A DNA stretch of 64,000 bases from Collibacillus ludicampi (lineage in GTDB: Bacteria > Bacillota > Bacilli > Tumebacillales > BOQE01). Positions within the stretch are counted from its first letter, which is position 1. Every line of letters starts with the position of its first letter. Positions 1-64,000 of this stretch are shown one piece after another. The notes below the pieces were generated by a model. That model was not told the DNA's origin. It ran no database searches and was given only the letters and a program-made list of their open reading frames with translations. Location of the stretch: assembly GCF_023705585.1 (NCBI RefSeq), contig NZ_BOQE01000001.1, positions 3,566,710 to 3,630,709 on the forward strand, given 5' to 3'. The translations under genes were made by a program, and so were the position numbers.

Positions 1-467
<467 letters not shown>

Positions 468-476
468 AAACGTGAA

Positions 477-520
477 AATCGGGAACTTACCGACACCGTT
501 CGTAAGTTCCCGATTTTTTT
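477..520 (+). terminator. Intrinsic terminator after thiolase
   Basis: A 14-bp stem (477-490 with 502-515, core GGGAACTTAC / GTAAGTTCCC) with an 11-nt loop is followed directly by a T run. It lies 9 nt after the thiolase stop. Confidence 0.9.
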
Positions 521-864
521 CTTGCTATAACCAATAGCAGAAAACGAAGTCTATCGACCATCTTCTCTCACCTGATCCATGCATTCTTTTGACAAAATGT
601 AAGAAGATTGCTCCAAAAAAAATGACAATAAGTCTAAGAATCTTTTTAAAATTGCATAGATAAAATAAACCGAACGAAGATTGAGGACAAAGGAGGTCGT
701 GGGATTCAAAGACTACCTGTTTTACTTTCATTTTTCAGAAGGTTACAAATTATATTTCCCCAACTTGCACGAATTCCTCACATCGATAGACATCACTTAA
801 TCACTTCAAGACCACAACTTTTTCAAATTTGGATCCTGTCACTTTTTCATAAGGGGGTACCGAA
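521..864 (+). other. Gene-free leader upstream of preT
   Basis: No ORF here looks real. The stretch is AT-rich and should carry the promoter of the pyrimidine operon. A TTGACA at 589-594 has no convincing -10 at 17 nt. A GGAGG-like motif at 691-696 has no usable start nearby. The preT ribosome binding site is the AAGGGGG at 851-857. Confidence 0.4.
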
Positions 865-2229
865 ATGGCAAGGGAACAAGCGTTCATCCCCGAGAAGGAT
901 CTCTACGCCAATTTTCAAGAAGTAGTTCCACCGTTGAAACCGAAAGAAGCGATCGACGAGGCGAACCGCTGCTTGTTTTGTTATGATGCTCCCTGTATCA
1001 AGGCTTGTCCAACGGGGATAGACATTCCATCCTTTATCAAAAAAATCGCCACTGGCAATCTGTATGGTTCCGCAAAGACGATCATGGAGTCAAATCCTGT
1101 AGGCGCCAGTTGTGCGCGGGTGTGTCCGACTTCCGAACTATGTGAAGGGGCCTGTGTGCTCAACGATGCATCAAGACCGATCCGAATCGGTCAGCTGCAA
1201 CGACATGCCACAGATTGGGCGATCCGGAACCAAGCGGTTCTTTTTCAGTCGGGTGAACCAAACGGACGCAAGGTGGCGATTGTCGGAGCCGGACCCGCCG
1301 GTTTGTCTGCTGCGCGCGAATTGGCGCGGCTCGGTTATGAGGTCACTGTATATGAAGCCAAAGAAAAAGCGGGCGGTCTCAATACGTATGGCATCGTTTC
1401 ATTCCGGCTTCCGCAAGAGATCCCGCTGTGGGAAGCCGAGCAGGTCGAATCGCTTGGCGTTTGTTTCCGCTATGGCGTGAAGGTGGGAGTCGATATTCCT
1501 GCACAAGAGTTGGTCGATCGATATGACTCCGTTTTGCTTGCCGTCGGTATGGGTCCTGTTCCCCGCCTGGGGATCGAAGGGGAAGATTTGGAAGGCGTAT
1601 GGGAAGCGATTTCATTCATTGAGGATACCAAAACGAAAACTCTGACCACCGACCTAACCGGAAAAAAAGTGGCTGTGATCGGAGCCGGCAATACAGCGAT
1701 CGACGCGGCGACCTGCTCTGTGCGGCTGGGGGCGGAGAAGGTTCAAATTTTCTATCGCCGTACGCAAAAAGAGATGACTGCTTATGATTTCGAGTACGAA
1801 TTTGCCAAACAAGACGGCGTAGAATTCCGTTGGAAGGTTGCGCCGAAGCGGATTCTAGGCACGGGTGGCAAGGTGACCGGGCTTGAGTTGATCCGGATGG
1901 AACTTGGGGAACCGGATGAGAAAGGACGGAGACGCCCGATTCCGATACCGGACAGCGAGTTTATCGTTGAAGTGGATTATGTCATTAAAGCGATCGGGCA
2001 AGAACGTCAGTTGTCGCTAATCGATGCGTTTGGTCTGGTTCATCGAAACGGAGTTCCCGTTGTAGAAGAAGGAACCTACCGAACATCGCGCGCGAATGTA
2101 TTTGCTGCGGGCGATTGTATTTTTGAAGTCGGAAAAACCGATGCGATGGTCGTAGAGGCGGCGGAACAAGGCAAAAGAGCGGCCTATGCCATCCATAACG
2201 CATTGGAAGAGAAACATCGTAGCCATTAA
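865..2229 (+). CDS. preT: NAD(P)-dependent dihydropyrimidine dehydrogenase, subunit PreT
   Basis: This is the flavin electron-transfer subunit of bacterial dihydropyrimidine dehydrogenase, which reduces uracil or thymine to the dihydro form with PreA. The 454-residue protein begins with a ferredoxin-like domain holding two Cys sets: C36, C39, C44, C48 (CLFCYDAPCIKACP) and C83, C87, C93, C97. A FAD Rossmann fold follows (GAGPAGLSAARELA near residue 141), then an NAD(P) fold (GAGNTAIDAA near 272) and a C-terminal FAD motif VFAAGDC. This order matches the N-terminal half of mammalian DPD and the glutamate synthase small-chain family. The ATG at 865 has AAGGGGG upstream. It is the first gene of a five-gene same-strand operon, and its neighbours settle the role. 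Confidence 0.93.
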   Translation: MAREQAFIPEKDLYANFQEVVPPLKPKEAIDEANRCLFCYDAPCIKACPTGIDIPSFIKKIATGNLYGSAKTIMESNPVGASCARVCPTSELCEGACVLNDASRPIRIGQLQRHATDWAIRNQAVLFQSGEPNGRKVAIVGAGPAGLSAARELARLGYEVTVYEAKEKAGGLNTYGIVSFRLPQEIPLWEAEQVESLGVCFRYGVKVGVDIPAQELVDRYDSVLLAVGMGPVPRLGIEGEDLEGVWEAISFIEDTKTKTLTTDLTGKKVAVIGAGNTAIDAATCSVRLGAEKVQIFYRRTQKEMTAYDFEYEFAKQDGVEFRWKVAPKRILGTGGKVTGLELIRMELGEPDEKGRRRPIPIPDSEFIVEVDYVIKAIGQERQLSLIDAFGLVHRNGVPVVEEGTYRTSRANVFAAGDCIFEVGKTDAMVVEAAEQGKRAAYAIHNALEEKHRSH

Positions 2230-2287
2230 CTGAAGACACGAGCACGGTTCACCCATGCGATCGAGTGATGAAAGGAGGGCAAAACAG

Positions 2288-3574
2288 GTGGCGGATCTCC
2301 GGATAGAACTGGCAGGTATCAAGTCACCGAATCCGTTTTGGTTAGCATCAGCTCCCCCGACCAATTCGGGGTACCAGGTGATGCGCGCGTTTGAAGCCGG
2401 TTGGGGAGGAGCGGTTTGGAAGACATTGACCGACGAACCGATCATTAATGTCACATCCCGCTTTGCGGCTCTGCATTATGGAAGCCAGCGAGTCGTGGGA
2501 TTCAACAATATTGAACTGATCACCGATCGGCCATTAGACGTGAATTTGAAAGAAATGGCGGAGGTGAAAAAACGATTTCCCAGGCACGCGTTGATCGCCT
2601 CACTGATGGTAGAGCCAAAACGGGAGAAGTGGCATGAAATCGTGAAAGCGGTGGAATCGGTTGGTGTCGACGGACTGGAACTCAACTTCGGCTGCCCGCA
2701 TGGAATGGCGGAACGAGGAATGGGGTCGGCGGTCGGCCAACATCCCGACCTCGTGCGGCAACAAACAGAGTGGGTGAAAGAGGTCGCCGAGACCCCAGTG
2801 ATCGTGAAGCTAACCCCCAACATTACCGACATCCGTTTCACGGCAAGAGCGGCAAGAGAAGGCGGTGCGGATGCGATCAGCCTGATCAATACGATCAATA
2901 GTTTGATGGGCGTCGATCTGGATACATGGTTGCCGATTCCGCATGTGGACGGGAGAGGAGCGCACGGAGGATATTGCGGTCCGGCCGTAAAACCGATCGC
3001 GCTCAACATGGTGGCCGAATGCGCCCGGGATCCTTTGGTCGGAATCCCCATCTCCGGAATCGGCGGCATATCCACATGGCGCGATGCGGTTGAATTCTTA
3101 CTGATGGGTGCATCGGGTGTGCAGGTGTGCACGGCCGCGATGCACCACGGATTCCGCATCGTCGAGGACATGATCGACGGATTGAATAACTACCTCGACC
3201 AAAAAGGAATCACTTCCGTCATGGACATCGTCGGTAAATCCGTGAACACATATTCTGATTGGGGAAATCTCAACCTCAACTACAAGATCGTCGCACGCAT
3301 CAACGAGGAAAAGTGTATCAACTGCAACAAATGCCACATCGCCTGCGAGGACGCTTCCCATCAATGTATCGATATCATACGTGACGCTCAGACCGACAAG
3401 TTGCGTGTCGTGGTGCGGGAAGAAGACTGTGTTGGTTGCAATCTATGCCAAATCGTTTGCCCTGTGGATGGAACGATCCAGATGGTGGAAGTCCCGATAG
3501 GCAAACCTCCGCTGACTTGGAATCAGCGGCAAGCAGCGTTATCGGCGAATGGATCTTGCAGCAATGAGGGCTGA
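2288..3574 (+). CDS. preA: Dihydropyrimidine dehydrogenase catalytic subunit PreA
   Basis: This is the FMN-binding catalytic subunit that reduces the C5-C6 bond of uracil/thymine using electrons from PreT. A dihydroorotate-dehydrogenase-like barrel (residues ~5-330) carries NFGCPHGMAERGMGSAVGQ. Two 4Fe-4S clusters sit at the C-terminus (CINCNKCHIAC and CVGCNLCQIVCP). The start chosen is the GTG at 2288, nine nt after AAAGGAGG at 2271-2278; an in-frame ATG at 2255 lies upstream of that site. Mammalian DPD has its catalytic Cys in a GLACGQ loop, but here the loop reads GSAVGQ. As far as I recall this is usual for bacterial PreA and is not a defect. The gene starts 58 nt after preT. Confidence 0.93.
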   Translation: MADLRIELAGIKSPNPFWLASAPPTNSGYQVMRAFEAGWGGAVWKTLTDEPIINVTSRFAALHYGSQRVVGFNNIELITDRPLDVNLKEMAEVKKRFPRHALIASLMVEPKREKWHEIVKAVESVGVDGLELNFGCPHGMAERGMGSAVGQHPDLVRQQTEWVKEVAETPVIVKLTPNITDIRFTARAAREGGADAISLINTINSLMGVDLDTWLPIPHVDGRGAHGGYCGPAVKPIALNMVAECARDPLVGIPISGIGGISTWRDAVEFLLMGASGVQVCTAAMHHGFRIVEDMIDGLNNYLDQKGITSVMDIVGKSVNTYSDWGNLNLNYKIVARINEEKCINCNKCHIACEDASHQCIDIIRDAQTDKLRVVVREEDCVGCNLCQIVCPVDGTIQMVEVPIGKPPLTWNQRQAALSANGSCSNEG

Positions 3575-3611
3575 AGAACAGCAGAACGATCGATGACGAG
3601 GGGGATCGGAC

Positions 3612-4997
3612 ATGCGAAAACTGATACGCGGGGGAACGGTAGTTACCGCAAGCGATACGTATCAAGCGGATTTATTGATAGAGGGGGAAAAAATAGTTGC
3701 CATCGGCAAAGATATCGATGCCAACGGAGCGGAAATCATCGATGTCGGCGGCTGCTATGTATTTCCTGGCGGGATTGATCCGCACACACACCTCGATATG
3801 CCATTTGGCGGAACGGTAACGGCAGATGATTTTGAAACGGGAACGCGTGCGGCTGCGTTTGGCGGCACCACTTCGATCATTGACTTCTGTCTCTCGAATA
3901 AAGGGCAATCGTTGCGCGAAGCCATCGCCATATGGCACGAGAAGGCAAGGGGAAAGGCGGCCATCGATTACGGGTTCCATCTCATGATCGCAGAAGCGAA
4001 CGATCAGGTACTTGAAGAATTAGAATACGTGGTGGCCGAAGAAGGCATCGTTTCGCTCAAAGTATTTATGGCTTATAAAAACGTCTTGCAAGCGGATGAC
4101 GAAACACTTTTTAAGACTCTCATCCGCGCCAAAGAATTGGGGGCGCTTGTGCAGGTTCATGCGGAAAACGGCGACGTGATCGATTATTTGACAAAAAGAG
4201 CGTTGGCCAAAGGCCAGACAGAACCGATTTACCATGCGCTCACCCGTCCTCCGGAAGCGGAAGGAGAAGCTACCGGCCGGGCAGCGGCCCTTACCGCTCT
4301 TGCCGATTCACAACTGTATGTGGTCCACGTCTCCTGTGCGCAAGCGGTACAACAGATTGCCGAAGCAAGAGAGAAAGGGTGGCAAGTGTACGGCGAGACG
4401 TGCCCGCAATATCTCACCTTGGACGTCAGCTATCTGGATAAACCGGACTTTGAAGGAGCGAAATACGTATGGTCACCTCCTCTACGCGAAAAATGGCACC
4501 AAGAGGTGTTATGGAACGCCTTGCGAAGCGGTATCCTGCAAACGGTTGGTTCCGACCAGTGCTCCTTTAATTTCAAGGGACAAAAAGAATTGGGAAAAGG
4601 CGATTTCACCAAAATTCCAAACGGTGGGCCCATAATCGAAGACCGGTTCAGTGTGATCTACTCGGAGGGCGTTCACAAAGGGCGGATCAGCCTCAACCAG
4701 TTCGTCGATGTGATCGCCACGAAAGCAGCCAAATTGTTCGGTATGTTCCCGCGCAAAGGGACGATCGCTATCGGTTCGGACGCCGATCTTGTGATCTTTG
4801 ATCCAGAAGCTACGCGAATGTTGTCGGCTGCCTCCCATCACATGAACGTCGACTACAATCCGTTTGAAGGAATGAAGGTGCATGGAGAGGTGATTTCCGT
4901 TTTCTTGCGAGGCGAGTATGTGATTCGCGACAAACAATTTGTGGGACGTCCAGGAGCCGGGCAATTTATCAAGCGCATGAGATTTTCCCGGCCCTGA
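3612..4997 (+). CDS. hydA: Dihydropyrimidinase / D-hydantoinase
   Basis: This zinc amidohydrolase opens the dihydropyrimidine ring to an N-carbamoyl-beta-amino acid, the second step of the pathway. The 461-residue length is normal for the family. Visible motifs are the metal-binding DPHTHLDMPFGG, the Lys that becomes carboxylated in SLKVFMAYK (near residue 150), VHAENGD and HVSCAQ with further His ligands, and GSDQCSFNFKGQKELGKGDF, which is typical of Bacillus D-hydantoinases. The ATG at 3612 follows GAGGGGG. It lies 37 nt after preA in the same operon, so dihydrouracil or dihydrothymine is the likely physiological substrate; activity on 5-substituted hydantoins is common in the family. Confidence 0.93.
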   Translation: MRKLIRGGTVVTASDTYQADLLIEGEKIVAIGKDIDANGAEIIDVGGCYVFPGGIDPHTHLDMPFGGTVTADDFETGTRAAAFGGTTSIIDFCLSNKGQSLREAIAIWHEKARGKAAIDYGFHLMIAEANDQVLEELEYVVAEEGIVSLKVFMAYKNVLQADDETLFKTLIRAKELGALVQVHAENGDVIDYLTKRALAKGQTEPIYHALTRPPEAEGEATGRAAALTALADSQLYVVHVSCAQAVQQIAEAREKGWQVYGETCPQYLTLDVSYLDKPDFEGAKYVWSPPLREKWHQEVLWNALRSGILQTVGSDQCSFNFKGQKELGKGDFTKIPNGGPIIEDRFSVIYSEGVHKGRISLNQFVDVIATKAAKLFGMFPRKGTIAIGSDADLVIFDPEATRMLSAASHHMNVDYNPFEGMKVHGEVISVFLRGEYVIRDKQFVGRPGAGQFIKRMRFSRP

Positions 4998-5038
4998 CGG
5001 AAAAGAGCCGTACAAATGAATCTAGAGGAGGAATTGCG

Positions 5039-5929
5039 ATGCCGAATCAAGTGAAAGTCGGCCTGATCCAGGCCTCCCATGACGTGCATGGCGATGAGCC
5101 TGTTTCCGTACACAAAGAGAAAGCAATTGAAAAGCACCTGCGTCTCGTTCGTGAAGCGGCTGATCGGGGAGCGCAGATCATCTGTCTTCAGGAAATATTC
5201 TATGGTCCCTATTTCTGTGCCGAGCAGAACACCAAATGGTATGAATCGGCGGAAGAAGTTCCTGATGGACCTACCATACGGCTTTTTCAGGAGACGGCGA
5301 AGCAATTGGGTACCGTGATCATCGTACCGGTATATGAAAAAGCGGGAATCGGCATTTACTACAACACGGCGGCGGTGATTGATGCCGACGGCTCTTATCT
5401 CGGAAAATATAGGAAACAACATATTCCACATGTTGGAGTTGGAAACGAAGGGCGCGGTTTTTGGGAGAAATATTACTTTAAACCGGGAAATCTTGGGTAT
5501 CCGGTATTTGACACAGCGTTTGCAAAAGTCGGGGTGTACATCTGTTATGACCGTCATTTTCCGGAAGGAGCCCGGCTTTTAGGGCTCAACGGGGCAGAGA
5601 TCGTGTTCAATCCGTCTGCCACAGTGGCTGGACTCAGCGAATATTTGTGGAAATTGGAGCAGCCGGCACACGCAGTGGCAAACGGATATTATGTGGCGGC
5701 GATCAATCGGGTGGGAGTCGAGGCACCCTGGAATATGGGGGAATTTTACGGCCAATCGTACCTGGTAGATCCACGCGGACGTTTCGTGTCGATGGGAAGC
5801 CGAGACCGCGATGAGGTCGTGATCGGCGTGATGGATAAAAACCTGATCCACGAAGTGCGTGATTTGTGGCAATTTTATAGGGATCGTCGGCCTGAAACAT
5901 ACGAAGATATGGTACGCCTTCTTCCGTAG
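5039..5929 (+). CDS. Beta-ureidopropionase (N-carbamoyl-beta-alanine amidohydrolase), nitrilase family
   Basis: This enzyme hydrolyses N-carbamoyl-beta-alanine or N-carbamoyl-beta-aminoisobutyrate to the amino acid, CO2 and ammonia, the third step of reductive pyrimidine degradation. The 296-residue carbon-nitrogen hydrolase shows the Glu-Lys-Cys triad: E in CLQEIFYGPYFC, K in GKYRKQHIPH, and C in VYICYDRHFPEGAR. The ATG at 5039 has AGGAGGA 7 nt upstream. It lies 41 nt after hydA. N-carbamoylputrescine amidohydrolase is a close relative and would be the alternative call if the gene stood alone, but the operon favours ureidopropionase. Confidence 0.9.
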   Translation: MPNQVKVGLIQASHDVHGDEPVSVHKEKAIEKHLRLVREAADRGAQIICLQEIFYGPYFCAEQNTKWYESAEEVPDGPTIRLFQETAKQLGTVIIVPVYEKAGIGIYYNTAAVIDADGSYLGKYRKQHIPHVGVGNEGRGFWEKYYFKPGNLGYPVFDTAFAKVGVYICYDRHFPEGARLLGLNGAEIVFNPSATVAGLSEYLWKLEQPAHAVANGYYVAAINRVGVEAPWNMGEFYGQSYLVDPRGRFVSMGSRDRDEVVIGVMDKNLIHEVRDLWQFYRDRRPETYEDMVRLLP

Positions 5930-5953
5930 TCAACGATCCGTGAAAGAAAGAGC

Positions 5954-6004
5954 AGGGGAGTGGGAGAGCGGGGAACAGGGGAAAGGTTATAGGCCCACTC
6001 CCCT
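5954..6004 (+). repeat. GC-rich stem-loop between ureidopropionase and permease genes
   Basis: AGGGGAGTGGG (5954-5964) pairs perfectly with CCCACTCCCCT (5994-6004) across a 29-nt purine-rich loop. No T run follows, so it is more likely an mRNA-processing or stabilising element that tunes permease expression than a terminator. Confidence 0.5.
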
Positions 6005-6042
6005 CTCCAAAAGCTTACTCGTCAAAAAAGGTGGGGATTCTG

Positions 6043-7554
6043 ATGAAAACCCAAATCGAGGAGCAAGAAATCGTCACTTTAACTGATCAAGGAATCCGGG
6101 AAGTCGAAGGGTCGCCGTTATGGAACGATGATTTGCGCCCGACCACCAAACAGGAACACAATTGGTCAGGCTACAATTTCTCCGCCCTTTGGATTGGGAT
6201 GTGTATATGTATACCAACGTATACGCTTGCATCGGGCATGATCGGTCTTGGTATGAACTGGTGGCAGGCGATCGGAACGATTTTTCTCGGAAATCTGATC
6301 ATCATGATTCCGATTCTGTTGAACGCCCACGCCGGAACGAAGTTTGGCATTCCATACCCGGTTTTTGCGAGACTTTGGTTCGGTTCGAAAGGCGCCCATA
6401 TACCGGCATTGGCCCGCGCGATCGTCGCGGCCGGGTGGTTCGGCATCAACGCATGGTTTGGAGGCGGGGCATTGGATGCGTTAATCACCGCGTTCTACCG
6501 GGGATGGGATCATGTGCCGATGCATACAGGAATCGTTTTCCTGCTTTTCTGGGGACTCAATATGTATATTGCTTATCGCGGACCGCAGGCGATTCGCAAA
6601 CTCGGCGCATTCTCCGCACCGATTCTGGCCGTGCTAGCCGTCGCCCTCTTGATTTGGGCATTCACCACGGCCGGCGGATGGGGACCGATGTTGTCATCCC
6701 CTTCAAAATTCCAGACGACCGGTGAATTCATGAAAGTATTCTGGCCCTCATTAACCGGCGTGATTTCCTTCTGGGCGACACTGGCTCTCAATATTCCGGA
6801 CTTCTGCAGGTATGCGGCTTCTCAAAAATCGCAGGCGCGGGCCCAACTGCTGTCGATGCCGACCACCATGGCTCTTTTTTCGTTCATCGGTGTGGCCGTT
6901 ACTTCCGCCACCGTGGTGATTTTCGGTAAAGCAATTTGGGATCCGGTACAGCTCTTGACAAAATTTCCTCCCGTTGTGGTCTTGATCGGCGCGATCGGAA
7001 TCGTTCTAGCTTCTGTAACAATCAATGTCGGAGCCAATCTGGTCGCACCCGCAAGGGCTATTGAAAACTTGTGGCCGCGACGCATAACCTTCGGGATTGG
7101 AGCGATCATTACGGGGATGATCGCGATTGCGATGCAACCGTGGTATATATTGGAGAATTTCGGCAACTATATTTTCGGCTGGCTGGGCACATACGGCGCG
7201 CTGCTGGGTCCGATCGACGGTATCGCCATTGCAGACTATTGGTTGGTACGCAGACGCCGGATGCATTTGGTCGAATTATATAAACCGAATGGGCGATACT
7301 CCTATAGCAGTGGTTTTAACAAAAGCGGCGTTTTCGCACTGGTGATCGGTATGGTAGCTTCCTTGCTCGGACTGGTCGTTCCGGGATTGTCGTTCCTCTG
7401 GGATAACGCGTGGACGGTGGGGCTGTTCGTCGCCATCCTCGCGTACTGGTGGATGATGAAAAACGATTCCAGTGGATTAACGGAAATGGAGTACACCGCG
7501 ATTACGGAAATCAGACATCCTCTTGAGCTCGAAGAAGCCGAGGTTCCGGTGTGA
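6043..7554 (+). CDS. NCS1-family nucleobase permease (uracil/thymine/allantoin type)
   Basis: This is an integral membrane proton- or sodium-coupled importer of the nucleobase-cation-symport-1 family, about 12 transmembrane helices, 503 residues. The family fingerprint is visible: an N-terminal LWNDDLRPTTKQEHNWSG, then SALWIGMCICIPTYTLASG, then ARLWFGSKGAHIPALARA. The start is the ATG at 6043, 8 nt after AAAGGTGG; a GTG at 6031 overlaps that site and is unlikely. It closes the preT-preA-hydA operon, so uracil, thymine or a hydantoin is the expected substrate. The Mhp1 hydantoin carrier and allantoin permeases belong to the same family, so substrate choice is inferred from context. Confidence 0.9.
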   Translation: MKTQIEEQEIVTLTDQGIREVEGSPLWNDDLRPTTKQEHNWSGYNFSALWIGMCICIPTYTLASGMIGLGMNWWQAIGTIFLGNLIIMIPILLNAHAGTKFGIPYPVFARLWFGSKGAHIPALARAIVAAGWFGINAWFGGGALDALITAFYRGWDHVPMHTGIVFLLFWGLNMYIAYRGPQAIRKLGAFSAPILAVLAVALLIWAFTTAGGWGPMLSSPSKFQTTGEFMKVFWPSLTGVISFWATLALNIPDFCRYAASQKSQARAQLLSMPTTMALFSFIGVAVTSATVVIFGKAIWDPVQLLTKFPPVVVLIGAIGIVLASVTINVGANLVAPARAIENLWPRRITFGIGAIITGMIAIAMQPWYILENFGNYIFGWLGTYGALLGPIDGIAIADYWLVRRRRMHLVELYKPNGRYSYSSGFNKSGVFALVIGMVASLLGLVVPGLSFLWDNAWTVGLFVAILAYWWMMKNDSSGLTEMEYTAITEIRHPLELEEAEVPV

Positions 7555-7573
7555 TAATACGACCGCATGTGAA

Positions 7574-7612
7574 AGGCGGGGGCTGTTGCCAGACCCCGCC
7601 TACCCGATTTTT
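7574..7612 (+). terminator. Terminator of the pyrimidine-degradation operon
   Basis: AGGCGGGG (7574-7581) pairs with CCCCGCCT (7594-7601) over a 12-nt loop, followed after five bases by a T-rich ATTTTTG. It lies 20 nt after the permease stop. Confidence 0.75.
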
Positions 7613-7769
7613 GACGCTTTGCCCGATGTCGTTCTACAAAACGGTTCAAGAGACCAGCACGCATCCTTTCACATCAGGTCAGAAGGTTCGAAGATGTTCA
7701 AAGAAAAGAAAATATGTGTTAAAATTATGAAATGATTAATTGATTTGAAAAAATTTATAAAACCTGTGG

Positions 7770-7926
7770 TATGCGGACCTATGCTTTACAATCATTTCGG
7801 TGAAGAGCGTCTTGCGGGAATATGCTTCGCTCTTATGCTCTGTGAAGGTCGTCTCGCAAAGATTATGATCAGTTGGTGCGAGACGACCTTCAAAGTCGCT
7901 TACTCTCACAAAGCACTATGCCAGGA
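7770..7926. repeat. Hairpin repeat family, copy A
   Basis: The core is a perfect 15-bp hairpin: 7844-7858 (GAAGGTCGTCTCGCA) with 7877-7891 and an 18-nt loop. To its left lies a degenerate ~42-nt unit ending in TATGCTCTGTGA. To its right lies an inverted unit starting CAAAGTCGCT. The same core and flanking units recur at 61189-61235 (copy C), and a shorter version occurs at 57528 (copy B). The element abuts, and partly reads into, a 5'-truncated hydrolase gene. No protein is encoded. Confidence 0.8.
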
Positions 7927-8274
7927 AAAGTGCGTTTTCATTCAGAGTGGCATAGAACGAGTGAACATCCGTTAGCGGCTTTGGTTCGTCGCTATTTACC
8001 GAGAGAGCGGTTTGATCCTTTCATTTCCGCACTCATGCCATTGGATGCCGTTCATTACATCAAGAATGCCGCTCCGGCATCCTTGTTCTTTCAATTTGTT
8101 GACGATGACGAATTTGTATCAAAAAATCAAGCGGATACATTTTATGCGGCTGCAAGTTCGCCAAAGAAAATTGCTTGGTACCGTACTGATCATCTTTTTA
8201 CCAAATGCGATGCCGCTTATCAAGATCGAATGCAATGGATCATTCAACATTTGAGACTTGATCAATCGTGTTAA
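7920..8274 (+). pseudogene. Alpha/beta hydrolase, C-terminal remnant
   Basis: The frame ending at the TAA of 8272-8274 encodes about 100 residues that look like the end of a dienelactone-hydrolase or acetyl-xylan-esterase type alpha/beta hydrolase. The acid of the triad lies in FVDDDEFV and the histidine in YRTDHLF. The N-terminal part with the oxyanion hole and the GxSxG nucleophile is absent. Its place is taken by repeat copy A, and the open frame runs on upstream into the repeat arm. I read this as a gene truncated at, or by, the repeat. Only the family is suggested; the substrate is unknown. Confidence 0.6.
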
Positions 8275-8346
8275 CAGAATGAACCTTTTCAGACAAGAAA
8301 GATCCTGAGTGGATGTAACAGCATAATCAATGGAGGCGTTTCACTC

Positions 8347-9519
8347 ATGCTAAAAGGAGTGCGTATCGTTGACTTTACACGTTATCTTCCCGGTCCTTAT
8401 GCCACTTTACGTCTAGCCGATATGGGAGCAGAAGTCATCAAAGTGGAACCTCCAATGACAGGTGAACCGGCCCGTCTCTTTGGTGACCGATTCAATGGAA
8501 CGGGCTTGCTCTATCTTGCAAACAATCGTAACAAGAAAAGTGTTACGATAAACTTGAAAGAAAAGGAAGGCCAGGAGATCTCTTTTCAACTAGCCAGTCG
8601 GGCGGATGTGGTGATCGAAGGATTTCGACCGGGAGTTGCCGATGCGCTGGGAATCGGGTATGAGCGTTTAAAACAAGTAAGTCCGAATCTGATCTACTGT
8701 TCTTTGACTGGCTACGGTCAGACTGGACCTATGCGCGATCAGGCCGGACACGATTTGAATTATATGGCGCTTAGCGGGGTACTCTCCCAACTGAGAGACC
8801 GGGAAGGGAATCCTATTCAACCCGGTATCCAGTTTGCCGACTTGATCGGAGGAATTGCTGCTTCCGAGGCGATTTTGGCCGCCCTTGTGAAAAAGGGATT
8901 AACAGGCGAAGGGGCATATCTTGACATTTCATTGACCGACACCCTGATTGGGATGATGACCAATCATGCGATGCTGCAAAAGGTGAACGGCAAAGAACAC
9001 GGTTTCAGTGAACTGGGCGGAAACTTGATCTGCTATTTTATCTATGAAACAAAAGACGGCAAATTTATAAGTTTGGCAGCACTGGAGAAAAAATTTTGGG
9101 AAAACTTCTGCCGTGCCGTCCACAGGGAGGATTGGATTCCCGAACATCTCAGTGCCGCTTCGAAAAGCAATCGAACCTTTGCGGAAGTCAAGGCACTCTT
9201 CAAAAGCCGAACGTTTGAAGAGTGGTCCGAATTTTCGCGATCGGTCGATTGTTGCATGACACCCGTTCTCGAAACAAGCGAATTGGTCCATGATTCATAT
9301 GTCATTGAAAAAGGACTTATAGCAGAAGTACATAGTGATATGTGGGGCTCATTACCTCAGGTAGCCACTTCCGCAGGGGGCTTTTCTGTACAAGATCTAC
9401 GGTCAACCGACATGACACCGCCTCCCATTCTTGGTAAAGATAACAGGGAAGTTTTGCAATCAGTGCTGGATGTCTCCCTGGAACAGATCGAAGAATGGGA
9501 ACGCCGAGGGATCATATGA
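8347..9519 (+). CDS. CaiB/BaiF family CoA-transferase
   Basis: This is a 390-residue class III CoA-transferase, which moves CoA between an acyl-CoA donor and a carboxylic acid through an aspartyl-CoA thioester. Family signs are DFTRYLPGPYATLRLADMG at the N-terminus, AEVIKVEPP, NNRNKKSVTINLK, and FADLIGG, which contains the likely catalytic Asp. The ATG follows TGGAGGCG with normal spacing. It stands alone: a truncated hydrolase lies before it, and a stem-loop and the efflux genes follow. The substrate cannot be inferred. It is a distant paralogue of the CoA-transferase at 29518. Confidence 0.88.
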   Translation: MLKGVRIVDFTRYLPGPYATLRLADMGAEVIKVEPPMTGEPARLFGDRFNGTGLLYLANNRNKKSVTINLKEKEGQEISFQLASRADVVIEGFRPGVADALGIGYERLKQVSPNLIYCSLTGYGQTGPMRDQAGHDLNYMALSGVLSQLRDREGNPIQPGIQFADLIGGIAASEAILAALVKKGLTGEGAYLDISLTDTLIGMMTNHAMLQKVNGKEHGFSELGGNLICYFIYETKDGKFISLAALEKKFWENFCRAVHREDWIPEHLSAASKSNRTFAEVKALFKSRTFEEWSEFSRSVDCCMTPVLETSELVHDSYVIEKGLIAEVHSDMWGSLPQVATSAGGFSVQDLRSTDMTPPPILGKDNREVLQSVLDVSLEQIEEWERRGII

Positions 9520-9528
9520 ATTGTGAAA

Positions 9529-9556
9529 AGAGACTCCAAAGAGAGTCTCTATTTCG
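9529..9556 (+). terminator. Short stem-loop after CoA-transferase
   Basis: AGAGACTC (9529-9536) pairs perfectly with GAGTCTCT (9543-9550) over a 6-nt loop, followed by ATTTCG. It begins 9 nt after the stop codon. The T run is short, so strength is uncertain. Confidence 0.6.
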
Positions 9557-9573
9557 TATGAGAACAAAGACAA

Positions 9574-9588
9574 TTGTTCGACGAACAA
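9574..9588. promoter_or_regulatory. 15-nt perfect palindrome upstream of the efflux operon
   Basis: TTGTTCGACGAACAA (9574-9588) is a perfect dyad about 220 nt before the efflux gene start. The half-sites are in the opposite order from a Bacillus LexA box, so it is not an SOS box. It may be an operator for an unknown regulator. The rest of 9557-9805 is AT-rich and shows no gene. Confidence 0.35.
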
Positions 9589-9805
9589 AAAGATTCGTCC
9601 AATAATAAGATAGATACATTTCCGCTGCAAGTAACAAAAATGTCAAAGTTCTCAAAGGCAATTCTAAAAAAAGAAAGTTAGAGTAAAAAGAAGTAGCTTT
9701 ATAGCGCCTTGAACTGTATGGTTTGCACTTAATAACTGTTCTCGCCATGATTCATCGAATATCCGGCATGATACGAATGTTTTATGAAATCGGAGGTAAG
9801 TGGAA

Positions 9806-12127
9806 ATGTCCGAAATTGTTACGAATGATCTGGTTCTTTCTTTGAAGAAGAAAAACCGGAAAAAGATCATGATGATCTCTTTAGCTGGGTTATTGATTTG
9901 TGGAACAGGCATATTTACTTATGAAAAAGTCATTTCGAGTAAAGCTGCATCTCCTGCCATGCAACTCGCAACTGTTAAACGTGGAGATGTGATGGAAACG
10001 GTTTCCGCATCCGGAACCGTTCAAGCACCCAAACAAGTTTCGTTAAATTTTTCGGGCTCAGGAAGCGAAATCTCATCGCTCAATGTAAAAGTAGGGGATC
10101 ATGTAAAGGCTGGACAAGTGTTAGCTACGTTGGATGACGCTACAGCCAAATCTCAAGTCATGAACGCTCAAGCAAATCTTTCCTCAGCGCAAGCCCATTT
10201 GGCCGAAGTAGAGCAAGGTTCGACTCCTGAAGACATCGCGATTCAACAAGCGAATGTAAATAAAGCGAAAGCAGCATTGGATTCAGCAAAAAACACTTAC
10301 GATATTCAAAAGGCGTCCGATCAGGTACAAAAAGCGAAAATCACTCTTGATGCTGCGCAAAGTAACTACAATAGCCAAAAATCGCTCTATGATGCGGGAG
10401 CAGTTTCCAAAAATCAACTGGATCAAGCGAAACAAACCTTAGATCAAGCACAAGCCGATTATAATTCTGCAGTGGTGCAGTATAACCAGGCGCAAGCGGA
10501 TTACAACAATAATGTGAAACAGGCCCAGGCTGCATACGATGCGGCTGTGGCTCAGTTGAATCAAGTGAAAGCCCCTCCAAAACCTAGCGCCGTCGAGGAA
10601 GCCCAGGCAGCCGTCGCTCAAGCACAAGCTCAGTTGGAACAACAAAAAATCGCTCTATCGAAATTGACATTAAAAGCACCAATGGATGGAACCGTTGTTC
10701 AAGTCAACGGCAATGTCGGTGAAATACCTTCAAATAATCCGGTCATCGTACTCGATAATTCTGATTCTCAAAATCTTCAAGTGTTAGCACAAGTCAGTCA
10801 GAGCGATATCGGGAAAATTCAAGCGGGTATGGATGCAACGTATACTGTCAATGCCTATGACGGTAAACAGTTTAAAGGAAAAGTGATCATGATTTACCCG
10901 GAAGCGACCACAGAATCAGGTGTCACGACGTATAAAGTTCTTCTCTCGGTTGATAACAAAGAAGGTTTATTAAAACCTGGAATGACTTTGAACGTTACGA
11001 TTGTCGTCGGAACTCACAAAAATGTTCTTTATATTCCCGCCGCAGCTTTGAGAGATCAAAACGGAAAAGACGGAGTGTATGTTCCAGCCAATGCTTCATC
11101 AATGAATTCGATGAAAAATGAATCCCCTGAAAACAAGCAAGGAAATGAAGCGAATGGAAACGGAAGAAAGACACAAAGTTCTGCTCCGTATTATTTCAAA
11201 CCCGTAACCGTAGGTTTCTACAGCTCGGATCGCGTAGAAATCACGTCGGGTTTGCAGGAAGGGGAGCAAGTCGTTTTAGCGATGAATAATAGCAATAATA
11301 ATACGAATTCGTCTTCAACAAATAGAAGATCGATGAATGGATTTGGAGGAATTCCAGGAATGGGCGCGGGAGGAGGTTCCTTTGGCGGAAGAGGGGTCGT
11401 TAATATGAAACCGGTTATTCAAATTGAGAACATTAAGAAGATGTATCGTATTGGAGATCAAGAAATCCAAGCGCTTCGCGGAGTCAGTTTGTCTATTGAA
11501 GAAGGGGATTTTGTTGCGATCATGGGACCATCTGGTTCAGGCAAGTCGACCATGATGAATGTCATCGGGTGCTTAGATAAACCGACTTCAGGAGAATTTT
11601 ATCTGGATGGATATCCGATATCCCAAGCCTCTGACGATGATCTCGCCTTGATCCGTAATCGAAAAATCGGTTTTGTCTTTCAAAATTTTAATCTCCTTCC
11701 GCGAACCAGTGCCGTACAGAACGTGGAACTTCCATTATTGTACGCGGGCATACCGGCGAGAGAACGGCGCCAACTGGCGGTTCGTGCATTGGAAAGTGTA
11801 GGATTGGAAGACCGATTGAACAATAAACCGAATGAACTTTCAGGCGGACAGCAGCAACGGGTCTCGATCGCCCGTGCCCTCGTGAACAATCCCGTGATCC
11901 TTTTGGCCGATGAACCGACGGGTGCATTAGATACAAAAACCAGCGTAGAAATCATGAGTATTTTTCAACGATTAAATGACGAAGGGAAAACGGTGATTTT
12001 AGTAACGCACGAGCCGGATATCGCAGAGTACGCTAAACGCATCGTTCGTTTCCGAGATGGCCAAATCATTTCGGAAGAACGGGTTTCGCAAAGAAGAATA
12101 GCGAAACTGGAGGATGTAAGGGTATGA
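9806..12127 (+). CDS. Fused membrane-fusion (HlyD/MacA-like) adaptor and MacB-type ABC ATPase
   Basis: This is a 773-residue fusion. A membrane anchor (residues ~17-38) precedes a periplasmic-adaptor-like domain with a lipoyl half near 50-100, a Gln/Ala-rich coiled coil (~100-280), the second lipoyl half ([12 protein letters not shown]) and a beta-barrel part ending near 495. A Gly/Asn/Ser-rich linker leads into a complete ATPase (~535-773) with Walker A GPSGSGKS, signature [14 protein letters not shown] and Walker [13 protein letters not shown]. These are normally two genes. The ATPase begins at an internal ATG (11405) preceded by GGAAGAGGGG, so separate translation of the ATPase is also possible. 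The start ATG at 9806 is 8 nt after GGAGGT. With the next gene it should form a MacAB-like exporter. Confidence 0.88.
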
Positions 12128-13341
12128 GCTTTTTGGAGTGTGTACGTGTCTCGCTGCGAAGTATAAGAACGAATAAATTACGTTCCTTCTTAACGATGCT
12201 CGGCATCATTATTGGTGTCTCGGCCGTGATTGCGATGGTCGCAATCGGAGAGGGCGCCTCTGCCAACGTTGCTTCACAAATAAACGGATTGGGCAGCAAT
12301 TTATTGATTGTGTCACCAGGTCAAGCAAAACAAGGCGGAATTAATCTTGGGGCAGGGTCGTTAAATACATTGACTCTCGAAGATGCGGAAGCGATCTCTA
12401 AGCAGGACTCCATTGCAGGCGTGGCTCCCGATCTTAGCAAACAAGCCCAAGTAGTCTATCGAAACCAAAACTACTCTACCACGATCGTAGGAACATCGGA
12501 AGCATTCCCTGATGTCCGCAACACCAAGATAACGTTTGGCCGATTTTTTAATCGATTTGAGGTACAAGGTCAAGCAAACGTTGCGGTGATCGGCACACAA
12601 GTAGTCAGCAATTTATTCGGTGGCGACAACGCAAATCCCATCGGCAAAACCATTCAAATCAACCAAGTGCCTTTTACGGTGATCGGAATTTTGCCAAGTC
12701 AAGGGAGTTCAGGAATGACCAATAATGACGACCGCATTATCATCCCCATTACCACCGCCATGAATCGACTGTTTGACCAAACGAAAGTAAGAACGATTTA
12801 TGTCTCGGCGAAATCCGCTGATGTCATGGACCAAGCGCAGTTTGACATCGAGCAGACCCTGCGGGGACAACACCATCTGTCTCCGAGAGACCCAGATGAT
12901 TTCCAAATTAGCTCCCAATCGCAGATCCTCAGTACAGCGCAGGGAGTTACGAGCGTGATGACGACACTCTTGTCGGGAATTGCTGCCATTTCACTTGTTG
13001 TGGGTGGAATCGGTATCATGAATATCATGCTCGTTTCCGTGACAGAAAGAACCCGTGAAATCGGTATTCGCAAAGCGATCGGGGCTACACGCGGTGACAT
13101 TCTTAAGCAGTTCCTGATCGAGTCGATTACCCTCAGCTTATTGGGAGGCGCTATAGGGATTCTGCTTGGTGTTGGGGTGGCGCTGTTACTCAACAAGTTC
13201 ACAAGTTTTACAACAACGATTAGCTTGACGCCGATTCTTTACGCTTTTCTCTCTTCCATGTTTGTCGGAGTCGTTTTCGGCGTATATCCAGCGCGAAAAG
13301 CCGCGCAATTAAAACCGATTGACGCATTGCGTTATGAGTGA
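12124..13341 (+). CDS. MacB-like ABC transporter permease (FtsX fold)
   Basis: This is the membrane subunit of the exporter begun at 9806. The 405-residue protein has one N-terminal helix ([23 protein letters not shown]), a large extracytoplasmic MacB-PCD-like domain (~45-270) and three C-terminal helices (from ~275). [19 protein letters not shown] marks the FtsX/LolE family, and the end PIDALRYE is typical. Start and previous stop overlap as ATGA, which indicates translational coupling. Such three-part systems export antimicrobial peptides, macrolides or lipoproteins; nothing here identifies the substrate. Confidence 0.93.
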
Positions 13342-13945
13342 GTATAAAAATGCCTGAAACCGGTCACCAAAGTTGCAGGCAGAATCTGTCCACATTTGAA
13401 TCGCCCTACGCGATCAAATTTCACAAATCGCTAACGAAAACGACCGTCGGCAAGATCTTGCACCGAGTACTTACAGAAGAGGCTAAATGACAGAGGCCCA
13501 GCGTAAAACGGACAAATGCCGGCATTGAGTTCAAACTTCGCTACTCATGATTTACGGAGCCGCGACTGTATGTCGTGGCTCTGCATTGCCAGGTATTCTT
13601 CATTCATCTCTTTGATTTGCCATCCTGAACCCTTGCATGTCGGAATCGGCCTAAGAGGAATGATGGATATTCTGCCTCTTATACACCTCTTCAAAACGCG
13701 ACTCCATTTTGCATGGAACATATCATATGCTTCGTGCTTGATATCTCCCCTTTCAACGTACTTCTCTCTATACCATTTTGGGGTTCTTCCAAAAATAAAA
13801 AGGAACCAATTAGGCGATCCACTTGAAGGAAAAATGTTAATAAATGTCGAAGTTTGTAAGTAAATAAGGATAAATAATCCAATTTAATGTTAGTCCCCAA
13901 CTTCTGAAATCTTGTTCATAGCGAAAGGAGAGGACATCTGATCAA
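13342..13945 (+). other. Intergenic stretch without a recognisable gene
   Basis: I see no convincing coding region. A stem-loop at 13557-13581 (GAGCCGCGAC with GTCGTGGCTC, 5-nt loop) lacks a T run. An open frame at 13516-13863 has no family resemblance and no ribosome binding site. The end (from ~13860) is very AT-rich and leads into the ribosome binding site of the decayed TPR gene. Confidence 0.4.
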
Positions 13946-15144
13946 TTGTTGAAGGAAGCGGAAGCTTTTGAACAAGATGGATCATATGAGAATGCAATTG
14001 ACGCATACGAAAATCTACTAAAAAAAGGGACATGCATGTTAATCCGCCTCTGTAAAGAAACGGATACATAGATGCCGAATGAAGACGTTCTAGGAGATGA
14101 AAGAAGAGATGAGCGTCCAGGATGGTGTGCGGCTAGCGAAACAACTACTTTATGAAGAAGCCTTGAAGATTTTGGAGCCGCTGTATCAGCATGATAGTCA
14201 ACAGTTTAACAAATGGGATTTGTATTATTATAGCAAATGCTTGCGCAAGACTGGCAGACTTTCAGAATCAGCCAAAATAAATAAATTCTTATATAGACGG
14301 TTTCCGCAATTCGAGCCGAATACGAATCAATACGCTTGGAATCTATTTGACTTGTACGTGAAGCCTTCTCAAGAAATTAAGATTGATGAAGAGCTCATGA
14401 TGAAGGTCGCTTCCTTTATTACGGAAAATACCAGGCAGGATATGTACTCCCCCTATGAACGTACGGTATTCACTGTACTGAAATATATCAAAAGCAAAGC
14501 AAACCCCTCTTATCACCAAATGATGTATTGGTTGGACAAGGCGGCATCGGAGAGTTGGAACAAATCGTGAAAGAAAATGGTCATTGGACGGCCTATCATG
14601 AGCTTTTCAAACTTTATCGTACTTTAGGGAATAAGGAGAAAGCACTTGAGAACGGCGCTTGTGCCCTTCTGTCTAGAAGCGGGGAGTATAAGCACAAGAT
14701 CAAATTAATTCTGGATATCGGCGCATTGATGGAGGAGAACGGTCAGCTGTTCGAAGCGTTACTACACTATTCTCTTGTTCGGGATATCCGTGCCGAGAAT
14801 GGCTGGCCGGAGAAAGAACGGTTAAACAACAAGATCCGACAGTTGGAGCAGGTGGTTGGGGGATCGATGCTGGATACAAGAGAACGCTTGAGAAGTTTTG
14901 GTCGGATTATAAGTTAGGCGCTTTGCCGAGGGGTTCAGGCGTGATCGTAAAGCTGATTGGTAAAGGTAAATCCGGGTTTATTTTATCCGACGAGAAGGAA
15001 AGCATCTTTTTTCGCGCTCATGATTTCAAGGGACCACGGAGCCGACTGAAGGTACAGCAGCGTGTAAGCTTTTACATTACAGAATCTTTCGATCACAAGA
15101 AACAGCAAATGTCCAAACAAGCGATCGAGATATCGATGATATAA
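13946..15144 (+). pseudogene. Decayed TPR protein with C-terminal cold-shock-like domain
   Basis: One original gene appears in at least three frames. A TTG start at 13946, after AAAGGAGAGGA, gives a clear TPR (LLKEAEAFEQDGSYENAIDA) that stops at 14071. The next frame (from ~14097) carries YYYSKCLRKTGRLSESAKIN. A shift near 14560 continues as TAYHELFKLYRTLGNKEKAL. A shift near 14880 leads to TLEKFWSDYKLGALPRGSG and the C-terminal OB/cold-shock-like domain (GKGKSGFILSDEKESIFFRA). The product would have been ~400 residues. It probably formed a pair with the helicase that follows 19 nt later. The family function is unknown to me. Confidence 0.7.
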
Positions 15145-15163
15145 AAGGAAGAAAGTTGGAAAC

Positions 15164-16662
15164 ATGGTTGGTACTACATTAGCCGATTTTTTTCTGAAAA
15201 CGTCCCTTACCGACAGCCAAACATCAGTAGTTAAGAAGTTGGAGCAGTTTTTATCAAACAGCAATCATGTATTTATTTTAAAAGGTTACGCGGGCACAGG
15301 TAAAACCTTCATGCTCGGCGGATTGAGACAATATTTGGATTCGATCGACCGCCCCTATTGTTTTGTTGCGCCCACCGGACGAGCTGCAAAGGTTTTGCGC
15401 AAGAAAACCAAATGTGCAGCTTTCACGATTCATAGCCTGATCTATCAGTTGGACACGAAGGAATCGAGGATGGATATCGATAGCGACGGCAATTACAAAT
15501 TGTATTTCAAGAAAAGAGTGAATGAATATCCCCTCAACACGGTATTCATTGTGGATGAGTCGTCCATGGTGTCCGATACCTATAGTGAATCCGAATCGAT
15601 GAAATTCGGATCCGGAAAGCTGTTATCTGATTTTATCGGATTTGTCGATTGTAAAGGCACCAACCGAAAAGTGTTGTTTCTCGGTGACCACGTCCAACTT
15701 CCCCCTGTCAACAGCAAACTGTCCCCGGCGCTTTCGCAGGAGTATTTGACGCAATCCTTTGGACTTCGCTGTGAGGAACACGAACTGACCGATGTATACC
15801 GCCAAGCCCAAAACAGCGGGATTCTTCAGACGTCCATGCACATCCGGAACGCGATTCACGAGCAATGCAGGTTAAATTTGGATATGCGATTACCGGTCAT
15901 AAAAGTCAAGGAGGGGAATGGAAGGATGTAATCGTCGATTTTCGATATTCGAAATCAATCCATTGCGAGGAATATTTCCGGTGGGTATACACCGTCATTA
16001 CACGGGCCAAGTCGAATTTGTATATGATTTATCCCCCTCAAAACCACACCAACGAAAGCGGCTCTCACGATTCTGTCGATGTACAGGAGTTATATATGGG
16101 CATTGCGAATAAACTTCAACAGTATAATCTAGTCATTGAGTATGTGGCTTTTCATCAATACCAATTCATATTATATGTGCAAACGCATTATGGAGAGCAA
16201 CGAGTGGCGGTGCATTACAATAGCAAAAAGGAAATCACGTCAGTCCAATTGCTGGATGGTATTCGGAACATTGATGATCAGCTTATTTTGACGATCTTGG
16301 CTTCATTTAAGAATGACGGCAATTCAATTGTGAACTACGGGAATGCGTTTGCGGCAGTATCCCATCCTGCAATGATTGGGATTCCGCAGCAGGATCAGGT
16401 TTCTTTCAAGCAAGCAGTCGTGGAAGCAGTTTTACCAATGTTGAACGAATCTGTTGCATTGTATCGTATGATGAGTGTAACCTAACATCAGCATGTGATT
16501 AAAATCAGCGGACTTGTTCAAGGCAGCGAATTGGTGTTAAATGTTTATTTTAATAGGCAAAAGACCATTACCAAGCTGCACGTCGAGAAGGGGAAATCCT
16601 TGATTCCTGATCAAACGCTTGAACAGCTGCTGCATGTGCTGAAAAAGATGAAACCGCGCTAA
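15164..16662 (+). pseudogene. Decayed RecD-like superfamily 1 DNA helicase
   Basis: The 5' part (15164-15931) encodes a helicase N-terminus with Walker A GYAGTGKTF, CFVAPTGRAAKVLR, a DESSMV Walker B and GDHVQLPPVNS. The frame then shifts at ~15865 into VKFGYAITGHKSQGGEWKDV and WVYTVITRAKSNLYMIYP, the UvrD-C-2 C-terminal motifs. The region normally between these blocks is missing, so there is an internal deletion plus a frameshift. An in-frame TAA at 16483-16485 interrupts the end, after which the same frame continues as HVIKISGLVQGSELVLNVYF to 16662. Translation would start after AAAAGGAAGAAAG. It is non-functional as a helicase and paired with the decayed TPR/cold-shock gene. Confidence 0.8.
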
Positions 16663-16701
16663 AATCCTTATCTCCCGAGCTCCGATCATTCGTCTTTACG
16701 G

Positions 16702-16737
16702 GAACATCCTCTTTAGTGAAGGGTGTTCTTGTTTTAA
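16702..16737 (+). terminator. Terminator after the decayed helicase
   Basis: GAACATCC (16702-16709) pairs with GGGTGTTC (16721-16728, one G-U) over an 11-nt loop and is followed by TTGTTTTAATT. Confidence 0.65.
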
Positions 16738-16880
16738 TTGTCAACAGCTATTAACCTAGTAATAAAGGAAAAAGCTATATTCAAAATAACGAATTATTTA
16801 AAAATAAAAGAATATCTCTTTATTCTTTCATACAAGTATGTGGAGGGAGTTATTGCCAACTGATAAAGGAGGAGTGACGT

Positions 16881-17315
16881 TTGAGGATTGAGTTCATTGT
16901 ACATGACATTCCGCCAAAGAAACATGGTGAAAAGTCGATGTGGGATCATCCAACAGAAGTTCCTCGCCTCATTTTACTTCGTAAGCAGGCTTTTCAAGCA
17001 ATGAAAGAAATGGGACTCAGAGACTGTTTACGCTCATTGATTACCTTGGAATTAACATTATATGTCCCAAGATCAAATCTTGAAAGTATTGGTGATCTGG
17101 ATAATTTTATAACCGGTGTGTGTGACGGTTTACAGGCAGCGCATTCCAATATTAAAAAGTTTCACGAAGCTTTTTCAAGATATGCTGATATTCATCCTAC
17201 TCGTACACTACTTATCGAAAACGATAGTAGAATCGTTTCGATCCAGGCAAAGAAAGAGATCAACCCTGAAGATGATGGGGTTTTCTATAAGATTGCTGTT
17301 CAAAGTCGCGATTGA
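16881..17315 (+). CDS. RusA-like Holliday-junction resolvase family protein
   Basis: This 144-residue protein resembles the RusA endonuclease family, which resolves Holliday junctions and is often phage-derived. The N-terminal IVHDIPPKKH recalls the RusA substrate-binding turn. The metal-binding acidic pair is likely in GDLDNFITGVCDGL, and IENDSRIVSIQAKKE matches the conserved DDS.V...K block. The start is a TTG at 16881, 7 nt after AAAGGAGG; no ATG is placed as well. It lies 78 nt before the Sir2 gene on the same strand. With decayed genes on one side and no phage structural genes nearby, it looks like accessory DNA. The family call is good; activity is untested. Confidence 0.7.
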   Translation: MRIEFIVHDIPPKKHGEKSMWDHPTEVPRLILLRKQAFQAMKEMGLRDCLRSLITLELTLYVPRSNLESIGDLDNFITGVCDGLQAAHSNIKKFHEAFSRYADIHPTRTLLIENDSRIVSIQAKKEINPEDDGVFYKIAVQSRD

Positions 17316-17393
17316 TAACTTGATCATCTATCTTTATTGGACGAATATATCCCCTTCGTATAGTGCCAATCAAATGGGAAAGGAGTTTTAAAG

Positions 17394-18464
17394 ATGAAAG
17401 ATTATGAGGTAATTGTAGGCGTTGCAGGCGAAGGTGGGGGAATCTCGTTGTTAGGGATTCAAACTCCGGACGGTTGGAAGTATTGCAGGGAATCCAATGA
17501 ATCAACACGATTTGATGATTTATTCGATGAGGGGTATGCGTCTACCAACCCATTACGGAATCGCTCTGAGATTGTAAATACCTGGGAAGAAGCACTGAAA
17601 CTGTTAGACCGATACCCTTGGGCACAGCTTCACCCTCTCAAGGTGCATCCCGAGTTTCAATGGAAAGTTTGGTCAGAGGTTCTTCGGCGTACTCGTGATT
17701 TCGCTCGTAACAATCGTTTGCAGGAATGGTTTGATGTATGCTTCCCGGAAGATTCTGATTTGGCTCGATTCTCTCTTTGGTTAAGGCAATCAAAATTTAC
17801 AGTGGTTCTCACGGGAGCCGGAATGTCCACCGAAAGTGGGATTCCAGACTTTCGATCAAAGGACGGGTGGTGGAGGCAAATAGATCCTCAAAAAGTAGCC
17901 ACTGTCAATGCATTGGAGAATCACTACGACCTGTTTCATCAATTTTATCAGTTTCGGATCAGGGGACTCGAAAAATGTCAGCCACACAGAGGACATTACA
18001 TACTGGCGGAATGGGAAGAGAATGGGCTTATTCATTCAATTGCGACGCAAAATGTGGACGGCTTTCATCAACAGGCTGGGAGCAAACAAGTGTATGAATT
18101 GCACGGATCGATTCGGAAGATCCGGTGTCAAAATTGCGAGTTGCCGGCCGATGCAGATGCATTTTTAGAAGGAAAAGGTTGTAACACATGCGGTGGAAAG
18201 TTAAGGCCTGACGTTGTATTGTTCGGGGAAATGTTACCCCAATATACTTGGAACAATGCTTTGCATGCAATTCAAAAGGCGGATCTAGTTGTGGTCATCG
18301 GAACAAGTCTTCAAGTTTACCCGGTTAATCAACTTCCGGCTATATCGAAAGGAAAAACAGTCCTTATCAATGCCGAATCAACCGATCAGGATCAGATGTT
18401 TGATCTTGTCGTTCGAGGGAAAGCAGGGGAAATCCTGCAACAAGTAAATGAGATCTTGTTCTAA
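17394..18464 (+). CDS. Sir2 family NAD-dependent deacylase with an extra N-terminal domain
   Basis: This 356-residue protein has two parts. Residues ~120-356 form a complete sirtuin: GAGMSTESGIPDFRS, TQNVDGFHQQAG, the catalytic His in ELHGSIRK, a four-Cys zinc site (RCQNC and GCNTCGG), VVLFGEMLP and GTSLQVYP. Residues 1-~115 are a separate domain (VGVAGEGGGISLLGIQT ... ALKLLDRYPWAQLHPLKVHP). I recognise this as like small stand-alone bacterial proteins of unknown function, not as part of sirtuins. The gene starts after GGAAAGGAG. It would remove acyl groups from lysines or consume NAD. Because the zinc site and His are intact, deacylase activity is more likely than the NADase activity of defence Sir2 proteins. 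Confidence 0.88.
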   Translation: MKDYEVIVGVAGEGGGISLLGIQTPDGWKYCRESNESTRFDDLFDEGYASTNPLRNRSEIVNTWEEALKLLDRYPWAQLHPLKVHPEFQWKVWSEVLRRTRDFARNNRLQEWFDVCFPEDSDLARFSLWLRQSKFTVVLTGAGMSTESGIPDFRSKDGWWRQIDPQKVATVNALENHYDLFHQFYQFRIRGLEKCQPHRGHYILAEWEENGLIHSIATQNVDGFHQQAGSKQVYELHGSIRKIRCQNCELPADADAFLEGKGCNTCGGKLRPDVVLFGEMLPQYTWNNALHAIQKADLVVVIGTSLQVYPVNQLPAISKGKTVLINAESTDQDQMFDLVVRGKAGEILQQVNEILF

Positions 18465-18501
18465 CCTGGGACAATTCAGAGAAAAAATTTCAGGAACAAT
18501 A

Positions 18502-18541
18502 TTTAGAATTTTTATGATCTATGGTAATCTGTAATTAACAG
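18502..18541 (+). promoter_or_regulatory. Possible promoter and operator of the orotate cluster
   Basis: A -35-like TTTAGA (18502-18507), a 17-nt spacer and a -10-like TAATCT (18525-18530) lie 85 nt before the MFS gene. An imperfect dyad CTGTAATTAACAG (18529-18541) overlaps the -10 and could bind the IclR-type regulator encoded in the cluster. Both readings are weak. Confidence 0.3.
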
Positions 18542-18614
18542 AGGAACTTTATTTTTTACCCATAAACGAGACGATGTACCGCTTAGAGGAACAAAAGTAA
18601 AGGAGGAGGATCAA

Positions 18615-19919
18615 ATGCAAAATCAAGAAGTACCAATTGTGGTACATAAAGAACTGGTATCAAAAGGGCAACAGGCCAAAACTCTGTTGGGATCAGTTTT
18701 GGGCTATGCGGCAGACGGTCTTGACATGTTGTTGTTATCATTCGTTCTTGTATTTGTTATCAAAGAGTTCGGTTTGACTCCTGCGCAAGCCGGCAATCTT
18801 ACATTGATGACTACGATCGGAACGTTGATCGGTTCCTACCTGTTTGGATTCCTTGCGGACATTTACGGTCGTATCCGTATCTTCTCTTTGACAATTCTTC
18901 TCTATTCTGTAGCTACCGCATCCATGTACTTTGCGGCAAGTTATACAGAATTAGAAATTTTACGCTTCTTGGTTGGTATGGGAGTAGGCGGTGAGTTTGG
19001 TATCGGTATGGCGGTTGTTACTGAATCATGGCCGCCAAAGTTGCGCGCAAGAGCTACTTCGTTGGTGGCAGTAGGTTGGCAGTTGGGAGTTCTTTCGGCT
19101 TCTCTGCTCGCTGCTGCGGTCGTTCCTACATTCGGTTGGCGGGCCGTGTTCCTGTTTGGTCTGATTCCGGCCCTGTTGGCTGCGTACGTACGTTTTGGTC
19201 TGAAAGAACCGGAAATCTGGAAGAGCCGCAACGAACGCAAAAAGATGCTGCGCGCCAAGGCTCAGGCAGGTACGATTTCGGCTGAAGAACTGGCTGAGTA
19301 TGACAAATTGGCTGGCTTTCCACTTTCCAAATTGTTTTCCAATAAGAAACTTACGATTACTACCATCGGACTGACCATCATGTGCTTTATCCAGAATTTC
19401 GGATACTACGGGATTTTCACCTGGATGCCCACCGTCTTATCGCAAAAATATGGATACACTCTGGCTAAGGCAAGTGGATGGCTTTTCATCTCAACAGTCG
19501 GCATGCTGGTCGGAATCCTTTTGTTCGGAATACTGGCGGATAAAATCGGACGCAAGAAGACGTTTGCTCTCTATTACATCGGAGGAACGATCTACTGTGT
19601 GATTTACTTCTTCGTATTCAAAGACCAGACGGTGCTTCTCTGGGGCAGTGCATTGTTAGGATTTTTCGTAAACGGTATGATGGGCGGATTCGGAGCGATC
19701 TTGGCTGAGAACTACGTATCTGAAGCTCGTTCCACTGCAGAGAATTTCATTTTTGGGACCGGTCGGGGACTTGCCGGATTTGGCCCTGCGCTGATCGGTG
19801 CGCTCGCAGTCGGCGGCAACATTCTGGGTGCGATGTCACTAATCTTCCTGATTTATCCAATCGGGCTGTTGGTGATGTTGACGTTGGTGCCTGAGACAAA
19901 GGGAGTCAAACTGGAATAG
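18615..19919 (+). CDS. MFS carboxylate:proton symporter (candidate orotate transporter)
   Basis: This is a 12-helix major facilitator protein of 434 residues, closest in style to the aromatic-acid/sialate proton symporters. The first helix has GYAADGLDMLLLSF, the loop after helix 2 has GFLADIYGRIR, and a second ADKIGRKK motif follows helix 8. The start ATG has AAAGGAGGAGG upstream. It is the first gene of a same-strand run with dihydroorotase-like, IclR, PyrK-like, PyrD-like and M20 genes. Orotate is an aromatic carboxylate, so import of orotate or dihydroorotate is a reasonable inference. Substrate specificity cannot be read from the sequence. Confidence 0.85.
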   Translation: MQNQEVPIVVHKELVSKGQQAKTLLGSVLGYAADGLDMLLLSFVLVFVIKEFGLTPAQAGNLTLMTTIGTLIGSYLFGFLADIYGRIRIFSLTILLYSVATASMYFAASYTELEILRFLVGMGVGGEFGIGMAVVTESWPPKLRARATSLVAVGWQLGVLSASLLAAAVVPTFGWRAVFLFGLIPALLAAYVRFGLKEPEIWKSRNERKKMLRAKAQAGTISAEELAEYDKLAGFPLSKLFSNKKLTITTIGLTIMCFIQNFGYYGIFTWMPTVLSQKYGYTLAKASGWLFISTVGMLVGILLFGILADKIGRKKTFALYYIGGTIYCVIYFFVFKDQTVLLWGSALLGFFVNGMMGGFGAILAENYVSEARSTAENFIFGTGRGLAGFGPALIGALAVGGNILGAMSLIFLIYPIGLLVMLTLVPETKGVKLE

Positions 19920-19942
19920 GACTGTCGAAGGAGGATTTGACG

Positions 19943-21328
19943 ATGTACGATTTGCGGATTACTAACGGATTGATTGTCACCGGAAAGGAAATCAAAAAAG
20001 CCGATGTCTATGTCAAAGAAGGAAAGATAGCGAAAATTACAAATGAGGCATTTGAGGCGGACAAGACATACGATGCCACCGGGCTTTACGTGTTACCTGG
20101 TTGTCTGGACGTACACGTTCACTTCCGTGATCCTGGACACACTCATAAGGAGGATTTTCCACACGCAACGCGGGCGGCGGCTGTCGGTGGGGTTACAACT
20201 GTATTCGATATGCCGAATACCAATCCGCCAACCTTGAACGCGGAAAAGTTTAGCGAAAAAGCGGAAATACTCAAGTCCCGCGCTTATGTTGATTATGCAC
20301 TTTGGGGGCTTTGCCTGGGACGGGTAAATCGAGAGAATCTGCAAGGACTGGTGGATGCCGGTGCCATCGCATTGAAATTCTTCTGGGGATACGCTTTCGA
20401 CAAGAAAAGCTTCCAGCTTGTCTACAACTACAAGCCGGGCATGCCTGACATAATCCCTCCACTGAACGACGGAGAAGTATATGAACTATTTGAGGATGTT
20501 GCCCGTACCGGATCACTACTAGCGATTCATGCGGAAAACCACTCGCTGATTCAGGCGATGACCGAGCGTGTGGCGAAGAGTGGTCGGCGCGATTATGAAG
20601 CATTGTTGGAGGCACGCTCCAACCTAGCGGAAGAACTGACGATTCAAACCGCAATCTCATTCAGTAAAGCAACCGGCGCCAAACTGCATATTTTGCATAT
20701 GTCCACTGCTGAAGGTGTCGAATTGGTGCGGGATGCCCAGAAGAAGGGAATCCCGGTAACCGCCGAAACTTGTCCGCATTTCCTGTTCTTGGATGCGGAT
20801 GATTATGAGCGGGTTGGTCCGGCAATGAAAGTGTATCCGCCGGTGAAACGCAAACGTGACAGGGAAGCATTATGGTCCGGTCTTCTCGATGGAACGATCT
20901 CGCTTGTCTGTTCCGACCATGCGCCTCATACCTTGGAAGAGAAGAACGGAGACCTGTTCTCGATTCCGGCAGGCATGTGCGGTGTGGAAACGATGCTCCC
21001 GCTGATGTTGAATGAAGTGAACCGCGGCACAATCACGCTTCCGTTTGTTGTGCAAAAATTGTCCGAGAATCCGGCGAAACTGTTTAACATTTATCCGAAA
21101 AAAGGGGCACTCGAACCAGGCGCCGACGCGGATATTGTGCTGGTGAACATGTCAATGAAGAAAGAGATCCGAAATGAGAATCTGCACAGCAAACAGCCGC
21201 TGACCGCATTTCACGGCACGCTCATAAAGGGCTGGCCGGTTGCCACCTTCCTGCGCGGGCAACAAATTGTACAGAACGGGCAGGTCATCGGTGAACCGGT
21301 TGGAGAATTGATAAAGCCACAGAAATAA
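19943..21328 (+). CDS. Dihydroorotase-type cyclic amidohydrolase (likely degradative)
   Basis: This is a 461-residue zinc amidohydrolase. The substrate-contact motifs are of dihydroorotase type: VHVHFRDPGHTHKEDF and DMPNTNPPT. In dihydroorotases the Arg and Asn bind the substrate carboxylate; allantoinases have HFNEPG and DMPLNS there. The carboxylated Lys lies in ALKFFWG, His ligands in IHAENHS and ILHMST, and the catalytic Asp in CSDHAPHTLEEK. The start is the ATG at 19943 after AAGGAGGA. It lies 23 nt after the transporter. With PyrK/PyrD-like and M20 partners I infer hydrolysis of dihydroorotate to N-carbamoyl-L-aspartate. A pipeline would probably name it allantoinase, but the motifs argue against that. 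Confidence 0.85.
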   Translation: MYDLRITNGLIVTGKEIKKADVYVKEGKIAKITNEAFEADKTYDATGLYVLPGCLDVHVHFRDPGHTHKEDFPHATRAAAVGGVTTVFDMPNTNPPTLNAEKFSEKAEILKSRAYVDYALWGLCLGRVNRENLQGLVDAGAIALKFFWGYAFDKKSFQLVYNYKPGMPDIIPPLNDGEVYELFEDVARTGSLLAIHAENHSLIQAMTERVAKSGRRDYEALLEARSNLAEELTIQTAISFSKATGAKLHILHMSTAEGVELVRDAQKKGIPVTAETCPHFLFLDADDYERVGPAMKVYPPVKRKRDREALWSGLLDGTISLVCSDHAPHTLEEKNGDLFSIPAGMCGVETMLPLMLNEVNRGTITLPFVVQKLSENPAKLFNIYPKKGALEPGADADIVLVNMSMKKEIRNENLHSKQPLTAFHGTLIKGWPVATFLRGQQIVQNGQVIGEPVGELIKPQK

Positions 21329-21398
21329 TCTTCTGAAAATTTCACATTCGTGTACCATGAGGTCGAAATTACTACTTTACAAAAGGTGACTGATCGAA

Positions 21399-22196
21399 AT
21401 GGAATGGATGGACAGGTTCACGGCCGTAATGGATTCGGTCAGCGAGGGAGGCATGGATGGCTTGGGAGTAACTGAGATAGCCAGGAAAACCGGCCTCACC
21501 AAAGGAACTCTGCACCGGATGTTGAAAAGTATGGTCGAACACAGACTGATTGTTCAGGATCCAAGAACGAGGAAATACCGATTGGGTCCGAAGTCCATGC
21601 AATGGGGAAGCAGGTTTCTGGTCGGCCAGGATCCGTCCGGTTTGCTCTCGGACTATTGTGACCTACTTGCCGAAAGAACTGACCTTTACACCTACTTATG
21701 CCGGTTTGATTCGGGTGAAGTTTATTGTATTTACACCCGGCAGCCTTCCACAAGTCGGAACAAGTACTTCGTCCATGTCGGACAAAGAATGCCCCTGCAC
21801 TGTTCGGCGGCCGCCAAGGCGATTCTCGCTTTTCAACCGCCCAGTGTCGTGAATGCGCTTCTTTTAAAAGAGAAGCCGGTAAAGTATACCGAATTTACAA
21901 AAACGGATATTCAGGGACGCATCACCGAATTAAACGAGGTTTTCAAATCCCGTATCGCTTTCTGTGAAGAAGAATTGGAGGTCGGTGTCACAGCGATGTC
22001 GACCCCTATCTTTCATGGAAAAAGAGAAGCGCTCCTCAGTATCAGTCTAATCGGAAGCACTTCTTACATCAACTCGCACCGGGAGCTTCTAATCAATGAA
22101 CTGCTACAAATCGGGGAAAAGGCCAGTGAACATATTGCAAGTGCCCATTTGCTGACTTCGACGAGAGGAGGGAGAGTATGGGATGGCAGTATGTAA
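21399..22196 (+). CDS. IclR-family transcriptional regulator
   Basis: This 265-residue regulator has an N-terminal winged helix (LGVTEIARKTGLTKGTLHRML, recognition helix near residues 30-45) and a C-terminal IclR effector domain (HVGQRMPLHCSAAAKAILAF and CEEELEVGVTAMSTPIF). IclR proteins bind small carboxylates or ring-cleavage products and switch catabolic operons. The ATG at 21399 follows AAAGGTGA by about 9 nt. It sits inside the cluster and its 3' end overlaps the PyrK-like gene by 19 nt, so it is co-transcribed and is the obvious local regulator. The effector is unknown; orotate or N-carbamoylaspartate would be sensible. Confidence 0.92.
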   Translation: MEWMDRFTAVMDSVSEGGMDGLGVTEIARKTGLTKGTLHRMLKSMVEHRLIVQDPRTRKYRLGPKSMQWGSRFLVGQDPSGLLSDYCDLLAERTDLYTYLCRFDSGEVYCIYTRQPSTSRNKYFVHVGQRMPLHCSAAAKAILAFQPPSVVNALLLKEKPVKYTEFTKTDIQGRITELNEVFKSRIAFCEEELEVGVTAMSTPIFHGKREALLSISLIGSTSYINSHRELLINELLQIGEKASEHIASAHLLTSTRGGRVWDGSM

Positions 22197-22948
22197 ACGG
22201 AATTGTAACAGCTAATCATCATATAGACGAAGATGTTTGGCGGATCGAAATTCATTGTCCCGAGATAGCGGGAATGTGTCGCCCCGGACATTTCGTGATG
22301 CTCCGTTCTTGGCAAGGAGAGCCTTTTCTGCCGCGGCCGATGGCGATTTTTCACTATACAAATGAATCATTCGACGTAGTGTACAAAGTGAAAGGATTCG
22401 GAACCAAAATGTTGGCTGCTGCTGCTCCCGGTCGGGAAATAACAGTCACCGGTCCTCTCGGTTCCGCCGTGGAGCACAGCTATCTTGGAAAAACAATAGC
22501 ATTGGTAGGCAGAGGGGTGGGAATTACGCCTTTGTTGCCGGTGGCGAAAGCTGCATCGGAGGAAGGTGGCTCGGTAATCAGCCTGCTGTCTGCCCGAACT
22601 GAAAAATTACTCGTTGGCAAGGAAGACTTTGAACTCCTGGGAGAGGTGCATACACAAACAGATGAACAGCAGCATTCCCGGGTAACGGACAAATTGGAAA
22701 GGTTGCTTAATATGGGACGGCACCTGGATGCTGTATATGTTTCGGGATCTAAACGGCTTCTCAGTCATTGTGAAGAACTTGGAGCTCGGTTCGGGTTTCA
22801 AGTCTATGTTTTTTTGGAAGAACGGATGGCTTGCGGTATCGGCTACTGTAAAGGATGTGCGATCGAAATGCGGCAGGGATCGCGCAAGTATTCGCTTTGT
22901 TGCATCCAGGGGCCGTTGTATCGCGCGGAAAGTGTGGTGGTCATATGA
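22178..22948 (+). CDS. PyrK-like dihydroorotate dehydrogenase electron-transfer subunit
   Basis: This 256-residue ferredoxin-reductase-like protein passes electrons between NAD(H) and the FMN subunit through FAD and a 2Fe-2S cluster. FAD-binding LPRPMAIFHY lies near residue 53, the NAD domain begins at GRGVGITPLLPVAKA, and the C-terminal cluster Cys lie in ACGIGYCKGCAIEM plus SLCCIQGP. The start ATG at 22178 has GAGAGGAGGGA upstream and overlaps the IclR gene end. The stop overlaps the PyrD-like start as ATGA. The biosynthetic pyrK normally lies in the pyr operon with carAB, pyrE and pyrF, none of which is here, which points to a catabolic copy. Confidence 0.88.
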   Translation: MGWQYVNGIVTANHHIDEDVWRIEIHCPEIAGMCRPGHFVMLRSWQGEPFLPRPMAIFHYTNESFDVVYKVKGFGTKMLAAAAPGREITVTGPLGSAVEHSYLGKTIALVGRGVGITPLLPVAKAASEEGGSVISLLSARTEKLLVGKEDFELLGEVHTQTDEQQHSRVTDKLERLLNMGRHLDAVYVSGSKRLLSHCEELGARFGFQVYVFLEERMACGIGYCKGCAIEMRQGSRKYSLCCIQGPLYRAESVVVI

Positions 22949-23862
22949 GTGCAGATTTGCGTTGCCAATTAGGACGATTGTCGCTTAAAAATCCCGTTAT
23001 GCCTGCTTCCGGCTGCTTCGACTGGTACCCGGAACACGATGGTCCGTTTCATCCGGATGAATTGGGAGCGGTGGTCTTAAAAAGCACGACTCTGCAGCCG
23101 CGGGACGGAAACATTCCGATCAGACTCGCCGAAACGCCAAGCGGGATGTTAAACGCGATCGGGATTCCTTCCTATGGATTAGAAGGTTTTCGAACGATAC
23201 TAAGGGAAAAATGGTCCCGCTTAAAGACACCGGTTATCGCAAGCATTTCCGCTTTTACACCCGAGGAATACGCAATCTTGGCCCGTGAACTCGGGAAGGA
23301 ACCCACAGTCGCCGCACTCGAAATCAATCTGTCGTGTCCGAATCTGGAACATGGAGTGATTCCGGCGCAGGATCCGGTCTTGTTGCGGGAGTGTGTGGAA
23401 GCAGTCAGGGAAGCCACTGAGGCAATGATCATTGCTAAACTGTCACCGAATGTGACCGATATCGTCGAAATGGCAAGCATCAGCGAATCGGCCGGAGCGG
23501 ATGCAATCTGTCTGATCAATAGCATACGCGGAATGGAGATTGACATTTGGAAGAAAAAGCCGATTCTTGGCAGGGGAACAGGGGGTCTGTCAGGACCTGC
23601 GATCAAGCCGATCGCGCTGGCGATGGTGTATGAAGTTTGCGGGGCCGTGAAAGTACCCGTAATCGGAGTAGGGGGGATATCCCGTGCGGAGGATGCGATC
23701 GCGTTTTTACTTGCCGGAGCCTCGGCCGTACAGGTCGGAACCATTTCGTTTCGTGACCCATTGGCCATGCGAAAGATTATTACAGGTATCCGGGAGTATT
23801 TGGACAGTGAAGGATACACAAGTGTGACAGATATCATTGGCCTGGCAAGAACAGACACGTAA
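22945..23862 (+). CDS. PyrD-like class 1B dihydroorotate dehydrogenase catalytic subunit
   Basis: This FMN beta/alpha-barrel of 305 residues interconverts orotate and dihydroorotate. The INLSCPNLEHG motif contains the catalytic Cys of class 1 enzymes, AKLSPNVTDI and GGLSGPAIKPIAL bind FMN and substrate, and PVIGVGGISRAEDA binds FMN phosphate. The ATG at 22945 overlaps the PyrK-like stop; a GTG far upstream (22855) lies inside that gene and is rejected. The pair forms a class 1B-type NAD-linked enzyme. In this context I infer that it reduces orotate to dihydroorotate for degradation. A dihydropyrimidine or dihydropurine substrate cannot be excluded. Confidence 0.88.
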   Translation: MSADLRCQLGRLSLKNPVMPASGCFDWYPEHDGPFHPDELGAVVLKSTTLQPRDGNIPIRLAETPSGMLNAIGIPSYGLEGFRTILREKWSRLKTPVIASISAFTPEEYAILARELGKEPTVAALEINLSCPNLEHGVIPAQDPVLLRECVEAVREATEAMIIAKLSPNVTDIVEMASISESAGADAICLINSIRGMEIDIWKKKPILGRGTGGLSGPAIKPIALAMVYEVCGAVKVPVIGVGGISRAEDAIAFLLAGASAVQVGTISFRDPLAMRKIITGIREYLDSEGYTSVTDIIGLARTDT

Positions 23863-23916
23863 ATGGGAACCCATTGTCTCTTTTCATGAAAATAAAGCAA
23901 TCGTTCGGGGGGAAAT

Positions 23917-24447
23917 ATGAGCAGCAACATATCAGTCATTGCAACCGGAGATTCGTTTATCACACAAAGACTTCCCCGCGCGGAAACAGATTTGGTGGGG
24001 ATCCGGTTGCTATTTCAAAAAGCGGATGTCCGGTTCACCAATTTGGAAGTTACGATTCATGATTTTGACGCTTATCCTGCGGCGTCAAGCGGTGGTACAT
24101 GGGCGGCGGCGCGACCGGCGGTACTGTCCGATCTCGAATGGTTAGGATTTAACATGTAGGCTTGGGCGAACAATCATACGTTGGACTGGTCCCATAACGG
24201 ACTTATGGTAACCCTCGAACATCTTGATAAAGGTGGATGGGTGCATGCAGGCGTCGGGAGGAATCTGGCTGAAGCGAATCAACCGATTTCTCTCGGATTT
24301 CATTTGCCGCGATCCCGGCGTGGACGTCCGGCACTTGCCTCACGGACACATGCAAAAAGGATTTTAAACGATCTCCAAGAACTGTCGGAACCTTTTGGCA
24401 CCTCAATTCGAGTGGAGAACGGAATGGGCGTCATTGACAGGAGGTGA
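23917..24447 (+). pseudogene. CapA/PgsA-like (poly-gamma-glutamate type) metallophosphatase remnant
   Basis: The 5' frame starts with SVIATGDSFITQRLPR and VRFTNLEVTIHDF, as in CapA-family calcineurin-like proteins. It is cut by an in-frame TAG at 24157-24159, after which the same frame continues AWANNHTLDWSHNGLMVTLE, the next conserved CapA block. Resemblance is lost near 24295, and the last ~35 residues (ILNDLQELSEPFGTSIRVEN) look like the family C-terminus, so the middle is deleted. The remnant is ~530 nt, whereas an intact gene would be over 1 kb. It sits between the PyrD-like and M20 genes, so it is a dead member of the cluster. Its former role in pyrimidine use is unknown. Confidence 0.75.
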
Positions 24448-24452
24448 ACATC

Positions 24453-25715
24453 ATGATTCGATCTGAGCGTTTATACCGGGATTTACAGGCGGTAAACGAA
24501 TTCGGTAAGACGGAAGGCGGTTGGAACCGTTTGGCCTATACGGTATCGGAACGTAATGCCGTCCGGTATTTTTTAAAACTTTGCAAGGAGCTAGGGTTGG
24601 AAACGCGCTTCGACTCGATAGGAAACGCCTACGCCCGTTGGAATGGGGAAAACCAGAACGGTCCGGTAGTTCTTTGCGGTTCCCATCTGGATACTGTACG
24701 AAACGGCGGACAGTTCGACGGAGCGCTCGGTGTTTTTGCGGCTTTGGAAGCCGTTCGAACGATGAAGGAAAAAGGGATCGTTCCGTACTATCCGCTTGAA
24801 ATCGTGGCATTTGCCTGCGAAGAATCATCACGTTTTGGTATGTCGACAATCGGGAGCAAAGCGGTTGCCGGACTGCTTGAAGAGCAAAAGGTACGACAAC
24901 TGACGGATCGCGACGGGTTTAGTTTTGAACAGGCTATCCAGCCCTTCGGGTATTCACTTGATAATTTTCGGAGTCTGATTCGTACCGATTTATTGGCGTT
25001 TGTGGAATTGCATATTGAACAAGGACCGATCCTCGAGGCGACCGGAGACAAAATCGGTATCGTAACGGCGATCGCTGCCCCTACACGACTGAAAGTGACC
25101 ATTCGCGGCACTGCCTCCCATTCTGGAGCCACAGCGATGTCCTACCGGCGTGATGCGCTTCCGGCGGCGGCTGAGTTTATTCTCGCTGCGGAACAATGCG
25201 GACGATCAGAGGAATCTCATGGAACGGTTGTGACCGTTGGCGTGTGTGAGGTATTTCCAGGCGCCATGAATGTGGTACCGGGGGAAGTGCGGATGCAGGT
25301 GGATATCCGAAGCGTAAACTCTGGCAGCAAACAGCGAGTGGTTCAGGCGTTGAAAGACAGATTGAAGACGATTTGCCAATCGCGAACACTCGAATGGGAA
25401 TGGACGTTGATTTCCGATGAGTCACCTGTCTTTATGAGCGATGAACTGAAACTGATGATTGAAGAGATTTGTGCTGCCCGTCAAATTCCCTACCGGCTCA
25501 TGCCAAGCGGTGCTGGACATGATGCGATGAATCTTGTGCATTGCTGTCCTTCCGCGCTCATGTTCGTCCCTTCTGTATCCGGAATCAGCCATAACCCAGC
25601 GGAATATACCAGTCCGGAAGACATCGCCATCGGAGCAGGCGTGCTATATGATGTGCTTGCAATGTTGGTGAGCCAACAGTCTGTTAAATTGGAAAATAAG
25701 AACAGGAGAGCTTAA
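24453..25715 (+). CDS. M20 family N-carbamoyl-L-amino-acid hydrolase (candidate ureidosuccinase)
   Basis: This 420-residue dinuclear zinc amidohydrolase belongs to the HyuC/AllC group. Metal ligands are visible in GSHLDTVRNGGQFDG, FACEESSRFGMSTIG, ELHIEQGP and the final GISHNPAEYTSPED. The dimerisation lid begins at TIRGTASHSGATAM. The start ATG at 24453 is 5 nt after AGGAGGTGA; an upstream GTG overlaps that site. Family members act on allantoate, N-carbamoyl amino acids or N-carbamoyl-beta-alanine. With dihydroorotase-type and dihydroorotate-dehydrogenase-type neighbours, the expected substrate is N-carbamoyl-L-aspartate, giving aspartate, CO2 and ammonia. Allantoate is the main alternative. 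Confidence 0.88.
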   Translation: MIRSERLYRDLQAVNEFGKTEGGWNRLAYTVSERNAVRYFLKLCKELGLETRFDSIGNAYARWNGENQNGPVVLCGSHLDTVRNGGQFDGALGVFAALEAVRTMKEKGIVPYYPLEIVAFACEESSRFGMSTIGSKAVAGLLEEQKVRQLTDRDGFSFEQAIQPFGYSLDNFRSLIRTDLLAFVELHIEQGPILEATGDKIGIVTAIAAPTRLKVTIRGTASHSGATAMSYRRDALPAAAEFILAAEQCGRSEESHGTVVTVGVCEVFPGAMNVVPGEVRMQVDIRSVNSGSKQRVVQALKDRLKTICQSRTLEWEWTLISDESPVFMSDELKLMIEEICAARQIPYRLMPSGAGHDAMNLVHCCPSALMFVPSVSGISHNPAEYTSPEDIAIGAGVLYDVLAMLVSQQSVKLENKNRRA

Positions 25716-25726
25716 GAATAATATAC

Positions 25727-25817
25727 TGACGGACTTGGGGTCAAGAAATATCTATAACAAGTTGTCGTTCTTCATAGGATGGTTTACAGTGACTAACGCT
25801 GTGAATCCGTCTTTTTT
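25727..25817 (+). terminator. Structured terminator-like element after the orotate cluster
   Basis: GACGGACT (25728-25735) can pair with AATCCGTC (25804-25811), closing a ~70-nt region that includes a small hairpin ACAGTG/CGCTGT (25786-25802). The outer stem runs directly into a T6 tract. It may be a terminator with an elaborate loop or a small structured RNA. No known class was recognised. Confidence 0.4.
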
Positions 25818-25875
25818 GGTGTTTACATCCAAATAATATTATTAATTAATCAAATATTTAAAATATAAGGGTGAA

Positions 25876-26076
25876 ATGGTGGATCTAGAAAATCTTAAGT
25901 TCCGAATAGAGCAGTTACGTCTTTATATGGTTAAGGTGGCTATGGAAAAAGGAAACTTTAGTGATCCTGCTGTAGTGGAAATCAGTCAACAACTTGATGA
26001 GTTAATTATTCAATATCAGAGGGCATCCGGAATGATCCGCACGGAGTTGCCGAGCTTTTGCAATTGCCGCGTTTGA
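25876..26076 (+). CDS. Spo0E-like aspartyl-phosphate phosphatase
   Basis: This is a 66-residue two-helix protein of the Spo0E/YnzD/YisI family, which dephosphorylates Spo0A~P and delays sporulation. The signature SQQLDELIIQYQR (the S..LD.LI motif) and an N-terminal IEQLRLYMVKVA helix are present. The C-terminal tail after the second helix (ASGMIRTELPSFCNCRV) is unlike the family and may be out of its original frame. The start is the ATG at 25876 or the adjacent GTG at 25879, after AAGGGTGA. It is monocistronic. It supports the host being a spore former. Confidence 0.75.
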   Translation: MVDLENLKFRIEQLRLYMVKVAMEKGNFSDPAVVEISQQLDELIIQYQRASGMIRTELPSFCNCRV

Positions 26077-26257
26077 CAATACAGGTTATGGGAATCTGTC
26101 TCGTCTATCCTGAGAAAGATCCCTGGCAAAAGCCCCGGTTGCAGAAGTCGAATGTATGCTAATTCATTGAGGAATTGAAACTCAGGATTCCGCATGAGAT
26201 ACCAAGCAGGCAAAGCACCGCATATGATATGGAAGTCAAAGATGGAGGGGAGTGTGC

Positions 26258-26902
26258 ATGCCATACGCTTGGGGAGTTGATTCTGCTTCACCAGCTGATG
26301 AACAATTGTACCAATGTGTTATCAGACAATTCGGAAAACCGCGCTTCTGGGGGAGGTATCTCTCCACGGTTCCACGCGCGTCATCCGGTCTCACCACGCA
26401 GGAAATTTCCTTCCTTCACAGCCACGGAATCAAAATCCTGCCGATTTATAACCGCTTCCGCCATGCGGTAGGCTACAAAAACGGCGCCACTGAAGCCAGA
26501 CATGCGGCCAGCTACGCTAATAGGCTGGGGATTCAGCGAGGGACCTTTCTCTTCGCCAACATCGAGCATTTTTTTCGCGTGAATGAAGCATGGATTCGCG
26601 GCTGGGTTCAAGCGATACGCAATTCCGGTTACAGGTCCGGTTTTTATCACGACCCGGTACGTGGGCCGTTCCGTTTCGCATTTTGCCAGGCGGCGAGAGA
26701 CAGCCGCATCCGCAGCGAAACGGTGCTTTGGAGCGCCCAACCGGAAAAACATGTGACAAGCGCCCAATCCGCCCCAGGATTTGCCCCTCACACCCTACAC
26801 TGCGGAGGAAATGTATGGGTGTGGCAATACGGGAGGGATTCTAAAACCTGTCCGATCGATACGAACATCATGGATGAAAGATTGATCGCCCATCTCTTTT
26901 AG
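26258..26902 (+). CDS. DUF1906 (Rv2525c-like glycoside-hydrolase-fold) protein
   Basis: This 214-residue protein has the TIM-barrel-like DUF1906 pattern: AWGVDSASPADEQLYQCV at the start, FWGRYLSTVP, HGIKILPIYNRF, then FLFANIEHFFRVNEAWIRGW, YRSGFYHDP and WVWQYGRDSKTCPIDTN at the end. DUF1906 proteins are related to GH25-type muramidases and are often surface or spore associated. No signal peptide is present. The start is the ATG at 26258, 7 nt after GGAGGGG. A tRNA-Gly remnant follows the stop within ~30 nt. Catalytic activity is not established for the family. Confidence 0.8.
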   Translation: MPYAWGVDSASPADEQLYQCVIRQFGKPRFWGRYLSTVPRASSGLTTQEISFLHSHGIKILPIYNRFRHAVGYKNGATEARHAASYANRLGIQRGTFLFANIEHFFRVNEAWIRGWVQAIRNSGYRSGFYHDPVRGPFRFAFCQAARDSRIRSETVLWSAQPEKHVTSAQSAPGFAPHTLHCGGNVWVWQYGRDSKTCPIDTNIMDERLIAHLF

Positions 26903-26925
26903 TTCCCGTGTCCAAACAAAATCCC

Positions 26926-26972
26926 GATTTCCCAAGCTGACAGCGTGGGTTCGATTCCCTTCACCCGCTCCA
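26926..26972 (+). pseudogene. tRNA-Gly(TCC-type) 3' half remnant, possible att site
   Basis: About 45 nt match the 3' half of a Bacilli tRNA-Gly: the anticodon-arm 3' strand CCAAGCTGA, a T arm GTGGGTTCGATTCCC, and the acceptor end CACCCGCTCCA with encoded CCA. The 5' half (acceptor GCGGGTG and D arm) is absent; the preceding bases do not pair with the 3' strand. T-stem pairing is also imperfect. Such 3' tRNA fragments are typical of attachment sites left by an integrated element. It is not a functional tRNA. Confidence 0.65.
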
Positions 26973-26978
26973 AAGAGG

Positions 26979-27011
26979 AAGACCATCTAGTATAGCTAGG
27001 TGGTCTTTTTT
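26979..27011 (+). terminator. Strong intrinsic terminator
   Basis: AAGACCATCTAG (26979-26990) pairs with CTAGGTGGTCTT (26996-27007, one G-T) over a 5-nt loop, running into T6. It lies directly after the tRNA-Gly remnant, as it would after a genuine tRNA gene. Confidence 0.9.
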
Positions 27012-27057
27012 GTTGTTTAGGTAGCCATACCGTAAACATATGATAGAAAATTATTTA

Positions 27058-28014
27058 GAGCTTGCTGAATAATAAAAAAAATCCAGTATTCACAAGAATT
27101 TTCGAACGTTTATCACGAATTCATGTGCATGGATTTTGTAGGATTCCCTCGAAAATCCTTGCACTTGGAGTGTGTGAATGTGTATAAAATGATCGAAAAT
27201 CAGCTCATCTTACCCGATGATTTCTTTCTGCCCTTTGGCGGCAAATTGAATAAAAACAACCGATGGGTGAAATTAGTGAATCTCATTCCATGGTGGAAAG
27301 AATGGTGGCTGATCTTCAGAAACAAAGCAGCCTAGCACTCTTAAGCAAGCAACAGTACAAGCAGCTCTTGGTTATCCACGAACTATACCGGCAACAAAGA
27401 GAGATGTACACGAAACGCTCCCACCGCATTGAGGATCGGATCGTCAGCATCTCACAGCCCCATGTGCGTCCCATTATGCGAGGTAAACTCAAAGCCAACG
27501 TCGAATTTGGTGCCAAAGTCGCCATTAGCTTGGTAGATGGCTACGCCCTGATGGAAAAGCTGCAATGGGACAACTTCAACGAAGGCATCACGTTGCAAGA
27601 ATCAGTGGAAGCTTATCACACGGTTCGGCTACTATCCGGAAGCGGTATTGGCGGACAAGATTTACCGTAACCGTGACAATCTTCACCATTACAAAGAACG
27701 GGGCATCCGTCTGAGTGGCCCACAGCTTGGCCGTCCATCGAGAAACGAACAGACGCAGCAGAAGCGATTGGAGCGAAGGGATGCATCGGAACGCAATGCA
27801 ATTGAAGGAAAATTTGGTGAAGGCAAGCGCGGGTATGGGCTCGGGCTTATTAAGGCGCGCCTTCAACAGACCAGCGAAACCGTTATTGCCTTACAACTTC
27901 TCGTCATGAACCTGGAGCGGCAATTACGGGTTCTCTTTTTCACGTTTTTCAAATACTACTTTCCAACCTTTAGTATGGGTTCTGTTATTGGATAACGAAT
28001 CGTTCAGCAAACCC
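27058..28014 (+). mobile_element. Degenerate IS5/IS1182-type insertion sequence
   Basis: The ~960-nt element is bounded by matching ends: TTGCTGAATAAT near 27062 on the left and, on the complement of 28002-28014, GGGTTTGCTGAAC. The shared core is TTGCTGAA. It contains a broken transposase and is shorter than intact members, which are usually 1.3-1.8 kb, so it is a dead copy with internal deletion. Confidence 0.7.
27123..27996 (+). pseudogene. Transposase remnant (DDE, IS5/IS1182 type)
   Basis: Three blocks of one transposase remain. The N-terminus (27123-27335) has LPDDFFLPFGGKLNKNNRW and ends at LIPWWKEW. The middle (27263-27670) has HRIEDRIVSISQPHVRP, VEFGAKVAISLVDGYA and WDNFNEGI. The C-terminus (27648-27996) has DKIYRNRDNLHHYKERGIRL, SGPQLGRP and RNAIEGKFGEGKRGYGL, the block with the conserved Glu. 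A frameshift near 27620 separates the last two, and much of the part between the first and second blocks is deleted. It cannot produce active transposase. Confidence 0.85.
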
Positions 28015-28069
28015 TATTTTAGCTGAAAAAGAGTGTCAGCATTTTTATCGAGTATCACTTGTATTTTAC

Positions 28070-28098
28070 TTGAAAGTTATATAACCAAATAGTAAAAT
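28070..28098 (+). promoter_or_regulatory. Promoter of the ArsR gene with internal palindrome
   Basis: TTGAAA (28070-28075), a 17-nt spacer and TAAAAT (28093-28098) place the transcription start almost on the ATG at 28106, so the mRNA may be leaderless. The spacer contains the perfect palindrome GTTATATAAC (28076-28085), a likely autorepression operator. Confidence 0.65.
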
Positions 28099-28105
28099 AA
28101 TATAC

Positions 28106-28417
28106 ATGAAAAACCATAGTATTTTCGAGGTATTGATGGAACCGAACCGGCGACGTATCTTGGATCTCCTAAGAGTTCGAGATCGTACTGTTGGAGAAAT
28201 TGCCGAACATTTCTCTTTGAGTCAGCCCGCGATTTCCAAGCATCTTCGGATTCTCCGCGAAGCCGGACTCGTTGAGGTTCACAAACACGCGCAGCAACAC
28301 CGCTACCATTTACGGGCTGAGCCTTTGGCTGAAGTAGATAACTGGCTGAAGCCATATCGGCAATTTTGGTCGGAGAAACTGGATGCCCTTGAGAAGCATC
28401 TGGACGAGGAGGAGTAG
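28106..28417 (+). CDS. ArsR/SmtB-family winged-helix regulator
   Basis: This 103-residue regulator starts FEVLMEPNRRRILDLLRVRD and has the recognition helix LSQPAISKHLRILREAGLVE, then a wing with HKHAQQHRYHLRAEPL. There is no metal-binding Cys motif, so it resembles the SdpR-like, non-metal branch that commonly controls an adjacent SRPBCC gene. That partner exists only as a 31-codon fragment directly downstream. No Shine-Dalgarno sequence precedes the ATG; the promoter spacing suggests a leaderless transcript. It is probably an orphan autorepressor now. Confidence 0.85.
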   Translation: MKNHSIFEVLMEPNRRRILDLLRVRDRTVGEIAEHFSLSQPAISKHLRILREAGLVEVHKHAQQHRYHLRAEPLAEVDNWLKPYRQFWSEKLDALEKHLDEEE

Positions 28418-28420
28418 TCA

Positions 28421-28513
28421 TTGCTAGCTGTAGTACAAAAAGTGGAGAATGGTTATATCGCTCGCTGTACCCACATCATCATAGCCGCAAAACTGTGTTC
28501 ACCTAACGACTGA
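28421..28513 (+). pseudogene. SRPBCC/AHSA1-like gene, N-terminal fragment
   Basis: A TTG start 4 nt after the ArsR stop, with GAGGAGG overlapping the ArsR end, opens a 30-residue frame (LAVVQKVENGYIARCTHII) that resembles the start of AHSA1-type SRPBCC proteins, the usual partner of such ArsR genes. It then stops at 28511-28513, and no continuation was found. The call rests on a short match and on context. Confidence 0.4.
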
Positions 28514-29291
28514 ATCAAAGCGATGTCCTGATGTCCCGCTGTAAATGAAACAGGATGTTGCTCAGCCTGTTGTGCTAGCGGGCAGGTTAGATGAAAGAAG
28601 GGAGTTCAGCATGAGAGTATGTTATTACAGGTGAAAATAGTGGCAGTTAAGGTGAAAGTAATGAAAAGGGTGAAGGATGAAGGAAATGAGTGATATGTCT
28701 TATTGAAACGATCATCTTCTCGTAAAGTTAAAACCACCATTGTATTGTGTGTGGTAATGTTAATGCTTGGTTCTGTTTTATTTCTTTCAATTTGGGGAAT
28801 GATAGACTTAATTTATAGAAGAATTGGAAATTAAAAATCAAATTTCAACGTTTTGATTCCACCTCAATTGAAAGAGTCAGGTATGAAGATACGGAGCATT
28901 ATCAAATGACAAAAGGATTTCTAAATCATACAGAGCGGTATTTAGAGGAATTGTTTCGTGATGACGAGAGGTGACAATCCTATTCTACCATCGGGAATCG
29001 GGTATTGAGGAGCGATTGGAGGTTTGGAGGGTGAAGCCCGATTTGATAACATCGTTGTTGCACAATTTGGGCATAAACGATACAAAGGGTTGCCAAGGGC
29101 GACCCTTATTGCGCATAAGGGCAGGATAGTTGAATAGTGATAAGGTGAACCGTATTAAACTTTTTGTGAGTGTCCATTATTACACAAATATCGGACTATA
29201 ATATTGCAACTACCACTACAAAATGAATATATCACATGTAGGCAGGATGATATGATTTTGAATTAAAACATAATTGTTTTATATATTACTA
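28514..29291. other. Gene-poor debris region
   Basis: No intact gene apart from a possible small ORF at 28703. A fragment at ~28846-28974 reads in one frame as STSIERVRYEDTEHYQMTKG and then FLNHTERYLEELFRDDER. It looks like the end of a real protein without its beginning; I do not recognise the family. From 29140 the sequence is very AT-rich. The region lies between a dead IS element and a healthy operon and is best read as decaying accessory DNA. Confidence 0.4.
28703..28834 (+). CDS. Possible small membrane protein
   Basis: A TTG-initiated frame of 43 codons encodes a Lys/Arg/Ser-rich start (LKRSSSRKVKTT), one hydrophobic helix (IVLCVVMLMLGSVLFLSIWG) and a short basic tail. The hydrophobic pattern is convincing, but no good ribosome binding site is near the TTG and no family is recognised. 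It may be a fragment of a larger lost gene. Confidence 0.3.
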   Translation: MKRSSSRKVKTTIVLCVVMLMLGSVLFLSIWGMIDLIYRRIGN

Positions 29292-29320
29292 TTGACAATT
29301 TTCTATAAAATTTGAATAAT
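29292..29320 (+). promoter_or_regulatory. Sigma-A-type promoter upstream of the CoA-transferase operon
   Basis: A consensus TTGACA (29292-29297), a 17-nt spacer and AATAAT (29315-29320). It predicts a leader of about 190 nt before the GTG at 29518, long enough to hold the terminator hairpin at 29444-29493. Confidence 0.65.
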
Positions 29321-29443
29321 AGATGTAAGTCCACAGGTATCGGATTTCCCCCATATCACTTAACAATCTGATAAGTTTTGAAATTTATAACGACTGCCTG
29401 CATTCGTCTGATCTTCTTGCCCGGAAGACATTTCGCGAATGAT

Positions 29444-29493
29444 AGCCAGTTAAGCCAACAAGAAGTAAATGTTGGCTTGACTGGCTTTTTATT
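29444..29493 (+). terminator. Terminator hairpin inside the leader of the CoA-transferase operon
   Basis: AGCCAGTTAAGCCAACA (29444-29460) pairs with 29470-29486 (one G-T) over a 9-nt loop and is followed by TTTTTATTT. It ends about 10 nt before the AAGGAGGA of the CoA-transferase. Upstream in the same leader, CATTCG (29401-29406) and TCTTC (29412-29416) can pair with CGAATG (29436-29441) and GAAGA (29424-29428), forming another hairpin. The position suggests transcription attenuation. Alternatively it ends an upstream transcript. Confidence 0.8.
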
Positions 29494-29517
29494 TCGTCAT
29501 TCAAGGAGGAAATCTGT

Positions 29518-30744
29518 GTGGCCGGTGCGTTAGAAGGTGTCAAAATTTTAGATCTTACTAGAGTATTAGCTGGGCCGTTCTGCACAATGATTTTGGGAGA
29601 TTTGGGGGCTGAGGTGCTCAAAGTGGAAGGAGTATCCTCGAAGGATGATACCCGTGCATGGGGACCGCCATATATAGGGGGAGAAAGTGCCTACTACCTG
29701 TGCGCCAATCGGAATAAAAGAGCCATGACCTTAAATTTGAAATCGGATCAAGGAAAAGATATTTTCAAGAAATTGCTTACCAAGTCTGATGTGGTGGTGC
29801 AAAACTTTAAGACCGGTACATTAGAAAAGCTGGGGCTTGGGTATGAAGAAATGAGGAAAATCAATCCCCGGATCATTTTAGCTTCGATAACGGGGTTTGG
29901 GACCAATGGTCCTTATAAAGATCAACCCGGTTATGATTACATCATTCAGGCCATGGGTGGATTGATGAGCATTACTGGAGACCAAGCGTCCGGGCCGGTA
30001 AAAGTAGGGGTTGCCATAGCCGATGTACTGACGGGATTATATACGGTCATTGGGATCTTGGCTTCCCTTCATGAAAGGAATGACTCTGGGGAAGGGCAGC
30101 ATATTGATATCTCCTTGTTTGACTCCCAAATTTCTGCTTTAGTCAACGTGGCCAGCAACTATCTGATTTCAGGGGATATCCCCAAGCGACTAGGGAATCA
30201 GCATCCGAATATTGTTCCGTATCAAGTGTTCTCTACCCTCGATCGAGAAATGGTGGTTGCCGTTGGAAACGACTATCAGTTTGAGAAATTTGTGCAGGTC
30301 TTGGGGATGCCGGAACTGGCTTTCAACGAAAAATTCAAAACCAACCCTAATCGTGTGGAAAATCGTGAAGAATTAATTCAAATCCTTAGCGAGAGAATGA
30401 AAACCAAATCCGCTCAGGAATGGCAGGAATCGTTGCAAGCCGCCGGAATTCCGAATGGTCCGATTCATGACATGAAAGCGCTTTTTGATGATCCGCAGGT
30501 ACGGTCGAGGAATATGAGGGTTGAAATCGCCCATCCCACTGCAAAAAGAATCCAATTGGTTGGAAGCCCCTTAAAGTTGTCGAGAACCCCGGTAGAAATG
30601 AGGCGGCATCCTCCTCTTTACAGTGAGCATACCGTGGAGATCTTGCTGGAGTTGGGATATTCAAGAGAACAAATCTATGAAATGATCGAAAACCAAGTGA
30701 TATCGGAGGAGATGTATGATGATGAATTTTGCCCTAACGAATGA
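29518..30744 (+). CDS. CaiB/BaiF family CoA-transferase
   Basis: This 408-residue class III CoA-transferase starts at a GTG 7 nt after AAGGAGGA. Signs are LDLTRVLAGPFCTMILGDLG, AEVLKVEGVS, ANRNKRAMTLNLKSDQGKD and GVAIADVLTG with the probable catalytic Asp. It activates a carboxylic acid to its CoA thioester. The following acyl-CoA dehydrogenase overlaps its end by 29 nt, and a transporter and DUF3870 gene follow. The operon would import a carboxylate, activate it by CoA transfer and desaturate it. Candidates include short dicarboxylates or branched acids; no motif decides. Confidence 0.9.
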   Translation: MAGALEGVKILDLTRVLAGPFCTMILGDLGAEVLKVEGVSSKDDTRAWGPPYIGGESAYYLCANRNKRAMTLNLKSDQGKDIFKKLLTKSDVVVQNFKTGTLEKLGLGYEEMRKINPRIILASITGFGTNGPYKDQPGYDYIIQAMGGLMSITGDQASGPVKVGVAIADVLTGLYTVIGILASLHERNDSGEGQHIDISLFDSQISALVNVASNYLISGDIPKRLGNQHPNIVPYQVFSTLDREMVVAVGNDYQFEKFVQVLGMPELAFNEKFKTNPNRVENREELIQILSERMKTKSAQEWQESLQAAGIPNGPIHDMKALFDDPQVRSRNMRVEIAHPTAKRIQLVGSPLKLSRTPVEMRRHPPLYSEHTVEILLELGYSREQIYEMIENQVISEEMYDDEFCPNE

Positions 30745-31915
30745 GCAAGAAGCAGTTCGCAAGATGGTACGGTCTTTCGTCGACAAGGAGATTATGCCTT
30801 ATATCCAGGAGTGGGATGAGAAAGGACACTTCGAACGCGGGATTCTTAAACGATTGTCCGAGCTGGAACTCATGGGAGTTTGCATCCCCGAAAAATACGG
30901 TGGGAGCGGGATGGATTATAACACGCTAGCGATCGTATGTGATGAATTGGAGCGGGGAGATACCGCGTTCCGTACAGCCGTTTCGGTGCATACGGGATTG
31001 AATAGCATGACCCTTTTGCAGTGGGGCAACGAGTTCCAAAAGGAAAAGTATCTGGTACCGCAAGCTCGGGGAGAAAAGATTGGCGCATTCGGATTGACCG
31101 AACCGGGAGCGGGTTCGGATGTGGCTTCGATAACCACAACCGCGAGACGGGTGGGGAATGAATATATTTTGAATGGATCCAAAACGTGGATCTCTTTATG
31201 TGATGTGGCCGATCATTTTCTGATTTTTGCTTATACGGATAAAGACAAGAAACATCGAGGAATCAGTTGCTTCATTGTGGAACGGACATTCCCCGGTGTC
31301 ACGACTCGGGCGATTAAGGGCAAATTGGGGATACGAGCAGGCAATACCGGGGAGGTATTCCTTGAAGACGTACGCGTCCCTGCAGAAAATCTCCTTGGAG
31401 AAGAAGGAGAAGGATTTAAAATTGCAATGTCTGCTTTGGACAATGGGAGGTTTACTGTGGCAGCTGGGGCCTGCGGCTTGATCCAGGCTTGTCTGGAAGC
31501 CAGCCTAAAGTACTGTCACGAAAGGGAAACTTTCGGAAAGAAAATTGGACAACATCAACTGGTTCAGCAGATGATCGCTAAAATGGTCGCAGGTCTGGAA
31601 TCTTCCCGCCTATTGACCTATCGTGTCGGTTGGTTGAAAAACAACGGACAACGTTGTACGCGCGAAACCTCTTTGGCTAAATGGTTTGCTTGTGATGCGG
31701 CCTTCAATGCGGCAGTCGATGCCGTACAGATCCATGGCGCATACGGATATTCCAACGAATACCCGGTGGAGAGGTATATGCGGAATGCGAAAGCTCCGGT
31801 TATCTACGAAGGGACAAGGGAAATTCATACCCTCATGCAAGCGGAGTATGCGCTCGGATATCGGATGGATAAACCTTTGCGTCGTACATTGCCCGCGTGG
31901 CCGTTTGAAGAATGA
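30716..31915 (+). CDS. Acyl-CoA dehydrogenase
   Basis: This FAD-dependent dehydrogenase of 399 residues introduces an alpha-beta double bond into an acyl-CoA. Motifs are FGLTEPGAGSDVASITTTA (FAD/substrate binding), LNGSKTWIS, FGKKIGQHQLVQQMIA and the C-terminal QIHGAYGYSNEYPVERYMRN. The catalytic Glu is probably the one in VIYEGTREIH, the usual site in short- and branched-chain enzymes. Three ATGs stand in a row (30716, 30719, 30722) after GGAGG. It overlaps the CoA-transferase gene, so it is translationally coupled. The chain-length preference is not known; the glutaryl-CoA-type branch is one possibility because of the CoA-transferase partner. Confidence 0.9.
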   Translation: MMMNFALTNEQEAVRKMVRSFVDKEIMPYIQEWDEKGHFERGILKRLSELELMGVCIPEKYGGSGMDYNTLAIVCDELERGDTAFRTAVSVHTGLNSMTLLQWGNEFQKEKYLVPQARGEKIGAFGLTEPGAGSDVASITTTARRVGNEYILNGSKTWISLCDVADHFLIFAYTDKDKKHRGISCFIVERTFPGVTTRAIKGKLGIRAGNTGEVFLEDVRVPAENLLGEEGEGFKIAMSALDNGRFTVAAGACGLIQACLEASLKYCHERETFGKKIGQHQLVQQMIAKMVAGLESSRLLTYRVGWLKNNGQRCTRETSLAKWFACDAAFNAAVDAVQIHGAYGYSNEYPVERYMRNAKAPVIYEGTREIHTLMQAEYALGYRMDKPLRRTLPAWPFEE

Positions 31916-31969
31916 GGGGAATGAGGATAAAGCCTAGGAATCAATTCTGAGGGATTCATAGACAAGATG

Positions 31970-32016
31970 AAGCCAGTTGTATCAGCCATACTTTTGGATG
32001 GTATTTCTGGCTTTTT
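31970..32016 (+). terminator. Hairpin with T run between dehydrogenase and MFS genes
   Basis: AAGCCAG (31970-31976) pairs with CTGGCTT (32007-32013), and an inner AGCCAT/GGATGGT supports it; T5 follows. It would end or attenuate transcription into the MFS gene 45 nt downstream. It shares the AGCCAG/CTGGCTTTTT ends with the leader hairpin at 29444. Confidence 0.65.
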
Positions 32017-32060
32017 AAAATACAAAACGATTTTACATTATATTTAGAGGAGAGATGCCT

Positions 32061-33326
32061 ATGAAAATGCAAGCGGAAGTACAAACGGAAGTTCAAACGT
32101 CAGCAATACGAGAATCCGCATTGAACAAGAGTCAAAAAAATATTTTATGCATTGTGACCCTAGCTTGGATTTTTGATGCCTTTGATTATTTATTGCTCAC
32201 CTATATTGCTGTAGACATAATGAAAGAATTTAATGTGACAGCAGCTGTGTTCGGAACCGTTACATCCATCACGGTACTTGCGAGACTTATCGGCGGGTCT
32301 TTTGTGGGGGTAATTGCTGACAAATGGGGGCGCAGGATTCCGCTCATTACATCCATGATATGGTATGGAATCTTCCAATTTATATCCGGATTTTCGCCAA
32401 CCTTTACTATTTTGTACGGGTTACGATTTTTGTTTGGTCTTGGCATGGGATCCATGTATTCGGTTGGCGTTCCACTTCTTATGGAAACGGTTCCAAGTAA
32501 TAAAAGAGGACTTGCTTCAGGATTGGTGGAAATTGGCTTTCCCGCAGGGGGAATCTTAGCAAGTCTTCTTTATGGCAGTATGTATTCAACTGGCGGTTGG
32601 CGGGAAATGTTTTATTTTGCAGCGATTCCCCCCATTTTATTAGGGATTTACGCAATGTTTACATTAAAAGAATCCAAGCGGTGGGGTCAAGAGAAATCTC
32701 CAACACAATCAATGGAGAAGGTTCCGCTTCTGAATCTATTTATGGGAAAACAGCTTTGGAATACCATTCATTCTATTTTAGTCAATGCAGGGTTTTTGGT
32801 TTTATATTACTCTATTTCCGCATGGTACCCTACCTTTCTTAAAGTCGAGCATCACTTCACCGTAGCAATGGTTAGTGTGGTTACGATCCTGCTTAATTTG
32901 GCAGCTGTATTGGGGAGTATCCTTTTTGGGTATTGGTCAGATAAGATCGGAAGAAGATGGACTATTACCATATCGGCATTAGGCACCATGATTGGGGCCC
33001 CGCTCTTTGTGATGTTAGACAATAATACACTGCTTTATATTGGTGCGATTATCGTTGGATTCTTCGGTCCCGGTGGTGTTTGGAGTATCAATGCGAGCTA
33101 TACGGCGGAACATTTCCCCTTGCGCATGAGATCCGCCGGGCATGGTTTAACCTATAATGCTGGAAACTTCTTTGGAGGCATGATCACACCTGTCATCATC
33201 GGGTTGCTCTCTGCACATTATGGCTTTGGTGCGGTGATGACAACAGGGGTGCTTTGTTCGTCTGCCTTTCTTATTATCATGGCCTGGATTTGGAAAGAAA
33301 CAAAGGATATGGACATGTCAATTTAA
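32061..33326 (+). CDS. MFS transporter, carboxylate/aromatic-acid symporter type
   Basis: This is a 421-residue 12-helix carrier of the major facilitator superfamily. The first helix reads IVTLAWIFDAFDYLLLTYI, the helix 2-3 loop GVIADKWGRRIPLI, and the second-half loop GYWSDKIGRRWTI. The D in FDAFDY is typical of aromatic-acid/carboxylate:H+ symporters. The start chosen is the ATG at 32061, 8 nt after AGAGGAGA; an ATG at 32055 is too close to that site. It follows the CoA-transferase and acyl-CoA dehydrogenase genes, so it probably imports the acid they process. Confidence 0.85.
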   Translation: MKMQAEVQTEVQTSAIRESALNKSQKNILCIVTLAWIFDAFDYLLLTYIAVDIMKEFNVTAAVFGTVTSITVLARLIGGSFVGVIADKWGRRIPLITSMIWYGIFQFISGFSPTFTILYGLRFLFGLGMGSMYSVGVPLLMETVPSNKRGLASGLVEIGFPAGGILASLLYGSMYSTGGWREMFYFAAIPPILLGIYAMFTLKESKRWGQEKSPTQSMEKVPLLNLFMGKQLWNTIHSILVNAGFLVLYYSISAWYPTFLKVEHHFTVAMVSVVTILLNLAAVLGSILFGYWSDKIGRRWTITISALGTMIGAPLFVMLDNNTLLYIGAIIVGFFGPGGVWSINASYTAEHFPLRMRSAGHGLTYNAGNFFGGMITPVIIGLLSAHYGFGAVMTTGVLCSSAFLIIMAWIWKETKDMDMSI

Positions 33327-33400
33327 TCACTTTTTTCGGGGGAGCAAAGGATGAATTTGCTTCCTTTCTATTTGACAAAACACAGATGGACATGCATGAT

Positions 33401-33428
33401 TTGACCTGCCAACTTCCATCGTTATAGT
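33401..33428 (+). promoter_or_regulatory. Possible promoter of the DUF3870 gene
   Basis: TTGACC (33401-33406), a 16-nt spacer and TATAGT (33423-33428) lie 35 nt before the ATG at 33463. Confidence 0.45.
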
Positions 33429-33462
33429 ATATTTTTAGAAGACAAATCGGAGTGATGAAATC

Positions 33463-33801
33463 ATGCCTATAACCAAAACCTACTTTCTTGCTGGACATGC
33501 AAGACTGCCTCAAGGAATGGCTGCAAAAAGCGTATTCGATACCCTCACCATCACAGCAGAAATCGATCGAAAATACGGTGTGATCCTTCAAGCTTCCTGT
33601 ACATTAGCTACAGAACATGGAAGGGATTACATAGGCCATCTATTGAGAGGGATAAGTCTAAGAGACGGGATAGAGGAAGCAATCCAAATGATTCACAGTC
33701 ATTACCATGGAAGAGCTGCAAATGCCTTAATTGCGGCACTAAAGGATCTATATACACAGTTTGAACTGCTTATTGAAAAAAAGGGTTCAAAATTGGGTTA
33801 A
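33463..33801 (+). CDS. DUF3870 domain protein
   Basis: This 112-residue protein spans the DUF3870 family from start (TYFLAGHARLPQGMAAKSVF) to end (GRAANALIAALKDLY). It has no membrane segment, Cys motif or known catalytic signature. The family pattern includes the central CTLATEHGRDYIGHLLRG block. From general familiarity, DUF3870 genes tend to sit beside acyl-CoA and CoA-transferase genes, as here, but its function is not known. The ribosome binding site is CGGAGTGA. A terminator follows at once. Confidence 0.8.
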   Translation: MPITKTYFLAGHARLPQGMAAKSVFDTLTITAEIDRKYGVILQASCTLATEHGRDYIGHLLRGISLRDGIEEAIQMIHSHYHGRAANALIAALKDLYTQFELLIEKKGSKLG

Positions 33802-33806
33802 AAAAG

Positions 33807-33846
33807 AAGAATGAAGATCGGAAATTCACTTTTATCATTCTTTTTC
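33807..33846 (+). terminator. Terminator after DUF3870 gene
   Basis: AGAATGA (33808-33814) pairs with TCATTCT (33835-33841) and a T5 run follows. Confidence 0.7.
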
Positions 33847-33901
33847 GGGCCAAATTCTTCGCAATGTAAACCAGGTTTTTTTCCAGGACGCAAAATTGAT
33901 A

Positions 33902-33936
33902 ATGCCGTAGGAGGCACTCACCACCTCTAACGGCAT
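33902..33936 (-). terminator. Stem-loop between convergent genes
   Basis: ATGCCGT (33902-33908) pairs perfectly with ACGGCAT (33930-33936), and an inner GAGG/CCTC extends the stem. It lies 3' of the minus-strand gene at 34046 and may terminate it, though the T run on that strand is poor. Confidence 0.45.
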
Positions 33937-34045
33937 CTATTTTAAAACAGACTTGTACAATTAAAAAAATAGTAAGTAGAATCCTAACCGAATCTAGCCA
34001 ACTTTTTGGTGAGTAGATATTACATATGAGGTCGACCACGTCAAA

Positions 34046-34300
34046 TCAAGTTTGACTAGAATATACCGCTGGATGTTGGAAAAAGAGCTCTTCTGAAGGG
34101 GAAGTTAGAGTTTTCAACATTTGATGATTGAGGCGTACCATACTCAAGATCTCATAGGAAACAGCCAAGTGAGTTTCAAACAATTGAATGACCTGATTCA
34201 TGTCGATCTGATTTCTCTGATTCAACTCGAAATGAGAAGCATCTTCTCGATGCTGTGGGAATTGCGGATATAATGGATAATAGTAATTCCAGTAAAACAC
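34046..34300 (-). CDS. Small hypothetical protein, possibly spore related
   Basis: A GTG at 34300, 6 nt after GGGAGGA, opens an 84-residue frame beginning VFYWNYYYPLYPQFPQHRED. This aromatic-rich start is followed by a helical middle (MNQVIQLFETHLAVSYEILS). I do not recognise the family. A longer frame starting at 34357 ignores the good ribosome binding site. It lies downstream of the GH18 germination-type gene on the same strand with an ~80-nt gap. Tyr/Pro-rich short proteins are common among spore coat components, but that is only a suggestion. Confidence 0.5.
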   Translation of the reverse strand: MFYWNYYYPLYPQFPQHREDASHFELNQRNQIDMNQVIQLFETHLAVSYEILSMVRLNHQMLKTLTSPSEELFFQHPAVYSSQT

Positions 34301-34379
34301 TTTGTTTCCTCCCTCACTTTTACAGATATGCTCTTTATCAAATACCTGTTGTGGCACACCTGATTTGAATTTTATTTAC

Positions 34380-35516
34380 CTATAATTTTTTAATTTGAAA
34401 CATACTCGTCAATAATGTCCAATTTTGCGGGAATTCAGATCCCAATTCCCAGTAGCTTCCTCCCCTTAACTGAAATTCCTTAATCAAGTTGAATTTTGCT
34501 TGCATACTGCGTGCATCTTCAAACCATACAACATGGTATTTTCCTGCCTCTCGATAATGAAAATAAGGAGATTGAGAAGTTTGATCGTATTGAATTCTGC
34601 CTCCCTTTTCAGCAGCCAATATATAGGCCTGCTGTGTACCGATTCGCTTTGCCCAAGCGCCTCCAGGTACATAAGGAAGTGTCCAATCATATCCATAAAG
34701 AGGCATTCCCATCATGATTTTATTTCTCGGCATGACTGAAACGGCATACTCAAGAACTCTCCTAACTTGATTAGGTGGAGCGACTGCCATCGGCGGTCCT
34801 CCAGACCACCCATATTCATACGTCATTAAAATAGAAAAATCTACAATTTGACCATGGGCAGCATAATCGTGGGCTTCGTATAACAAACCCTTTTGTGTTG
34901 CGCTTCGTTTTGGTGCGAGTGCTGTAACAACGATCAAACCGTTTGGTTTCGCTTTATCTACCAAATTTCGTAAAAACTGATTGTAACTTTCACGGTCTTC
35001 CGGATAAATATACTCGAAGTCAATGTTAATTCCACGATATCCTTTCTGGGTAGCAATCGATAACACTTGATTAATGATACGATTTTGTATTTCAAGATTT
35101 CGCAGAACCATTCTTCCAACATCCGACTGGAATCTGCCAGCTGAGAAATTTGTTAAGGCAAGAATAGGCATAATTCGATTTCTCTTTGCAACATTCAATG
35201 CAATTTCATCTTTTGGAGTGGTAATGCTACCATCTGCTTGAACTTGATAACTAAAAATAGTTAGATATGTTAACCCTTCTGCTACCTGATCCACAATATT
35301 GGCATCTTCCTGTGTTCCTTTCGGTTCAATATACGCATTTATTTCGATTACTGGCCGATTTTCCACCGCTTGTTGTGGTATCAATAATGTTTGACCGGGA
35401 ACCAATCGGTTAGGATTTGGCGGCTGACTTGCAGCAACAATTGCAGAAGGAGTAACTCCGTATGATCGGGCAATTGAAAATAAACTTTCCCCAGGCCGAA
35501 CGACGTGAATAATCAT
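34380..35516 (-). CDS. LysM + GH18 spore-germination-type glycosidase (YaaH/SleL-like)
   Basis: This 378-residue protein has one LysM domain (residues 2-48, IHVVRPGESLFSIARSYGVT) that binds peptidoglycan and a GH18 barrel (~55-375). The catalytic block is GYRGINIDFEYI, with the D-x-E acid pair of this subfamily. VWFEDARSMQAKFNLIK and GGSYWELGSEFP near the end are typical of YaaH-like enzymes. SleL/YaaH proteins cleave cortex muropeptides during germination. Usually two LysM domains are present; here there is one. There is no signal peptide, as in spore-deposited homologues. The ATG follows AGGAGGAG by 8 nt. Confidence 0.9.
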   Translation of the reverse strand: MIIHVVRPGESLFSIARSYGVTPSAIVAASQPPNPNRLVPGQTLLIPQQAVENRPVIEINAYIEPKGTQEDANIVDQVAEGLTYLTIFSYQVQADGSITTPKDEIALNVAKRNRIMPILALTNFSAGRFQSDVGRMVLRNLEIQNRIINQVLSIATQKGYRGINIDFEYIYPEDRESYNQFLRNLVDKAKPNGLIVVTALAPKRSATQKGLLYEAHDYAAHGQIVDFSILMTYEYGWSGGPPMAVAPPNQVRRVLEYAVSVMPRNKIMMGMPLYGYDWTLPYVPGGAWAKRIGTQQAYILAAEKGGRIQYDQTSQSPYFHYREAGKYHVVWFEDARSMQAKFNLIKEFQLRGGSYWELGSEFPQNWTLLTSMFQIKKL

Positions 35517-36155
35517 TCCTTTCTCCTCCTAGCGATACAAGACCTCGATTTCACCATATTCCGGAGAAAGAAAATGGGTGCTTGTCATATATATGGAATA
35601 ATTTATGGGATTATAAGAAAATTTATAAACTCATGGGAACATCTATTCAGGAAACTAAAGCAGCTTAAAAGTATGTCACTAGCGTTGTTAAAGTAGGGGA
35701 GACTTCATAACGTAGGGAACACTTGATGGAGTGTTTTTGCATAAACCAGGGAAAATAGAACGCGGAAACAAAGTACAGTCCTTGATGTTGAAAGTCTTAG
35801 ATAAAAAAGGACATTATTGTGGCCGACAGTCGAATCATTCACGAAACGCGATGAGTTCCCGCTTTTAAGAGTCCATTCTACAGGCAGTGTATGTCCAAAC
35901 TCATCATCATATAGAACTTCCATGTATATCCAATAGAGGAATTCTGATAGATCAATTGAGTGATGCATGTTATTAAATCCCGGATCGACCTTTCTCAAAG
36001 AAACTGAGCTCAAGCAACAACTTGAAATAGAGGGAAAAGCGACACGTGAGGTATCCATCGATGATTACAAGACGAATTTTCATTTAGTTAACATAATATA
36101 TATTATCGGACTCAAAAAAGAATGGTAAAAAAGATACTAAAACAAGTCAAGAAAC
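35517..36155. other. Intergenic stretch with possible gene debris
   Basis: No intact gene was accepted. A minus-strand open frame (35705-36058) has no ribosome binding site and no recognised family. On the plus strand ~35966-36125 reads as a coding-like C-terminus (TFLKETELKQQLEIEGKATR) without a start. AACACT (35719-35724) and AGTGTT (35730-35735) form a small hairpin followed by Ts. Confidence 0.35.
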
Positions 36156-36190
36156 GGGCAGCCCCTCATGAATCTAATACCGGGCTGCCC
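36156..36190 (-). terminator. Terminator of the MFS gene
   Basis: GGGCAGCCC (36156-36164) and GGGCTGCCC (36182-36190) form a perfect 9-bp stem with a 17-nt loop. On the minus strand it is followed by GTTTCTTGACTTGTTTT. It lies 27 nt past the stop of the minus-strand MFS gene. Confidence 0.75.
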
Positions 36191-36216
36191 CCCTTGAATG
36201 TGGATGAAACAATTTC

Positions 36217-37470
36217 CTACGTTATTTCACTCATTTCTTGTGTCGACGACTGTTTCAGTAATGGCAGTATGAAGATGATTCCGCCGATAAATAGTACAGT
36301 AGCTACTCCGAACATTGCTACGATCGAGAATGCTTCTTTCAACCATCCTGTGATACTCATTGTTAAAACCATCGCTCCTGTGAAGAGCGGGTTTAAAATA
36401 CCATTTACTCGACCGACGAACGCGGCCTCGGTATTTTGCAATATCATGGTGTTGATCCCGATATGGATGCACGGCATGACGAGTCCACAGAAAAATTCCG
36501 CGGTGAGTGTCAACCAAAAATGCGTGGACAGCCCCATCACGAGAAAGCCACAGGTACAGATGGTCATCCCAAACACAAGAAGCTTTTGCGGAGCAGCCTT
36601 TTTCGCCAACCCCATCGTCAGTCCTCCACCCAAGATCATCGCGATTCCATTCGCCGCCATTAACCACTTAAGTTGCTCCTTCGGCAACCCCAGACGTTCC
36701 GTAATGAGAAAAACGGCAAGCGGTTGCGTGAGTCCGAGAGCCAATCCCGCCGCGGTGAAACAACCGCCAAGCAATGTCAAGGTTCGGTTGTCGAGAACAT
36801 AACGGAATCCTGCCTTCATTTCTTGCCAAATTGTCGTTCTCTCTGCCCGTTTTTCAACGTCTTGGTCCGACGGCAGTAACAGAAGCACGGTGGCGGACAT
36901 CAAAAAGGCAATCCCCACGATACCAATTGCAACGTTAATGTCATAATGTTGATAAATAAATGTCCCGATGATAGGACCCAAAATCATAAACACGGCGAAT
37001 ATCGTTTGGTACATGGACATCCCAAGCTGAATGAGTCGTTCCGATACATGCAGCTTAAACAATTTCATGCCGGACGGCTGGGAAAACTGTGATAACACGG
37101 ACGAAACGAGCGTCGCAAAGAAGATCGCTTTCCAACTGCCGAACACCAGTGTCAACAGTACAACGAAAATCGAAACAGAGCTGAGTAAGTCACACCAGAC
37201 CATCGTTCGCTTAGGACGCCAACGGTCAGCAAACGTGCCTCCTATAAACGAAAACAAAAAGATCGGCGCAAATTCTGCTACGGAGATGAGAGAAACGGCC
37301 ACCGGATTCTCATTCGTCCTCTCCATCACATACAACAGGATGGCATAATTGCGCACCCAGATTCCGATCTGTAAAAACACTGCCGACAATAGTATTGTAC
37401 GGATTACCTGGTTACGGAACAACGTACCCATTGAAACTTTTGAAGTCGAATCACCCGTCTTCTCAAACAT
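36217..37470 (-). CDS. MFS efflux protein (MFS_3/macrolide-efflux type)
   Basis: This is a 417-residue 12-helix major facilitator protein with features of drug or macrolide exporters: GGTFADRWRPKRTMVWCDLL in the helix 2-3 loop, SQFSQPSGMKLFKLHV, and FGMTICTCGFLVMGLS. The start is the ATG at 37470, 6 nt after AAGGAG; the frame extends 21 codons upstream with a hydrophobic stretch but no site. A long inverted repeat lies upstream in the leader (37578-37635), which could mediate inducible expression. No regulator gene is adjacent. The substrate is unknown. Confidence 0.85.
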   Translation of the reverse strand: MFEKTGDSTSKVSMGTLFRNQVIRTILLSAVFLQIGIWVRNYAILLYVMERTNENPVAVSLISVAEFAPIFLFSFIGGTFADRWRPKRTMVWCDLLSSVSIFVVLLTLVFGSWKAIFFATLVSSVLSQFSQPSGMKLFKLHVSERLIQLGMSMYQTIFAVFMILGPIIGTFIYQHYDINVAIGIVGIAFLMSATVLLLLPSDQDVEKRAERTTIWQEMKAGFRYVLDNRTLTLLGGCFTAAGLALGLTQPLAVFLITERLGLPKEQLKWLMAANGIAMILGGGLTMGLAKKAAPQKLLVFGMTICTCGFLVMGLSTHFWLTLTAEFFCGLVMPCIHIGINTMILQNTEAAFVGRVNGILNPLFTGAMVLTMSITGWLKEAFSIVAMFGVATVLFIGGIIFILPLLKQSSTQEMSEIT

Positions 37471-37577
37471 AAAAAACTCCTTATCCGCTTTTCTGGACAG
37501 GAGGAAGCACAAGAACAAAAAGACATAATACATCTCGAACTGAGCCCATCATCTTTTTGTCTATATAAAAGTGCATA

Positions 37578-37635
37578 CTAATCCTATCCAGAAAAAATTT
37601 CGTCTTCACCGAATGTTTCTTGGAGATAGGATTAG
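37578..37635 (-). repeat. Inverted repeat in the leader of the MFS efflux gene
   Basis: CTAATCCTATC (37578-37588) and GATAGGATTAG (37625-37635) are perfect 11-bp arms separated by 36 nt. The element lies 108 nt before the MFS start. It could be an operator pair, a leader hairpin or a small transposon-like remnant. Confidence 0.5.
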
Positions 37636-37751
37636 TTGCTCATCGCCTTAAAAGTCATCCTTCCATGTAATATCTTTTTCAAAATATCATAACATGAAAA
37701 TTGAGTCAAGGCTTCGTTTTTGTGTATCCGTGTATTTTGACTCATGGGACT

Positions 37752-38168
37752 TTACGCTCGTTTCTTTCGTTCCATCTCATCAATGACTGTCATTCTTTCA
37801 GCGAGATTCGATGTGTGGAATTCCCATTGTAAGCCATCCGGATCGAGAAAGTTCACTGTTTTTCCCTTCCCACGTATTACGGGGTCTCTAACAATAGGGA
37901 CATGATTCTCTCGCAAATGTGCAACGGCTTTATCAAAGTCTTCAGATGCCACTGTTAAAGATATATGGTTCACTCCTATTTGTTCATATTTTCCTTTTTC
38001 AAAAGGTTTTTGAGAGATACAAAACCAAGTCGTTCCTGACTCTAAATACGCATAATCATCTCCCTCGTGTATAATCTTCATCCGGAGTATTTCCGTATAA
38101 AACTCCAATGATCGTTTAAGATCTCGAACGAAAATCGTTACATGGTTGAGTCCGCCCGTTTCAAACAT
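37752..38168 (-). CDS. VOC-family, FosB-like thiol transferase
   Basis: This 138-residue vicinal-oxygen-chelate protein shows metal ligands His in LNHVTIFVRDL, His in VNHISLTVASEDF and Glu in GLQWEFHTSNLAERM. The end EFHT..L..R and the length match FosB/FosA-type fosfomycin thiol transferases and related bacillithiol or glutathione transferases. The start is the ATG at 38168 after GGAGCT; the frame upstream has no site. It is divergent from the TIR-like gene with overlapping promoters. Fosfomycin inactivation is plausible, but the VOC family is broad and glyoxalase-like activity is possible. Confidence 0.75.
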   Translation of the reverse strand: MFETGGLNHVTIFVRDLKRSLEFYTEILRMKIIHEGDDYAYLESGTTWFCISQKPFEKGKYEQIGVNHISLTVASEDFDKAVAHLRENHVPIVRDPVIRGKGKTVNFLDPDGLQWEFHTSNLAERMTVIDEMERKKRA

Positions 38169-38203
38169 CTTAGGTAGCTCCTTCCATTCAAAAGTTGAAA
38201 CAT

Positions 38204-38249
38204 TTGTTCTTACTACCAAGATAATGGTACAATATAGTAAAAGTTGCAA
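38204..38249. promoter_or_regulatory. Overlapping divergent promoters for FosB-like and TIR-like genes
   Basis: Minus strand: TTGCAA (38244-38249), 17-nt spacer, CATTAT (complement of 38221-38226). Plus strand: TTGTTC (38204-38209), 18-nt spacer, TACAAT (38228-38233). The two share the dyad TACCAAGATAATGGTA (38214-38229). Polymerase binding for one gene would exclude the other. Confidence 0.55.
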
Positions 38250-38306
38250 ATAAAATATACCGGGGATTCATGGCATTTTCGCAGACATAATGGGAGAGGA
38301 TAACTT

Positions 38307-39380
38307 TTGAGTGAAGATATTCATGTATTTATCGGTTCCTCCAAAGAACAGATTCCGTTGGTAAACGCTGTTCATAACAACTTGTCCCGGGTTTGTTTTC
38401 CGATGTCCTGGACCACCGGAGTCTTTGGAGCCATGGAATACAATCTCGAAAGCCTACAGAAAGCGGTAGAGACTTGTGATTTCGCTGTGTTTGTATTCCA
38501 TCCTGATGATCTCACTTCTCTTCGCGGGACTGAAGTAAGAACGGTTCGTGATAATGTGATCTTTGAAATGGGTATGTTCCTTCAGAAGTTAGGGAGGGAA
38601 CGAACATTTTTTCTGGCGCCTGAAGGGATTCAGTTCCATTTTCCCACGGACCTCACTGGTCTCTCCCCCCTCACATATAAGTATAATGTGCAACAGCCAG
38701 ATTTTTCTTTAGCGTACTTGCAGAGAGCAACCAATGCGGCTTGCAATGTAATTATCGACGCCATTTTACGACGGGGGAAATTCATCCATGAGACGGAAGA
38801 ACTTAAACAGCAGATGAACCGCTTAGAAAGCGTGAAGTCATTGGCCAAATTTATGGATGAGGTCATTCGCCAAGCCCATTTCCAAACGATTGATTATGAT
38901 GCAATTCTCGGTTCGTTGATCAAGAATTTTAATGCAAGTTGTGATATAATTGAAGAAAAAATGGAAGTTCAAGCAGTTCGATTATTCGAGCTGTCGGAAG
39001 ATAAAAGTAAACTGGTTCAAATCGGCAGGTCGGGCAGCGGTACTCATCGATATGAAGAATTTGATTTAAGTGAAACGGATAATACACTGGTAACCTATTT
39101 CACAAAACAAGTGGAAACATCCTACATGTTTCTGAATGAAGATAACGATTTAAGACATTTCCGTGAGCTTGAATATGAACTCTATTGGCCTGTCAATATT
39201 CAAAAAGGGATTCTTGCAATCATAAAATTGACCGTCCACTCGGATCAAGAGATACCGGATGAAAAGCTTGAAGAGATCGTCAATTGCTTAATACGTAACA
39301 ATTACGGGCTTTTCAAGGTATTACGTGAAGTTTGCGAAAGGAGGGTTCAACATGCAAAAGAACCCCGTACCAAGTTCTGA
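38307..39380 (+). CDS. TIR-like (CAP12/PCTIR type) protein with C-terminal GAF-like domain
   Basis: This 357-residue protein starts at a TTG 7 nt after GAGAGGA. Residues ~4-155 match the TIR-like nucleotide-binding family found as CBASS/Pycsar effectors: DIHVFIGSSKEQIPLVNAVH, LESLQKAVETCDFAVFVF, RDNVIFEMGMFLQKLGRE (with the conserved Glu) and a final DLTGLSPLTYK. A coiled linker (~165-190) joins a domain (~190-345) with a GAF-like pattern ending in YWPVNIQKGILAIIKLTV. TIR-like domains of this class degrade NAD+ when activated; the GAF-like part could sense a ligand or oligomerise. It is followed by an overlapping 56-residue gene. A defence or stress role is inferred. Confidence 0.8.
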   Translation: MSEDIHVFIGSSKEQIPLVNAVHNNLSRVCFPMSWTTGVFGAMEYNLESLQKAVETCDFAVFVFHPDDLTSLRGTEVRTVRDNVIFEMGMFLQKLGRERTFFLAPEGIQFHFPTDLTGLSPLTYKYNVQQPDFSLAYLQRATNAACNVIIDAILRRGKFIHETEELKQQMNRLESVKSLAKFMDEVIRQAHFQTIDYDAILGSLIKNFNASCDIIEEKMEVQAVRLFELSEDKSKLVQIGRSGSGTHRYEEFDLSETDNTLVTYFTKQVETSYMFLNEDNDLRHFRELEYELYWPVNIQKGILAIIKLTVHSDQEIPDEKLEEIVNCLIRNNYGLFKVLREVCERRVQHAKEPRTKF

Positions 39381-39522
39381 AGCCACCTATAACAAAATCC
39401 GAGCAAAAGAGGTTTTTGAGATTGGCCGTTCGTATAAAGGCCCCACGGCAGATGGGAAGATCAGCAGGAAACTAAAAGTTGTAGGCAAAGCAAAAGTCGA
39501 TTACAGCAAGAATGTAATTTGA
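39352..39522 (+). CDS. Small basic protein coupled to the TIR-like gene
   Basis: The ATG at 39352 lies 7 nt after a strong AAAGGAGG that is inside the TIR-like gene, so the two genes overlap by 29 nt and are translationally coupled. The 56-residue product is Lys-rich (11 Lys) and polar, with NKIRAKEVFEIGRSYKGPTA and ISRKLKVVGKAKVDYSKNVI, and no membrane segment. I do not recognise it. The excellent ribosome binding site and following terminator make it a real gene. It could be a partner, inhibitor or nucleic-acid-binding accessory of the TIR-like protein. Confidence 0.7.
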   Translation: MQKNPVPSSEATYNKIRAKEVFEIGRSYKGPTADGKISRKLKVVGKAKVDYSKNVI

Positions 39523-39530
39523 ATCCCTTC

Positions 39531-39570
39531 AAACAGCTGTCCAACGGATCTTAGGACGGCTGTTTCTTTT
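39531..39570 (+). terminator. Terminator of the TIR-like two-gene unit
   Basis: AAACAGCTGTCC (39531-39542) pairs with GGACGGCTGTTT (39554-39565, one G-T) over 11 nt, followed by CTTTT. It isolates the two-gene unit from the arginase-like gene. Confidence 0.85.
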
Positions 39571-39713
39571 ATCTCTTTCGTATCGATCTTTTTTCATAAG
39601 GGGTCTGAATTAATCATATGCTGTAAAAATCCCTATAATTGTTTCTGTAAACCCTCTGTAATGGCGAATTCCTCTTCAATCATACTTTCATTCAGGATGA
39701 GGGAGTGGATTTC

Positions 39714-40496
39714 ATGGCATTATTACATGATGGGATTACAATTTTAAACTTCGATAGAACCTATATACCCCAAGAAAAGCTTCGCGATTACCCTCACGAA
39801 TGGATTGACTTCGCGGATCTATCGCAAACCAAACGGTACTGTGAACTGGATTCTTTCAAGACGATTCAAAGACGATTACACCTTCGATCAAGGCATGGAA
39901 TCACTTTTATTGGCAGCGGGAATTACCATTATGTATCGTATTTGTTATTATCGGAAATCAAGGAACCTTTCACTTGTATTCTCTTTGATCATCACACAGA
40001 TATGATGTCCGAACCGTCAAGCTCCCTTATGTCGTGCGGTTCATGGGTGAGGAGAGCCATACGTTGTCTTCCCTTGTTAAATAAAGTCATCATTATCGGT
40101 GCACAACCTGGTTTACTGAAACACATCCCTTCTGATATACGCCCGAAAGTCGTTGTTTTTCCAACCGGCTCACTCGACTCTGACGGCTTGTGGATTAAAA
40201 TCTCACAAGCAATCGAGACGGACACCGTTTATATCAGTATCGACAAAGATGTACTCGATCCTACGCAAGCGGTTACGGACTGGGATCAAGGAACGATGAA
40301 ACTACAGGATCTCTTGAATATCCTGACTCATCTCATGACAGCCAAAAAAGTTTATGGGGCTGACATTTGCGGTGAACTCCCTATCTCCCCTCTTGAGCTT
40401 TTCCACCCATCTTCCCTTACCGCAATCAAAAAAAATGAATATGCGAATCAAAAAATTTTGCATGTATTGAAAACACAACACAAAAAAATTTCCTAA
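39714..40496 (+). CDS. Arginase/ureohydrolase-family protein
   Basis: This 260-residue protein has the three metal-binding blocks of the arginase fold: GSGNYHYVSYLLL, LFDHHTDMM (the D-H-x-D cluster) and SIDKDVLDP followed by TDWDQG. It is shorter than true arginases (~300) and agmatinases, and the substrate loops differ. It therefore belongs to the poorly defined arginase-family group and not to a named enzyme. The start is the ATG at 39714, 8 nt after GAGGGAG; a GTG at 39705 overlaps that site. It is monocistronic. Hydrolysis of a guanidino compound is likely; the substrate is unknown. Confidence 0.75.
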   Translation: MALLHDGITILNFDRTYIPQEKLRDYPHEWIDFADLSQTKRYCELDSFKTIQRRLHLRSRHGITFIGSGNYHYVSYLLLSEIKEPFTCILFDHHTDMMSEPSSSLMSCGSWVRRAIRCLPLLNKVIIIGAQPGLLKHIPSDIRPKVVVFPTGSLDSDGLWIKISQAIETDTVYISIDKDVLDPTQAVTDWDQGTMKLQDLLNILTHLMTAKKVYGADICGELPISPLELFHPSSLTAIKKNEYANQKILHVLKTQHKKIS

Positions 40497-40546
40497 CTAG
40501 ATCATTTTGGTGCCAGGTAGTCTCCCTCGCCATTGATCGTTTAGGG

Positions 40547-41836
40547 TTATCGGCGAGGGACACTGACCGGTAATAGGACATCGACGATCGTACCTTTGCC
40601 GATTTCACTGTCGATATGAATTTGTCCCCGATGCGCTTCAATGATTTTGTAACAGATCATTAAGCCTAGACCTGTCCCTTTTTCCTTCGTTGTATAAAAT
40701 GGTTCCCCCAGCTTACGGATCCGTTCCTTAGAAATGCCGCATCCATGATCGATGAACCGAACTTGTACATGATCTTTATCTCGCATCTTCACCTGAATGT
40801 CAATTTCGCCCCCGTTAGGCATCGCCTCAATCGCGTTTTTTAAAAGATTTACAAATACTTGCTTTAATTGATTTTCGTCACAATGGATTGACGGGAGGTC
40901 GGTAAACTTCGTTACGATTTGAATGTTTTCCATGATGGCTTGCGTTTCAAGAAGCTTAATGACACTTTGTAATATTGCGACCAAGTCTTTTCGCTCGAAA
41001 TTGACGACCTGCGGCTTGGCGAGGAATAAAAACTCACTCACAATGAAGTTTATTCGATCCAACTCGGACAACATCACTTCAAAATATTCTTTTGGTTCTT
41101 TAACTGTCGATTTCAGCAATTGGACAAACCCTCTGAGTGCTGTCAACGGATTGCGGATTTCATGAGCAACTCCTGCAGCCAATTGACCTACCACCGCCAA
41201 TTTATCCGATTTTCGAAGCAATTCTTCTGTCCGCTTACGTTCCGTAATGTCTATCAATGTACCGATGATCGCGGGCTTACCATTGAATGTGGTAACAGTG
41301 CCATGAACTTCATAGTGGATGATACTTCGATCTTTCTTAATTCCCCTGGCTTGGTAACGAAGACTTCTGACTTCGCCAGTCAAACGTTTACGAATATTCT
41401 CAGACACCATTGATCGATCTTCTGGTAAAACCAAACCTAACACATCCATGCATAGCATTTCTTCTTTCGTATAACCGAAAATGTCGCAATAACGAGGGTT
41501 GACATAACAAAATCGTCCCTCCTGAAAGATATAAACACCAACAAGCGCTTCTTCGACAAGGCTACGGTATTTGGCTTCCGTTTCGATTAATGTTTTTGTA
41601 ATCTGTTCTTGTCTCCTGTTGTAATAATTCAGAAGCGCATAGAGAATACAACCGGTTACGAGAATAAAGAACCATCCTTTTAACGTCTGGAATCTAGTAA
41701 TGCTTTCGGCATCATCGATGAGTGCAAGCAATACATAATCAGAGAAAAGCATCCAAAAGCCCGCTAACAGTATGTAGGCTACCGTAATCTTGAAAGTTCT
41801 TTTGATCGCGGGCTTCCAAAGTTTTCGAGAACCCAT
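40547..41836 (-). CDS. PAS-domain sensor histidine kinase (sporulation-kinase type)
   Basis: This 429-residue membrane kinase has two helices (residues ~16-38 and ~52-69) with almost no external loop. A PAS domain with PAC (~85-200) follows (GVYIFQEGRFCYVNPRYCDI), then HisKA with the phospho-accepting His in GVAHEIRNPLTALRGFVQLL, and a HATPase domain with NLLKNAIEAMPNGGE and GTGLGLMICYKIIEAHRGQI. The layout matches Bacillus KinB/KinE-like phosphorelay kinases. No response regulator is adjacent, which also fits an orphan Spo0F kinase. The start is the ATG at 41836 after AAGAAGGAAG. Confidence 0.85.
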   Translation of the reverse strand: MGSRKLWKPAIKRTFKITVAYILLAGFWMLFSDYVLLALIDDAESITRFQTLKGWFFILVTGCILYALLNYYNRRQEQITKTLIETEAKYRSLVEEALVGVYIFQEGRFCYVNPRYCDIFGYTKEEMLCMDVLGLVLPEDRSMVSENIRKRLTGEVRSLRYQARGIKKDRSIIHYEVHGTVTTFNGKPAIIGTLIDITERKRTEELLRKSDKLAVVGQLAAGVAHEIRNPLTALRGFVQLLKSTVKEPKEYFEVMLSELDRINFIVSEFLFLAKPQVVNFERKDLVAILQSVIKLLETQAIMENIQIVTKFTDLPSIHCDENQLKQVFVNLLKNAIEAMPNGGEIDIQVKMRDKDHVQVRFIDHGCGISKERIRKLGEPFYTTKEKGTGLGLMICYKIIEAHRGQIHIDSEIGKGTIVDVLLPVSVPRR

Positions 41837-41978
41837 CAAGCTTCCTTCTTTCCCACGGTATATACAAGCAGATAAGAAAAACCGTTCCCGAATCCATTTT
41901 ACGAGAACTGATCGATCGGGTGAATCACGTATAAAATGGAAGAAAAAAAGGAGATGATCACATGCAAAGCAAATGAAA

Positions 41979-42041
41979 AGCGGCGGCTTTGGATCTCAGA
42001 CTAATTCTAGTCTGTGATCGAGATCCAATACAACCGCCGCT
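41979..42041 (-). terminator. Large nested hairpin downstream of gltB
   Basis: AGCGGCGG (41979-41986) pairs with CCGCCGCT (42034-42041). Inside it TTGGATCTC pairs with GAGATCCAA, and CAGACTA with TAGTCTG, giving an almost continuous 63-nt hairpin. It lies 22 nt past the gltB stop. The minus strand continues into a T-rich stretch only after some bases. Confidence 0.65.
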
Positions 42042-42063
42042 CACTAAGGCATAATATGATCAT

Positions 42064-45000
42064 TTAAGAAACGATAGGCGCAGGCTCTTTCTTGTCGTTT
42101 TCCTTCTTACCGTTTTTCTCTTTATTCATTTGAAAAGCAGCCATGATCGCTTCTTTGCGTTCCATTCCCGCCGACTCCATTTGTTCAATGGACGCCAACA
42201 TCCGTTTGTAATCTTTTGGAATAACTTTTACAAATTTCTTGACCATGACATCCCATTGATCCAAAATATTTTGCGCGTGTTCACTCCACGTATAGTCGAC
42301 GTGATTCTCGATGAGTTGTTTGACCACCGAGATTTCTTTCTCATCTTCTAACGATTCAAGAAGCACCATTTCCTGATTGCACAGCTCTGCAAACTTCCCA
42401 GCGTCTTCCGTGAGTACGTACGCAACCCCACCTGACATACCTGCGGCAAAATTCTTTCCGACCGGTCCCAAGATGACGACGCGTCCTCCTGTCATGTACT
42501 CACAACCATGGTCGCCGACTCCTTCAACGACGGCACGAAGACCGCTGTTGCGCACACAGAAACGTTCACCGGCGATACCGCGAATGTAAGCTTCACCCGC
42601 TGTCGCTCCGTAAAAGGCCACGTTGCCGATAATAATATTTTGTTCCGGTGCAAATGTTGCTTCTTCTTTGGGGAACACGGCAATCTTACCACCTGATAAT
42701 CCTTTTCCAATATAATCGTTCGCGTCCCCTTCTAATACCAAAGTGATTCCTTTCGGTACGAACGCGCCAAAACTTTGTCCGGCAGAGCCAATAAAATGCA
42801 GGTGGATCGTATCGTCCGGCAAGCCGGATTCACCGAAGCGTTTGGTAACTTCGCTGCCTAGGATTGTACCCACTACTCGGTTCGTATTTCGTATCGGTAG
42901 AGTCGCTTTCACGGATTGCTTTTTCTCGAGCGCCGGCTGACAAAGTTTCAACAGCTCACGACAATCCAGCGTTTGCTCCAGTTTGTGATCTTGAGGAGAT
43001 TGATAATATCTGCCCACTTCTGCAGGAACATCCGGCTGATAAAGAATGGGTGAAAGATCCAGATATTTTGCTTTCCAGTGGGATTTCGCCTTTTCGCTCA
43101 CTGTCAATACATCCGTGCGCCCAACCATTTCTTCGATCGTGCGGAATCCTAATTGTGCCATAATCTCGCGAACTTCTTGTGCAACAAAACGCATGAATGT
43201 TACGACATGTTCCGGATCACCCATGAACTTTTTGCGCAGTTCCGGATTCTGTGTAGCGACACCTACGGGACAGGTGTCGAGATGGCAAACGCGCGCCATG
43301 ACACAGCCGAGAACAACGAGCGGTGCGGTTGAAAAGCCGAATTCTTCCGCACCTAACAGTGCGGCGATCACGACATCCCGTCCGGTCATCATTTTACCGT
43401 CCGTCTCCAAGACGACACGGTCGCGCAAACGATTGAGCAATAATGTCTGATGGGTTTCGGCCAATCCAAGTTCCCACGGAAGCCCTGCGTGTTTGATACT
43501 GGTCCGAGGCGACGCGCCGGTCCCCCCGTCATGTCCGCTGATCACAATCACATCAGCCAGCCCTTTTGCGACCCCGGCCGCAATCGTTCCAACGCCGGCC
43601 TTGGAGACCAACTTCACACTGATTCTCGCTTTCGGATTTGCATTTTTCAGATCGAAAATCAGTTGTGCGAGATCTTCGATGGAGTAAATATCATGATGAG
43701 GAGGCGGTGAGATCAAACCTACACCCGGTGTCGATCCGCGTACTTCTGCGATCCAGGGATAGACTTTGTTACCGGGCAGTTGCCCGCCTTCCCCCGGCTT
43801 CGCCCCCTGCGCCATTTTGATTTGAATCTCATCGGCATTCACTAAATAATAACTGGTTACCCCGAATCTCCCTGATGCAACCTGTTTGATCGCACTGCGG
43901 CGCGAATCTCCGTTCGCATCTGGAAGATAGCGTTTCGGGTCTTCTCCCCCTTCTCCGCTGTTACTCTTTCCGCCAAGTCGATTCATCGCTATCGCCAATG
44001 CTTCGTGGGCTTCCTGACTCAGAGCGCCATAGGACATCGCGCCGGTTTTGAAACGACGACAAATCGATTCGACAGATTCAACCTCATCGATCGGTATGGG
44101 TCTCCGATCCGTCTTGAATTCCAGAATGTTACGCAGGAATGCCAATTGCTGTGCATGGGCCATTTCCGAGTATTTTTTAAAGAGCTCATAGTCCCCTTGA
44201 CGGCAAGCCCTCTGTAAAGTATGGACCGTTTTGGGGTTGAACGCGTGATATTCGCCGTCCCGGCGCCATTGAAAATCACTTCCCGGTTCTAACGACTCAT
44301 CGCTTTCCGATTGATATGCCTTTTCGTGACGCATCAATGTCTCTTTTGCGATGATTTCGAGTGTAATTCCACCGATTTGGGAAGAAGTCCTTGTGAAATA
44401 ACGTTCGATAACGGATGAACCGATGCCGACCGCTTCAAAAATTTGTGCGCCGCGATAACTTTGGACGGTAGAGATGCCCATTTTAGACATGACCTTGACG
44501 ACACCTTCCATCACTGTACGGATATATTTCCGAACAGCCTCTTCATGTGTCAAATTTGTCAGGGTCTGTCCTTCGATCAGTTCTCTCAGGGTCGCGATCG
44601 CCAGGTACGGATTCACGGCATCCGCACCGTAACCGATCAACATCGCAAATTGATGAACATCGCGGGGCTCGCCCGATTCTACGATCAGACTGACTTTCGT
44701 GCGTGTTCCTTGGCGAACCAGGTGATGATGAAGCCCGCTGACGGCTAGGAGCGCCGGGATTGCTGCCCACTCTTGATTCATCCCGCGGTCAGAAAGGATC
44801 AACAGGGTATATCCTTCTTGAATGGCTTGATCAGCCGCTGAAAATACCGCATCAAGGGCTTTTTCCAGTTGTCCTTCACCATCTTCAGCATTAAATAAGA
44901 TCGGAAGGGTTTTCGCCTTAAACTCCGGATATGCATTGCCGCGAAGTTTAGCAAGTTCAGTATCCGAAAGAATGGGTGTTTCTAGGCGAATTCTACGACA

Positions 45001-46662
45001 GCTGTTCGCATCCGGCTTCAACAAATTTCCTTCCGCTCCAAGCCATGTAAGCGTGGATGTCACACACGATTCGCGAATCGCATCAATCGGCGGATTCGTA
45101 ACCTGAGCGAATGATTGCTTAAAGTAGTTATATAAAAGCTGGGGTCTGTCAGACAGTACGGCTAAAGGCGTATCAATCCCCATGGATCCTATCGGGTCTT
45201 TCCCTTCCGTGACCATGGAGGCCAATCCCTTTTTCAATTCTTCCTGCGTATAACCGAAAGCTTTTTGCATTTGCAAAATCGTTTTTTTATCCAAATCTTC
45301 GCTCATTGACGCTTCCGGTAAATCGGCAAGCCGAATCGTTCCTTGATTCAACCATTCACGGTAAGGGTGTTCGCTCGCGATTTGTTTTTTGATTTCTTCG
45401 TCAGCGATGATGCGCCCTTCTTGCAGATCCACTAAGAGCATTTTTCCAGGACTGAGACGTCCTTTATAAACCACTTTTTCTTCAGGTATATCTAACACGC
45501 CGACTTCGGAAGAAAGTATAATGGTATCATCAGTCGTCACATAATAACGTGCCGGACGCAAACCGTTACGATCCAAAATCGCTCCGATTTGTTTCCCGTC
45601 GGTAAAACAGATCGCAGTCGGTCCGTCCCAAGGTTCCATCAAGCAGCTGTGGTACTCGTAGAACGCTTTTTTCGGATCTCCCATTCGCTCATCTTGCTCC
45701 CACGGCTCGGGAATCATCATCATCGCCGCATGAGGAAGCGAGCGTCCGGCTAATGCCAAAAATTCAATGCAATTGTCCAGAATCGCCGAGTCGCTTCCTT
45801 CCATGTCGATGATCGGCAATACCTTTTGCAGATCTTCTCCGAAAGCATCCGACGCGAACATTTTCTCACGAGCAAACATCCAGTTGATATTGCCCTGAAG
45901 GGTATTGATTTCCCCGTTGTGAATCAAATAACGGTTTGGATGTGCCCGCTCCCAACTCGGAAATGTGTTTGTGCTGAAGCGAGAGTGTACCATCGAAAAA
46001 GCAGAAGCAAACGACGGATCTTGCAAGTCCAAATAGAAAGCGTCCAATTGCGCGGGAGTCAACAACCCTTTGTACACGATCGTCCGGCTTGAAAAACTCG
46101 CGACGTATGCGTCACGTCCGACCTCTTTTTCCCATTGTTTGCGAATGACATATAACTTCCGTTCGAAAGTCAACGAGTCTTGACAATCAAAGCTCGCACC
46201 AATAAACACTTGACGAATAAACGGTCGGCTCGCTTTGGCAGTTTTTCCAATCTTCGTATCATCTGTAGGAACGGTACGCCAGCCGAGCAGCTTTTGTCCT
46301 TCCGCCTGAATGATCTTCTCCAGGCGTTTTTCGAAAGCGGATCTCATTTCCGGGTCCATCGGCAAAAACAGCATGCCCACCCCGTACGTTCCGGGGGCAG
46401 GTACATCGATCTGCATCTCGTTAAAGGATTTTGCAAAGAACTCGTGCGGGATTTGGAGCATAATTCCGGCACCGTCGCCCGTTTCCGGATCGCTTCCTTG
46501 CCCGCCGCGATGTTCTAGCTGACAGAGCATTGCAAGACCTTTTTTCACGATTTCATGAGACATTTTCCCGTTCATATGGGCGATAAACCCGATTCCGCAT
46601 GCATCATGTTCGTATACAGGATCATACAATCCTTGTTTTCTCGGAAATTTCATTTCTGTCAT
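42064..46662 (-). CDS. gltB: Glutamate synthase large subunit
   Basis: This 1532-residue enzyme transfers the amide nitrogen of glutamine to 2-oxoglutarate. After a short propeptide the N-terminal nucleophile is Cys22 ([14 protein letters not shown]), followed by a class II glutaminase domain (~22-430), a central domain, and the FMN synthase domain with [12 protein letters not shown] and [15 protein letters not shown] 3Fe-4S cluster lies in [13 protein letters not shown] and a C-terminal GxGxG helix domain follows. The start is the ATG at 46662 after GGGGAGTGGGG; an in-frame extension of 22 codons is unlikely. No small subunit (gltD) lies nearby, so it is either encoded elsewhere or the enzyme uses ferredoxin. 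A divergent LysR gene of GltC type and a shared control region suggest nitrogen regulation. Confidence 0.95.
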
Positions 46663-46762
46663 CTTCCCCACTCCCCGTCCGAGTATTTCTATAATGAAAA
46701 AGCCATTACATAACGACTTATCATTCAATTACGAATCATTCCTGATTGATTATATTTTAGAG

Positions 46763-46818
46763 TTGTTAATTCATATTAACAATATATAATTTAGATAAAT
46801 ACGATCTCATTTTGAGAT
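46763..46818. promoter_or_regulatory. gltB-gltC-like divergent control region with dyads
   Basis: Two clear dyads lie between the divergent genes. ATCTC-N5-GAGAT (46804-46818), close to the LysR gene, is the kind of 15-bp dyad I recall for GltC sites at Bacillus gltA. TTGTTAAT-TCAT-ATTAACAA (46763-46782) resembles a TnrA/GlnR box (TGTNA...TNACA) but with an 8-nt rather than 7-nt centre. Both would suit control of glutamate synthesis by nitrogen status. Confidence 0.55.
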
Positions 46819-46841
46819 GGATTATAATTGAGGGATTGATG

Positions 46842-47747
46842 ATGGAATTACGACAGCTCCAATACTTCATTGAGGTGGCAAAACGGGAGCATGTGACCGA
46901 GGCTGCACTGGCTTTGCACGTGGCTCAATCGGCAGTCAGTCGGCAGATCGCCAATTTGGAAGAGGAATTGGGAATTCAGTTATTCATCCGTGAAGGGCGC
47001 AATGTCAGACTGACACCGGTTGGAAAGATCTTTCTGGAACATGTGGAAACGGCGATGAAGGAGATCGAAAAAGCCAAACAGGAAATCGAGGAATTCTTGG
47101 ATCCGGAAAGAGGAACGATCCGTGTTGGATTCACCAGCAGCTTGGCCGCTCACACGCTCCCAACCGTTATTTCCGCGTTTCGCGAAAAGCATCCCCATGT
47201 AGGCTTTAAGCTTCGGCAGGGTGCGTACAATTACCTGATCAATGCGGTGATCAAGGGGGAAATTGACCTAGCCTTTCTAGGTCCAGTACCTACGAACCAG
47301 AAAGAAATCCGAGGACACATTTTCTTTGCGGATAAGATATGGGCTTTGTTACCGTCTCATCATGTTCTCGCTGATCGGGCTTCGATACGTTTAAACGAAT
47401 TACAAAATGATTCCTTTGTGCTCTTCCCGGACGGATTCATCCTGCGTAAAATCGTAATGGATGCCTGTCAGCAGATGGGGTTTGAACCACAGGTGTCGTT
47501 TGAGGGGGAAGACATTGACGCCATCAAAGGTTTGGTGGCCGCAGGGTTAGGCGTGACACTTCTTCCCGAAGTTACGCTGATCGATAACATTCCGAGGGAA
47601 ACGGTCAAAATCCCGATCAGTGAGCCGGATGTAAAACGGACAGTGGGGGTCATCATTCCGAATAACCGAGAACTCCCCCCTTCCGAGAAACTGTTTTATG
47701 AATTTCTCAAAGACTTTTTCGCTGTCCTCAATAAGTTCAGTATGTGA
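46842..47747 (+). CDS. gltC: LysR-family regulator, GltC-like
   Basis: This 301-residue LysR protein has an N-terminal winged helix (MELRQLQYFIEVAKREHVTE, VAQSAVSRQIANLEEELG) and a periplasmic-binding-type effector domain with VGFTSSLAAHTLP and GLVAAGLGVTLLPEVTL. It is divergent from gltB, the arrangement of Bacillus gltC-gltA, and should activate gltB and repress itself. The ATG at 46842 follows GAGGG by 7 nt; an upstream in-frame ATG pair (46812, 46839) is less well placed. GltC in Bacillus responds to 2-oxoglutarate and glutamate. The symbol rests on family plus position. Confidence 0.85.
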   Translation: MELRQLQYFIEVAKREHVTEAALALHVAQSAVSRQIANLEEELGIQLFIREGRNVRLTPVGKIFLEHVETAMKEIEKAKQEIEEFLDPERGTIRVGFTSSLAAHTLPTVISAFREKHPHVGFKLRQGAYNYLINAVIKGEIDLAFLGPVPTNQKEIRGHIFFADKIWALLPSHHVLADRASIRLNELQNDSFVLFPDGFILRKIVMDACQQMGFEPQVSFEGEDIDAIKGLVAAGLGVTLLPEVTLIDNIPRETVKIPISEPDVKRTVGVIIPNNRELPPSEKLFYEFLKDFFAVLNKFSM

Positions 47748-47787
47748 GAAAGCCCTGGTTCGCATGAAATGAGCCCTGTCAAGTACA

Positions 47788-47884
47788 ATGGGTAAAAAGT
47801 TCTTATTTTACCCATATAAAAATTACCCCTCCTGTGTAATTCAGTATGGGTCTTTCTTCCGACTGTTTACACAAGAGGGGTAAT
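47788..47884. terminator. Two tandem hairpins between convergent genes
   Basis: First: ATGGGTAAAA (47788-47797) with TTTTACCCAT (47806-47815), 8-nt loop. Second: ATTACCCCTC and TGTGTAA (47822-47839) with TTACACA and GAGGGGTAAT (47867-47884), a 17-bp stem with one bulge each side. The minus strand continues ATTTTTATA after the second stem, so it should terminate the EamA gene; the first could serve the LysR gene. Confidence 0.7.
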
Positions 47885-47916
47885 ATCACACATCTCGGGA
47901 CTTTCTTACATCCATT

Positions 47917-48819
47917 TTATAGTTCGCGCCTGCCTCTTCCCATTGAAGGATGGGTACTGACCGCAGCGTTTCTCTTGCCTTCCGTTTTAACAATCGTGAT
48001 TCCCGCGAGAATGACAAGGGCCCCGATGATTTGCCATGAGTTGATCGCTTCATGCAAGACACCCGCCGCAACCAAAATGGCAACAAGCGGTATGGCGTAC
48101 ATGTAGACCATCACTTTCGTCGGACCGATCTGACTGACACCGTAATACCAAGCGACGAGACCGTAAACCGTTACGAGGATGGCTGAATAGAAAAGGGATG
48201 CCCACGTCATGACATGCCAATGCCAAGATGTTCTAGAGAATTGATGGATATTCATCAATAAAAGAGCAAGAACCCCCACAACGGATGACCACGCGGTCAC
48301 GCGCAGCGAGGAGTATTTCCGGACAAGCGGCGCCGCCAAGACGGGATACCAGCCCCAGAAAAAAGCAGCCAGAAGTCCCATCATGTCTCCGAAAAATGAT
48401 CTCGAATAAAAAGAAACGCCTTCATCGCCAAGTCCAATGACTGCGGCCGCTCCGAGAAAGGAGATCAGCGATCCCGCCTGAACCCTCCACGTGAATTTCT
48501 CCTGCCCACCGATTATCGCCAATATTCCTGTAAAAATCGGAGAGAGTGCGATCATGAGGGATGAATGGGTGGCCGACGTATATTTGACAGACGTCATGAA
48601 GAGAGTTTGATAGATTGCGATCCCTACCAATCCCGTGAACACCAACCGTAGAATATCCCGCCTTTCAATCGCAAGACTCCGCTCTTTCCACAAGACAGCC
48701 AAAAGGAGCAGCGGAAAGACGATAGCGAAGCGCAAGAACGTGAACATCTCAGGAGTAAGTTCGAGTATACCGTATTTGCTGACGGTATAGTTGGCCCCCC
48801 ACACGAGAACGACACCCAT
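47917..48819 (-). CDS. EamA/DMT-family transporter
   Basis: This 300-residue protein has ten predicted helices in two EamA repeats, as in YdcZ/RhaT-type drug/metabolite carriers. The first repeat begins GVVLVWGANYTVSKYG and the second near residue 150 with FFWGWYPVLAAPLVRKY. The ATG at 48819 has no ribosome binding site. The frame continues upstream with KTEFLL after a CTG at 48840, which is the usual N-terminus in this family, and AAAGGGGAG lies further upstream. The true start may therefore be non-standard or mutated. The substrate is unknown; amino-acid or metabolite export is usual. Confidence 0.82.
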   Translation of the reverse strand: MGVVLVWGANYTVSKYGILELTPEMFTFLRFAIVFPLLLLAVLWKERSLAIERRDILRLVFTGLVGIAIYQTLFMTSVKYTSATHSSLMIALSPIFTGILAIIGGQEKFTWRVQAGSLISFLGAAAVIGLGDEGVSFYSRSFFGDMMGLLAAFFWGWYPVLAAPLVRKYSSLRVTAWSSVVGVLALLLMNIHQFSRTSWHWHVMTWASLFYSAILVTVYGLVAWYYGVSQIGPTKVMVYMYAIPLVAILVAAGVLHEAINSWQIIGALVILAGITIVKTEGKRNAAVSTHPSMGRGRREL

Positions 48820-49120
48820 TAACAGGAATTCGGTCTTCAGAGATCTCGTAGCAGATCTCCCCTTTCTATCACAACAAATGTATCTTCATTATAACGAATA
48901 TATGGCAGAAGTTAACAGATATGAATTCTGACAGTCGGAATGTTCGCGACAATTTATACTGGATCGCTATTGTTTTGTGGTACTAAAGGTCTGACCTTTC
49001 TAGCGAGAAATTCTTATGGTTCAAAACACGTTTACATGTTGTTATGTCCAATCATCGAAGCCGTCAAAAATGCCTTCCTTGAACAGGAAGGCGTAACAGC
49101 GCGTATAATATTTTTGCTTC
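48820..49120. other. Intergenic region between EamA and cysE-like genes
   Basis: No gene seen. An open frame on the plus strand (48940-49137) overlaps the terminator of the cysE-like gene and is rejected. Confidence 0.5.
49065..49092 (-). terminator. Terminator of the serine acetyltransferase gene
   Basis: GCCTTCCT (49072-49079) and AGGAAGGC (49085-49092) form a perfect 8-bp stem with a 5-nt loop. On the minus strand it is followed by ATTTTTG. Confidence 0.85.
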
Positions 49121-50026
49121 TTAAATTTCACTTGTAAACATTTGAATCTCAGGTTTTGTAATGACTTTGCTTCCGGGAGGAACGCTTTTTGTTAACCAGA
49201 CGTTCCCTCCTATGACCGAACCTCGTCCGATGACCGTATCCCCGCCCAGAATGGTAGCCCCAGAATAAATAGTCACATCATCCTCGATCGTAGGATGGCG
49301 CTTTTTGGAATCTCGGATGATATTCCCATCCATATCACGCTGGAAAGAGAGTGCACCCAGTGTAACCCCTTGATACACCTTGACGTTATCTCCGATCACA
49401 CAGGTCTCCCCAATGACAACACCCGTACCATGATCAATGAAAAAGTATCGTCCGATGGTCGCGCCCGGATGTATATCGATACCTGTCAGGCTGTGTGCAT
49501 GTTCAGACATGATGCGGGCGATCATGTGATAGCCCAATTTGAATATCTCATGTGCGATGCGATGGGTCATAATCGCAAGAATTCCAGGGTAGGAAAGGAT
49601 AATTTCATCGTAATTCTTCGCCGCTGGATCTCCACGAAACGCCGCCTGTACGTCGGTGTTCAAGATTTCACGGATCGCAGGTAATTTCTCGATCAATTGA
49701 ATCGCGTCCGAAAACGCATGTTGAAACACTTCACAAAAAAAGGTTTCACATTTTCCTTGCGGACAATCGTGCGGGACAGAGTCGTGCAACTGCCTGGATA
49801 ATGACCACTGCAGAGAGCCTAGACGTTCAATAAGTGAAACGGCGTGATGGATCTCATCGGAATAGTATCCGGGGAGAAGGATTCCTTGCATATCCTCCAG
49901 GGACTGGATCACATGTTTACGATTCGGAAAGATGCGTGATTGTCCCTGTAAGGCTGAGTGATTCTGATATCCTTCACATAATTGATTGGCCACATCAGCG
50001 AAACTTTTAAAAACACGTTCCACCAT
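49121..50026 (-). CDS. Serine O-acetyltransferase (long EpsC/CysE-like form)
   Basis: This 301-residue enzyme acetylates L-serine for cysteine synthesis. An N-terminal helical region (~1-170, including LPAIREILNTDVQAAFRGDP) precedes the left-handed beta-helix (~190-290) with GIDIHPGATIGRYFFIDHGT, GVVIGETCVIGDNVKVYQGV and TILGGDTVIGRGSVIGGNVW. The catalytic His is in FFIDHGTG. Length and N-terminus match the longer SATase form found next to or apart from cysteine synthase in many bacteria, not the ~220-residue Bacillus CysE. The ATG follows CAGGAGGA. It has its own terminator and appears monocistronic. Confidence 0.88.
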   Translation of the reverse strand: MVERVFKSFADVANQLCEGYQNHSALQGQSRIFPNRKHVIQSLEDMQGILLPGYYSDEIHHAVSLIERLGSLQWSLSRQLHDSVPHDCPQGKCETFFCEVFQHAFSDAIQLIEKLPAIREILNTDVQAAFRGDPAAKNYDEIILSYPGILAIMTHRIAHEIFKLGYHMIARIMSEHAHSLTGIDIHPGATIGRYFFIDHGTGVVIGETCVIGDNVKVYQGVTLGALSFQRDMDGNIIRDSKKRHPTIEDDVTIYSGATILGGDTVIGRGSVIGGNVWLTKSVPPGSKVITKPEIQMFTSEI

Positions 50027-50303
50027 GTTTTCCTCCTGTCAAAGAAAAACGATCAAACGATAATTCCTAATGAAAAAGTATTTATGAAGAAGCATATCAC
50101 AAACCTTTTCACTCGAAAATCCCTAACTTTTTCGTCAAGTATCATCGCTTACATTTCTTCTTTAAAAAACAAGAATTCACGAAAATTTATTGACAACTCT
50201 GTTGAGTAGGCGTAATATTTCAATAACCTCCTCCCTCGTTTCCTCAGTGTAATCCGCGTTCGATCCCGATCCAGCTCAAGTGATATTCCGTTCTGATTGA
50301 TAA
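50027..50303. other. Upstream region of the serine acetyltransferase gene
   Basis: AT-rich and without an accepted gene. The minus-strand frame at 50149-50334 starts inside the dnaI terminator and is rejected. No clear promoter pair was found. Confidence 0.4.
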
Positions 50304-50354
50304 CAAAAAACGCTTCAGTGAAGAAGCCGAACATTCGACTTCACACTCAAGCGT
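50304..50354 (-). terminator. Terminator of the dnaI gene
   Basis: On the minus strand ACGCTT plus AGTGTGAAG pair with CTTCTTCACT plus AAGCGT, with small internal loops, and a T6 run follows. It lies about 20 nt past the dnaI stop. Confidence 0.8.
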
Positions 50355-50374
50355 CGCAGAAAGGCGCGTAACCC

Positions 50375-51367
50375 TCACGAATCCAAATTTTTTAAATACT
50401 TTCTCGAACGGTAATCTTCTCCATGCATTTCATAATCATCCGTAAGCCAGTATAAGCGCGAGATGAGGGCTTCCGCTCGCCGACTCGTTTCACCGGCGGC
50501 TCGTTCTAGGTAACGTTCTGCCAGATCCATCGGAGAAAAATTTGAAGTGATGATCACTGGCTTACGCTGAGGTTCACGTCCGTTCAAGATCGTATATAAC
50601 GCCCAAATCGAGGCGTCGTTCACGTTTTCATGGCCGAGTTCATCAATCACTAAAACGTCGGCTGAGATATATTTATCGAGGATTTCCGAACGAGTGGGCA
50701 AACCGTCCCGATGTTCGCGAAAATAAAGATCGGATAACGCGGCAAATGTTCGTTCCGCTTGTACATACAAGACTTTAAGCCTGCGTGCGATCAATTGATT
50801 CAGCATCGCACATGCGAGGTGCGTTTTTGCTGTTCCGTATGCACCGTATATATAAAGACCTTTCATATCTGCGCCGGGCACATAATTTTGCGCAAAATAC
50901 CAAGCGCGACGACATAGCTCTTTATTGAGCTTTTTCTGCTCCCTAGGGAAATTTTCAAACGTCATCCTTCGATGACCGTCATTCAATCCGGAGAATACCC
51001 AAAGGCGATTTTCCAGTTCTTTTTCCATATGTTGACGATAAAAATGACAAGAGTTCACTTGTTCTATGATCATACCATCAACAATTCCTATGGAAAATAC
51101 ATGCCCTTTTACATCGTCATTCTTCGGACACGATTGATATCCAGTACATCCTTCACATTTTTTGCGATCATACCAGACATTCATCAAACGAAGGGAGGTA
51201 GAGGGTGTATAAGCACTTGCAGGCAAGTTCGCCTCCCGCAATTCAGGAAAACGGGCTTCCCAATACGCTTTCGGATTATCCAACATTCCCGGATCAAGAT
51301 ACTTCGCGCGTTCGCTGAAGAAAGAATTCTTTCCAACCAACTCACCGATCCGAACCATTCCGCTCAA
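50375..51367 (-). CDS. dnaI: Primosomal protein DnaI (helicase loader)
   Basis: This AAA+ ATPase of 330 residues loads the replicative helicase with DnaB/DnaD proteins. The N-terminal domain (~1-130) contains a Cys/His zinc-binding set (KKCEGCTGYQSCPKND ... SCHFYRQH) as in Bacillus DnaI. The ATPase domain has Walker A YGAYGTAKTHLAC, Walker B DVLVIDELGHE and sensor TSNFSP. The start is a TTG at 51367, 9 nt after GAGGAGGG; an ATG three codons on is poorly spaced. It is the second gene of a pair with the DnaD-domain gene, 31 nt apart. Confidence 0.93.
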   Translation of the reverse strand: MSGMVRIGELVGKNSFFSERAKYLDPGMLDNPKAYWEARFPELREANLPASAYTPSTSLRLMNVWYDRKKCEGCTGYQSCPKNDDVKGHVFSIGIVDGMIIEQVNSCHFYRQHMEKELENRLWVFSGLNDGHRRMTFENFPREQKKLNKELCRRAWYFAQNYVPGADMKGLYIYGAYGTAKTHLACAMLNQLIARRLKVLYVQAERTFAALSDLYFREHRDGLPTRSEILDKYISADVLVIDELGHENVNDASIWALYTILNGREPQRKPVIITSNFSPMDLAERYLERAAGETSRRAEALISRLYWLTDDYEMHGEDYRSRKYLKNLDS

Positions 51368-51398
51368 AGTGATTTCCCTCCTCTCTCCCTGTTATATC

Positions 51399-52520
51399 TT
51401 ATCTTGCTCCCGCCTTCCGCAATTTCTCGATATACGAACTTCTTACCTTTACAGGTTTCTCGCGTTTCTGTTGAATGAGAGGCCGTTCTTTTGTATCTGC
51501 CGAGGTGTTAGGCAACTGCAAAGCATGTGACGCATTCCATTCGGCAATCGCCTCCAATGCCGTTTGTCTCGTGCGTACACCTCTTTCCAACCACTCCTGT
51601 GCGATCACTTCCACATACCGTTTTGGAAAATCAGGTTTTCCTTTTGAAAGAATTTGTTGAGAGATCACATGTTCGATTAACACTTCGACACAGCCAGGTT
51701 CAAACTCGTAAGGTTTTTCCAAAAGCTGATGGATGATGCCGATCTGTGTTCCAGTGGGCTGTCTCTTTAAGCGGTCGCGCAAATACTGAGTAAGATAAGA
51801 CTTGGCATCCAGCTCTTGTACCGCCGACGTGAATTTGGATGTCTCTTCGATCCATTGCACCGCCTGTTCTTTCGTCTGTATGCATGCAAATGACCAGGAA
51901 GTGGCAATCGTCATTAGATATTGACGGTCGAAAAATCCTTTGTATTCGAAAACATGCTCAATCAACACTTCGATCACTTGCGGGGGAAGTTCCAACGGAT
52001 AATCTTGCAATTTCTTAAGAATTTCTCTATCCGCATCTGACAATTCCTGAACTCCCATCATATTTTGCAGAAACCCGTATAAATAATCGGGATTCTGCGG
52101 GGTAAACGCCACTGACTCCGCTGCCCCCACGTTCCCGTCATGGATCGTGATCGGTGAAATGGGTAAAAACTCGACCGAAATTTTATCTGAATCGGTTTTC
52201 CCTTGAGGTCTGGTTACATGAATGATCGGCTTGTCCCGAAAACGAAAATTTAACAAATCTTCGATACGTTTGTTTACTTGGTGGAAAGAAATTGAAAGTG
52301 CTTTCGCCATATCTGCTACAGAAATTTCGATCTTTCCCGACTCATCCATGAATAGCGCAAGCGTCACCAGCGTATGTAGTTGCATCGGTGAGATTTCGGC
52401 GAGAAAAAAGGAATATAAAGCACTATCATGGATTTGAAAAAACACATTATTATCCCATTGATTCCGGACGAAGTCATATTCTCTCTCCACTCGCGCGCTG
52501 ATCATCTTCTGTTCGCTCAT
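51399..52520 (-). CDS. DnaB/DnaD-like replication initiation protein
   Basis: This 373-residue protein acts with DnaI at primosome assembly. An N-terminal winged helix (~35-110, KIEISVADMAKALSISFHQV) is followed by two DnaB_2/DnaD-like helical domains (GFLQNMMGVQELSDADREIL ... and a second around residues 245-340) and a basic C-terminus. Two such domains are typical of Gram-positive DnaB (helicase attachment protein), so it is likely dnaB in the Bacillus sense, in the usual dnaB-dnaI order. The start is the ATG at 52520 after AAGGACGG. The frame opens ten codons further upstream without a site. Confidence 0.85.
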   Translation of the reverse strand: MSEQKMISARVEREYDFVRNQWDNNVFFQIHDSALYSFFLAEISPMQLHTLVTLALFMDESGKIEISVADMAKALSISFHQVNKRIEDLLNFRFRDKPIIHVTRPQGKTDSDKISVEFLPISPITIHDGNVGAAESVAFTPQNPDYLYGFLQNMMGVQELSDADREILKKLQDYPLELPPQVIEVLIEHVFEYKGFFDRQYLMTIATSWSFACIQTKEQAVQWIEETSKFTSAVQELDAKSYLTQYLRDRLKRQPTGTQIGIIHQLLEKPYEFEPGCVEVLIEHVISQQILSKGKPDFPKRYVEVIAQEWLERGVRTRQTALEAIAEWNASHALQLPNTSADTKERPLIQQKREKPVKVRSSYIEKLRKAGAR

Positions 52521-52609
52521 TATGCATCCGTCCTTCTTAAAAACTAGCACAGTAAGTATAGCAGATTTTGTCGAAAGCTTATAGAGATTGAACCATGGAA
52601 TTAGCCAAT

Positions 52610-52642
52610 AAAGACCGAGCAGAACATACTTGCTCGGTCTTT
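52610..52642. terminator. Bidirectional terminator after asnS
   Basis: AAAGACCGAGCA (52610-52621) and TGCTCGGTCTTT (52631-52642) form a perfect 12-bp stem with a 9-nt loop, with A and T runs on both sides. Confidence 0.9.
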
Positions 52643-52666
52643 AACCTTCTTAAAGCTTATGAGGTC

Positions 52667-52735
52667 GTTCAAAAAGATTTCATTCGAAGCGCTTCTTCTG
52701 TAACCATCCCTGGTAGGAAGAAAGCCTTTTTGAAC
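52667..52735. repeat. 69-nt element with perfect terminal inverted repeats
   Basis: GTTCAAAAAG (52667-52676) and CTTTTTGAAC (52726-52735) are perfect 10-bp ends. The interior holds a small palindrome CGAAGCGCTTC (52685-52695). It lies between the asnS stop and its terminator. It may be a tiny non-autonomous repeat or a structured 3' UTR. Confidence 0.5.
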
Positions 52736-52742
52736 ACTCCGA

Positions 52743-54032
52743 TTATGGGTAGAGTCGATTGAGAAGGCGTGGAAAAGGTATCGTTTCGCGTACGTGATCG
52801 AGACCGCAAATCCATGCGATCGTTCTTTCCAGTCCGATACCAAATCCGGAATGTGGTACAGTGCCATATCTTCGCAGATCCATGTACCAATCATACGCTT
52901 CTCCCAGATGATGCTCTTCGAACCGCTTCTTCAGCAATTCCGGATCATGAATACGTTGGGATCCGCCGATGATTTCTCCGTATCCCTCCGGTGCCAACAA
53001 ATCGGCCCCCAGAATCACTTCCGGTCTCTCCGGATCGGGCTGCATATAAAATGCCTTGATCGCAGTCGGAAACTTCTCGATGAAGAGCGGACGATCAAAT
53101 CGTTTCGTCAGATCAGTCTCATGAGGTGCTCCAAAATCATCACCCCATTGAATCTCATGACCCATCTCTTGAAGCAAGCGGATCGCCTCATCATACGTGA
53201 TCCGCGGGAACGGTCCTTCGACGACTCTTTCGAGAGGCTTTGTATCCCGATCAATCGTCTTCAATTCCATTTGACAGGTTTCTAGGACATGCCGGACGAT
53301 ATGTTGAACGAAAGCTTCCTGTAAAGCCATGTTTTCTTCGTGTGTACAGTAAGCCATCTCCGGTTCGATCATCCAAAACTCGATCAAATGGCGTCTCGTC
53401 TTCGACTTTTCAGCACGGAACGTTGGCCCAAAGGAGTACACGCGCCCCAATGCCATCGCAGCGGCTTCCATATACAACTGTCCGGATTGTGTCAAATAAG
53501 CGTCGTCATCAAAATACTTCGTATGGAATAAAGTCGTCGTCCCCTCACAAGAGGATGGCGTAAGGATCGGCGGGTCTACCTGAACAAAGCCGTTTCCGTC
53601 CAAAAATTGGCGCATGGCTTTAATGATTTCGGCACGTATTTTGAGAATCGCCCTCTGACGGGGAGAACGAATCCAGAGGTGGCGATGATCCATCAAGAAA
53701 TCGACGCCATGTTCTTTCGGCGAAATCGGATATTCCTCTGCCAGCGCGACTAATTCCACGTCAGATACAGTCAGTTCAAAACCGCTGGGAGCCCGTTCGT
53801 CAGCACGGACGACCCCTTTTACGCGAATGGAAGATTCCTGGCTTAAACGGTCGCAAAGAGCAAACACTTCCGGAGAAACTTCCGACTTGACCACAACCCC
53901 CTGAATAAAACCGGTTCCGTCCCTCAATTGTAAAAATTGTATTTTTCCGCTGGAACGCTTATTCCAAAGCCATCCCTCGATGAGTACCTCTTGGCCCACA
54001 AACTGGCCAATTGCAGCAATGGTGGCTTTCAC
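52743..54032 (-). CDS. asnS: Asparaginyl-tRNA synthetase
   Basis: This is a class IIb synthetase of 429 residues. An OB-fold anticodon-binding domain (1-~105, [20 protein letters not shown]) leads into the catalytic core with motif 2 [37 protein letters not shown] and motif 3 [16 protein letters not shown]. The length and [10 protein letters not shown] block match AsnRS better than AspRS. The start is the GTG at 54032, 6 nt after GGAGGG; the longer open frame upstream runs into the protease gene. No T-box leader was seen. It stands 113 nt after the FtsH-like gene on the same strand. Confidence 0.93.
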
Positions 54033-54145
54033 GATATTCCCTCCATTATGTACAAGCATGAATGCATCTTTTATAAAAATGAATGATCTCCTTGTACAAA
54101 ATAACACAGAATGAGAGAAAATGAAAGAGACCCGTTCCGGGTCCC

Positions 54146-55651
54146 TTATGCCGTCGTAGCCGCTACTTCTCTCTGTGCTATATCCGACTTTCCTTTTAAC
54201 CATGCGCGGAAATCTTCTCCCGGCATGGATTCACGATCCACCAGATAGTTGGATAACGATTCCAAGCGATCCTTATACGAAGCGAGCAGTTTGCGAGTTT
54301 CTTCTTCTTGTTCCGCCAAGATGCGGCGAATCTCTTCATCCAAAATGTTTTTTTGCAGGTTCTCCGCATCAACGATGCCCAAGCGAGACAATCCACAATG
54401 GATCAATGTACGCGCCAAATGGGACGCTTGCATGAAATCGTTTTGTGCCCCGGTGGAACGGTTTCCATAGATCAGTTCTTCCGCTACGGCACCTCCCAGA
54501 GCCACTTTGATTTGATTTTCCAACTGCTCTTTCGTATAGAGATATGCATCGTTTTCAGGAACTTGACGAACGAATCCAAGCGCATTCCCGCGCGGTGCGA
54601 TCGTAATATGTGCGACAGAGTTTGGACGCACGTTTTCCGCAGTAACCGCATGACCAAGCTCATGTACAGCCACACGGTGCAATTCGTCCTCGGTCGGTTT
54701 TTTCCCGGTTTTCTCTCCCATCAAAACTTTGTCAACCGCGTCGCGAAGATGTTGCAGATGAATCTTATCTTTACCTTCACGCAGCGCGAGGATTGCGGCT
54801 TCGTTTGTTAAACTTTCCAGTTGAGCGCCCGAAAAACCAAATGTTTCCTTAGCAATGACATCCAGATCCACATCATCTGCAAGCGGTTTGTTTTTTGTTT
54901 GGATTTCTAAAATGTGCAATCGACCTTCCCGATCAGGCAGATCGACTTTGATTTGTCTGTCAAAGCGTCCCGGGCGCAAAAGCGCAGGATCAAGCATATC
55001 CACGCGGTTCGTTGCGGCGATCACCAAGACGAACGGATTTTGTGTTGTCTGCATGCCATCCATTTCTGTCAGGAGTTGATTCAATGTTTGGTCATATTCC
55101 TGATGCCCCTGCCCGCTTCCGCGTTTTCCGCCGACAACGTCAATCTCATCGATAAAAACAATCGCGCTATCTTTTCCTTCTCTCTTCGCCAGCGAACGCG
55201 CTTTCTTGAATAGCTCACGCACGCGGGAAGCACCAACACCGACATACATTTCCACGAATTCAGAACCGGAAGCGGATACGAACACAGAATCTGTATACGT
55301 TGCAGCCGCTTTTGCCATCAACGTCTTACCGGTTCCCGGCGGGCCCGTGAGAAGGATCCCTTTCAACGGACGGATGCCCATCGACTTGATTTTATCCCGA
55401 TACTTTAGAAAATCGAGCGCCTCTCTCAGTTCACGTTTGGCGTTTTCCTGGCCACCGATTTGTTGAAAATCGATCCTATGTGCAACTGCCGATTCTTTCG
55501 ATCCGGTCGTGGCAATTCCTTTGCGATCCACCATCATGGAGAGCGCGACAAGAACCGCTGTCAAGAGCAAAAATGGAAACACGTTAACGCCAAAAAATGC
55601 AAGGAAGATGGTAAGAGCAACCCCAACTCCGATAATGACTTCACGAATCAT
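54146..55651 (-). CDS. FtsH-like membrane AAA+ metalloprotease lacking the extracytoplasmic domain
   Basis: This 501-residue protein has two adjacent N-terminal helices (~4-40) with almost no loop between them. An AAA+ module follows with [20 protein letters not shown], Walker [13 protein letters not shown], Walker [13 protein letters not shown] and the [23 protein letters not shown]. The M41 protease domain has zinc-binding HELGHA and [10 protein letters not shown] with the third ligand. True FtsH is ~610-650 residues and has a ~70-residue outer domain between the helices, which is missing here. The preceding gene overlaps by 4 nt and encodes a single-pass protein with a large outer domain, so the pair may form one machine. 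It is a paralogue and unlikely to be the housekeeping ftsH. Confidence 0.88.
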
Positions 55652-56199
55652 TGCTGATCCCCCCCTTGCCCATCGTTGATTTGGATTTGTTTTGGTTCAT
55701 GATAAGGAACGATCTCATATAAATAATCCGATCCTTTTTCCAGTTGAATGTAAATGTTGTTCTTATCCATCGTTATCCGCGCGTTCGTGATCCCATCATT
55801 GGCTGCACGACGCTTGAGCGTATCGATCATCGACGTGTAGTTCCCTTTTGCTATGCCTTCAAAGATCAACGGTTGATAATTTTGATATAAATCGATCAAT
55901 TCTTTCGATCGATGATCACGAATGACGATTTTTACGTTATTACCTAACGTACTTGTTACTCTCTCTTTTACCGATTGATATGCTGTCATCAAGTCAGGAA
56001 CTTTCTTCAATGTTACTTGAATTTCTTTCGTTTGATTATTAACCACTACATTCACATGTTGTACGGGTGCCATACTGCTGAGTTCCCGCTCTAAAGGCCG
56101 TACTAAACCGTAGTTTCTATACATAATCCAGCCGCCGAAGAGAACGATCAAGGCGGTGAACGTAATCACCAACGTCGGGACAATACGAATACGAGACAA
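55648..56199 (-). CDS. Single-pass membrane protein paired with the FtsH-like protease
   Basis: This 183-residue protein has a helix at ~8-28 (VPTLVITFTALIVLFGGWIM) and an outer region of ~150 residues with two alpha/beta-looking halves: VNVVVNNQTKEIQVTLKKVP and ARITMDKNNIYIQLEKGSDY. No enzymatic motif is seen and the family was not recognised. Its stop overlaps the start of the FtsH-like gene in an ATGA-type 4-nt junction, so the two are coupled. I infer that it supplies the outer domain that the protease lacks, acting as a membrane adaptor or regulator. Confidence 0.75.
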   Translation of the reverse strand: MSRIRIVPTLVITFTALIVLFGGWIMYRNYGLVRPLERELSSMAPVQHVNVVVNNQTKEIQVTLKKVPDLMTAYQSVKERVTSTLGNNVKIVIRDHRSKELIDLYQNYQPLIFEGIAKGNYTSMIDTLKRRAANDGITNARITMDKNNIYIQLEKGSDYLYEIVPYHEPKQIQINDGQGGDQQ

Positions 56200-56354
56200 A
56201 ACGACACCCCTCCAATCTATATTGATTCATGATATTCAATTCTTGTTTACATAATAAATGTGCCTCACAAGTATATCATATTTGTTCGTTTCTTTCTGCG
56301 GTAATCCCTTCCTGAAAAAAGAAAAACATGTCTTGACGACATGTTGGGACATGA

Positions 56355-57116
56355 CTACCACTTGATGTGCCACTGTTTCATTGTGTCTATAAATTCTTGA
56401 TGCGTTAAGACAAACCGAACCGGTGAAATCGAGATGCGGTTTTCCGAGATGGCATGAACGTCCGTATCTTCAGAATTCGGAATGTCCAAAATCTTTCCGG
56501 CGATCCAGTAGTACGAACGTCCCCGTGGATCCAGACGCGTCTCATATGTACTGTCATAACGACGTTTCCCTACTGATGTTATGGAAACGCCTTTAATCTC
56601 TTCTCTTTTGTGTGAGGGTATGTTTACATTCAATAAGGTGTCATCATCAAGTCCATTTCTCAACACTTGTTGCGCGAGCGACGCGGTGAAGTCTGCTGGA
56701 TAGCGAAAATCTGTAAACACATTTCCGCAAAGCGACACGGCTATTGATGGTATTCCTTGAATAATTCCTTCAACTGCGGCAGAAACCGTTCCCGAATAGA
56801 TAATGTCAGTTCCTAAATTCGATCCTTCGTTGATACCCGAGATGATCAAATCCGGAAGTTTATCTGCCAAAATCAACTGCACGCCAATCTTAACACAATC
56901 GGCAGGAGTTCCATTGACGGCAAATACGTTGATATCGGGACCCCAATCGTGTCGTTCAATATATAACGGCTTATGTAACGTGATCCCGTGACCGACAGCG
57001 CTCTTGGGACGGTCAGGTGCCACGACGGTCACTTCGAATTCGGAAGCGAGTCGTTCCGCGAGTGTACGAATTCCTTTTGAATAGATTCCGTCATCATTGC
57101 AGATCAATATACGCAT
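56355..57116 (-). CDS. surE: 5'/3'-nucleotidase SurE
   Basis: This 253-residue phosphatase removes phosphate from nucleoside monophosphates. It has the SurE metal site ILICNDDGIYSKGIRTLAE, the APDRPKSAVGHGITL loop, VNGTPADCVKIG, and ISGINEGSNLGTDIIYSGTV with metal-binding Asn. The start is the ATG at 57116 after GGGGGAGA; a longer frame to 57233 has no site. SurE is linked to stationary-phase survival. It stands alone between the protease pair and a divergent small gene. Confidence 0.93.
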   Translation of the reverse strand: MRILICNDDGIYSKGIRTLAERLASEFEVTVVAPDRPKSAVGHGITLHKPLYIERHDWGPDINVFAVNGTPADCVKIGVQLILADKLPDLIISGINEGSNLGTDIIYSGTVSAAVEGIIQGIPSIAVSLCGNVFTDFRYPADFTASLAQQVLRNGLDDDTLLNVNIPSHKREEIKGVSITSVGKRRYDSTYETRLDPRGRSYYWIAGKILDIPNSEDTDVHAISENRISISPVRFVLTHQEFIDTMKQWHIKW

Positions 57117-57274
57117 CCAGTCTCCCCCTATTCTGCTACAAATTATACCATGGAGAATTTTATATAGCAAAGTGATTCGTAGCATGAGTGCTTGGTGCGT
57201 ATGGTAAAAACCACGTAACATACGCCCGAACACACTTGAGGATACTATAGGTACTTCAGAAGGGGGTGATCCGG

Positions 57275-57463
57275 TTGGCAGTGGTACCCGTATCTACGCA
57301 ACTCACAGCCGCCGAACTCGACCAATTGAAGGAAGAAATGGCGCGATCGCTCGGCATGCAAGATCTCATTCTTAGCGAAAGATGGCCGAATCCAAGTTCG
57401 TGTCTATGTGATAGATTGCAAGAAAACAAACTTCCGCTGCGCAGTATTCTTAGTCATGTATAA
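57275..57463 (+). CDS. Small hypothetical protein
   Basis: A TTG at 57275 follows AAGGGGGTGAT and opens a 62-residue frame (VVPVSTQLTAAELDQLKEEM ... LGMQDLILSERW). The first half looks like a real helical protein; the second half (PSSCLCDRLQENKLPLRSIL) does not continue the pattern and may be frame-shifted. I do not recognise a family. It is divergent from surE and is followed within 65 nt by repeat copy B. Confidence 0.4.
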   Translation: MAVVPVSTQLTAAELDQLKEEMARSLGMQDLILSERWPNPSSCLCDRLQENKLPLRSILSHV

Positions 57464-57527
57464 CTTACCCCTTCGTGGATGTAATATACATCTACTTTGA
57501 AACTAGTGTTTGGGTGATTGAAAATGA

Positions 57528-57660
57528 GTGCTTGGGTGGATGGTTCGCTTTGCGCTTGGGTTCGATGAAGGTCGTCCCGCCCGAATTCTTAACAGAAGTT
57601 GCGGAACGACCTTCAACTCACCTCTGCGCTGCAAAGCGAAACCATCCACCCAAAAAGCAC
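57528..57660. repeat. Hairpin repeat family, copy B (compact)
   Basis: The outer arms GTGCTTGGGTGGATGG... (from 57528) and ...CCATCCACCCAAAAAGCAC (to 57660) are inverted, and the inner arms TTCGATGAAGGTCGT and ACGACCTTCAA pair around a ~30-nt centre. The whole element of ~133 nt can fold into one long imperfect hairpin. The left end is the same as that of copy C at 60975. Confidence 0.8.
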
Positions 57661-57754
57661 TTCACTGCTCGTGGTAAACTTAAATTTTTCTTCCCGAAAC
57701 AAGAAACTTTTTTCATTTTCTGGATGTATGTGGCATAAGTTGCTACTGCGTGAC

Positions 57755-57872
57755 GACCTTCAATGTAGCTATTACGCGAAAAGCATATATCCCTTGACGT
57801 CCAGCAGGAGGCGAGGAGACCACCAAAGTCACTGTTTCACTCAAAGTCTCTTTCACGTTTCAAGGGAAGCGA
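57755..57872. repeat. Partial right-arm units of the hairpin repeat family
   Basis: Starting TGACGACCTTCAA near 57762, this stretch matches the right-arm units of copy C (GACGACCTTCAAAGTCGCTA, then CATATACCC and GGAAGCGA) in two degenerate rounds. There is no matching left arm nearby, so it is a rearranged or half copy. Confidence 0.65.
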
Positions 57873-57906
57873 GTCGATTCAACAGCATTTGCATCCTCTA
57901 ATAATA

Positions 57907-59202
57907 TTATGCAAACAATCGCTCACATACGCGTTTGACTTCTTGATAGATCCGCTCTTCATCCAGTGTTTTTACCGTGCGGTTTTCCATTACGATCTGA
58001 CCGTCTATGATGACATCCGTGACATCCCCAGATTGACCGGCATATACGAGATGTGCCAGCGGGTTATGACGCGGATAATAGTAAGGCTTCTGGTAATCGA
58101 GCAAGATCAAATCAGCAAGCGCACCCGGTTGCAGGGTGCCCAACGTGTCTTCAAGAAAGAGTGCGCGCGCCCCGTCTTTCGTCGCCATTTCAAGTGCTTT
58201 AAATGCTGGGACGGCCAACGGATCCATGTCGACACCTTTGTGGATCATGGCAGCATAACGCATCTCTTCAAACATATCCAGATTGTTATTGGAAGCCGCT
58301 CCGTCCGTTCCTAATCCGACCGTAACACCTTTCTTCAACATGGATGGAACGGGAGCTATGCCTGATCCTAATTTTAAGTTGGAGTTTGGGTTATGTGCCA
58401 CACGGACATCGTATTTCGCAAGAATATCGATATCCTCTTCACTCACATGAACGCAATGAGCGGCCAATGTGGGACGGGAAAATACACCTAACGATTCCAT
58501 AAGAGCAATCGGAGACATTCCCGTTTGTTCTTTGCATTGTTGCACTTCATACGCGGTTTCCGACAAATGAATTTGTATCGGTATGTCAAGTTCTTCGGAT
58601 AATCGGACGACCGATTGAATATAATCCGGTGGGCAGGTATAAGGAGCATGCGGCCCTAACATGGTCGTAATTCTTCCGTCCGCTTTCCCGTGCCAGTCCC
58701 GGATGAACTGCCGGCTTTCTTGCATGGCGATCGGCCCCTTCGGTTCAAACCCGATCATTCCGCGCGAGAGAACGGCCCTAATTCCCGATTGTTCCGCCAC
58801 ACGGGCCACACCGTCCATTTGAAAGTACATATCGGTAAAACAGGTAGTTCCTGTCTTTAACATCTCTAATACGGCCAATTGTGTACCCCAATAGATATCA
58901 TCGGCAGTCATTCGGTCTTCGATCGGCCAACAACGAGTCTGCAGCCATTCCATTAAAGGAAGATCATCGGCATAACTGCGCAGAAGTGTCATCGCGGCAT
59001 GGCCGTGAGTATTGATGAGGCCTGGCATCACCAATTTCCCCGATGCATCGATCACTAGAGAAAATCGTTTAAAATCTCCTGTGTAATCCCCTTCTTTTAC
59101 TTCGGCAATACGTTTCCCTTCAATCACGATGTATCCTTTATTGATCCAAGATTCTTCCGTCATCGGTACGATCATGGCGTTCTGTATGAGAATACGGTTC
59201 AT
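57907..59202 (-). CDS. mtaD: 5'-methylthioadenosine / S-adenosylhomocysteine (5'-deoxyadenosine) deaminase
   Basis: This 431-residue zinc amidohydrolase deaminates the adenine of MTA, SAH or 5'-deoxyadenosine. Metal and catalytic blocks are GLINTHGHAAMTLLRSYADD, PIQIHLSET, AAHCVHVSEEDID and GTDGAASNNNLDMFEEMR. The start is the ATG at 59202 after GGAGGCGG; the seven codons before it have no site. It is the last gene of a minus-strand set with a class II aldolase and mtnA, 29 nt after the aldolase. Chlorohydrolase relatives (TrzA/AtzB) share the fold, but the context makes a role with adenosyl by-products most likely. Confidence 0.85.
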   Translation of the reverse strand: MNRILIQNAMIVPMTEESWINKGYIVIEGKRIAEVKEGDYTGDFKRFSLVIDASGKLVMPGLINTHGHAAMTLLRSYADDLPLMEWLQTRCWPIEDRMTADDIYWGTQLAVLEMLKTGTTCFTDMYFQMDGVARVAEQSGIRAVLSRGMIGFEPKGPIAMQESRQFIRDWHGKADGRITTMLGPHAPYTCPPDYIQSVVRLSEELDIPIQIHLSETAYEVQQCKEQTGMSPIALMESLGVFSRPTLAAHCVHVSEEDIDILAKYDVRVAHNPNSNLKLGSGIAPVPSMLKKGVTVGLGTDGAASNNNLDMFEEMRYAAMIHKGVDMDPLAVPAFKALEMATKDGARALFLEDTLGTLQPGALADLILLDYQKPYYYPRHNPLAHLVYAGQSGDVTDVIIDGQIVMENRTVKTLDEERIYQEVKRVCERLFA

Positions 59203-59231
59203 CGTTCCGCCTCCAGTATACATAAGTTTTT

Positions 59232-59897
59232 TTATGTAGACTTCTTCTGCCCGTAAGAAGTTTTATACACATGACGCAGGAAATCTACATCTTCCTGTGA
59301 AAGTAACACGGGACTGCCGATCATTTTTGAAAGCGCAAAGATTTGAGCTGCCTTTTCTACGATGACGCAAACACGGAGCGCTTCCGAGATCGTCTCTCCC
59401 ACGCCTACAACCCCATGGTTCGCCAACAAAGCTGCACCTTTATTTCCCAGCGCCTGGACGACATGTTGCCCCAATTCTACCGTCCCCGGTAAAGCGTAGC
59501 GAGCGACAGAAACTGCGCCCCCTACCACTTGTGCCATGTCTTCAATCAACGGCGGAATCGAACAGCGGGCAACGGCACAAGCAGATGCATAGACGCTATG
59601 AGTGTGCATCACACCGCCGACATCCGGACGAGCGCGCAAGATCGCCAGATGCATATTCAACTCGGATGTTGGCTTGAGACTTCCTTCCACCACATCGCCC
59701 GTATCGAGCCTGACAACCACGAGATCATTGACAGTCAATGTCTCATATTCAACACCACTTGGTGTGACGACGACGAGATCACTATCCGCTACTCGAGCAG
59801 ACAAGTTCCCCCAGACTGAAGCCACCAGCCCTGCTTTCACCATCTTTTTCGCAGCATCCAAAACTTCCTGTCGCACTCTCTGAATCTGTTCGTTCAC
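59232..59897 (-). CDS. Class II aldolase (MtnB/FucA family; candidate methylthioribulose-1-P/5-deoxyribulose-1-P aldolase)
   Basis: This zinc aldolase has ~221 residues: N-terminal GNLSAR, the catalytic-Glu block LKPTSELNMHLAIL, metal-binding GVMHTHSVYASACA, and the last His in ALLANHGVVGVGETISEA. It resembles fuculose-1-phosphate aldolases more than the MtnB dehydratase. Acting after MtnA it would split methylthioribulose-1-P (or 5-deoxyribulose-1-P) into DHAP and an aldehyde, as in the DHAP shunt. The start taken is the GTG at 59897, 6 nt after AAGAGGGGA; an ATG at 59915 overlaps the mtnA stop as ATGA and is the alternative. Confidence 0.82.
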   Translation of the reverse strand: MNEQIQRVRQEVLDAAKKMVKAGLVASVWGNLSARVADSDLVVVTPSGVEYETLTVNDLVVVRLDTGDVVEGSLKPTSELNMHLAILRARPDVGGVMHTHSVYASACAVARCSIPPLIEDMAQVVGGAVSVARYALPGTVELGQHVVQALGNKGAALLANHGVVGVGETISEALRVCVIVEKAAQIFALSKMIGSPVLLSQEDVDFLRHVYKTSYGQKKST

Positions 59898-59911
59898 CTG
59901 TGTTCCCCTCT

Positions 59912-60946
59912 TCATTGTTGCTTCAATTGTAACATGCGTTCGGTATTCGGCTTCTCGACGACACCTTTTTCTGTAATGATTGCGGTGATTAATTCATGGG
60001 GTGTGACATCAAATGCTGGATGCAATGCGGTTACCCCTTGTGGTATGATTCTTTTTCCCGCGATCATCGCTACTTCCTCGGCAGATCGTTCCTCAATCAC
60101 AATCTGATCCCCAGATGCCAGTCCAAAATCGATCGTTGATAACGGAGCGGCCACGTAAAAGGGTATGTCATGATAATTTGCCAGAACGGCGAGAGAATAA
60201 GTTCCAATCTTGTTCGCCGTGTCCCCGTTTGCTGTAATGCGGTCGGCTCCAACGATGACAAGATCTATATTTCCAGTCTTCATGAGATGTCCCGCCATGG
60301 AGTCGGTGATCACAGTCACAGGGATACCGTCATGTGACAACTCAAACGCTGTGAGACGCGCACCTTGGAGGTAGGGACGGGTTTCATCCGCATATACATG
60401 TACGCTTTTTCCGGCTGCATGTGCCGTACGTACGACTCCTAGGGCTGTACCGAATTCGACAGTTGCCAGCGAACCTGTATTACAATGTGTCAGAATGCGC
60501 GCATGATCCGGAACATAGGGAAGCCCGTTACGCCCTATGGATTGATTGATGCGCACATCTTCTTCAGCGATCGCTTCCGCTTCTTTTACCAATTGTTCAA
60601 CAATCTTTGGAACGTCGTCATTCTCGTGTCTCGAGAGGACAGATCGCATCCGGTTGATCGCCCAAAATAAATTGACGGCGGTGGGACGCGTTTTCGCTAG
60701 CCGATCGCATACTTTTTCGATCGCGGATTGAAATTCCTGTTTGTTTTTTTCAACGTTTGCGAGCGCACCGATGGCTACTCCGTAAGCAGCAGTGGCACCT
60801 ATGGCGGGTGCACCGCGTACTTTCATCTTTTCGATCGCTTCAGCCACATCTTCTACCGTTTTGCAGGTGATCCAAGTGAGGTCTTCAGGCAACCGAAGCT
60901 GGTCAATGAGTAAAAGTTGTTTCCCATCCCATCGAATCGGGCGCAT
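59912..60946 (-). CDS. mtnA: S-methyl-5-thioribose-1-phosphate isomerase
   Basis: This 344-residue isomerase converts methylthioribose-1-P (or 5-deoxyribose-1-P) to the ribulose form. Family marks are KMKVRGAPAIGATAAYGVAI, KTRPTAVNLFWAINRM, the catalytic Cys in LTHCNTGSLATVEFG, and the Asp in VIVGADRITANGDTANKIGT. eIF2B-alpha relatives lack this combination. The ATG follows GGAAGGAAGG. Its stop overlaps the aldolase ATG. Upstream, repeat copy C separates it from mtnP, which encodes the enzyme supplying its substrate. Confidence 0.93.
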   Translation of the reverse strand: MRPIRWDGKQLLLIDQLRLPEDLTWITCKTVEDVAEAIEKMKVRGAPAIGATAAYGVAIGALANVEKNKQEFQSAIEKVCDRLAKTRPTAVNLFWAINRMRSVLSRHENDDVPKIVEQLVKEAEAIAEEDVRINQSIGRNGLPYVPDHARILTHCNTGSLATVEFGTALGVVRTAHAAGKSVHVYADETRPYLQGARLTAFELSHDGIPVTVITDSMAGHLMKTGNIDLVIVGADRITANGDTANKIGTYSLAVLANYHDIPFYVAAPLSTIDFGLASGDQIVIEERSAEEVAMIAGKRIIPQGVTALHPAFDVTPHELITAIITEKGVVEKPNTERMLQLKQQ

Positions 60947-60974
60947 CGTTAACCTTCCTTCCTATTTTAAAAAT

Positions 60975-61410
60975 GAGTGCTTGGGTGGATGTATCGTTTT
61001 GCGCTAGGGTTCGATGAAGGTCGTCATTGCGGGCATATGCTTGGCGTTCATGCTCCGTGGAGGTCGTTTCGGCGTGTATATGCATTGCGCTTATGCTCCG
61101 TGGAGGTCGTTTCGGCGTGTATATGCATTGCGCTTATGCTCCGTGAAGATCGTTTCGGCGGGTATATGCATTGCGCTTATGCTCCGTGAAGGTCGTCTCG
61201 CATGGAATCATAATCATATGTTGCGAGACGACCTTCAAAGTCGCTATTACGCGCAATGCATATACCCTTTTACATCCGAAAGGAAGCGAGACGACCTCCA
61301 AAGTCGCTGTTTCACGCCAAGCATATGCCCTCTTAACAGCTTAAAGGAAGCGCAACAACCTTCCACTCACATCTGCGCTGCAAGCGATACACCCACCCAA
61401 AAGACACTCC
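60975..61410. repeat. Hairpin repeat family, copy C (full, with tandem 43-nt units)
   Basis: The ~436-nt element is an imperfect giant inverted repeat. The outer left end GAGTGCTTGGGTGGATG faces CACCCACCCAAAAGACAC at the right. Four tandem 43-nt units fill the left arm (61018-61060, 61061-61103, 61104-61146, 61147-61189), each ending near TATGCTCCGTG; units 2 and 3 are almost identical. The core is a perfect 14-bp hairpin (61189-61202 with 61222-61235, AAGGTCGTCTCGCA). The right arm repeats CAAAGTCGCT...CATAT...GGAAGCG twice in inverse. It lies between mtnP and mtnA. No ORF in it looks real. Confidence 0.88.
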
Positions 61411-61523
61411 GGTAATTTTGGAAGCCACAACTTCTCCTTCCGCAACAGAAACTTTTTACACTCTGATGAGACTACTTAAGGCACGTGTGGCTATTTTGAA
61501 AAACTTGGGGTTATACAATCGTC

Positions 61524-62312
61524 CTACAAGGTCCCCAGTTCATCCAGCGCATGTGGACACGCGCATGTGCGCTCATGGTGACCGTTTTCGATCGTTAAGA
61601 GAAAGAGTTTTCGAACGGTCTCAATCCGGTCTTTCATGGTATCGATCACTTCCTGATGAGTGAGTGCATGCGGACTGATCCCCGAACAGTAGTTGGTCAC
61701 GATACCGACCGTCGCGTAACAAAATCGGGCTTCTTTCGCTAAGATCACCTCGGGTACGGATGTCATCCCAACCACGTCCCCTCCCCAAGAGGCGTATGTG
61801 CGAATCTCGGCACGTGTCTCAAAACGCGGGCCTTCCGTACAGACATATACGCCGCCGTCTTGAACAAGAATCCCGTTCTCCCTGGCCACTTCGACCAATT
61901 GTCGTCGCAAACGATTGCAATAAGGATCGGTCATATCGATATGTATGACCCCTTCTTCTCCTTCAAAAAACGTTTGCACGCGATTTTTCGTCATATCGAT
62001 AAAATCATCAACGATCACCAGACTACCAGGGGGCAGTTCCCGCTTCAGTGAACCTACAGCAGCCGTCGCCAGAACCTGCTGCACCCCCAACTCTTGCAAC
62101 GCACGGATGTTCGCGCGAAAGTTGATTTTGTGTGGCGGTACAGAATGTTTATAACCGTGACGTGGCAGGAAAACAATCCGTTTCCCTTTGTATTCGCCTA
62201 TGGTAACTTCTACAGCACCGAAAGATGTATGTATCATTTGACGAGTGGAATGATCCAGCAACGCCGGATCGTAAACGCCAGTCCCCCCGATTATCGCGAA
62301 TTCTGCTTGCAT
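61524..62312 (-). CDS. mtnP: S-methyl-5'-thioadenosine phosphorylase
   Basis: This 262-residue phosphorylase splits MTA into adenine and methylthioribose-1-P. The MTAP-type motifs are EFAIIGGTGVYDPALL, FLPRHGYKHSVPPHKIN, TAAVGSLKRELPPGSLVIVD and VTNYCSGISPHALTHQEV; the SGISPH...HQEV region distinguishes it from purine nucleoside phosphorylase. The ATG has AAAGGAGGAG upstream. It lies 70 nt after the LigD-type gene on the same strand and, across repeat copy C, feeds MtnA. The usual Bacillus route uses MtnN plus MtnK; here the phosphorylase does it in one step. Confidence 0.93.
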   Translation of the reverse strand: MQAEFAIIGGTGVYDPALLDHSTRQMIHTSFGAVEVTIGEYKGKRIVFLPRHGYKHSVPPHKINFRANIRALQELGVQQVLATAAVGSLKRELPPGSLVIVDDFIDMTKNRVQTFFEGEEGVIHIDMTDPYCNRLRRQLVEVARENGILVQDGGVYVCTEGPRFETRAEIRTYASWGGDVVGMTSVPEVILAKEARFCYATVGIVTNYCSGISPHALTHQEVIDTMKDRIETVRKLFLLTIENGHHERTCACPHALDELGTL

Positions 62313-62381
62313 GGGCTCCTCCTTTAATCACCGTACCAGGTATTGGGTCATAACCATTTAATCAGAGGATGTTCTCCTTCG

Positions 62382-63302
62382 TCAAGATGAGGAATGTTGG
62401 CGTATCAATTGTAGCAACTCTCCAATGTCTACTCCGGGACGAGTCAGAGGTGCGAACAAATCGCCCAATGTATTCACGCGTGATACCATGTTTACAATCG
62501 TAAAATCTTCGGGTACAACCCCTTTTTGCAGTTCCTCCCAAGTGAGAGGGGCGGATACACAAGCCTTTGCAACCGCTCTGGCCGAATACGGAGCGATCAA
62601 CGTTTTGTTCGGCGCATGTTGCAGGTAGTCGATATACACTTTGTCCCCGCGATCCTTCACCATCCGCTCAACTGTAATGATTTTCGGGTATTTTTCTGCC
62701 ATAAACCGACCGATGAAGGAAGTGATCATCCGGGTGTCTTCATATGAAAAACCTAGAGCGAGCGGAATGAATATTTGGATACCGGATGCGCCTGAGGTTT
62801 TCGGATAAGAAGGGAGCCCCAGATCGTCCAAAACCTCCTTCAAACGTAACGCGACTTCTCTTACCTTTTCAAATCCGGGAACAGACGGATCCAAATCAAA
62901 CGCGATGTTCGTCGGACTATTCGGCGCTTGGATTTGGGAAAACCACGGATGAAGCTCAATACAAGCATGATTGGCCAACCAGATGAGAGTGCTCGTATCA
63001 TTCGCTAACATGTAATGAATGGTTCGTTTGCTCTCCTCCGACCAAACAGGATACGTATTGACCCATTTCGGCGTTTCTTTCGGCGCGTTCTTCTGATAAA
63101 ACGAGTGCGCGTGAATCCCGTCCGGAAAACGGATCACTGTCAACGGCCGATTTTTCAAATGAGGAATTAAGTAAGAAGCCATTTGAATGATGTACTGGAT
63201 ATATTCCGCTTTGGTAATCCCCGCTTCCGGCCAAAGCACCTTATCAAGGTTCGTAACGCGTACAGGATGTTCACAGATAAGCGTATTCCCATCAGCCGTC
63301 AT
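62382..63302 (-). CDS. LigD-type DNA primase-polymerase (NHEJ polymerase domain)
   Basis: This 306-residue stand-alone polymerase domain of the archaeo-eukaryotic primase fold fills gaps in non-homologous end joining. It has VRVTNLDKVLWPEAGITKAE, RPLTVIRFPDGI, FYQKNAP, the metal-binding AFDLDPSVPGF, TSGASGIQIFIPL and YSARAVAKACVSAPLTWEEL. No ligase domain, Ku or phosphoesterase is attached or nearby. The start is the ATG at 63302 after GAGGAGGG; the frame extends eight codons upstream without a site. It is divergent from lexA across a shared 150-nt region with an SOS box. Confidence 0.92.
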   Translation of the reverse strand: MTADGNTLICEHPVRVTNLDKVLWPEAGITKAEYIQYIIQMASYLIPHLKNRPLTVIRFPDGIHAHSFYQKNAPKETPKWVNTYPVWSEESKRTIHYMLANDTSTLIWLANHACIELHPWFSQIQAPNSPTNIAFDLDPSVPGFEKVREVALRLKEVLDDLGLPSYPKTSGASGIQIFIPLALGFSYEDTRMITSFIGRFMAEKYPKIITVERMVKDRGDKVYIDYLQHAPNKTLIAPYSARAVAKACVSAPLTWEELQKGVVPEDFTIVNMVSRVNTLGDLFAPLTRPGVDIGELLQLIRQHSSS

Positions 63303-63361
63303 AAGAACCCTCCTCAAACTATTCATTCAGTAGAGTTCCCAGACTGGAGAATTTCCACATG

Positions 63362-63401
63362 CGAACTCATGTTTGTATAATTTGCCATCCTATGATATAA
63401 T
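63362..63401 (+). promoter_or_regulatory. lexA promoter with SOS box
   Basis: CGAAC-TCAT-GTTTG (63362-63375) matches the Bacillus SOS box CGAACN4GTTCG with one mismatch. It overlaps the -35 TTGTAT (63373-63378). A 17-nt spacer leads to a consensus TATAAT (63396-63401). LexA should repress its own gene, and perhaps the divergent polymerase gene. A small hairpin GTAAAC/GTTTAC (63406-63424) lies in the lexA leader. Confidence 0.85.
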
Positions 63402-63453
63402 TCAAGTAAACGACGTGTGTTTACGAGATCTGCGTAATAGGAGAGTTATTTTC

Positions 63454-64000
63454 ATGGTCAAATTATCGAAAAGGCAACAGCAGATTATCGATTTTATAAA
63501 GAAAGAAGTTCGGGAAAAAGGATATCCGCCTTCTGTTCGGGAAATTGGGGAAGCGGTCGGTCTGGCTTCCAGTTCAACCGTGCACGGACATTTAGCAAGG
63601 CTTGAACAAAAAGGGCTAATCCGTAGGGATCCGACGAAACCAAGGGCAATTGAAGTGTTGGATACGGATGAGTACATGGCAGATTATGAATATTCGACCG
63701 TGATGGCCCCCATCATCGGCAAAGTTACGGCGGGCAGCCCGATCACAGCGATCGAAAACATCGAAGACTATTTCCCCCTTCCCTCCCGTTTTGTCGGAGA
63801 CGCGGAAGTGTTTCTTCTTCAGGTACAAGGGGATTCGATGATTGAAGCGGGTATCCTCGACGGAGATCTTGTCATCGTACGCAAACAGTCGACCGCCCAG
63901 AACGGTGAGATTGTTGTCGCGATGACGGAAGAGGGAGAAGCGACTGTGAAACGCTTCTTCAAGGAATCGGATCACATTCGTTTACAGCCTGAGAATGCTT
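63454..64000 (+). CDS. lexA: LexA repressor (3' end cut by window)
   Basis: This is the SOS repressor. A winged helix ([40 protein letters not shown]) is followed by the self-cleavage site in VTAGSPI (Ala-Gly), the catalytic Ser in [14 protein letters not shown] and the catalytic Lys in [10 protein letters not shown]. About 182 residues are visible, and the gene runs off the end of the window with ~20 residues missing. The ATG at 63454 follows TAGGAGAG. The SOS box upstream confirms autoregulation. Confidence 0.96.

Follow-up and report, generated by a model that had tools for sequence, protein, structure and literature searches.

A layered DNA hairpin between mtnP and mtnA in Collibacillus ludicampi probably belongs to a lineage-specific family of non-autonomous mobile elements

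Bacterial palindromic repeats are usually small, and to our knowledge it is only for REPs that the mobilising enzymes are well known. REPs measure 20-40 bp, and most GTAG REP families have few or no head-to-tail dimers (PMC3733652, PMC3116915, PMC2817692); REPtrons can be lost (PMC3733652). The BOX elements of Streptococcus pneumoniae span 67-637 bp and have terminal inverted repeats and target duplications (PMC3049150). An initial literature search for repeats such as those described here returned nothing relevant. The family reported below is large, layered and oriented with respect to replication, and it resides in a genome that lacks the expected enzyme; its approximately 150 natural variants offer material for studying the survival of long palindromes, symmetric growth and the mobilising enzyme.

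One copy of the family lies between the mtnP-like and mtnA-like genes of C. ludicampi, in the 64,000-nucleotide stretch of DNA that was analysed (the window). Its palindromic part, at 60975-61410, has inverted outer ends, in which 60981-60999 pairs with 61382-61400 (19 nt, 89%); pairing and profiles delimit an outer left arm of type a at 60981-61030 and an outer right arm, also of type a, at 61349-61410 (both + strand). The left arm continues with four tandem 43-nt units (61031-61202, + strand; spacing 43, 43, 43), and the right arm contains two units of 63 nt, at 61223-61285 and 61286-61348 (61223-61348, + strand; spacing 63). The core hairpin (61187-61237) consists of a perfect 16-bp stem, 61187-61202 with 61222-61237, and a 19-nt loop. 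A sequence-only reading of this DNA had described the inverted ends, the four left units and inverse units in the right arm, all of which are borne out; it was also right that the core stem is perfect, but had given its length as 14 bp. Folding likewise upholds the hairpin: as single-stranded DNA the element reaches -116 kcal/mol, versus -73 +/- 4.6 kcal/mol for sequences shuffled by dinucleotide (z -9.4), none of which, out of 100, folded as well.

The extent of 436 nt given in the same reading proved too short, although the sequence within it is as described. The ends defined by the family widen the element to approximately 60962-61503 and include a 3′ tail (approximately 61447-61495) that lies beyond 60975-61410. 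The complete element, from left end to tail (60962-61503, + strand), is flanked by CTATTTTA and CTATTTTG repeats; the left-end profile has its first base at 60970 and the tail profile its last base at 61496, and the element length is 527 nt. At the left boundary is the motif CTATTTTA-AAAA (60962-60973, + strand), for which the logo of 116 left flanks gives the family consensus CTAYCTTG-AAAA, and at the right boundary, located by the tail profile and the flank logo, is CTATTTTG-AAAAA (61491-61503, + strand). The tail module, placed by its profile at 61447-61495 (+ strand), carries a GCCGC-TT-GCGGC hairpin in most copies, which is degenerate in this one.

The element contains no gene, as had been noted, and it divides a conserved methionine-salvage gene set just upstream of a start codon. 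To its left is the mtnA-like gene of the IF-2B family (59912-60946, - strand; Pfam PF01008), whose start lies about 16 nt away from the left end of the element, and to its right is the mtnP-like gene of the phosphorylase superfamily (61524-62312, - strand; Pfam PF01048). Relatives for comparison were 13 genomes of the same order, none of the same genus or family. In those having both genes, mtnP and mtnA are adjacent at a spacing of about 20-97 nt, whereas the gap here is about 580 nt; the copy is therefore an insertion, and the earlier view that it interrupts a metabolic set holds. None of the 13 genomes is near enough to provide a base-exact empty site. Because the insertion lies upstream of the mtnA start codon, any effect on mtnA expression is directly testable. 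A LigD primase-polymerase-type gene (62382-63326) stands alone beside mtnP.

The possibility that the element is unique in the genome, raised in the sequence-only reading, was not borne out. The core hairpin is present in 97 exact copies, versus 0 for a reversed-pattern control. Profiles of the left end, arms, core and tail identified 117 complete copies, which amount to 33 kb; in all, at least 147 copies are distinct in the 433 kb that were covered around candidate sites (with 11 of the 97 exact cores outside at last count). With at most 40 candidates scored per query, this number is a lower bound, and the sample is tilted towards copies whose core or tail is good. Among the matches listed, all family copies are on the chromosomal contig. 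The window holds two further copies: a compact type a hairpin with right-arm remnants, which has surE on one side and an amidohydrolase gene on the other, at the far end of the gene set (57521-57846, + strand), and a decayed copy consisting of the core and one layer (7814-7918, + strand). Elsewhere, at least five copies occur inside about 8 kb at C1:1214759-1222500. A tail-like fragment at C1:3714283 was considered as the end of another element and rejected, since it flanks ordinary genes only.

Outside this genome, a family search of the 13 other same-order genomes found no copy (best E 0.14). Plasmid and phage records contained no family match either, and a plasmid or phage origin was rejected for that reason; together with the Rfam result given below, this agrees with the earlier statement that the structure matches no familiar IS, CRISPR array or REP element. 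A single match to the core pattern was found in one viral contig, and the type a end in no viral contig. When the GTDB species set was scanned with the core, 11 single matches were obtained, mostly in unrelated taxa; most likely they arose by chance or belong to unrelated hairpins. In three Bacillaceae records that are apparently related (Bacillaceae bacterium JMAK1, Geomicrobium), there is one short hairpin each, GGTCGTCTCGC-N8-GCGAGACGACC, which is probably unrelated and conserved within that Bacillaceae group. We conclude that the mtnP-mtnA hairpin is probably a member of a family of mobile DNA hairpins that is lineage-specific, non-autonomous and MITE/REP-like in character.

Complete copies run from CTAYCTTG-AAAA at the left to a tail with the consensus GATGGCGCCGCTTGCGGCATGGGGGGCTAYC, and the right end of the family is formed by the small GCCGC/GCGGC hairpin and GGCTAYC, followed by a weak TTGAAAA. 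Whether the boundaries are conserved had been posed as a question, and they are: the ends are common to the copies, the left boundary is sharp, with conservation in the logo of 116 left flanks stopping upstream of CTA, and the right flanks show a weak 9-nt preference, YYTTGAAAA, which vanishes beyond. The long inverted arms are subterminal, while the extreme ends are direct, with CTAYCTTG on both sides and the tail outside the palindrome. A circular or excised element would show the junction GGCTAYC-TTGAAAATG.

Adjacent copies are usually arranged head-to-tail, and such copies share the same junction. Four type b copies that are 97-99% identical each lie immediately upstream of a different type a copy; the left CTACCTTG is constant and the right junctions vary. 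In our reading, each of these pairs arose when an element inserted independently at the left edge of a resident one, such that the left motif is borne by the element and the right motif comes from the target. If the element carries the left motif, however, one would expect this motif to be better conserved across all copies than it is. Identity between left and right flanks does not rise above permutation (p ~0.07), and hence gives no support for an exact target duplication. It is very improbable that the family spread only through ordinary duplication, recombination and gene conversion, without transposition. Head-to-tail copies and changes in unit number are indeed typical of recombination, but such a history does not sit well with precise ends at more than 100 unrelated sites, with near-identical copies that have different flanks, or with the insertion into the mtnP-mtnA operon.

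The family has two outer layers, type a (TTGGGTGGATGTATCGC) and type b (TTTGGCGGGCGTATGC), of which type b has GTAG at its left end and type a does not. The copies fall into length classes of 182 nt (b), 229 nt (a), 288 nt (b plus one layer), and 335 and 441 nt (a plus one or two layers), and the length step of 106 nt is made up of 43 nt on the left and 63 nt on the right. Layers number one to five on the left and one to three on the right, and in 92 of 116 copies both arms have the same number, against a mean of 45 and a maximum of 62 on permutation, which indicates that the arms grow mostly in paired steps of 43 plus 63 nt. The contiguity of the inner hairpin would allow whole layers to be gained or lost through exchange or re-copying between elements. 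The mtnP-mtnA copy has five left and three right layers, with two extra left units. Tandem growth in one arm, as suggested in the sequence-only reading, thus describes this copy and not the family, where one-sided growth is the exception. Such one-sided changes resemble the usual outcome of tandem-repeat slippage or of unequal recombination; slippage within a cruciform, which that reading had proposed, may account for the extra units.

In all five size classes, changes that preserve pairing on both sides of a pair exceed those in column shuffles; because column shuffles keep relatedness, and the arms could also stay matched if copies swap the contiguous inner hairpin, the excess is to be read as pairing that is maintained, whatever the cause. 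In the minority columns, G.T (136) and A.C (151) are about equally frequent, so neither strand's RNA is favoured, and the hairpin looks to be kept as DNA rather than as one RNA. This balance bears on a different reading of the family, namely a structured RNA element (a leader, stabiliser or small RNA) selected in the transcripts of neighbouring genes. Covarying arms would be expected of such an RNA, and the copies are antisense to their neighbours in 57 cases and sense in 14 (the genes around copies being simple open-frame calls); a gene start often lies 11-51 nt from the left end. We nevertheless consider an RNA element unlikely, not only from the G.T and A.C counts but also because the number of units varies freely and the orientation bias persists between divergent genes. 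In addition, a consensus scan of the element for promoters and terminators found none, and Rfam covariance models gave no gathering match, with only chance-level matches of E up to 5. A group II intron or other Rfam RNA was rejected on the latter result.

The orientation bias appears to relate to replication. Judged by GC skew, replication starts near 1.5 Mb and terminates near 3.6 Mb, and the element strand is opposed to the fork in 86 of 117 copies (86:31, p 4e-7). Fork and gene orientation are partly confounded; the copies between divergent genes, where the element opposes the fork in 19 of 22 cases (19:3), favour replication. Fork-oriented copies that are spread over the chromosome, with pairing maintained at the DNA level, could also represent a chromosome feature retained for the host, such as a gyrase, nucleoid-protein or fork-related site as proposed for REP/BIME, for which mobility is past or secondary. 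We regard this as distinctly unlikely, given that the family is restricted to the lineage and absent from same-order genomes, that copies occur within an operon that is contiguous in relatives, and that regular spacing is not seen. A host function is not required for explaining the family.

As mobile hairpins, the copies can be compared with three kinds of described element. Like BOX, and judged by architecture only, they are dispersed intergenic stem-loops in a Gram-positive-type genome, modular in having ends and a variable number of middle units, and of overlapping size (PMC3049150); unlike BOX, they carry units in matched layers in both arms and have a tail hairpin of their own, and a target duplication was not found. 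With the REP/BIME/REPIN elements moved by RAYT (Y1), they share a high copy number, extragenic location, palindromic structure, clustering and probable mobilisation in trans, as well as the GTAG at the type b left end. However, the family is a layered hairpin of 180-530 nt in a genome without Y1, and head-to-tail is its usual dimer. Membership in REP/RAYT was rejected, since the genome has no PF01797 gene and the hairpins are not 20-40 bp palindromes with an unpaired GTAG or CGTC tag.

The resemblance to IS200/IS605 and its non-autonomous derivatives lies in the subterminal hairpins, the lack of target duplication and the replication-linked orientation (PMC6006769). Unlike those elements, the family is in a genome without TnpA and has no demonstrated guide pairing. 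GTAG/TAG and GATGG could pair with CTAYC, but the target motif is the same for types a and b, so that covariation lends no support to IS605-like guide-target pairing. The left hairpin of the family far exceeds any that we know of from IS200/IS605. In common with MITEs, the family comprises dispersed non-coding copies with common ends, 117 of them with both ends, but a target site duplication is not supported. Since a resident RAYT/Y1, REP size and target duplication, the defining features tested, are all absent, we place the family as a variant of dispersed non-autonomous palindromic elements, outside the BOX, REP and IS200/IS605 families.

How the elements move can be outlined only provisionally. 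A trans-acting enzyme would recognise both ends and insert the element beside a CTANN-TTGAAAA-like site; single-stranded DNA at the replication fork would probably be used, where the nested palindrome can fold. A search of the genome for Y1 transposases (PF01797) gave 0 matches, with positive controls. Beyond Y1, the survey covered the loci of tyrosine recombinases, serine recombinases and IS110, and none of them carries family ends; a single TnpB gene is present, on contig C2. A more speculative possibility, which we hold only tentatively, is that the family represents a new class of single-stranded-DNA hairpin transposon with an unrecognised enzyme, in which the palindrome itself is the substrate and grows in paired layers while mobility is kept.

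Two features of the junctions with genes may be added. In many copies the left end adjoins the ribosome-binding site of the left neighbour, which reads CCTCC on the element strand, and lies 11-51 nt from the start of that gene; mtnA is such a case. In about 12 copies genome-wide, the stop codon of the right neighbour is inside the element terminus (TAG being the complement of CTA), and insertion may therefore replace or supply stop codons.
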